30,282 bases of DNA from a virus: positions 1-30,282 of IMG/VR virus record IMGVR_UViG_3300032265_000467. The stretch is one strand, 5' to 3'. The notes beneath the pieces were generated by a model. It was not told the DNA's origin. It saw only the letters and a program-made list of their open reading frames with translations, and searched no databases. Shown here one piece after another: positions 1 through 30,282 of the stretch. Both the position numbers and the translations under genes were made by a program. The number at the start of each line of letters is the position of its first letter. Positions within the stretch are counted from its first letter, which is position 1.

Positions 1-24
1 CCTAACTGAAGCCGCTGATGTTCA
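1..24. repeat. Terminal 24-base direct overlap (contig circularity)
   Basis: Bases 1-24 are identical to bases 30259-30282. The portal reading frame is open through both ends and stays in the same frame when the overlap is collapsed. This is what an assembler leaves when it walks around a circular or circularly permuted molecule. It is an assembly signature, not necessarily a physical terminal repeat of the virion DNA. Confidence 0.9.
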
Positions 25-754
25 ACGTGAGATGTTGAAGTTAGAAGCAGAAGCATATGATAGTATTCGCTTTTCAAAGCCAATGATTCGTGCCGCGGCA
101 GGTATTCGTGTGCCAGCAGGTGGTGGCGGTATTATTCGTGGCGACAAGGATTCAGTAGAAGTATTTGCCATTCCCACAGCAGACATTAGTGAAATTCGCG
201 CACAACAAGAAAGTCTAGTTACACGCCTAGATGGTTTTTTAGGTCGTGGTGGCCTACGCAGTTCTAGACTACAAACTCAGTCAGGTATCAGTATCGTAGA
301 AGAACGCCGCGCACTACATCGCAAGGCCGCTCAGCGAGCCAGACAAATGGAATCAGCAGAACATGAGATTCTAGAGTTGGCCGCACAGTTTATGGATCTA
401 CGCTGGGTTGGCAATATTGAATATCAAACAGATTATGAAGACAAGGACACACAATTCCGTATGGCCTTGTTACAAACAGCCTCACAGTTGTCAGCGGGCA
501 ATGCTGTAGTTCAAAGCATTATCGATCAGGAAGTAATCAAGATGATTAGTCCTCCTGATGAAACTGCCAAGTATCTAGCACAGATTGGTCAGAAAGTAAT
601 AGAACCAGAAGTAGAAGCACCTTTAGATGAAATTGCCATGTTGAAAAAACCTCTAGGCAAAGCAGATATCTATGATGCCGCTATACAAGACAAGGGTGTT
701 ACAACCAATGATCCAATTGCTCGTCAATTGATTACCTTGGGTGTAGGACGCTAA
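1..754 (+). CDS. Phage portal protein, C-terminal part
   Basis: This is the 3' part of the portal gene that starts at 29504. Reading is open from base 2, and the first ATG in this part (base 32) is internal, not the start. The joined gene is 1509 nt, 502 aa, a normal size for a portal. The segment is helix-rich (EERRALHRKAAQRARQ), followed by a Glu/Pro-rich tail. Portals form the dodecameric ring at the capsid vertex through which DNA is packaged and to which the tail joins. Position between large terminase and scaffold/capsid supports the call. The family assignment rests on the N-terminal half and on gene order. Confidence 0.85.
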   Translation, partial: LTEAADVQREMLKLEAEAYDSIRFSKPMIRAAAGIRVPAGGGGIIRGDKDSVEVFAIPTADISEIRAQQESLVTRLDGFLGRGGLRSSRLQTQSGISIVEERRALHRKAAQRARQMESAEHEILELAAQFMDLRWVGNIEYQTDYEDKDTQFRMALLQTASQLSAGNAVVQSIIDQEVIKMISPPDETAKYLAQIGQKVIEPEVEAPLDEIAMLKKPLGKADIYDAAIQDKGVTTNDPIARQLITLGVGR

Positions 755-763
755 ACAATTTTT

Positions 764-811
764 CGCCTTTGGTCTAGAGGCGTTAAACTAGACTACTGGG
801 GTAGTGCCCCA
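764..811 (+). other. Two intercistronic hairpins between portal and scaffold genes
   Basis: CGCCT (764-768) pairs with AGGCG (778-782), and TGGGG (797-801) pairs with CCCCA (807-811) around a TAGTG loop. Neither is followed by a T-run, so they are not obvious terminators. They lie just upstream of the ribosome binding site (AAAGGA, 821-826) of the next gene and could stabilise or process the mRNA. Confidence 0.45.
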
Positions 812-837
812 AATAACTAAAAAGGAAAAATTCAGAA

Positions 838-1596
838 ATGGATCTACAATCAAACGGTGGTAACGATAATAACCAAAACGACGGAAGCCAAGACCAAGGT
901 CAAGGTAGCCAACAAGCTGTCCAACAGGATATGCCTAATCTAGGCGCTATCCGTAAAAGTGGACAGCAAGAAGTCCTAGGGGCTTTAGGTAAGGTATTAG
1001 GTCAAGACTTTAGCAAGACTAATGACGCGATCAAATACATTGAATCTCTAGTCAATGGATCTAACGGTGGCTCCGTAAACGCCAGAGAAGATAGAAGTAA
1101 CAACCGCGGTAATAGTGAGTTGACAGAATTGCGTAATATGATCAACGGTCTACAAGATCAGTTGGTTCAGAAAGACCAAGCAGTTCGTCGTTCAACATTA
1201 CAGTCCAGCATTAAGGAGACAGCCATTAAAGCAGGCTTTGATTCTAATATGTTGGATATCGCCACAAATCTATTTGAATCACAAATTGATTTTGACGAAA
1301 ATGGTAATTACTTCGTAAAGGGTGCGAATGGGTCAGTGAAGTTGGATGCCAAAGGTAATCCATATACACTTGACGCACTCGCAACAGACATATTAAGAAG
1401 TCGTCCCAAGTTGGCCGCTGATGAAGGGCGTTCAGGAACAGGCAGTAAGTTTGGTCAAGGTGTTGGTAAAAACAACAATGAGATTCCAGACGCAGGTGAA
1501 GATTTAGAAGCCTGGAAAGCCTGGAAACAACGCAATGGTCTAGCAGGTAACAACTTTAAGGGTATGACGGTTAATGTGAATAAACCACTCGTCTAA
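838..1596 (+). CDS. Putative capsid scaffolding protein
   Basis: 252 aa, directly upstream of the major capsid gene, which is the usual place for a scaffold. The N terminus (about residues 1-30) is very rich in Gln, Asn, Asp and Gly. A helical central part with coiled-coil character follows (around residues 95-135). The C terminus is short, with a Trp-Lys rich stretch (EAWKAWKQRNG) near residue 225; scaffolds often bind capsid protein through a C-terminal helix. No protease signature is seen. AAAGGA lies 11 bases before the ATG. A perfect hairpin (CGTCT-AA-AGACG, 1590-1601) spans the stop codon. The call comes from position and composition, not from a strong family motif. Confidence 0.65.
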   Translation: MDLQSNGGNDNNQNDGSQDQGQGSQQAVQQDMPNLGAIRKSGQQEVLGALGKVLGQDFSKTNDAIKYIESLVNGSNGGSVNAREDRSNNRGNSELTELRNMINGLQDQLVQKDQAVRRSTLQSSIKETAIKAGFDSNMLDIATNLFESQIDFDENGNYFVKGANGSVKLDAKGNPYTLDALATDILRSRPKLAADEGRSGTGSKFGQGVGKNNNEIPDAGEDLEAWKAWKQRNGLAGNNFKGMTVNVNKPLV

Positions 1597-1623
1597 AGAC
1601 GATATAATTTAAGGAAAAATTAA

Positions 1624-2634
1624 ATGTCATATTTTATTGGTGGATCATCTGGTGAAAGTTCCGCGTTTGAAAAAACGATCCAGAATAGTGCGATTCAAGT
1701 TCTACATGAATCACAAGGTCTTGTTAACATGACCTCAGTTGTTACTCCTAATCAGGGTAACGTATACAAAGTTCCAAGCATGGCACCTATCAGTTATGGT
1801 GATTATACAGATGCTGGAACAAACCCAACTTATAGCACCAGCACAAACATTGAGCAAAATGCTACTATCACTTCAAAAGAAGTTACAGCAACTCCAGCAG
1901 TTGCCATGACTGCTTTCAGTAAGTTCTTAGGTTGGACTACAGCGTTTGATCTAGCAAATAACTTAGGTTCTGAGTTAGGCGCAAGTTTCGCTGAAAAGGT
2001 TGACCAGCGTGTTGCAGCAAGTTTCAGCAGTTTCAAACAGACTGTTGCTAACACAAATTACACAGTTGGTTCTTATGGTGACGGTTTCAACCGTGTGTCA
2101 GCAATTGGCGCACAAGAATTGCTAACAGCAGGATCTACAGCAACTATCGTTGCCAGCGGTTCTACAGCAGTTACAGTTCTAGGTATGATTCGCAATGTTA
2201 TCAAAACATGGCGTGATGCTCGTAACCCAGGTCGTCCAACAGTTATTCTTAGTCCAGTAGAAGAACAGCGTCTATTGAGCGAACTAACTGGTGGTGCGGT
2301 ATATCAAGGTGGCACAACATCTATCAACGCTGGATTGACAGCATTGGGTGATGAACTATTGGCTACTGGTATGTTGCGTAACCTATACGGTTGCTCAGTT
2401 ATCTTCACAACATTCTTGAGTTCACAGAGCGTAACATTGAACAATGTTAGTTCACAAACTGTTCGTCAAGGTGCTGCAATTGGTCCTCAGGCTATTACAA
2501 CTGTAATGATCCGTGGTCTTGACATCTCTATGGGTGACAAAGACGGTGGTCTACAGACTTGGATTACTGGTCTAGGCTATTTTGGTTCAGGCGTTGTATC
2601 CACAGCACGTGGTATGGCAATTAACCTACAGTAA
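1624..2634 (+). CDS. Major capsid protein
   Basis: 336 aa. It follows the scaffold-like gene and precedes connector genes, as in HK97-fold phages. Residues about 20-110 (QVLHESQGLVNMTSVV, then Ala/Thr-rich strands and AFSKFLGWTTAFDLANNLG) and the C-terminal half (RNVIKTWRDARNPGRPTVIL, then LYGCSVIFTT) fit the pattern of HK97-like capsid proteins, where a long helix and P-domain are followed by an A-domain with a conserved Pro/Val strand. No N-terminal delta domain or separate protease is apparent, consistent with an independent scaffold. AAGGA sits upstream of the ATG. It carries fewer rare-looking codons than its neighbours, as expected for a highly expressed gene. Confidence comes mainly from order, size and composition. 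Confidence 0.8.
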   Translation: MSYFIGGSSGESSAFEKTIQNSAIQVLHESQGLVNMTSVVTPNQGNVYKVPSMAPISYGDYTDAGTNPTYSTSTNIEQNATITSKEVTATPAVAMTAFSKFLGWTTAFDLANNLGSELGASFAEKVDQRVAASFSSFKQTVANTNYTVGSYGDGFNRVSAIGAQELLTAGSTATIVASGSTAVTVLGMIRNVIKTWRDARNPGRPTVILSPVEEQRLLSELTGGAVYQGGTTSINAGLTALGDELLATGMLRNLYGCSVIFTTFLSSQSVTLNNVSSQTVRQGAAIGPQAITTVMIRGLDISMGDKDGGLQTWITGLGYFGSGVVSTARGMAINLQ

Positions 2635-2686
2635 AGCAGGCGAGGCTGAGATTACTTCAACGCCTCAATAAACGAAGAGAACCTAA

Positions 2687-3277
2687 ATGGCTATAGCAAG
2701 TTTTTTACAATATACAGATGCTAGTCTACAGTATGTAGGCGGAACAGTAGGGGTCAACAAGATCTCTAATGCCACGCCTGAAGACCTAGCATTCTATGAT
2801 CGCTCAGCCTATCGTCGTATGGAACAGGTAACACAAGGTGGCCAGGATGATCTAATCACCCTCACCCTGTTTCCTAAAGCCAGTATTGAATTGTTAAACA
2901 TGTTTGAGTTTGGTTGGTGGCCTCAATATGTAGAGAAAACGCTTGGCGCTTTCTATTACAAACAGGCTCCTAACGGAATGACAATGACAGCGTTTGATCC
3001 CAGCAAATTAGTTAAGGTAAACCAAACATTGATTCAGTTAGAAGTCTACAAGAGCATAGAAATTTTTTATGCTACCTTGGTAACAGACAACTCTAACATC
3101 AATGAAAAGGATGCAGTTAACTTAAACTTCGCTCGCAAGAGATTTGAAGAAGAATGGGAAAAAGCAGTTCAAGAAAGTTACTATTACGATCTCAAAGGAG
3201 CAGGATTCATTGGCACATACCAACAAAATTGGTTGTCTGATGTTAACTTCTTTGAAGGCGATAGGAGATATTTCTAA
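2687..3277 (+). CDS. Putative head-tail connector/adaptor protein
   Basis: 196 aa, immediately after the major capsid gene. The C-terminal third is strongly helical and charged (NFARKRFEEEWEKAVQES), ending in an aromatic-rich tail. The middle has many aromatic residues (FGWWPQYVEKTLGAFYY). No named domain is recognised. The slot between capsid and tail tube usually holds the adaptor and stopper proteins that extend the portal ring. The stop overlaps the next start (TAATG), so the two genes are translationally coupled. An upstream GAGGC/GCCTC hairpin lies in the 52-base gap after the capsid gene. Confidence 0.5.
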   Translation: MAIASFLQYTDASLQYVGGTVGVNKISNATPEDLAFYDRSAYRRMEQVTQGGQDDLITLTLFPKASIELLNMFEFGWWPQYVEKTLGAFYYKQAPNGMTMTAFDPSKLVKVNQTLIQLEVYKSIEIFYATLVTDNSNINEKDAVNLNFARKRFEEEWEKAVQESYYYDLKGAGFIGTYQQNWLSDVNFFEGDRRYF

Positions 3278-3684
3278 TGCCATTGTTTACACTTGATCAA
3301 GCAAGAGCAGGTATCCGTGCTATCAGCACAGGAACCAATGGTGGTGCTCACTTAGAAGTCTTTAATCAGTTTCTAAGTATAACCAAATTGGCTTCTGAGG
3401 GTATCTATGTTGCTAGAGTGTATCAGGCAGATAGAGTAACTCATACTGGGGGTATTACTCCCGGTGGTCGTGTTTATTTGATCAAAGACAGAATAGAAAT
3501 GTATCTAATGACCTCGCAGGACAATCCATACGTGGCTGACCTGCTGGGCATTTTCCCCACATTCCTAGACAATGCTTTATTCAATGGATACTTCCAAAGA
3601 GAGCATACCATAGAACAAATATATGGTAACAATAACGAGCAATATAAGATCATTTTCGATCTCACAAGATTACAATTAACATAA
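3277..3684 (+). CDS. Putative head-tail joining or tail terminator protein
   Basis: 135 aa, start overlapping the preceding stop by one base. It is a compact mixed alpha/beta sequence with Gly-rich turns (THTGGITPGGRVYLIKDR) and no membrane segment or catalytic motif. Position directly before the tail-tube candidate suggests a stopper or tail terminator. I do not recognise the family by sequence. Confidence 0.42.
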   Translation: MPLFTLDQARAGIRAISTGTNGGAHLEVFNQFLSITKLASEGIYVARVYQADRVTHTGGITPGGRVYLIKDRIEMYLMTSQDNPYVADLLGIFPTFLDNALFNGYFQREHTIEQIYGNNNEQYKIIFDLTRLQLT

Positions 3685-3697
3685 GGAAAGTAATAAA

Positions 3698-4156
3698 ATG
3701 GCAAACTTAAATGTAAGCAGTGCGTTTGTATCACTACAGATCACTAGCGATTCAACAGCAGGTGCCTTTACAACTACTGCGACTACTAATGTTATCACTG
3801 TGCCCGCTTTACAAGACATTACTGTAACCAACAGCAATGGAACTTTTAGATGGACACAATTAGATAGCACAAGCCGCGCAGTTGTAACAACACCAGCAAC
3901 AAACTCTTTGAACTTCAACATCGTTCTTGATCCAACCTCATTCTTTACGGGTGTGGGCACGACTAAAGGATTGTTTGATATTTCAAATAATAAGACTAAA
4001 GTATACTTCAAGTTCGCTTGGGGTGGTGGTTCAACCAAGTATGTGACTGGTTCAGGTTACTTGGCAGGTCTAGCACCTAAAGTATCTCCAGATCAACCTG
4101 TATGGTTGAGTCCGTTGATTCTAGAAGTAGATGGTGACTTTACTGCTTCTACCTAA
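3698..4156 (+). CDS. Putative major tail tube protein
   Basis: 152 aa, rich in Thr, Ser and beta-strand residues with almost no helix-forming stretches, which fits a beta-barrel tail tube subunit. AAGGAAAG lies just upstream of the ATG. It sits between connector genes and tail chaperones/tape measure, where siphophages encode the tube. An intrinsic terminator follows at 4177-4202, setting off the head and tube genes as a transcriptional block and allowing the tube to be made in excess over the tape measure. An alternative is a head decoration protein. Confidence 0.55.
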   Translation: MANLNVSSAFVSLQITSDSTAGAFTTTATTNVITVPALQDITVTNSNGTFRWTQLDSTSRAVVTTPATNSLNFNIVLDPTSFFTGVGTTKGLFDISNNKTKVYFKFAWGGGSTKYVTGSGYLAGLAPKVSPDQPVWLSPLILEVDGDFTAST

Positions 4157-4176
4157 TAGTAGAAACAGTTAAAAAC

Positions 4177-4204
4177 AAAGGGATATCTTAGGGTATCCTT
4201 TTGT
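4177..4204 (+). terminator. Rho-independent terminator after tail tube gene
   Basis: AAAGGGATATC (4177-4187) pairs with GGTATCCTTTT (4192-4202) around a TTAG loop, 11 pairs with two G-T wobbles, ending in a run of four T. The T-run is short, so read-through into the tail chaperone genes is likely. The TTAG loop recurs in the weaker hairpin at 23557. Confidence 0.7.
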
Positions 4205-4239
4205 CTATTGTAAATAGTAAAGATAGGAGATTTATAGAT

Positions 4240-4404
4240 ATGTTATTTGACGAACACAGCGTCATTGATTTACTGAGTAGTTTAGAGGCAGAAGTCGCTA
4301 AATCCATGTCAGAAATCTCACACGCACAACAAGATTTGGAAAAAGCAACCAATAGACAGAAGTTTATTCTTGCCTTGATCCATCATTTAAAACAAAGGAT
4401 ATAA
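4240..4404 (+). CDS. Small helical protein of unknown function
   Basis: 54 aa from the ATG at 4240, preceded by ATAGGAGA (4223-4230), a good ribosome binding site. A TTG at 4201 is in frame but lies inside the terminator hairpin, so I reject it as the start. The protein is one continuous amphipathic, charged helix (HAQQDLEKATNRQKFILALI) and is likely a short coiled coil. It lies directly before the tail chaperone pair and could be a tail assembly factor. No family recognised. Confidence 0.55.
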   Translation: MLFDEHSVIDLLSSLEAEVAKSMSEISHAQQDLEKATNRQKFILALIHHLKQRI

Positions 4405-4408
4405 AGAT

Positions 4409-4753
4409 ATGGCACTTGTTAAGAACAAAAATGAAATTACACGCTTGATGTTAACTGATCCCACAGTGATTGAGTTAGCAGGTCAGGACTTTGTCTACAT
4501 TACCAAATACCCCAGCATAACATTTTACAATGATTGGATCAAATCAATTGTTGAAAACAATGCCACGGATATTGACAATTTGGCACATGAGATTCTTAAA
4601 GATGAAGCAGGACAACCATTGCTTAAGAATCCAGATGATATTATTCAGCATGAAGTGTTTGAACACATTTTAACCAAGATTACTGAATACCTTGTAAAAT
4701 CAAAGACCAAGAACTCAACCCAGACCGCCCAACTGGAGACCAACAATACTTGA
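4409..4753 (+). CDS. Tail assembly chaperone, G-like
   Basis: 114 aa. In siphophages the gene before the tape measure encodes a chaperone that coats the tape measure protein during tail assembly. Part of translation shifts to -1 to give a longer G-T fusion. Here the reading frame ends at 4753 in a polar, low-complexity tail (KTKNSTQTAQLETNNT). The -1 frame is open from 4687 and encodes a well-formed domain. Size, charge and position match lambda gpG-type proteins, though sequence identity is not recognisable by eye. ATG 4409 is 4 bases after the previous stop. Confidence 0.7.
   Translation: MALVKNKNEITRLMLTDPTVIELAGQDFVYITKYPSITFYNDWIKSIVENNATDIDNLAHEILKDEAGQPLLKNPDDIIQHEVFEHILTKITEYLVKSKTKNSTQTAQLETNNT
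4696..4705 (+). other. Probable -1 programmed ribosomal frameshift site
   Basis: In the upstream frame the codons are GTA AAA TCA AAG. Both AAA (4697-4699, preceded by A) and AAG (4703-4705, preceded by A) allow tRNA-Lys to slip back one base onto AAA. The -1 frame has a stop at 4684-4686, so a productive shift must occur downstream of it and before the zero-frame stop at 4751. No classical heptamer of the X XXY YYZ type is present, so the exact slip point is inferred. Confidence 0.55.
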
Positions 4754-4968
4754 TATTGTGTGCGACTATGGGAGAACGATATTCATTATTACCCAGCCAA
4801 GTCGCAGAGCATGCCACTATATTTGATATAATGGCAACGGATGTTAAAAATTCTTGGGAAGATTATCATAGGGCAACACCTGAACAGCGAGCAAAACTAG
4901 TTGAACAGAGCATGAAGACAGAAGATTTATTGGCTATAGTGGAGAAATTCAATGGCAAACCAGAGTGA
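4702..4968 (+). CDS. Tail assembly chaperone, T-like frameshift extension
   Basis: Read in the -1 frame relative to the G-like gene. From the slip site it runs DQELNPDRPTGDQQYLILC and then MGERYSLLPSQVAEHATIFDIMATDV, with no break. The pattern of a short Pro-rich linker, an early aromatic/Cys stretch, Leu-Pro-Ser and then Asp-Ile/Val helices is typical of the T domain that recruits the tape measure protein. The fusion would be about 186 aa. Independent starts at 4750 (TTG) or 4768 (ATG, poor ribosome site) are possible but less attractive, because they discard the conserved-looking linker. It overlaps the next gene by 17 bases. Confidence 0.68.
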   Translation, partial: KDQELNPDRPTGDQQYLILCATMGERYSLLPSQVAEHATIFDIMATDVKNSWEDYHRATPEQRAKLVEQSMKTEDLLAIVEKFNGKPE

Positions 4969-5254
4969 AGTTAAATTTATGAACATTGACCAATTCGTAA
5001 AAAAATTGGAAGATATGCCCAAGGTCGTGGCCAAACAACTTCTGCCCTATGTTGTTGAATTAACACCTCATGACAAAGGCAATGCTCGTGAACACACTAC
5101 CTATGATGGCAATGTTACCATCAATGCCAATTATGACTATGCTGAAAGACTGTTACATCAAGGTTGGAGCGATCAATTGGCCGCTGGAACTTTTGATGAT
5201 AAGGTAAAAATTCGTGTTGATCAATTGGTTAACGATTATATTAGGAAACTATAA
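4952..5254 (+). CDS. HK97 gp10-like tail completion/minor tail protein candidate
   Basis: 100 aa. The segment ELTPHDKGNAREHTTYDG followed by NANYDYAERLLHQGW resembles the pattern P-x-D-T-G-x-L-R ... Y-A-x-x-x-E-x-G of HK97 gp10-like proteins, which help join or complete tails. The His and Lys substitutions make it an atypical member. The start at 4952 overlaps the chaperone extension; an alternative ATG at 4979 would remove nine residues. The stop overlaps the tape measure start. Confidence 0.45.
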   Translation: MANQSEVKFMNIDQFVKKLEDMPKVVAKQLLPYVVELTPHDKGNAREHTTYDGNVTINANYDYAERLLHQGWSDQLAAGTFDDKVKIRVDQLVNDYIRKL

Positions 5255-7815
5255 TGACTGATACTACAGTAAAAATTGTCATAGACACAGGCAATGCGGT
5301 CAAAGACCTTAAGGCCTTAACACAGGCAACCAAAGAATTTGAAGGGGCTTCTAAGTCAGCCGCCAAGAGTGCTGATGATACTGCCAAGAGTATTGATGAA
5401 CTAGGCAAAAAAGGTGCTGGGGCTCGCAGTCATCTTGTTCAACTTATTCAAGACCTAGCAGAAGGTCGTAGTGTTCTAAGAACATTCAGCAGTCAAGGTG
5501 TTGACCTATTAAAGAATACAGATGCCCTAGGATCCATGTTCAAACAACTTGGTGGATTCATTGCCAGTCCAATAGGATTATTAGTTGGCCTAGGTGTTGC
5601 TATAGGAGCAGTAGGATATGCCGCTGTCAAAGGTGCTAATGAACTTAATGAATTAAAAAATCAGTTAAGTGCTACAAATAATATGGCCGGATTAACAGCC
5701 GGATCTATTGAAGTATTGGCACAAAGTATGAAAGGTGGTAGTGTTACAGGTGGCGACATGCGTGAAGCATTGGCAGGACTTGCCGCTTCAGGTAGAATAG
5801 GTGCTGAAGGTTTGGCGGTAACAGGATCAGTTACACAAAAATTAAGTGATCTAACAGGTGAAGCGGCTGGTAAGATCAGCAGTGAATTGGCCAAGGCATT
5901 TAACGGTAATATTAATGTTATTAAAGAACTTAACAATACCTATCATTTTTTAAATGCGGCACAATTTGAGCATATTGATAACCTAATCCGTCAAGGCAAA
6001 TATCAACAGGCTGGTATTGAAACAATGAAGGCCATGGATGAGCAATTAAAAACTCAGACCAAGGAAGTTGGATATCTAGGTAAGGCCTGGGAAACTACCA
6101 CACAGTTCTTTAGTGATTTTTGGACCAGTCTAAAAAATGTTGGTAAGGATGATTCTAGTAAGACTATAACCGCATTGAATTCTAGTCTAGCCCTATTAAA
6201 AACTAGGATAGCAGAAATTGAAGCCATTCCAGAAGGACAACGAACACAAAATCAAGTTAAGACGCTTGAAAAATTAACACAGGCTAGAATCAATAATGAA
6301 AAACTAGCCGCAGAAGAAACATCTAAAATTAATGATGCCAATGCCGCTAAGAAAGAACAATCTGATAAGAATATCGCTGAACAAGAAAAGATCCTAAGAA
6401 CTGAGGCTAACAAAGGCCTTCAATATGGTGTTACTCTTGAACAACAAAAAGAAGGCTTTGCTCGCCGTAAGGCCGCATTGGATGCCACAGCGGCACAAAT
6501 GGGTGAAGCACAGGTTGCTTCTGCTAGAGCACAATTGGTCTATGAAGAAAAGATTGCCGCGTTAGAAGTAGAACGCCTACGCTCTAATGAATTAGATCCA
6601 ATGAAGGCTGGCAATACAGACAAGCGCATTGCCGCATTGAAGGAACAGGCCAAAACAGAACGCAACAGCGCAATAGAAGTGGCTGGCATTAAAGAAAAGA
6701 ATGCTGAAACAGAATTCCAAGAACAGCTTAAAGGTCACAGTGAAAAGATCAAACAAGGTTATCAAGAAATTGATGTTGGAGATATCGCTCGTAAGAAAAC
6801 TCAAGATGGTCTAATGCTTGAAGAAATGTTGCGTAAGCGATTGAAAGCAATTGGCGATCCTGAAGAGAAAGGAGATCGTGCCAAGGCATTGAGAGCGCAG
6901 GTCAACGCACAAAAAGAACTTGATGCCAAAATTATCAACACAGCAGAAATTGATAGACTTATGTCAGGCATCACTGGTGACCTACATAGAAAATTAGCGA
7001 GTGATACCAAATTACAAACTGATGCTTTAGCAGATCAACGTGCCATTTTATTGGCCACAAGTCCTGTTGAACAAAAGATCCTACAAGAAAATATCAATCT
7101 ACGCAAAGAAGAAGCCGCTGAAATACTTAAAGTGCAAAAGTCCTTTGCAGATCAAAGTATTATTACAGAAGAGCAAAAGGCAGATCAAAAGAAACTAACA
7201 GATGCTATCAAGAAAGAATATCAAGAACGCCGTGAAGCCGCTGAAGGTGCTCTCAAGGCAGATCGTGCCGCAACTAGTTCAGCGGCATTTGGACTTGAGG
7301 AATCATTTGCTAAGATCAGCAGAATGGCCAAAACACCTGCTGATCTAATAAGTTCAGCATTTGATACAGTATTCAATAATATGGGCAAGGCCTTGGATAA
7401 CTTTGTTGATACAGGTAAATTTAGTTTTAGTGATTTCACCAATAGTGTTATCAAAGATATTCTAAAAATGGAACTTAAGGAAGCAGAAATTGGATTATTC
7501 AAAGCCCTTAAGCCAGGTGTTATGAGTTTATTGCCATTTGCAGATGGTGGTGATCCTCCAGTAGGTGTGCCAAGCATTGTTGGTGAAAATGGTCCTGAAT
7601 TGTTTATTCCTAAAGCATCTGGAACCATTATTCCTAATCATCAATTGACAGTTGGAAATCAACAGCCTGCAATGGGAGATACTACACACAATCATTACTA
7701 TAGTATCAATGCTGTTGATGCCAAATCAGTAGCACAACTGTTTGCTGAAAACCGTATGACCATGTTTGGTATGGTTGAACAGGCAAGGCGAGAATTACCA
7801 ATGAGGACTAGATAA
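5254..7815 (+). CDS. Tail tape measure protein
   Basis: 853 aa, the longest structural gene of the tail module and directly after the chaperones. It is mostly Lys/Glu/Ala-rich helix with long coiled-coil stretches (about residues 310-680). There is a hydrophobic segment near residues 96-125 (IASPIGLLVGLGVAIGAVGY), as in many tape measures. The C terminus carries the common tape-measure pattern around residues 768-790: FADGGDPPVGVPSIVGENG followed by PELFIPKASG. At about 0.15 nm per residue it predicts a tail of roughly 125-130 nm. No peptidase or lysozyme motif was noticed. The stop overlaps the next ATG by one base (TAATG). Confidence 0.92.
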   Translation: MTDTTVKIVIDTGNAVKDLKALTQATKEFEGASKSAAKSADDTAKSIDELGKKGAGARSHLVQLIQDLAEGRSVLRTFSSQGVDLLKNTDALGSMFKQLGGFIASPIGLLVGLGVAIGAVGYAAVKGANELNELKNQLSATNNMAGLTAGSIEVLAQSMKGGSVTGGDMREALAGLAASGRIGAEGLAVTGSVTQKLSDLTGEAAGKISSELAKAFNGNINVIKELNNTYHFLNAAQFEHIDNLIRQGKYQQAGIETMKAMDEQLKTQTKEVGYLGKAWETTTQFFSDFWTSLKNVGKDDSSKTITALNSSLALLKTRIAEIEAIPEGQRTQNQVKTLEKLTQARINNEKLAAEETSKINDANAAKKEQSDKNIAEQEKILRTEANKGLQYGVTLEQQKEGFARRKAALDATAAQMGEAQVASARAQLVYEEKIAALEVERLRSNELDPMKAGNTDKRIAALKEQAKTERNSAIEVAGIKEKNAETEFQEQLKGHSEKIKQGYQEIDVGDIARKKTQDGLMLEEMLRKRLKAIGDPEEKGDRAKALRAQVNAQKELDAKIINTAEIDRLMSGITGDLHRKLASDTKLQTDALADQRAILLATSPVEQKILQENINLRKEEAAEILKVQKSFADQSIITEEQKADQKKLTDAIKKEYQERREAAEGALKADRAATSSAAFGLEESFAKISRMAKTPADLISSAFDTVFNNMGKALDNFVDTGKFSFSDFTNSVIKDILKMELKEAEIGLFKALKPGVMSLLPFADGGDPPVGVPSIVGENGPELFIPKASGTIIPNHQLTVGNQQPAMGDTTHNHYYSINAVDAKSVAQLFAENRMTMFGMVEQARRELPMRTR

Positions 7816-8579
7816 TGGGATTACAAACAATTATAAACAACTGTGAAACAATGACCGTTGATCGTCGTCGCGTAGTTGGCGTTCAATATACAAGAAGTGA
7901 AATTGCCAAGGTCAGTGAAACACCTACACGCAATCCATGGCGATTAAATTTAACTATTTCAGCGGCTCTACGCTATGGTGACAATAGAAACCTATTAGAA
8001 GCCATAGACCAATTGGATAAAACAACACCTGAAGTTGTTAGTTTTAACAAAGATACGGCCAGTAGTGTATTTGGTGTCAAGGCTAGTCAAGGACTTGCCT
8101 ATATATTTGCCTATCAAGGTGCTGTTAAATTATCAGATGGTGTTACACCTAATTATAGTCTCCTAAACAGCATGACTGTCTCAAGTTTTGTAGGTAACCA
8201 ATTGGTGCTTAACCTTAATTCAATCAAGCCTGCGTCAGTAACAGGTGGACAGGCCGCAGTTGTTCTGGCTGCCGGTGACCTAATACAGATTCAGGGATAT
8301 CCATATCCCTTCTCTGTTAGATCCAGCGTGGTAATGGGCACAGGAACAACCATCACTGTAACCACACATCGTCCTAATTTTATTGGCACAGCAGTAAATG
8401 GTAATGCTATCAATGTGGGCAATCAATGTCAATTCAAGATGTTCTGTCCTAATATGCCAACCTATAAGTTATCACCTGGTGGAGTCAATGCTATTATTAA
8501 TTTTAATAGTGATTTCCAACTGTATGAATGGACTGGGGATATTGCTGTTCCAGGATATTGGGAATTTCGTCAACTATGA
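7815..8579 (+). CDS. Minor tail / distal tail protein candidate
   Basis: 254 aa, first gene after the tape measure, where distal tail (Dit-type) or minor tail proteins are encoded. The sequence is mainly beta, with an N-terminal TVDRRRVVGVQYTRSE segment and an aromatic C terminus (YEWTGDIAVPGYWEFRQL). No conserved domain is recognised by eye. It overlaps the next gene by ATGA, so expression is coupled. Confidence 0.55.
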   Translation: MGLQTIINNCETMTVDRRRVVGVQYTRSEIAKVSETPTRNPWRLNLTISAALRYGDNRNLLEAIDQLDKTTPEVVSFNKDTASSVFGVKASQGLAYIFAYQGAVKLSDGVTPNYSLLNSMTVSSFVGNQLVLNLNSIKPASVTGGQAAVVLAAGDLIQIQGYPYPFSVRSSVVMGTGTTITVTTHRPNFIGTAVNGNAINVGNQCQFKMFCPNMPTYKLSPGGVNAIINFNSDFQLYEWTGDIAVPGYWEFRQL

Positions 8580-9262
8580 CCTATTTTACTACCGCTATTG
8601 ATGCCGCATTAAATTCAGCAAAGATCACTGATGCTGAATTTGTTCGTGTAACAGTTTATAATCCCTTAAGTTCTTCAGTAACTCCTTTTACCTATTGTCT
8701 AAGCAACAGTTATAAAACTGAAACATTTAGTAGTAATAATTTTAGTGGATCATTTGTTGCCCTAGGTGGTCTGGTCAATATCAGTGGTCATCAACGTGAT
8801 CTAAGTGTTACCGCATTTGATACACAAATTACTCTAATAGGTATTGATCAAACACAGATTAAAAATATTCTTGAAGTGGGTTGGAATGAGGATACTCCCC
8901 CAACATATCACGCTGGTCTAAAAGGATCTAAAATTGAGATATGGCGTGGATTTTATGATGCCAACTATAACCTAATTGATACACCACAGTTGCGATATAC
9001 CGGCATTACAACTTCATATCATATTACAGAAGATCGTCAAAGTCAGGTTGACACCTTTAGCTTAACCATACAATGTAGTTCTTATAAAACTGTATTGGAA
9101 AATAGATTTAGTGGTCGACATACCAATGGTGCTAGTTGGAACAATAATGTTCTACCTCTATATGATGGCAATGGCAATCCAACTAACACTAATTATGATA
9201 GTTCAATGGATCGTGTTCAAGCGATTCATAATACAACATTTAATTTTGGACTTCCAGTATGA
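8576..9262 (+). CDS. Tail tip / hub-associated protein
   Basis: 228 aa from ATG 8576, which overlaps the previous stop in ATGA; an in-frame ATG at 8528 lies inside the previous gene and is less likely. The C terminus reads KTVLENRFSGRHTNGASW and later SMDRVQAIHNTTFNFG. This matches the motif seen in tail proteins encoded just before J-like hubs (a small strand, then R-x-x-G-R-x-T-N, then D-x-x-M/F-x-x-V). The domain is beta-rich and probably forms part of the tail tip. ATGA overlap with the following gene. Confidence 0.6.
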   Translation: MTYFTTAIDAALNSAKITDAEFVRVTVYNPLSSSVTPFTYCLSNSYKTETFSSNNFSGSFVALGGLVNISGHQRDLSVTAFDTQITLIGIDQTQIKNILEVGWNEDTPPTYHAGLKGSKIEIWRGFYDANYNLIDTPQLRYTGITTSYHITEDRQSQVDTFSLTIQCSSYKTVLENRFSGRHTNGASWNNNVLPLYDGNGNPTNTNYDSSMDRVQAIHNTTFNFGLPV

Positions 9263-9708
9263 TAAGACAGGCCCAGGTCAAAGATACAGATCAATTGATT
9301 GAGATGCTGCATAGATATAAACTAGCAACTCCTCTTGAATGTCTTAAGGATGCCAAGGAAGATACCGCACGAAATATTCTTGAAATGATATTCACCAAGA
9401 ATAATGGTGTTATTCTAGTATCCACAGATCCTCGTGGTGACCTAACTGGATTCTTAATTGCTATCAAGAATATCAATATCTGGGACCATACCAAGTTCTG
9501 TATGAATGAATTGGCCTATTGGGTTAATCCAGAGGCTAGAGGAACAAGTGCTGGATATAGATTATTAAAGACCTATGTAGACATTGCGACCATTATGAAG
9601 AATTCAGGAGAAATTACCTATTTCACTGTGAGTAAAATGATTAATAGTCCAGACCTAAACTATGAACGTTTTGGGTTTAAGAAATTAGAAGAAACTTGGA
9701 GCCAATAA
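9259..9708 (+). CDS. GNAT-family N-acetyltransferase
   Basis: 149 aa. The order of elements fits the GNAT fold: an N-terminal strand and helix (MIRQAQVKDTDQLIEMLHRY), a central strand pair (GVILVSTDPRGDLTGFLIAI), then strand 4 with the acetyl-CoA binding loop, ELAYWVNPEARGTSAGYRLL at residues 84-103. In that loop RGTSAG replaces the textbook Q/R-x-x-G-x-G/A but keeps its shape. A final NYERFGFKKLEE is the usual end strand. It would transfer an acetyl group to an unknown amine. It is embedded by ATGA overlap inside the tail-tip operon, so the substrate may be a tail or host surface protein, but nothing in the sequence says which. Confidence 0.75.
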   Translation: MIRQAQVKDTDQLIEMLHRYKLATPLECLKDAKEDTARNILEMIFTKNNGVILVSTDPRGDLTGFLIAIKNINIWDHTKFCMNELAYWVNPEARGTSAGYRLLKTYVDIATIMKNSGEITYFTVSKMINSPDLNYERFGFKKLEETWSQ

Positions 9709-9709
9709 C

Positions 9710-12082
9710 ATGCCAGCCGCACTTATAGCATCATATTTCGCAGAAGGCACATTTGCCTACGCCGCCACCTACTTTGCCGTGCGTTTGGCAACTACCTATG
9801 CTATTGCCAGTCTACTACAGCCTAATCAACAGCCTACAGTAGGATCAGGAACAGCAGGAGGAGAACTACAGTTAGGACCAGCTACAGATAATAAACTACC
9901 TGTGGCCTATGGTAGCACCTATGTTCAACCAGTGGTTACAGATGCTATTATTTCAAGTGATCAACAGACCATGTGGTATGTGTTGTCTTTTAGTGAAACC
10001 ACTGATTCGGGTGATATACATTTTGAAGAAGTATGGTATGATGGCAAGTTATTATTGTTCAATGGCAATGCTGGTGCTGATCCTGCTGAAATCCTAGGTT
10101 GGTGGACTAGACCTAAAAAGAATAGTAAGATTGGCGGAACCATTGAAGTAGCACCTGCTGGCAAGGTCGCCATGTATTTTTATAAGAATGGTAGTGCTGT
10201 GCCTACCAGCCATAGAGCCTATGATAATTCTGCTGGCTTTGCCAACATTACAGATAATCTACAGACCACTAGCCTAGATGCTAGAACTGTTCTACAGGAC
10301 AGTCGCATTCCTGATCAACTTAAATGGATCACCAATGATGCTATGAGCAACACGGTATTTGCTATTCTTAGATTAAACTATGACAGCAATGCTGGAGTTC
10401 ATGGACTTGGTCAGATCCAGGCTAAAATTGTTAACACTCTAACAGCACCAGGTGATGTAATCAAAGATTATCTAACCAATACACGTTATGGTGCTGGAGT
10501 TCCTATAACCAATATCAATACAGCCACCTTGACCTCATTGAATACCATCAGTGCGGCCAGTCTAAGCATCACAGATACTCTAGGTCAAAATGTCAGCAAT
10601 TCATTTACCTATGAAATTAATGGTATTGTTGATACTACCAAGGACTGTCTAACCAATCTAAATGACATGACACAGGCCTGTGATAGTTGGCTACAGTGGG
10701 ATGAACGCCAGGGTAAATGGGGTGTGATTACTAATCTTAGCCTATTTCAAACAGGACAAACTACTGCCACCATGACTGTGATCAACAGCAATAATATCAT
10801 TGGTGGAATTAATATTACTCCTACTGATCTAAAATCCAGTGCTAATAAGATTACTGTTGCTTTTCCTAATCCAGATATCATTGGTCAAACTGATTATCGT
10901 TATTATTGGTTAGAAGATCAATTTAAATCACCTAATGAACCTGAAAACAATATTCAAATTGCCTATCCTTTTGTCAGTGATCCAATCCAGGCTACCTATC
11001 TAGGTTATCGCAAGTTATGGATGAGCCGTGAAGACATAATCATTAACTTCACCATGGACTATTCAGGCATACATCTCAATGCTGGTGATATTGTGGCCAT
11101 AGATCATGAATGGTATGGTTGGGCTCCAAACACCTACAATAATCTGACCTGCCCAGGTAAACCATTTCGTGTTACACAGATCAAAGAAGCCAAGGATGCT
11201 AGTGGATTCCTAAGTGTTCAAATTACTGCCATGAGTTATAATGACAGTATCTATACCACAATGAATCCGCACTATTATACTCCTGATGAATTTGGCCTAT
11301 TGACCAGCACCAATTATATCAGCAGGCCTAATGCGCCGATCTATCGTGCGGATATCAGCAATACCTCAACTGGCATATTCATCATACAGGGTGATATACC
11401 TACCAGCGGTAATGTCACTGGCATGGAATTCTGGTATAGTGTGACCACCAGCACCTTTAACAGCAACAACTATACTCTATATACCACACAATATTATGGT
11501 AATGGTGGAACCTTATATCCTCATACTGCTACCAATGGTCTAAGTTATTATGAGCAGGTCCAGATACAAGGCTTTGCTACCAATACCTATTGGTGGGTGA
11601 CCCGAGCACAAGGTCCTAACAGTTCAAGTGACTTTAGTGATTCTAGTGCGGCCATTGCTTGGTCATCAACTGCTACAGTGATTCAAGGTCAACAGGTTCT
11701 TGATGGCAGTATCGCAGGCAGTAAGGTAGTGACTCCTGCCAGCAATAACCAAAGTTCACCAAGTTTCTTTAGTCAACTAGGTCCTATTCTAGGAGCAAGT
11801 GCTGGCCTATTGGGCGCAAGTTATTTGTATAACAAGGGATATCTAAATGATATTCTTCCTGATTTCCTAGGCAAGGATTTGTCTACACCACCAGGTGAGG
11901 CCAAGCCGGTAGATCCAGGTATCTTTGGTCCTACAACAACCACTAGAGGTCTACAGGCCAGCAATGGAGAACCTACAGATAATCCACAACCTGGAGATAC
12001 TCTAGAGATAGTGGCAGACGCAACACCACAACCACCTGATGTATATGATAGTAGTGTTTACAATTTTGATGATTACGCATAA
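9710..12082 (+). CDS. Central tail hub / host-specificity protein, J-like
   Basis: 790 aa. The N terminus is hydrophobic (residues 1-35), followed by GPATDNKLPVAYGSTYVQPV, a stretch resembling the start of J-type tail hubs. DVIKDYLTNTRYGAGVP near residue 248 is the typical J-family segment (D-x-L-x-x-x-x-Y-G-A-G). A later TNSFTYEI/WLQWDERQGKWGVI region and a fibronectin-like C-terminal half follow. The end is Pro/Asp-rich and probably flexible. Gene order after tape measure and tip proteins supports the role: it closes the tail tip and links to receptor-binding fibres. GGAG lies eight bases before the ATG. Confidence 0.78.
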   Translation: MPAALIASYFAEGTFAYAATYFAVRLATTYAIASLLQPNQQPTVGSGTAGGELQLGPATDNKLPVAYGSTYVQPVVTDAIISSDQQTMWYVLSFSETTDSGDIHFEEVWYDGKLLLFNGNAGADPAEILGWWTRPKKNSKIGGTIEVAPAGKVAMYFYKNGSAVPTSHRAYDNSAGFANITDNLQTTSLDARTVLQDSRIPDQLKWITNDAMSNTVFAILRLNYDSNAGVHGLGQIQAKIVNTLTAPGDVIKDYLTNTRYGAGVPITNINTATLTSLNTISAASLSITDTLGQNVSNSFTYEINGIVDTTKDCLTNLNDMTQACDSWLQWDERQGKWGVITNLSLFQTGQTTATMTVINSNNIIGGINITPTDLKSSANKITVAFPNPDIIGQTDYRYYWLEDQFKSPNEPENNIQIAYPFVSDPIQATYLGYRKLWMSREDIIINFTMDYSGIHLNAGDIVAIDHEWYGWAPNTYNNLTCPGKPFRVTQIKEAKDASGFLSVQITAMSYNDSIYTTMNPHYYTPDEFGLLTSTNYISRPNAPIYRADISNTSTGIFIIQGDIPTSGNVTGMEFWYSVTTSTFNSNNYTLYTTQYYGNGGTLYPHTATNGLSYYEQVQIQGFATNTYWWVTRAQGPNSSSDFSDSSAAIAWSSTATVIQGQQVLDGSIAGSKVVTPASNNQSSPSFFSQLGPILGASAGLLGASYLYNKGYLNDILPDFLGKDLSTPPGEAKPVDPGIFGPTTTTRGLQASNGEPTDNPQPGDTLEIVADATPQPPDVYDSSVYNFDDYA

Positions 12083-12093
12083 TGGAGATTTGA

Positions 12094-13539
12094 ATGGCTA
12101 ACCAAACCGATAAATTTAATACCTCGACCTTTATAACCAATAACGCACCACCTCAACAGACAGCGTTTCCTTCCTCAATGAGTTTTAGAGGACCTGCTGG
12201 CGCATTAGGAAGTGTGCCTATTGATCCTGTGACCAATCAGGCTATCTATAGACAGGTTATAGATAGTGCTGGAGTTCAAACTGTTTCATCTACCTTTTTA
12301 GGTGGCAATGGTTATATTCCCGGAGCCAAGGATAGTTACACCACACATATTGGATCATCAACACAGTCTACAGTAAACACAGTCAATCAGATTGTGGCAG
12401 GACCTGGCATCTATATCAGTGCGCCTAATGGACAGGGTGTAGTTACTATTTCAACCAGTCCTATTCCTACCACTCTAACACAGGATAATCTCTATGATGT
12501 GCGTTGGACTATTACAGATCCTGATCACATTCCTTCAATAGGTGACCAAAGTCAATTTACTGCTGTAGGTGCCAATGGTCTTACCCTACGCAGTCGTGAT
12601 GGAGTAAACTTTGTTGAAATGGGTCCACCTAATTCATTAGGAGTAGATCTATATAATGGAGTAACACTACAAAGTAGTGAATTTGGATCTGCTGGAACTG
12701 TCTATTGGGATGCTGTTAGTGCTATTGATCAATATAATAATCTAGTATATGTTCGAAGCCTATGGGGTCGATTGGCCAATACCACAACCAACAATGTGGT
12801 TACTGGAGATGGATTTAATATTCCTAGCAGTCATTTTAAAATTAATGGATCCTCAGATATTACTGGAGAAGTTGCTGTTTCCTGTTATACATTTTATAAA
12901 TCAGGAAGTTTTGCCAATGCCCTACACCTAATTGGTTCATTAGAAGGCGCTATCTATCGAGTAAATGGTCTACCTTTTAACTATTATAATGCTTCCTCTC
13001 TTGATGGGGTAGATACAGCCATTAGTGTAGGTCTAGAATATAATGATAGTGGAGCCACTGCCATAGGAGCAGGTGCTAGTAATTTATCAGACCATACAAC
13101 CAGTAGTTATCGTGTGGCCTTTGCTGGTAGTCGAGGTCTTGCTGGTGGAATATTATATAGTAATCGAGTTGGTTCAAATTCCAGCACATGGACCTTGGTA
13201 ACTGCTCCTCATAGTTTAGATGCTATTGCCTATGGTAATGGACATTGGGTTGCCGCAGGAGCAAGTGATTGTGTTGGCACCAGCACAGATGGAATATCAT
13301 GGACATGGTCCTCATCAGGTTGGCCAGGTAGTCGTTGGTTAAGTGTTACCTATGGTAATGGAACTTTTGTCATTGTAGGGGCCAATGGACATGTGGTTTA
13401 TTCTGAAGATAATGGAGCCACATGGACCAGAGGACAATCAGGAACTGCCAATAACCTAAACGCTATTGCCTATAGTCCTAGCCTGAATAAATTTGTAGCA
13501 GTAGGTGATAAAAGAACTATTGTCACTGTTAATGGATAA
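12094..13539 (+). CDS. Tail fibre with C-terminal Asp-box (beta-propeller-like) repeats
   Basis: 481 aa, with TGGAGA upstream of the ATG. The N-terminal 130 residues are low-complexity Ser/Thr/Asn sequence, including GPGIYISAPNGQGVVTIS, a motif common in phage fibre shafts. The C-terminal third holds Asp-box type repeats: STDGISWTW near residue 395 and SEDNGATWTRG near residue 434 (S-x-D-x-G-x-x-W). Each follows AYGNG/TYGNG strands and VAAGA/VIVGA blocks. Such repeats build sialidase-like or Ycf48-like propellers. No sialidase catalytic Arg triad is recognisable, so a binding role is more likely than cleavage. It lies next to the hub and is likely part of the adhesion apparatus. Confidence 0.65.
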   Translation: MANQTDKFNTSTFITNNAPPQQTAFPSSMSFRGPAGALGSVPIDPVTNQAIYRQVIDSAGVQTVSSTFLGGNGYIPGAKDSYTTHIGSSTQSTVNTVNQIVAGPGIYISAPNGQGVVTISTSPIPTTLTQDNLYDVRWTITDPDHIPSIGDQSQFTAVGANGLTLRSRDGVNFVEMGPPNSLGVDLYNGVTLQSSEFGSAGTVYWDAVSAIDQYNNLVYVRSLWGRLANTTTNNVVTGDGFNIPSSHFKINGSSDITGEVAVSCYTFYKSGSFANALHLIGSLEGAIYRVNGLPFNYYNASSLDGVDTAISVGLEYNDSGATAIGAGASNLSDHTTSSYRVAFAGSRGLAGGILYSNRVGSNSSTWTLVTAPHSLDAIAYGNGHWVAAGASDCVGTSTDGISWTWSSSGWPGSRWLSVTYGNGTFVIVGANGHVVYSEDNGATWTRGQSGTANNLNAIAYSPSLNKFVAVGDKRTIVTVNG

Positions 13540-13548
13540 GGAATAATT

Positions 13549-16500
13549 ATGATTTTTACACCAGCACCGCAAAATGGCATTACACCAGCATCCACAACTG
13601 GGACCATACAGAGTAATTTTATTCTAATTGCCAGTTCTACTGCGACCAGTTATGGCAAACCTGTTGTGCTTAAGGCCATTAGTGATGCCGCTGTCTACAA
13701 AGAAAATCCTGTGACATTTTATAGTCGTTGGAACAATGGTTCTACGACCACAACCATTACTCTAGGCACCAGTAGTTTTATCAATGTCAGCAGTTGTCCT
13801 TTTGTTCTTAAGACTTTACAAACAGGAACACACAATATCTATGCGGTATGGCCTGGACAGGGACGTTTTGCTGGACAAACAACTATATATAATTCTACTG
13901 CCACAGTTTCAGTGGCCTCTGGTGCTAATTTAGGTGGCACATTTAATATTATCTCATCAGTGCCTAGTGGAACTGCCATTGCTGGCGAAACACCTGTTAC
14001 CTTTGAAGCCATCTTATCTACTTCTACCTTTGTCACAGGTAGTTTTGTTTTTTATGAAGATCACACACAGTTAGGTAGTGTGACCATATTTGAAAATGCT
14101 GGATTCTTAACTGTTCCTTATCTAGATCCAGGCACACATCTTATTGAAGCAGTATGGGCAGGATCTAGTGTAGATGGAACTACCTATCAAGGTGTATCAA
14201 CATCTACAACCTATACAGTTCTAGCAGGCCGTGATAGTCATGCTGGCCTAAACCTAGCATTTACACCTAGTTATGGAGTCTATAGAGAAGGCAACATACA
14301 GATGGTGGCCACATTGACAACCTCAACAAATTTACCTGGCAATATCAGTTTTTATGATGATGCCAATGTGCTATTAGGTTCAGTGCCTGTGGTCAATAAT
14401 CAAGCAGACTTTACAATCTTTAATAATTTAACCACTGGAACCTATACCTATACAGCCACATGGGATGGCAATCAAACATCAACTCCACGTTATCTTAGCC
14501 TTACCACTAGTAGTAATATAGAAATTCTTGCTAGAGAATTACCAGATACACTTTATTTGACCATTAATCCTAATCCAACTAGTTATATGGTCAATACAGT
14601 ATTCACTGCCTATTTCACTGCCACTACCAGTGCGGTCTATACAGGCACAGTGGTATTCTTTGATGGTAATGTGCCTATTGGATCAAGCACTTTAACCAAT
14701 AATCAGGCTGTTTTTCAAACAACCAGTTTAGCACCAGGCAATTATAATATTTCAGCCTATTATCCAGGTAGTCTTGGCACACCTAAATATTATTCAACAT
14801 CTAGTCAAGCTATAGGTATGACTGTAACCACAGGATTAAGTTTTCCAACTCCTATGGCATTAACTATTACCAATGACAATTATCTAGGTTTAAATCAATT
14901 TGTTGCTGGTTATCCCACATATTTTACCTTGGATCTAAATACTTCAACCAATCTAAGTGGGCAAACAACCTATATTGTTCAAAATTATCAATCATTGACC
15001 ACAGGAACATTTACCTTTAATGGATATGATAATTATTCCAATATGGAGTATACCTATTCTACTCCAGGCACCCAATCTGTCTATGGTCTATGGTATGGTG
15101 GATTAGAAGAAGGTAAATTTTATGCTAGTCAAAGAACAAATCCTGCTAGTGTGTTTACTATAACCAATGGATATGTTATAGGTCAACCTTTAAACATTGA
15201 TGTAATTAATGATCCCTATGGTGGAATTCATGGACCATATATTGTAAATGAAACACAAACAATTAAGGCTAATATTACAGGAACAAATTATTTTAATGGC
15301 GAAGTGGATTTTTATGTTAATGGTAGTGAAATTGGAACTGCTACTTTTATCAATAGTGTTGCTGAATTACCTACCTTATTTGCTTCATCGGGAACATATA
15401 CTGTTTACGCCAATTGGTTAGGCGGCACAGACACTAATAGACGACCATTTATAGGTAAAACTTCGGCCTTGTTTACCATAACAGCAATTAGTGCCTATAC
15501 CTTAGGTCCTGCTATTACTTTGGCTCCTTATAAAACATTAACCAGTAATTTGCCTGGATATTTGTCAGCTAATGTATCTACTAGTTCACAAATGTCCAAC
15601 AATATAAATTTCTATTCTAATGGAACCTTTATTGGAACAGCAACATTTAGTAGTTCTACTAATCAGGCCATATTAATTACAAATTCATCTACATTTAGTT
15701 CAACCGGAACATATACTATTTCAGCACATTGGTTAGGTGGAATTATAGATGGCACAAGACCTTATTTTGACAAGCAGGCTGTTACTGCAACTGTTAATGT
15801 AATCTATGCTGTTTCATTCCCTGGTAGATTAACACTTTCCACTAATCCATCAACAACTACTCCATTTACTACTGAAACAATTACTGTTACAGCCAGTAGT
15901 GGAACTAATTTATCTGGAACAATTACCTTGACAGATACCATTTATGATCCTAATCCTTATATTTGGAGTGGAACTACTACTACAAATAAAATTATTTGTG
16001 GTTGGATTAGCAGTCAATTTATCACAGGATTTTTATGGGATGAAATTACTCCCGGGTCTACATCTACTCCATTTACTGTAGCTTTAGGCGGTGGTGATCA
16101 TCCACCAACTGTTAAAATTTATAGTCCTGATCTAAATAAAACCAGTTATTATTGGGTAGCCAGTATTACAGGATCTGGTTATAATGGACCTAATCCACCA
16201 TATTCTGGTAATAATGCTTATGTTTCTGGAGTTTGGTATTATTCTTATACCAAATGGGCCAGTGTTCAATTAATTCCTACCACTGACAACGATGTTTTAT
16301 ATGATTTATATAGTGTTTATGGAATAGGTAATGGCGCTCCTTATACTCCTATTAATCCTAAATGGACTCCTTGGCATCAGGCCTTACAAAGATGTATAAT
16401 TGAAACAGGAAGTTTAATTAGTAATTCTAATTACAATCATATATTGGCGGTGAATACAGTGACCACTTTGGCCTTGACCACAGGTAGCACAAGTCTTGTG

Positions 16501-16974
16501 GGATTACCTGCCACAAACATTAGTGGATTAAATTCAAATACAATTCATAATTTGTCAGCTTCATGGCCTTTAGGCATCTTTGACGGTGTAAGAACTTATG
16601 GAACACAAACTAATACCGCAACTTTAACAATTAGCACTGGAACTATTAAATTAATAGCGACACCTCCTTATACAGTAGTATATGATGTAAATTCTAATGA
16701 TTCCTATCTAAGTGGCGCTTATGATACACGTTCCTTGGCTAGTGCTCATACTGCTACTTCATTTAGAGCAACCTTAAGTTCAACTCCATCTTCACCAATA
16801 ACTTTACAATTGGCCAATTTTGGAACTGTAATATCAACAGCAACCAGTGTTGGAAATACGGTAACTTTTAATTTTCCAGCTAATAGTTTTTCAACAGGAA
16901 CCTATGCATTTACAGCCATATATCCAGGAGCAACAACCTATACTTCAAATATATTAGGCTATAGAATATATTAA
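13549..16974 (+). CDS. Giant bacterial Ig-like repeat protein (adhesin/fibre)
   Basis: 1141 aa composed of about nine tandem domains of roughly 100 residues. Each has the signature of bacterial Ig-like domains: G-x-V/I-x-F-Y-x-D/N-G-x-x-x-G-S/T, then a G-T-Y/H-x-I-x-A-x-W/Y-x-G strand. Examples are GSFVFYEDHTQLGSV, GNISFYDDANVLLGS and GTVVFFDGNVPIGSS. The eighth domain is interrupted at about residues 797-963 by a Trp/Tyr-rich insert without the Ig pattern. Phage Ig-like domains usually decorate structural proteins and bind carbohydrates weakly; here they form a whole protein. No signal peptide or membrane anchor. From about 15,000 onward the codons look more A/T-rich than in the first half. 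SD AAGGA precedes the ATG. Confidence 0.78.
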   Translation: MIFTPAPQNGITPASTTGTIQSNFILIASSTATSYGKPVVLKAISDAAVYKENPVTFYSRWNNGSTTTTITLGTSSFINVSSCPFVLKTLQTGTHNIYAVWPGQGRFAGQTTIYNSTATVSVASGANLGGTFNIISSVPSGTAIAGETPVTFEAILSTSTFVTGSFVFYEDHTQLGSVTIFENAGFLTVPYLDPGTHLIEAVWAGSSVDGTTYQGVSTSTTYTVLAGRDSHAGLNLAFTPSYGVYREGNIQMVATLTTSTNLPGNISFYDDANVLLGSVPVVNNQADFTIFNNLTTGTYTYTATWDGNQTSTPRYLSLTTSSNIEILARELPDTLYLTINPNPTSYMVNTVFTAYFTATTSAVYTGTVVFFDGNVPIGSSTLTNNQAVFQTTSLAPGNYNISAYYPGSLGTPKYYSTSSQAIGMTVTTGLSFPTPMALTITNDNYLGLNQFVAGYPTYFTLDLNTSTNLSGQTTYIVQNYQSLTTGTFTFNGYDNYSNMEYTYSTPGTQSVYGLWYGGLEEGKFYASQRTNPASVFTITNGYVIGQPLNIDVINDPYGGIHGPYIVNETQTIKANITGTNYFNGEVDFYVNGSEIGTATFINSVAELPTLFASSGTYTVYANWLGGTDTNRRPFIGKTSALFTITAISAYTLGPAITLAPYKTLTSNLPGYLSANVSTSSQMSNNINFYSNGTFIGTATFSSSTNQAILITNSSTFSSTGTYTISAHWLGGIIDGTRPYFDKQAVTATVNVIYAVSFPGRLTLSTNPSTTTPFTTETITVTASSGTNLSGTITLTDTIYDPNPYIWSGTTTTNKIICGWISSQFITGFLWDEITPGSTSTPFTVALGGGDHPPTVKIYSPDLNKTSYYWVASITGSGYNGPNPPYSGNNAYVSGVWYYSYTKWASVQLIPTTDNDVLYDLYSVYGIGNGAPYTPINPKWTPWHQALQRCIIETGSLISNSNYNHILAVNTVTTLALTTGSTSLVGLPATNISGLNSNTIHNLSASWPLGIFDGVRTYGTQTNTATLTISTGTIKLIATPPYTVVYDVNSNDSYLSGAYDTRSLASAHTATSFRATLSSTPSSPITLQLANFGTVISTATSVGNTVTFNFPANSFSTGTYAFTAIYPGATTYTSNILGYRIY

Positions 16975-17047
16975 AAACTTAACTTATATTAAATAACAAT
17001 ACCAGACCAGTTCAACAGGACTAGTCCATTGTCCAACAGGAGAAATC

Positions 17048-17551
17048 ATGGCAACATTAGACTTTAGCCAATATATTGGCGGATCAGATAACATTCAGGT
17101 GGAGATCGCATTTCCATCCACACAAAAAACAGCAGTTTACAATTTCAACACTGATATTACCAGTTGGAATTTTCATCTCGACTATCAGACAGTGGTCGCA
17201 GATACCATATCATATAATATTCAAACTGGGGCTCCTAATTTTAGTGGAACTAAGATTATTGGCACATTTCCTGTAGGTGGTATTTCAACATCTACCTATG
17301 TTCAGGTCTTGAACGCAAGTTCAGGCACAGTGGCAATTACTATCCCAGGTGGACTCTACACAGGACCAATTATTCCTGATGCCCGTAGTCATACTCCAAT
17401 TACTGTAGTTGGTGTAACCTGGAGAGACAACGCTACTCCTCCACAGATTAATACACATCGTTGGGCTATTCTACAATCATGGGAACCAGGCGTAACTTCA
17501 GGCGACCCTACTCTAGCGGATACTTATGCTCCAGTCGTTGTAGGAGCATAA
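17048..17551 (+). CDS. Small beta-rich protein in fibre cluster, unknown
   Basis: 167 aa, mostly Thr/Ser/Ile-rich strand sequence (NFNTDITSWNFHLDYQTVVADTISY) with no recognised domain. CAGGAG seven bases before the ATG is a strong ribosome site. The 73-base gap before it contains a duplicated CAACAGGA and a palindrome (GGACTAGTCC, 17018-17027). It is one base from the downstream collagen-like gene and is probably co-translated with it. Possibly a fibre chaperone or connector. Confidence 0.6.
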   Translation: MATLDFSQYIGGSDNIQVEIAFPSTQKTAVYNFNTDITSWNFHLDYQTVVADTISYNIQTGAPNFSGTKIIGTFPVGGISTSTYVQVLNASSGTVAITIPGGLYTGPIIPDARSHTPITVVGVTWRDNATPPQINTHRWAILQSWEPGVTSGDPTLADTYAPVVVGA

Positions 17552-17552
17552 A

Positions 17553-18476
17553 ATGGCCTATACCGTAAACATTACCGCTTATGAACCCAAGGTAGACATA
17601 AGCGAAAACCAACAGGTTGTTACAGTAAGTGCTACCACTACCAATGTTGTTGTAAACACAACCCCAGCCATTTTTGGCACAGTTCCTACTCCAGGCGCCA
17701 CAGGACCAACCGGCGCTACTGGACCAACCGGCGCCACAGGTGCCGCAGGAACAAATGGAATAAATGGTGCCACAGGCGCCACAGGACCAACCGGCGCCAC
17801 AGGTGCCCAAGGTCAAGGATATAATGCCACTAGCACATCCACTATCACATTCAGTGGCTATCTTACTTTCCAAACAATGATCACAGTGAATAACAGTTAC
17901 AATGCCTATTCAACTGGAACCAATATTTCATTATTCAATAGTTCAACTGGAATAACCTTATTTGGTTATATTGTTAGTATTTCAGGTGCTAATTGGCAGG
18001 TTCAGATCGAAGCCTATCAACAATCTTCAACTAGATTTAATATATATGGATCATATACAGGTTTCTATATCGCAATCGCAGGTCCAACTGGACCTGGTTT
18101 TGATCAAAATCTAAACACCACAAGTTCAGTTACATTTTCGCAGGTAAAACTGGGTAACATTGTAAATATGAATGCCTATAGTGTGAGTGGCATTACGGGC
18201 ACAAATACTGTTAATATTGGTGGTCTAGACACTAGTCAATATAATGTAGCCAAATATCTAGTTCATATCAAGGACCAGAGCAGTTGGCAAGTAGATGAGA
18301 TTTTATTACATGGGGATGGAAGCAATCTTTCATTCACTAGGTATGGGGAATTAGATAACAATGGTAGCCTAGGTTCTTATGCTTATCAGTATACAGGATC
18401 TACAGCAACAGTTACCTTTTTGCCCACAGCCGCAACAAATATGAACGTAACGTCACAAATAACATATCTGGTCTAA
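17553..18476 (+). CDS. Collagen-like tail fibre protein, short
   Basis: 307 aa. Residues 48-86 are 13 perfect Gly-X-Y triplets (GATGPTGATGPTGATG and on), expected to form a collagen-like triple helix in a trimeric fibre. A spacer domain follows (FQTMITVNNSYNAYSTG to IAIAGPTGPG), similar in layout to one in the next gene. The C-terminal head (VDEILLHGDGSNLSFTRYGE to FLPTAATNMNVTSQITYLV) has the same pattern as the C terminus of the next protein. The N terminus is short. SD AGGAG nine bases upstream. Confidence 0.75.
   Translation: MAYTVNITAYEPKVDISENQQVVTVSATTTNVVVNTTPAIFGTVPTPGATGPTGATGPTGATGAAGTNGINGATGATGPTGATGAQGQGYNATSTSTITFSGYLTFQTMITVNNSYNAYSTGTNISLFNSSTGITLFGYIVSISGANWQVQIEAYQQSSTRFNIYGSYTGFYIAIAGPTGPGFDQNLNTTSSVTFSQVKLGNIVNMNAYSVSGITGTNTVNIGGLDTSQYNVAKYLVHIKDQSSWQVDEILLHGDGSNLSFTRYGELDNNGSLGSYAYQYTGSTATVTFLPTAATNMNVTSQITYLV
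17694..17810 (+). repeat. Collagen-like Gly-X-Y repeat region
   Basis: 13 consecutive Gly-X-Y triplets, with Pro at some X positions (GPT). The nucleotide sequence is a 9-base periodic repeat with recurrent GGCGCCACAGG-like words. Confidence 0.9.
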
Positions 18477-18507
18477 TTACCCAGATCTAACATAGGAACT
18501 AAAAGAC

Positions 18508-20883
<2,376 letters not shown>

Positions 20884-20887
20884 TCAA

Positions 20888-20934
20888 GGGGGCTCCGGCC
20901 CCCATTAACTCCTTAAGTGGAAATGGAAACTTAA
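20888..20934 (+). promoter_or_regulatory. Two hairpins in the leader of the LamG-like gene
   Basis: GGGGGC (20888-20893) pairs with GCCCCC (20898-20903) around TCCG. It is very stable but has no T-run, so it may stabilise the 3' end of the fibre mRNA rather than terminate. TTAAGT (20913-20918) pairs with ACTTAA (20929-20934), with the only purine-rich ribosome-site candidate (GGAAATGGA) in its loop, directly abutting the ATG at 20935. This could tune translation. Confidence 0.5.
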
Positions 20935-21852
20935 ATGTCAACAAACGAAAATTATTTTAAAATCAAAAAGGGCCTTCAATTTGATGATGGTTCTAATCTC
21001 ACTTCTACCAATGTTTTACTAACTGCCAACAGTTCGGGCACCACGGCTACCTTTGCCAGCGTGATCCTAACTCCAGTGGTCTCAAGTGGTGGCGATGCTC
21101 CAACACTATTGGCACATTTTGATACTGATATTACTGATGCCACAGGAACATTTACCTTTACAGCAGAAAATGGTGCGGCAATCAGCACTAGTCATAGTAA
21201 ATTTGGCACAGGCAGTCTACATCTACCTAGTGGTAGTGATCTAGCCATTGGTAACAACAGCAGTTTGGCCTTTGGCACAAGTGATTATACCGTTGAATGC
21301 TGGCTTTATGCCGTTAATTTTGGTGGTGGTGGTAACTTTAGCGTATTTTCTCTAAACTCAGATACTGCTTATGGTAATGCATTATTCAACGTATTGGCCT
21401 TATCTAGTCCAGGTGGCACCAGTAATTTCCTAGTGGCCAATTATCTATATGGATCAAACGTATCAACCAGTAATTATGGATCAGTAAACAATTGGTATCA
21501 CATAGCCATGTGCCGTCAGGGAACTTCTGTTTATGTGGCCTTAAATGGTCAGGTTACTGGTGGCATTACCAATGATAGTAATTTTACTGATATTAATAGT
21601 GCTAGAATTCACACTGACTATTATAGCGAATATGGTTGCGAAATTTATATGAATGAATTCCGTGTTACCAAAGGCACAGCCTTGTATACCAGCTCATATA
21701 CTCCACCAAGCGCACCATTCAGTTATGGCGCTAGTAGTTTACCCGCAGGTGCTCCAGGCAAGTTGATTACCATATCTGGTTCAGGCAGATTGGCCTTTTG
21801 GGATGTGACCAACAGTCGTTGGAGTTATGTTAATGATGGATCGGCCGTATAA
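20935..21852 (+). CDS. Tail fibre protein with LamG/concanavalin-like lectin domain
   Basis: 305 aa. Residues about 55-255 follow the LamG-like jellyroll pattern: PTLLAHFDTD, then GTGSLHLPSGSDLAIGNN, DYTVECWLYA, NWYHIAMCRQGTSVYVALNG and CEIYMNEFRVTKGTALYT. The last element is the usual closing strand with a Phe/Arg. The family binds sugars or other ligands on cell surfaces. The N-terminal NYFKIKKGLQFDDGS matches the pattern in the preceding large fibre (F-K-x-x-x-G-L-Q-F-x-D-G), suggesting both plug into the same acceptor. The C-terminal GKLITISGSGRLAFWDVTNS is common in phage fibre tips. The stop overlaps the next ATG (TAATG). Confidence 0.75.
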   Translation: MSTNENYFKIKKGLQFDDGSNLTSTNVLLTANSSGTTATFASVILTPVVSSGGDAPTLLAHFDTDITDATGTFTFTAENGAAISTSHSKFGTGSLHLPSGSDLAIGNNSSLAFGTSDYTVECWLYAVNFGGGGNFSVFSLNSDTAYGNALFNVLALSSPGGTSNFLVANYLYGSNVSTSNYGSVNNWYHIAMCRQGTSVYVALNGQVTGGITNDSNFTDINSARIHTDYYSEYGCEIYMNEFRVTKGTALYTSSYTPPSAPFSYGASSLPAGAPGKLITISGSGRLAFWDVTNSRWSYVNDGSAV

Positions 21853-22094
21853 TGTTACCTACCACTGAAAATGAGAAAACTAGCCTAGAAGCACATGTTG
21901 ACCTATGTGCTTTAAGATACCAAGATTTAGACACAAGATTGACCAAATTAGAAGCAAAAATCGACGGAATTGACAAGAAAATTGACAATTTTAAGACGGA
22001 AATTGCCTCTATGTTAATCAAAGCTGGCATGACTATACTAGGCGGCATGTTTACTATTATTTTAGGCCTGTTACGCTATTTGGGACATATATGA
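21852..22094 (+). CDS. Holin-like small membrane protein
   Basis: 80 aa. Residues 10-50 form a charged coiled coil (LDTRLTKLEAKIDGIDKKID), then a single membrane segment at about 52-76 (SMLIKAGMTILGGMFTIILG), with a short basic/aromatic tail. A coiled coil plus one membrane span downstream of the tail genes fits phage holin-like or spanin-like proteins that permeabilise the inner membrane. No endolysin gene is recognised next to it, which weakens the lysis reading. It overlaps the next gene by ATGA. Confidence 0.6.
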   Translation: MLPTTENEKTSLEAHVDLCALRYQDLDTRLTKLEAKIDGIDKKIDNFKTEIASMLIKAGMTILGGMFTIILGLLRYLGHI

Positions 22095-22711
22095 ACCCAC
22101 AGGATCTAATCCGTAGGGTAGATGGAACCCATAGTTGTGTTCCACCACATAAACTGTTAAATCTTTGGAATTTGGTAGGTCAGGCTCCTGAGGGTGATAT
22201 TCTAGAAGTTGGCACTTGGCGTGGAGGCACCGCATTAATGTTGGCCGCCAGCGCACAAATCCATAGACCTAAGGCCAAGGTCTATGTCTGCGACACATTT
22301 AAAGGCATTGCCCTAGCAGGTGCTAAGGACAATTTTCACAAAGATGGAGATTTTGGTGGAGACACTAGCAGTCAATTGGTTCGTGATCTATTGGCCAGCC
22401 AAGGTCTAGACAATTGGTCAGTCCATGAAGGTATCTTTCCTAGAGAAACTGGATCAGAACTAGGGAATGCAGAATTTGGTCTAGTGCACGTGGATGTAGA
22501 TGTTTACCAAGGTCATATGGAAATATTTGCTTGGCTAGAAGGACGTTTGGTTCCTGGTGCTAGGATCGTGTTTGATGACTATGCCAGTCCTACCTGTCAA
22601 GGTGCTACTCTAGCAGTTCATGAATATTTTGACCATAATCCCAATTTCAAATTGGTAATCAATGCTAATCCCGCCCACCACACCTGGGCTGAATATAATC
22701 CAAAACTCTAA
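22091..22711 (+). CDS. SAM-dependent methyltransferase, TylF/MycF-like
   Basis: 206 aa. Class I methyltransferase fold: motif I EVGTWRGG (residues 39-46) binds S-adenosylmethionine, followed by VYVCDTFKG (64-72) with the acidic ribose-binding residue. HVDVDVY (133-139) and IVFDDYASP (159-167) match the Asp pairs that bind Mg in TylF/MycF sugar O-methyltransferases. TCQGATLAVHEYF is the usual C-terminal helix. The family methylates sugar hydroxyls, so the likely substrate is a surface or fibre-linked glycan, but this is inference. It is coupled by ATGA to the holin-like gene and ends the fibre transcript block. The start at 22091 leaves room for a cap before motif I. Confidence 0.8.
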   Translation: MNPQDLIRRVDGTHSCVPPHKLLNLWNLVGQAPEGDILEVGTWRGGTALMLAASAQIHRPKAKVYVCDTFKGIALAGAKDNFHKDGDFGGDTSSQLVRDLLASQGLDNWSVHEGIFPRETGSELGNAEFGLVHVDVDVYQGHMEIFAWLEGRLVPGARIVFDDYASPTCQGATLAVHEYFDHNPNFKLVINANPAHHTWAEYNPKL

Positions 22712-22742
22712 ACAATTGATCTAACTAGATCTAAATACTGGC

Positions 22743-23045
22743 ATGAAGAGAAATGCCTTTACAGAAAAACTAGACGCCATCGGCGCTGAATGGATCATAG
22801 ATGTGGAACGAACAATGGAAGTAAAACCTACGGGTCGCAGTAATAAGGGCCGTGGAACAGAACCCTATGAACCCAATCTAACTGGAACTACCATCATTAA
22901 GAAATGGCCCAAAAGCCGAGAATGGTGTAAGGACTGTAATCAATTGGTTGAAAATAAAACACAACAGATTAAGATTACAGATCAAGGACAGGTCATTAAA
23001 TGCTATTGTGGTAAGAAATTCGCTCAAGATAGCCAGAAAACTTGA
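22743..23045 (+). CDS. Small zinc-ribbon-like protein, unknown
   Basis: 100 aa. C62-x2-C65 and C87-x-C89 (WCKDCNQ and KCYCGKKF) form a plausible zinc ribbon in the C-terminal half; the C-x-C second knuckle is unusual. The N-terminal half is charged and basic (GRSNKGRG), suggesting nucleic-acid contact. There is no ribosome binding site: TAAATAC ends four bases before the ATG, so the message may be leaderless. A gene-free structured region follows. Function unknown. Confidence 0.6.
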   Translation: MKRNAFTEKLDAIGAEWIIDVERTMEVKPTGRSNKGRGTEPYEPNLTGTTIIKKWPKSREWCKDCNQLVENKTQQIKITDQGQVIKCYCGKKFAQDSQKT

Positions 23046-23070
23046 CCTCTTTTTAAAATTATGTTTAAAT
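23042..23070 (+). promoter_or_regulatory. Possible promoter for first candidate ncRNA
   Basis: TTGACC (23042-23047), 17-base spacer, TTAAAT (23065-23070). The -35 matches five of six consensus bases, the -10 only four. It overlaps the stop codon of the zinc-ribbon gene and precedes structured RNA that ends in a strong terminator. Confidence 0.35.
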
Positions 23071-23076
23071 ATATTC

Positions 23077-23223
23077 ATAGACAAAAATCTCCTTGATTTA
23101 AATCTATACTGTATTTGGTCACACTCCGCAATGGGGTTGTGCTTCTCAAAGCCATAAGAACTTAGTCATTTTTATAAATCCAAATACAGTTTGAGCCCAC
23201 TATCTACAGTGGGCTCTTTTTTT
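23077..23223 (+). ncRNA. Candidate structured noncoding RNA 1
   Basis: No reading frame with coding character is visible. CTGTATTTGG (23109-23118) and CCAAATACAG (23180-23189) are exact 10-base complements enclosing 61 bases. Inside, CACA/TGTG plus CTCC/GGGG form an imperfect hairpin around GCAAT (23120-23141), and GCTT/AAGC form another small loop. The unit ends in the terminator at 23193-23223. It is too irregular for a tRNA (no T-loop or acceptor of seven pairs plus CCA). Identity unknown; it could also be a long 3' untranslated region. Confidence 0.45.
23193..23223 (+). terminator. Strong rho-independent terminator
   Basis: GAGCCCACT (23193-23201) pairs perfectly with AGTGGGCTC (23208-23216) around ATCTAC, followed by seven T. 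This is the clearest terminator in the genome. It closes the fibre/methyltransferase/zinc-ribbon transcript or candidate ncRNA 1. Confidence 0.92.
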
Positions 23224-23237
23224 GGCTATAAATTCTG

Positions 23238-23269
23238 TTTACAACATGAAAGGATTCGTCTATTATAAA
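23238..23269 (+). promoter_or_regulatory. Sigma70-like promoter for candidate ncRNA 2
   Basis: TTTACA (23238-23243), 17-base spacer, TATTAT (23261-23266); each hexamer matches five of six consensus bases. TATAAATA (23264-23271) overlaps the -10, the same word found at 24075 and 29462. It starts 14 bases after the strong terminator, as an independent transcription unit would. Confidence 0.6.
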
Positions 23270-23272
23270 TAT

Positions 23273-23575
23273 ATGCGACTAAGGCAACTCCATCATGGCA
23301 CAAGTAAATTTCTCTAATTCCGTCTCAAAAGCAATCAGTTCATAAACGAGGGGTAATCCTGATTGGCGCTGTAATTCTACTGTAAGTATTCTTGGATAAA
23401 GTAGATAGCGTGTATGCCCTGTGTAGCCAGCAATGGTTGGAAGTAAGATATAGTCAAACCTCTTCCGGAAAACACACCAAGGACGACCCCCAGAGAGATC
23501 TGGGACTTATCCATAAGTGATATTAGAAGTCGTGGGCAAATGTAGTGAGTAGATATAAAGTCTTAGGGCTTTTTT
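23273..23575 (+). ncRNA. Candidate structured RNA 2 with group I intron-like S element
   Basis: About 300 bases without a convincing gene, running from the promoter to a poly-T hairpin. AAGATATAGTC at 23445-23455, followed by AAACCTCTTCC, matches the conserved S (3' P7) element of group I introns and the ACCTCTCC that follows it in the Tetrahymena intron. A GACTA (23277-23281), complementary to TAGTC, is the only candidate P7 partner upstream. Other stems: CAATCAG/CTGATTG, TCTAC/GTAGA within GCGCT/AGCGT, TGGC/GCCA, CCCAGA-GAGA-TCTGGG with a GNRA loop (23489-23504), ACTTAT-CC-ATAAGT (23505-23518) and ACGAC/GTCGT closing both. Canonical P and Q elements were not found, so an intact group I intron is not shown. 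Confidence 0.45.
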
Positions 23576-23610
23576 AATTTACGGAAACTACATTTGCCCT
23601 CTCACGACTT
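23527..23610. repeat. 20-bp interrupted inverted repeat with 40-base loop
   Basis: AAGTCGTG (23527-23534) and GGCAAATGTAGT (23535-23546) are exact complements of CACGACTT (23603-23610) and ACTACATTTGCC (23587-23598), with only a CTCT bulge on the right arm. The left arm shares GTCGT with the ACGAC/GTCGT stem of the preceding structure, so the two folds exclude each other. Confidence 0.8.
23557..23575 (+). terminator. Weak intrinsic terminator in the loop of the inverted repeat
   Basis: AAAGTC (23557-23562) pairs with GGCTTT (23567-23572) around TTAG, and the T-run extends to 23575. Six pairs including a wobble, so weak by itself. It lies in the 40-base loop of the larger inverted repeat. Confidence 0.5.
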
Positions 23611-23671
23611 TCCATAATATTTCTTTTGAATATGTCTCATAGATATATTAAATGACTGATTCATATTAAAC

Positions 23672-23706
23672 AAATAACATGTAGCGAAGCGGAATGTTAT
23701 TTTTTA
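23672..23706 (+). terminator. Intrinsic terminator before accessory operon
   Basis: AAATAACAT (23672-23680) pairs with ATGTTATTT (23694-23702) around an inner GC-GAA-GC loop, with six T from 23700. It separates the structured RNA region from the accessory genes. The arms are A/T-rich and nearly symmetric, so it may work on both strands. Confidence 0.65.
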
Positions 23707-23714
23707 ATTGAATA

Positions 23715-23752
23715 AGGTCTTGTTAAAGACCTCATTACTTAAAATTAAGGAG
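23715..23752 (+). promoter_or_regulatory. Leader hairpin and ribosome binding site of first accessory gene
   Basis: AGGTCTT (23715-23721) pairs perfectly with AAGACCT (23726-23732) around GTTA. It is followed by AAGGAG (23747-23752), six bases before the ATG at 23759, one of the best ribosome sites in the genome. The hairpin may protect the 5' end of the message. Confidence 0.55.
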
Positions 23753-23758
23753 AAGTAG

Positions 23759-24067
23759 ATGAAAACAAGTATCGCAAAGAAAATAGACTATATCTCAGTA
23801 AATGCTGAATATCTAACAGAAAGTCGTGTATGGAAATTGATAGATGATATCTTTCAAACGCCCCAGGATCTCATAGACACAGTGGATTTCTTTATCTTGA
23901 ATCTCAATAAGAATCATAGTGTAAGTGGTAAGGACTTTAATCAATTAATAGAAATTAGCCAATGGGTTAGTGAACACAGAATTGTTACTTATAAACAAAA
24001 GAGATTAGTAGGTTTAGTTGTAGCACAGTATTGGTCTGATTTAACCCCATTTGATATACTGATATAA
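23759..24067 (+). CDS. Hypothetical protein, first gene of accessory operon
   Basis: 102 aa, helical and slightly acidic, no membrane segment and no recognised domain. Segments such as VWKLIDDIFQTPQDLIDTVD and IVTYKQKRLVGLVVAQYW suggest a compact alpha bundle. AAGGAG six bases upstream and a stable leader hairpin imply strong expression. Its end carries the -35 of a promoter for the next gene. Confidence 0.6.
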   Translation: MKTSIAKKIDYISVNAEYLTESRVWKLIDDIFQTPQDLIDTVDFFILNLNKNHSVSGKDFNQLIEISQWVSEHRIVTYKQKRLVGLVVAQYWSDLTPFDILI

Positions 24068-24082
24068 AGTATGTTATAAATA
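24051..24082 (+). promoter_or_regulatory. Promoter for a probably leaderless message
   Basis: TTGATA (24051-24056), 18-base spacer, TATAAA (24075-24080) within TATAAATAC. The -10 occupies positions -12 to -7 relative to the A of the ATG at 24087, so transcription would start at or next to the start codon. No ribosome binding site is present. Confidence 0.6.
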
Positions 24083-24086
24083 CTAG

Positions 24087-24272
24087 ATGACAAAGAGAAC
24101 TTCTACGGATTGGTCTTATATTGATTGGTTAATAGAACATCCCTTTGAACAAGTATTGGATCAACTACGTTGGAGCGAAGAGATAAGACTTAGACATCTA
24201 CATCGTGAATCAGTAAAACGTAAGATTGAATCCATTAAGTCAGTGAATAAAAGGATTAATAGATATGAGTAA
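24087..24272 (+). CDS. Small basic hypothetical protein
   Basis: 61 aa, aromatic N terminus (STDWSYIDWLIEHPFEQVLD) and a very basic C-terminal helix (RLRHLHRESVKRKIES), compatible with nucleic-acid binding. It lacks a ribosome site but has a well-placed -10 box, so a leaderless mRNA is inferred. It overlaps the start of the HNH-like gene by eight bases. No family recognised. Confidence 0.55.
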   Translation: MTKRTSTDWSYIDWLIEHPFEQVLDQLRWSEEIRLRHLHRESVKRKIESIKSVNKRINRYE

Positions 24273-24687
24273 GAGTCGTCACCCATGGTATCACAAATGG
24301 CGTAATTGGATTGATTACACCTCCAACCCTAATATTGCCACCTATCGCAGTCAAGGTGCTCTAGGCATCAAGGTCGCAAGATATTGGCATGATTTTAATA
24401 CCTTTGTAGAAGATATAGAATGCCTACCTCGAACACCAGGTTGTGATCAATTAACTAGAATTGATCCCTCAAAGGACTATCGCAGAGGTAATATCTGTTG
24501 GGACACACGCAAAGGTTATGCCAATCGCAGAACTGACTGTGTGTATATTCAACATCAAGGTCAACGTATGAATGTAGCACAATGGATTGATCATTTAGGC
24601 ATGAGTCCCAGCACAGTTTATCAAAGACTAGGTCGTGGATGGACACATCTAGAAGCCCTAGAACTTAAACCAAGGAAGACCCCATGA
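24265..24687 (+). CDS. HNH-like homing endonuclease-type protein
   Basis: 140 aa. The layout matches a widespread phage family: an N-terminal W-x-x-W motif with NPN/YRSQGALGIKVARYWHDF, then LTRIDPSKDYRRGNICWDT (compare S-x-D-R-I-D-N-x-x-x-Y-x-P-x-N-C-R-W-A-T), then a C-terminal DNA-binding part MNVAQWIDHLGMSPSTVYQR and LGRGWTHLEAL, the common Gly-Trp-x-x-x-E-A-L ending. These proteins nick or cut DNA and often behave as mobile homing genes. The catalytic His cannot be fixed by eye. AAGGA precedes the ATG; ATGA overlap with the next gene. Confidence 0.65.
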   Translation: MSKSRHPWYHKWRNWIDYTSNPNIATYRSQGALGIKVARYWHDFNTFVEDIECLPRTPGCDQLTRIDPSKDYRRGNICWDTRKGYANRRTDCVYIQHQGQRMNVAQWIDHLGMSPSTVYQRLGRGWTHLEALELKPRKTP

Positions 24688-25112
24688 CAGGCAAAAGAAT
24701 AGGTGGACCTCCAGGACCTAAACCCAATGCTTGGACCTATCCAGGTGATCGAGCACGTAGTCTAAAACACAGAGCCTACAGTCGTGCCCGAGCACAAGAA
24801 CATTTTAGAGGTCAAGAATGGACCATTACTCCTGAACAATGGCAGGATGAAATTTGGCCAGAACATCTTTGGCATCGCCGAGGTCGTCAACCAGAAGACT
24901 TATGTATGCACAGGCTTGATATAGATAAACCTTGGGCAGTGGGTAATGTGGCCATTATGACACGCCGAGCACATCTAGTGCTTATAGTTCGATCATGGGT
25001 TGACCTAAGAGAAATAGAACCCGGAGTGCTTGACCTTTCAGGGCAGAACCTGTTAGAATATACACATCGTAGAAAGACCTTGGACAAATTTAAGGGCAAG
25101 TATAAAAAATGA
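24684..25112 (+). CDS. HNH-like / recombination-directionality unknown, phage-conserved pattern
   Basis: 142 aa. The pattern AYSRARAQEHFRGQEWTITP, then EQWQDEIWPEHLWHRRGRQP, then MHRLDIDKPWAVGNVAIMTR and RRAHL is one seen in small phage proteins distantly related to HNH nucleases: an R-x-D near PW-x-x-x-N-V, then a His. The N terminus is Gly/Pro-rich and the C terminus basic, fitting DNA contact. It overlaps both neighbours by ATGA, so the pair with the preceding gene is probably one functional unit. The nuclease role is an inference; nothing supports recombination directionality specifically. Confidence 0.5.
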   Translation: MTGKRIGGPPGPKPNAWTYPGDRARSLKHRAYSRARAQEHFRGQEWTITPEQWQDEIWPEHLWHRRGRQPEDLCMHRLDIDKPWAVGNVAIMTRRAHLVLIVRSWVDLREIEPGVLDLSGQNLLEYTHRRKTLDKFKGKYKK

Positions 25113-25486
25113 CACATACTATTCGTTTGATCAAAGACCATAGAGAAATACTGTTAGAAACTCTAGCACAAAGCATGGAGATCAAAGAAACCAAATTGCG
25201 TAATCCAGACAGTCTAAGAATCATGGAACGGCAGTATTATGATGCCGCCCTAAAGATTTTTAATGGATCTATTGACTGTGGTCGCCCAGGTGTTAAAATG
25301 GCCAAGGATAATCTATTTGCTTGGATCATAGATCAGATTCGACACTCAGGTCGACTCTATGATCATGAATTGGGCAAATTTGCTATAGATATCTGTAGAG
25401 CGGCCGCATCAGGTGAACATGAATATCAACAGTTTCATAACCCATTACCCCGCCTATTTGATTTAGAGCAAGTAAATACCCAATGA
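25109..25486 (+). CDS. Hypothetical protein
   Basis: 125 aa, alpha-helical with a charged N terminus (MTHTIRLIKDHREILLETLA) and a central DNLFAWIIDQIRHSGRLYDH segment. No membrane segment, cysteine pair or known motif stands out. It lacks a clear ribosome site and is coupled by ATGA overlap to the upstream HNH-like gene and to the downstream coiled-coil gene. Confidence 0.55.
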   Translation: MTHTIRLIKDHREILLETLAQSMEIKETKLRNPDSLRIMERQYYDAALKIFNGSIDCGRPGVKMAKDNLFAWIIDQIRHSGRLYDHELGKFAIDICRAAASGEHEYQQFHNPLPRLFDLEQVNTQ

Positions 25487-25701
25487 AATACCTAAATTCA
25501 GAGTTTGATCCATTAGAACGACTGGAACAGACTATTACAGCCACTAACAACAACACAGCCAGTATACAGAATGTTGTTAATGCCTGTAATCAAATGAATC
25601 AAAATATTGGCTACCTAGTTGAACAGGTTAATTCCCTAAGCACCTTGGTTGCCCAACAACAAGCAAGAATTTATCAACTGGAGAATAAACAATGCCAATA
25701 A
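25483..25701 (+). CDS. Small coiled-coil protein
   Basis: 72 aa, Asn/Gln-rich heptad pattern from about residue 25 to the end (NIGYLVEQVNSLSTLVAQQQ), likely a homo-oligomeric coiled coil. Function unknown. It overlaps the previous gene by ATGA, and the next small gene starts inside its last codons. Confidence 0.55.
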   Translation: MKYLNSEFDPLERLEQTITATNNNTASIQNVVNACNQMNQNIGYLVEQVNSLSTLVAQQQARIYQLENKQCQ

Positions 25702-25835
25702 TGAAAGTAAAAGGCGGATATCAATGGGGCAACCACGGCAAGGTATATCCTACTCGCGCACAGGCCGCTAAACAGGCCGCCGCGGCACATGCCAATGGTT
25801 ATAAAGAGCCAATGAAAAAGGATATGAAGAAATGA
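25692..25835 (+). CDS. Small basic conserved-pattern phage protein, 47 aa
   Basis: A 47-codon gene between 25483-25701 and the Dps-like gene, overlapping both (ATGA at its 3' end). The product reads MPIMKVKGGYQWGNHGKVYP then TRAQAAKQAAAAHANGYKEP and a Lys-rich tail. The pattern G-K-x-Y-x-T-R-A-x-A ... A-x-x-x-G-Y-K-E recurs in small phage proteins of unknown role. Tight packing and the ATGA coupling argue that it is real. It could bind DNA through its basic residues. Confidence 0.6.
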   Translation: MPIMKVKGGYQWGNHGKVYPTRAQAAKQAAAAHANGYKEPMKKDMKK

Positions 25836-26278
25836 AAACAGTAGACTCACTTAAAAAACTATTCGCGGATAACTTCGCGGCCTATGTGCTAGCACATGGA
25901 TATCACCAGACAGTAGAAGGCGATGATTTCTATGAATATCACAAGTTGTTTCAAAAGATCTATGAATACCTACAGGATAACATTGATAGCCTAGGCGAAT
26001 TGATCCGTCAGTTAGATGACATTCCTCCATTCAGCTTATCTAGAATTAGTGAACTGTCAGATGTCAAAGATGTTCAAGAAGCCCCTGATACACTGACCAA
26101 AGTTCTTGATCTAGATTCAGCACTCTACATGTTGATTGAACAGGCCAGCACAGTCTTTGAAGACAGCAACGCAGACAAGGAATATGGAGTCAATAATTTT
26201 GTTGGTGGTTATATACAGGATCTAAATAAATTCTGCTGGTTCTTAAAGGCCAGTTCAGTGATGTCAAAGGATCTTTAA
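25832..26278 (+). CDS. Dps/ferritin-like protein
   Basis: 148 aa, close to the usual Dps length. The Dps iron-site pattern is present: AHGYHQTVEGDDFYEYH gives His25 and His37, equal to the two ferroxidase His residues (H51 and H63 of E. coli Dps). NIDSLGELIRQL gives Asp52 and Glu56, equal to D78 and E82. The position equal to Asp67 is Gln41, a substitution. Family members form dodecamers that oxidise and store iron and may coat DNA, protecting it from oxidants. No basic N-terminal tail is present, so DNA binding may be weak. It is coupled to both neighbours by overlap. A phage copy may protect infected cells or virion DNA; that is inference. Confidence 0.8.
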   Translation: MKTVDSLKKLFADNFAAYVLAHGYHQTVEGDDFYEYHKLFQKIYEYLQDNIDSLGELIRQLDDIPPFSLSRISELSDVKDVQEAPDTLTKVLDLDSALYMLIEQASTVFEDSNADKEYGVNNFVGGYIQDLNKFCWFLKASSVMSKDL

Positions 26279-26724
26279 TGTTAGTTAATGGAAAACCAAT
26301 TGATCCTAAAAAAATGGGTCATGCTTTTACCTATACCAGTAAACAACTTACTGATAAGTTTTATCACCTAGATAGAATCATGTTTTCAATGAGTCCATTC
26401 TTAACAGATGATGAAGCCTGGTTAATACTTACTGAAGCAGAAAAACGTGCACAGTCCAAGTTAGAAGGCAATTGGACAGCAGGTGACTGTATTCAGTTCT
26501 GTAAGGATCTACTAGGCGATGCTCGTTGGCAAGCCCTGGAAATGGCCTGGGAAATAAACTCACAAAACGCAGTTACACAGTTATTCAAACCAGAAGAACT
26601 AAGAGATTGTTGGGTTCACAAGTTGTCAATGACTGAAGGCACACCTGAACAGGTCCAAGCCAATCCAGAAGACTATATACTAATACAGACCACTAAAGAA
26701 AAAGGTAGACAGATTATTGTCTGA
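26278..26724 (+). CDS. Hypothetical protein, last gene of accessory operon
   Basis: 148 aa, mixed helix with many Trp (DDEAWLILTEAEKRAQSKLE, DARWQALEMAWEIN) and two isolated Cys. No family recognised. The start overlaps the Dps-like stop (TAATG), and a terminator follows 52 bases after its stop, so it closes the operon that began at 23759. Confidence 0.58.
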   Translation: MLVNGKPIDPKKMGHAFTYTSKQLTDKFYHLDRIMFSMSPFLTDDEAWLILTEAEKRAQSKLEGNWTAGDCIQFCKDLLGDARWQALEMAWEINSQNAVTQLFKPEELRDCWVHKLSMTEGTPEQVQANPEDYILIQTTKEKGRQIIV

Positions 26725-26775
26725 TCACAAAAACTACGATCTTGCGGCAAGGCAATTTCTCCTCAGAGTTTTTGG

Positions 26776-26806
26776 ATAGGATTCATTCGTTGGATCCTAT
26801 TTTTTT
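26776..26806 (+). terminator. Strong rho-independent terminator of accessory operon
   Basis: ATAGGATTCA (26776-26785) pairs with TGGATCCTAT (26791-26800) around TTCGT, with one wobble, followed by six T. Confidence 0.88.
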
Positions 26807-26847
26807 GGTTTGGACTAATGTTGTAATTTAACCACAGACCTAATTTC

Positions 26848-26863
26848 TATAATCAAGTATAAT
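26848..26863 (+). promoter_or_regulatory. Tandem TATAAT -10 boxes
   Basis: Two exact TATAAT hexamers ten bases apart (26848-26853 and 26858-26863), in an A/T-rich stretch between the terminator and the gene at 26897. No convincing -35 is found at the right spacing, so activity may depend on an activator or a phage factor. Confidence 0.4.
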
Positions 26864-26896
26864 AAACACATAAACAACGCAAACGGAGAACGCAGA

Positions 26897-27091
26897 ATGA
26901 CAATTATAGATAAAATGACATTAGATGAATGTCTTTGGGCTCGTGCCAAAGAAGAAATAATTTTAGATAAAATGTTAATTCAAACACCTAAGGTATCTAT
27001 GAATAATCTTTTAGAACAAGAACGCAAGTTAGAAAGTTTAGATTATTGGATTGAAAGAAAAAGAATTGTTGAGGCCGCAGAATGTTCCTAA
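26897..27091 (+). CDS. Small hypothetical protein
   Basis: 64 aa, acidic/basic helical protein (MNNLLEQERKLESLDYWIER) of unknown function. The start is supported by AACGGAG 9 bases upstream and by the -10 boxes before it. It overlaps the next gene by ten bases. Confidence 0.55.
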   Translation: MTIIDKMTLDECLWARAKEEIILDKMLIQTPKVSMNNLLEQERKLESLDYWIERKRIVEAAECS

Positions 27092-27363
27092 CCCTAGAAC
27101 AAACAGATACCTTAACTTTAGAACAATGCGAACAAGCATTGAAGATCCTAACCAAAACCTATAGGTTAGATCGACCCCTACAAGAATATATGACCCCAGA
27201 ACTATGGGATAATTTGGACAGCATAGTTGATACACTACTATATCTAGAAGATCGAATTCGATATATCCGTATGCGTGATCAATTGAATGCCAACAATCCC
27301 AAATTAAAAAATCTAGATACAGAATATAATCCAGAAATGGATGATCCCCTAATAGCGATCTAA
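27082..27363 (+). CDS. Small hypothetical protein
   Basis: 93 aa, Leu-rich helical repeats (FLTLEQTDTLTLEQCEQALK), helices separated by a DRPLQEYMTPELWDN turn, acidic C terminus. No known motif. Together with the preceding gene it forms a two-gene unit between the accessory operon terminator and the structured region before terminase. An early regulatory role is possible but unsupported by sequence. Confidence 0.55.
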   Translation: MFLTLEQTDTLTLEQCEQALKILTKTYRLDRPLQEYMTPELWDNLDSIVDTLLYLEDRIRYIRMRDQLNANNPKLKNLDTEYNPEMDDPLIAI

Positions 27364-27366
27364 GTA

Positions 27367-27429
27367 TTCATGTGGACCAGGGTTCTCCAACCCAATGAAC
27401 ACTCCGGAGGTAGTGTGGTCAAAACCTCC
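27367..27429 (+). other. Structured element with competing stems
   Basis: GGGTT (27380-27384) pairs with AACCC (27389-27393), inside TTCAT (27367-27371) with ATGAA (27395-27399). ACACT (27399-27403) pairs with AGTGT (27412-27416). GACCA (27375-27379) can pair with TGGTC (27416-27420), and GGAGGT (27406-27411) with ACCTCC (27424-27429). Not all can form together, so the element could switch or form a pseudoknot. It has no T-run. Function unknown; a regulatory 3' element, a small RNA or part of a packaging site are options. Confidence 0.45.
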
Positions 27430-27436
27430 AAACTGA

Positions 27437-27464
27437 TTGACCTAGATCTTAGAGACTGTATAAT
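27437..27464 (+). promoter_or_regulatory. Near-consensus sigma70 promoter
   Basis: TTGACC (27437-27442), 16-base spacer, exact TATAAT (27459-27464). This is the best promoter in the window. Expected start is near 27471, only about 57 bases before an intrinsic terminator. Confidence 0.78.
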
Positions 27465-27470
27465 AAACAA

Positions 27471-27555
27471 GTAGGACGGGTGTTCTACATACTGGTATAA
27501 ATCCTAGTCTCCTAGGCTAGTGTTTAGAAAGGGTTATAGAGATATAACCTTTTCT
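27471..27555 (+). ncRNA. Candidate small RNA (about 85 nt) upstream of terminase
   Basis: Between promoter and terminator the sequence folds into GTAGGAC/GTTCTAC (27471-27488, loop GGGT) and a second stem ACTGG/CTAGT (27491-27495 with 27517-27521) holding CCTAG-TCTC-CTAGG (27503-27516). The terminator hairpin is the third stem. No start codon with a good frame is present, so a noncoding RNA or a leader/attenuator of the terminase operon is likely. The rest of the gap, 27556-27669, shows no clear gene. Confidence 0.55.
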
Positions 27556-27557
27556 TT
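27528..27557 (+). terminator. Intrinsic terminator ending the small RNA
   Basis: AAAGGGTTATA (27528-27538) pairs with TATAACCTTTT (27543-27553) around a GAGA tetraloop, 11 pairs, followed by CTTTT. It lies downstream of the strong promoter and upstream of the terminase genes, so it must be passed, or another promoter used, to express terminase. Confidence 0.82.
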
Positions 27558-27669
27558 TATCTAAATATTCAGCAGAGGCGTTAACGAGTCCAGAGAGGAT
27601 GCCAGTGACAAGATTTTACTCGTTTCTCCACTAATAAGCCCAATCTCTCCTCTGCCCTGTAAATACAGG

Positions 27670-28002
27670 ATGGAACTTGAAAAACAATCAAGTGGACATG
27701 GTGGACTACGTGAAAATTCAGGTAGAAAATTAGGTTCCACACAAAAATTATCAGCCAAAGAAATACTAGCCGCTATCACGCAGGCTAATAATGGAATACC
27801 TTATGAAGTTGCCTTGGCCAATGATTTTATAGCGGCCCGCTATGGTGATGATAAACATCTAGTGGCCAAGTATCATCAATTAATCCTATCTAAGGTCATT
27901 GCCGACAAGGTTGATATTACCTCAAATGGTCAAAGTATCGCACCTACACTACAGTTCGGCCGCAGTGAACTACCTGATTATATAGATGTCAAACCAACAT
28001 AA
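27670..28002 (+). CDS. Terminase small subunit candidate
   Basis: 110 aa. The N terminus carries HGGLRENSGRKLGS (residues 10-23), the pattern GGxRxNxGRxxGS typical of phage small terminases and other packaging/DNA-binding proteins. A helical region (EILAAITQANNGIPYEVALA) and a basic/acidic tail follow. It overlaps the large terminase gene, the usual arrangement. The protein recognises the packaging site and loads the large subunit. No ribosome site; TAAATAC ends three bases before the ATG inside a short palindrome (CTGTAAATACAG), so a leaderless start is possible. Confidence 0.62.
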   Translation: MELEKQSSGHGGLRENSGRKLGSTQKLSAKEILAAITQANNGIPYEVALANDFIAARYGDDKHLVAKYHQLILSKVIADKVDITSNGQSIAPTLQFGRSELPDYIDVKPT

Positions 28003-29428
28003 TATTACGCTGTATGGAGCACAGGATGAAGTATGGGATGCGTTCTTAAGTGAACGGAATGTCTGCGCTGTGGTTCCTGTTGGTTCAGGGAAGAGTTTTC
28101 TAGCAAGTTTGTTCTTACCCATAGCGGCGACTACTCCTAGTATACACAAGGGCAAAGACATACTTTATGTTGCTCCTACAGCACCCATGATATCGAGAAT
28201 CATATGGAAAGATCTAAAACAACGCTGTATGACCATGTGGGGATTACAAGATGAAAGAGATATTAATAATTCTAGCAAGACTATTACCTTTCCCAACGGT
28301 ATTAGAATATTTTGTCTCTCTGCTGAAACCGGCCTCAAAGGTATCAACGCAGGCGTTATTGTCTGTGACGAAGCCGCAGAGTTCTCAGACGAAAGTCTAC
28401 AAGAACTATCTAATCGTATTAGACCTAGCCCAGGACAGATTAATAGTCAAGGACGTATTATCCTTATCTCAACTCCCGAAGGTAAAAATAGCTTTTGGGA
28501 TTGGTTTCAACATGCTACGAACCATCCAGAATCATGGATTGTTCTACATAAGACTTGGGAACAGATGCGAGTCCAACCTCGAGCCTGGATTGAAGAACAA
28601 CGCTATCTACTCAGTCCACTAAAGTTTCAAAAGGATCTAATGTGTGATTGGGGAAGTGTTCAAGATCAATTCTTCTATACCTGGAAGAGAACCATGGCTA
28701 CCTATGAGCCAATTCAAGATCGTGGCACTGAACTATATAGTTTCCATGACTTTAATAAGAAACGCATGACAGCCATCGTAGTTCAAGTTACTGGAGGTAT
28801 ACGTAATCCTAAAGGTCGAATAGAAATTCTAAAGACCTATGCTATTCCTGATTGTGGAACAGAAGGTATCGCACAGGCCATACGTGCTGATTTCCCTCAA
28901 AGAACCATACAGGCCATAATGGATCGTTCAGGATCACATGTTAATAGAGATACCACCTCAGTGTTTGGTATTACTGATCAAACTATTCTAGAAAGTTATG
29001 GATTTAGAATTATCAACACGGCCAAGGCCAACCCCTTGATTGCTGATACAGACAACAGTTCAAATGCCTTTATTCAAAATAATAGATTGGTGGTGCCCCA
29101 TACTGAAACTTTATTATTAGATAGTCTTGAAACATTTCATTATCTAGATGGTTCACGTAAAGAATTGGTCAAATATAAAGAAGCCAAATACATGCACATA
29201 GACGGTCTAGGTGACTGCCTGCGCTATGGCATACACTATCTATACCCTATGACACATGCGACCAGTTCCTTGCCTGAATATCTAGATGGAGATAATGGTT
29301 TCTATCAAGAACCGGGCAGTAATTATATGAAAGATCCTGCTATTATTAACACCAGGGATGGTGTGCCCACAGTAGAATCATTGTTAAGAAGAACACAAAA
29401 AGAATTTGAGGAAGAATATTGGCAGTAA
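27986..29428 (+). CDS. terL: Terminase large subunit
   Basis: 480 aa. Walker A is PVGSGKS (residues 31-37), Walker B is GVIVCDE (123-129), and the coupling C-motif is IILISTPEG (158-166); together they form the ATPase that drives DNA packaging. The RNase H-like nuclease half has candidate acidic residues D255 (SFHDFN), D313 (AIMDRSGS) and D410 (DGLGDCLRYG), which cut concatemeric DNA. Length and domain order are normal for the family. The start lies inside the end of the preceding gene. The motor docks on the portal, encoded 75 bases downstream. Confidence 0.95.
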   Translation: MSNQHNITLYGAQDEVWDAFLSERNVCAVVPVGSGKSFLASLFLPIAATTPSIHKGKDILYVAPTAPMISRIIWKDLKQRCMTMWGLQDERDINNSSKTITFPNGIRIFCLSAETGLKGINAGVIVCDEAAEFSDESLQELSNRIRPSPGQINSQGRIILISTPEGKNSFWDWFQHATNHPESWIVLHKTWEQMRVQPRAWIEEQRYLLSPLKFQKDLMCDWGSVQDQFFYTWKRTMATYEPIQDRGTELYSFHDFNKKRMTAIVVQVTGGIRNPKGRIEILKTYAIPDCGTEGIAQAIRADFPQRTIQAIMDRSGSHVNRDTTSVFGITDQTILESYGFRIINTAKANPLIADTDNSSNAFIQNNRLVVPHTETLLLDSLETFHYLDGSRKELVKYKEAKYMHIDGLGDCLRYGIHYLYPMTHATSSLPEYLDGDNGFYQEPGSNYMKDPAIINTRDGVPTVESLLRRTQKEFEEEYWQ

Positions 29429-29439
29429 AAGGCCTAATA

Positions 29440-29470
29440 TTACCATTATGTTAAAAACCTCTATAAATAC
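29440..29470 (+). promoter_or_regulatory. Possible promoter for portal/head genes
   Basis: TATAAATAC (29462-29470) with a possible -35 TTACCA (29440-29445) 16 bases upstream. The same TATAAATA word precedes candidate ncRNA 2 and the gene at 24087. The head gene block (portal, scaffold, capsid) would follow. Confidence 0.45.
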
Positions 29471-29503
29471 CTCTGATATCAACTATTCCAGGAATACTAA
29501 CTT

Positions 29504-30282
29504 ATGAGTTTAACGGTAAGAGATTTACTGGCTCCTTCCAATCTAATGCGAACTATTTCGCCACAGATGGAAGCATACAGAGCCGCTTATGAAGGTGGAC
29601 AGGGGTTTAAGAACTCTGTCCTTATTAAGAAGCCCTCTGAAGATGCCGCACTCTTTCGCGACAAATTACTCAATGTGGCCGCAATGCCTATCTGTAAGGC
29701 CATTGTAGAAGAAATCACTGATGTGGTCTATGAAAGTGAACCTATTCGTCATCCTGCTTTCTTAACTAAAAATAATGCTGATGCTGGTATTCCAGATTGG
29801 TATAAGAGTTTTGAAAATGATGCTGACTTCAATGGCAATGATTTTACAGCAGTCATGGAACAGGTGGCCTTAATGGCGGGCATTGAAGGCTGGGCATGGG
29901 TTTGGGTAGATCTACCTGAAGTTGCTCGTCCAGGCAATCGTCCTTATATTTCAGCCTGTTCAGCAGAGCATGTGATTGATTGGATAGTGTTTACAGAATG
30001 TGGTCGTGATTATCTACAGTTCCTTAAGGTTGTTGAATACCAAGACGCTAAGGAAACTGTGATCAAACTATGGTATGCTGGTGATGCCCTAAATCCAACC
30101 TACTGTGAAAAATATATTGTCACAGAAGATCATTTCAAGGCCATGGATGAACCCATTGACCCAATTGAAACCTATACCCTAGGCCCAGGACTACCTATTC
30201 CTGTTATTCAGGTTATCGCTCGTCCTGATCAACGTAGACGTGACCTAGGAGTCAGTGACCTAACTGAAGCCGCTGATGTTCA
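29504..30282 (+). CDS. Phage portal protein, N-terminal part
   Basis: Starts MSLTVRDLLAPSNLMRTISP and continues QMEAYRAAYEGGQGFKN, then PSEDAALFRDKLLNVAAMPI and an IVEEITDVVYESEP segment. This order (a Tyr/Gly patch, a loop with Pro-Ser-Glu-Asp, helices leading to I-V-x-x-I-x-x-x-V-Y/F) is typical of phage portals of the DUF4055-like kind. The frame is open to the window edge and continues at base 2 after collapsing the 24-base overlap, giving 502 aa. AGGA 10 bases before the ATG. It follows the large terminase, as expected for the packaging module. Confidence 0.88.
   Translation, partial: MSLTVRDLLAPSNLMRTISPQMEAYRAAYEGGQGFKNSVLIKKPSEDAALFRDKLLNVAAMPICKAIVEEITDVVYESEPIRHPAFLTKNNADAGIPDWYKSFENDADFNGNDFTAVMEQVALMAGIEGWAWVWVDLPEVARPGNRPYISACSAEHVIDWIVFTECGRDYLQFLKVVEYQDAKETVIKLWYAGDALNPTYCEKYIVTEDHFKAMDEPIDPIETYTLGPGLPIPVIQVIARPDQRRRDLGVSDLTEAADV

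What the first reader, a model, noticed from the sequence alone, without database searches (positions are those of the whole stretch)
23273..23575. Structured RNA with a group I intron S-like element
AAGATATAGTC plus AAACCTCTTCC closely matches the S (3' P7) element and following bases of group I introns. The GNRA hairpin and paired stems just downstream fit the P9 region. GACTA at 23277 could be the P7 partner, and CAACTCC (23285-23291) directly after it could pair with GGGGTTG (23133-23139) in P3 topology, but a strong terminator lies between these arms and canonical P/Q elements are not seen. It is either a degenerate intron, an intron-derived RNA, or a new RNA that resembles one.
Basis: partly seen in the sequence, partly recalled or inferred. 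Interest (0 to 1): 0.68.

Follow-up and report, generated by a model that had tools for sequence, protein, structure and literature searches.

The report
Conserved structured phage RNA, not an intron
This stretch of an uncultivated phage genome encodes a strongly conserved, elaborately folded RNA with its own promoter; it carries short sequences that look like pieces of a self-splicing group I intron, but it lacks the parts that would make it one, so it is best read as a new phage RNA of unknown job.

Summary
The defining parts of a group I intron are absent. No R strand lies between Q and S; the proposed P7 partner (GACTA, 23277) is CACTA in the only homologue, and the proposed P3 helix breaks there too. 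A covariance model built from 11 genuine phage introns scores this locus 3.9 bits (S only), against 19-113 bits for introns not used to build it. Sequence around the two words is no more intron-like than shuffles. No gene is interrupted.

What is there is a conserved structured RNA. In a related phage contig, bases 23318-23500 are 96.7% identical, while nine compared genes are 51-79% identical. Five base pairs change on both sides and stay paired; the fold is far more stable than shuffles (z = -5.0 and -6.3). A sigma-70-like promoter (23238-23266) follows the preceding operon's terminator. The RNA would run from about 23273 to about 23705, or into the ORF at 23759. No Rfam family matches, and only one homologue was found. 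It probably acts as a folded RNA, in trans or as an operon leader; the tools could not separate these.

The parts
23238..23266 (+). Promoter-like site: TTTACA, 17 nt, TATTAT; expected transcription start about 23273
   Evidence: 10 of 12 consensus matches; counterpart TTTACA-16-TAAACT at the same place in L047 3068-3095. Consensus match only, not evidence of function.
23273..23705 (+). Predicted structured non-coding RNA (about 430 nt); ends are inferred
   Evidence: Folds better than 100 shuffles, z -5.0 for 23273-23760 and -6.3 in the homologue; 125 consensus pairs, 5 with changes on both sides, none broken
23318..23500 (+). Core block, most conserved part
   Evidence: 96.7% identical to L047 over 183 gap-free bases; nine compared genes 50.9-79.1%
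23350..23490 (+). Compact core domain closed by GGGGU-AA-UCCU (23350-23360) with AGGA-CG-ACCCC (23480-23490)
   Evidence: Minimum free energy fold of 23345-23506, -40.7 kcal/mol; a competing helix GGGGUA/UGCCCU is seen in longer folds. The pairs do not vary, so covariation does not decide.
23352..23363 (+). Q-like word GGTAATCCTGAT
   Evidence: Exact match to the Q region of genuine phage introns such as L090, L107, L111, L123; 0 mismatches here, other window matches have 2
23376..23405 (+). Hairpin UCUACU/AGUAGA with an 18-nt invariant loop
   Evidence: Compensatory change U-A to A-U at 23381/23400 in L035
23425..23438 (+). Hairpin AGCCA-GCAA-UGGUU with a GNRA-type loop
   Evidence: Predicted in all folds; invariant
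23439..23466 (+). Hairpin GGAAG/CUUCC whose 18-nt loop holds the S-like AAGATATAGTC (23445-23455)
   Evidence: invariant in both phages
23489..23504 (+). Hairpin CCCAGA-GAGA-UCUGGG
   Evidence: A-U to G-C on both sides and G-C to G-U in L035
23528..23609 (+). Long hairpin, lower stem AGUCGUGGG/CUCACGACU and upper stem GCAAAUGUAGU/ACUACAUUUGC
   Evidence: U-A to A-U on both sides plus one-sided changes that keep pairing; L035 lacks 17 nt of the apical loop
23672..23706 (+). A+T-rich hairpin AAAUAACA/UGUUAUUU followed by a T run; possible 3' end
   Evidence: Inverted repeat I10; too A+T-rich for the terminator scan, and the T run is interrupted in L035, so termination here is uncertain
23759..24067 (+). 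Intact ORF of 102 aa downstream, ribosome-binding-site-like AAGGAG at 23747-23752; no known family
   Evidence: 54% identical in L035

Best explanation
The locus encodes a conserved, non-coding, highly structured phage RNA of about 430 nt that is not a group I intron. Shown by sequence comparison: a core conserved beyond any compared gene, helices kept by compensatory changes, and lack of the P3/P7 ribozyme core. Inferred: it is transcribed from the promoter at 23238-23266, just after the terminator of the upstream operon, so it would be the first product of the downstream, probably early, operon; it folds into a compact core (23350-23490) plus a long hairpin and may end near 23705. I judge that it most likely acts as a folded RNA in trans, by binding a phage or host factor (about 0.5); acting in cis as leader of the following genes is the main alternative (about 0.35). 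The exposed S-like 18-nt loop is a candidate contact site (inference only).
For: Core 96.7% identical between two phages whose genes are 51-79% identical. Five pairs changed on both sides, none broken, sliding controls give 0-1. Fold z -5.0 and -6.3. Promoter-like site right after a strong terminator, with a counterpart in the relative. No coding signal: stops in most frames and no synonymous excess. Not an intron by two covariance models.
Against: Only one homologue, so covariation is thin and the structure was derived from the same two sequences. No expression data. The core alone folds no better than shuffles (z -0.3). Recent exchange could contribute to the high identity. The proposed 3' end is weak.
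Confidence: 0.62

Rival explanations
1. Cis-acting leader: the structured RNA is the 5' leader of the operon that starts at 23759 and controls read-through or translation (attenuation, anti-termination), with two conserved competing partners for AAUCAG (23333-23338).
For: Promoter just upstream and intact ORF with ribosome-binding site just downstream. AAUCAG can pair with CUGAUUG (23359-23365) or with CUGAUU (23656-23661) in both phages. The terminator near 23705 is weak, so read-through is plausible.
Against: Conservation is far higher than usual for a leader and centred 250-440 nt upstream of the start codon. No switching evidence beyond the alternative pairings. The short ORF inside (23295-23345) shows only amino-acid-changing differences.
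Confidence: 0.3
2. Intron-derived RNA: a former group I intron that lost R/P7, P3 and its exons and was kept for another role.
For: Q-like 12-mer and S-like 11-mer in the right order, 81 nt apart; genuine phage introns have 70-100 nt between the same words. GGAAGTAAGATATAGTC is shared exactly with a true intron. P4-like pairing CAAUCAG/CUGAUUG is possible.
Against: Sequence before, between and after the words is no closer to introns than shuffles (p 0.37, 0.13, 0.72), unlike true introns. The intron model scores 3.9 bits. The best core fold uses the Q-like and S-like bases in other helices and loops. Several coding sequences also match the two-word pattern by chance.
Confidence: 0.1
3. DNA element (replication origin or packaging site) conserved as DNA, or a recently exchanged segment.
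For: Long non-coding stretch with inverted repeats at a boundary of transcription units; high identity could come from recent exchange.
Against: Changes in helices are compensated, including G-U wobbles that make sense for RNA. Promoter and hairpins are arranged as a transcript. No switch in cumulative GC skew at the locus.
Confidence: 0.06
4. An active group I intron.
Against: No R/P7, no conserved P3, no interrupted gene, no gathering-level hit.
Confidence: 0.01

Closest known systems
Homologous region of IMG/VR contig IMGVR_UViG_3300032236_000480 (L035/L047)
   Same: Same gene neighbourhood, promoter position, core and helices
   Different: 17 nt missing from the apical loop of the long hairpin; compensatory substitutions
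Group I catalytic intron (Rfam RF00028), phage members such as L090, L107, L088
   Same: Q-like GGTAATCCTGAT and S-like AAGATATAGTC in order and spacing; GNRA hairpins
   Different: No R/P7 strand, no P3, no exons, no model score
GOLLD and ROOL RNAs of phages and prophages (PMC12286853)
   Same: Large, elaborately folded phage-encoded non-coding RNAs without known function
   Different: No Rfam match; smaller; no tRNA in the window; no multimer evidence

Membership tests
Group I intron | R pairs with S to form P7, the guanosine-binding helix (PMC3984707) | tested here: not met
   No GACTA-like strand between Q and S; GACTA at 23277 is CACTA in L035 while S is unchanged
Group I intron | P3 helix of the core | tested here: not met
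   GGGGTTG/CAACTCC (23133/23285) loses two pairs in L035 and is split by a strong terminator
Group I intron | P pairs with Q to form P4 | tested here: inconclusive
   CAAUCAG/CUGAUUG (23332-23338/23359-23365) can form but never varies and competes with other helices
Group I intron | Score against the family's covariance model | tested here: not met
   RF00028: none at gathering level, 12.6 of 50 bits relaxed; own model of phage introns 3.9 bits against 19-113 for introns not used to build it
Group I intron | Interrupts a gene; exons are joined by splicing | tested here: not met
   Lies between an ORF that ends at 23045 and an intact ORF that starts at 23759, in both phages. Splicing itself is not testable here.
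GOLLD, ROOL and other Rfam structured RNAs | Match to the Rfam model | tested here: not met
   No match to these families even at E up to 10 on 23040-23760
Large structured phage non-coding RNA (general kind) | Conserved structure supported by compensatory changes, no coding | tested here: met
   based on two sequences only
Large structured phage non-coding RNA (general kind) | Expressed as RNA | not testable with these tools
   Only a promoter-like site

The most novel reading that the evidence does not exclude
A new family of phage regulatory RNA, either descended from a group I intron that lost its catalytic core and was kept for a new role, or a new RNA that converged on Q- and S-like words, made early in infection and acting in trans.
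Probability: 0.15. Interest if true: 0.75.

Novelty: new variant of a known kind. Interest (0 to 1): 0.42.

Why it matters
An RNA kept more strictly than any of nine compared genes of its phage probably does something important during infection, yet it matches no known family. If it descended from an intron, it would be a concrete case of a splicing ribozyme turned to another use. If not, it is a warning that Q and S words alone do not make a group I intron.

Tried and rejected
(1) Group I intron by Rfam and by a model from 11 phage introns: rejected. The weak Rfam match (12.6 bits) vanished when the stretch was cut to 23189-23480. (2) Circularly permuted intron: rejected, because no circular permutation puts Q before S without R between them. 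(3) Protein-coding: a minus-strand frame is open over the core in both phages, but has no Pfam match, no phage homologue and no synonymous excess. (4) A 16-codon ORF at 23295-23345: frame kept, but 4 amino-acid changes and no synonymous one. (5) More homologues: eight scans of viral contigs, two of GTDB genomes, phage and plasmid BLAST, and 28 related virus records gave only L035/L047. Hits L130-L133 and L134-L146 share only the searched word. (6) Pairing of the S loop with codons 10-13 of the next ORF: a 10-nt perfect complement in the window shrinks to 6 pairs in L035; not pursued. (7) Literature on permuted group I introns in phages and on put-type antiterminator RNAs gave nothing usable.

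Full report
Setting. The window is a phage record of 30,282 bases with a 24-base direct repeat at its ends, so it is probably a complete circular map; the portal gene runs over the join. Terminase, portal, head and tape-measure genes are recognisable, but the terminase matches listed among cultured phages are only about 25% identical. The finding lies in a 713-base gap between an ORF ending at 23045 and one starting at 23759.

The observation. AAGATATAGTC by itself is not very surprising in 30 kb: with one mismatch allowed there are 2 matches, 0.76 expected. The hits include about 14 loci that look like genuine phage group I introns, several with the same 12-mer GGTAATCCTGAT as the window at 23352-23363. 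They also include about six unrelated coding families, so the pattern is not proof. Two of the intron loci, checked against Rfam, score 62-90 bits with RF00028.

Is it a group I intron? The family is defined by P pairing with Q (P4) and R pairing with S (P7, the guanosine site), with the P3/P8 helices in the core (PMC3984707). Between Q and S in the window there is no R-like strand. The proposed upstream partner GACTA becomes CACTA in the homologue while S is unchanged, and the proposed P3 arms lose two pairs there. Rfam gives no hit at gathering level anywhere in the window. At relaxed thresholds it gives 12.6 bits against a cut-off of 50, and that match disappears in shorter stretches. A model built from 11 phage introns gives 3.9 bits at S only, while introns not used in building it score 19-113 bits. 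Apart from the two words, the sequence upstream, between and downstream is no closer to introns than its own shuffles (p = 0.37, 0.13, 0.72 on mean scores); for five true introns the region between Q and S gives z = 2.3-10.1. No circular permutation can place Q before S without R between them. No gene is interrupted. I therefore reject membership; descent from an intron remains possible but unsupported.

What is conserved. One related phage contig (L035/L047, terminase 78% identical) carries the same region in the same place. Bases 23318-23500 are 96.7% identical with no gap, while nine genes range from 51% to 79%. The changes at 23381/23400, 23492/23501 and 23500 all keep base pairs. RNAalifold on the two sequences gives 125 pairs, none broken, five changed on both sides; sliding the partners leaves 0-1 such pairs. 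The structure was derived from these same two sequences, so this is support and not proof. The whole RNA folds far better than shuffles (z = -5.0 and -6.3); the core alone does not (z = -0.3). The best fold of the core is compact, closed by GGGGU-AA-UCCU with AGGA-CG-ACCCC, and puts the S-like word in the 18-nt loop of a GGAAG/CUUCC hairpin.

How it may work. A strong terminator at 23193-23223 ends the upstream genes and a promoter-like site follows at 23238-23266, with a counterpart at the same place in the relative. The RNA is thus probably the first product of the transcription unit that continues into small ORFs and HNH genes. Whether it ends near 23705, at an A+T-rich hairpin with a T run, or reads into the ORF at 23759 cannot be decided here. 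The strict conservation of a core with no coding signal suggests that the folded RNA itself is recognised by something. I put trans action at about 0.5 and a cis leader at about 0.35; both are inference.

Comparison with the known. GOLLD and ROOL are large structured RNAs of phages, also without known function, often near tRNA islands (PMC12286853). This RNA shares that general character, but no model match, and no tRNA lies in the window. I file it as a new, small family of the known kind 'structured phage RNA', with only two members seen.

Noticed in passing
window 1-24 and 30259-30282: 24-base direct repeat at the two ends; the record is probably a closed circular map of about 30,258 bp, and the portal gene spans the join.
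   Followed up: yes
window 23108-23223: A second structured element upstream: an 11-bp stem ACTGTATTTGG/CCAAATACAGT, kept in L035, encloses a small hairpin and is followed by a strong terminator; fold z -5.3.
   Followed up: partly
window 23088-23102 and 23739-23753: TCTCCTTGATTTAAA is complementary to TTAAAATTAAGGAGA, which holds the ribosome-binding-site-like AAGGAG of the ORF at 23759; a similar pairing can form in L035.
   Followed up: no
window 23786-23795: GACTATATCT inside codons 10-13 of the next ORF is a perfect 10-nt complement of the S-like loop; in L035 only GATTAT remains.
   Followed up: partly
window 25832-26278: Phage-encoded ferritin-like, Dps-related protein (Pfam PF00210, E 3e-14), also in the related phage at L035 4817-5350.
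   Followed up: no
window 24265-24687: Small HNH endonuclease gene (phrog_3377) shortly downstream of the RNA; a diverged copy (30% identical) sits in the same place in L035.
   Followed up: no
window 22091-22711: TylF-type methyltransferase gene near the end of the upstream operon (Pfam PF05711).
   Followed up: no
window 27364-27670: A second gap with a promoter-like site (27437-27464) and terminator-like hairpins (27503-27555) upstream of the terminase genes; possibly the start of the late operon.
   Followed up: no
L088 7763-9263 and 10562-10754; L093; L089: Viral contigs with several group I introns each, some below Rfam's cut-off (27-48 bits) but clear with a phage-specific model.
   Followed up: partly
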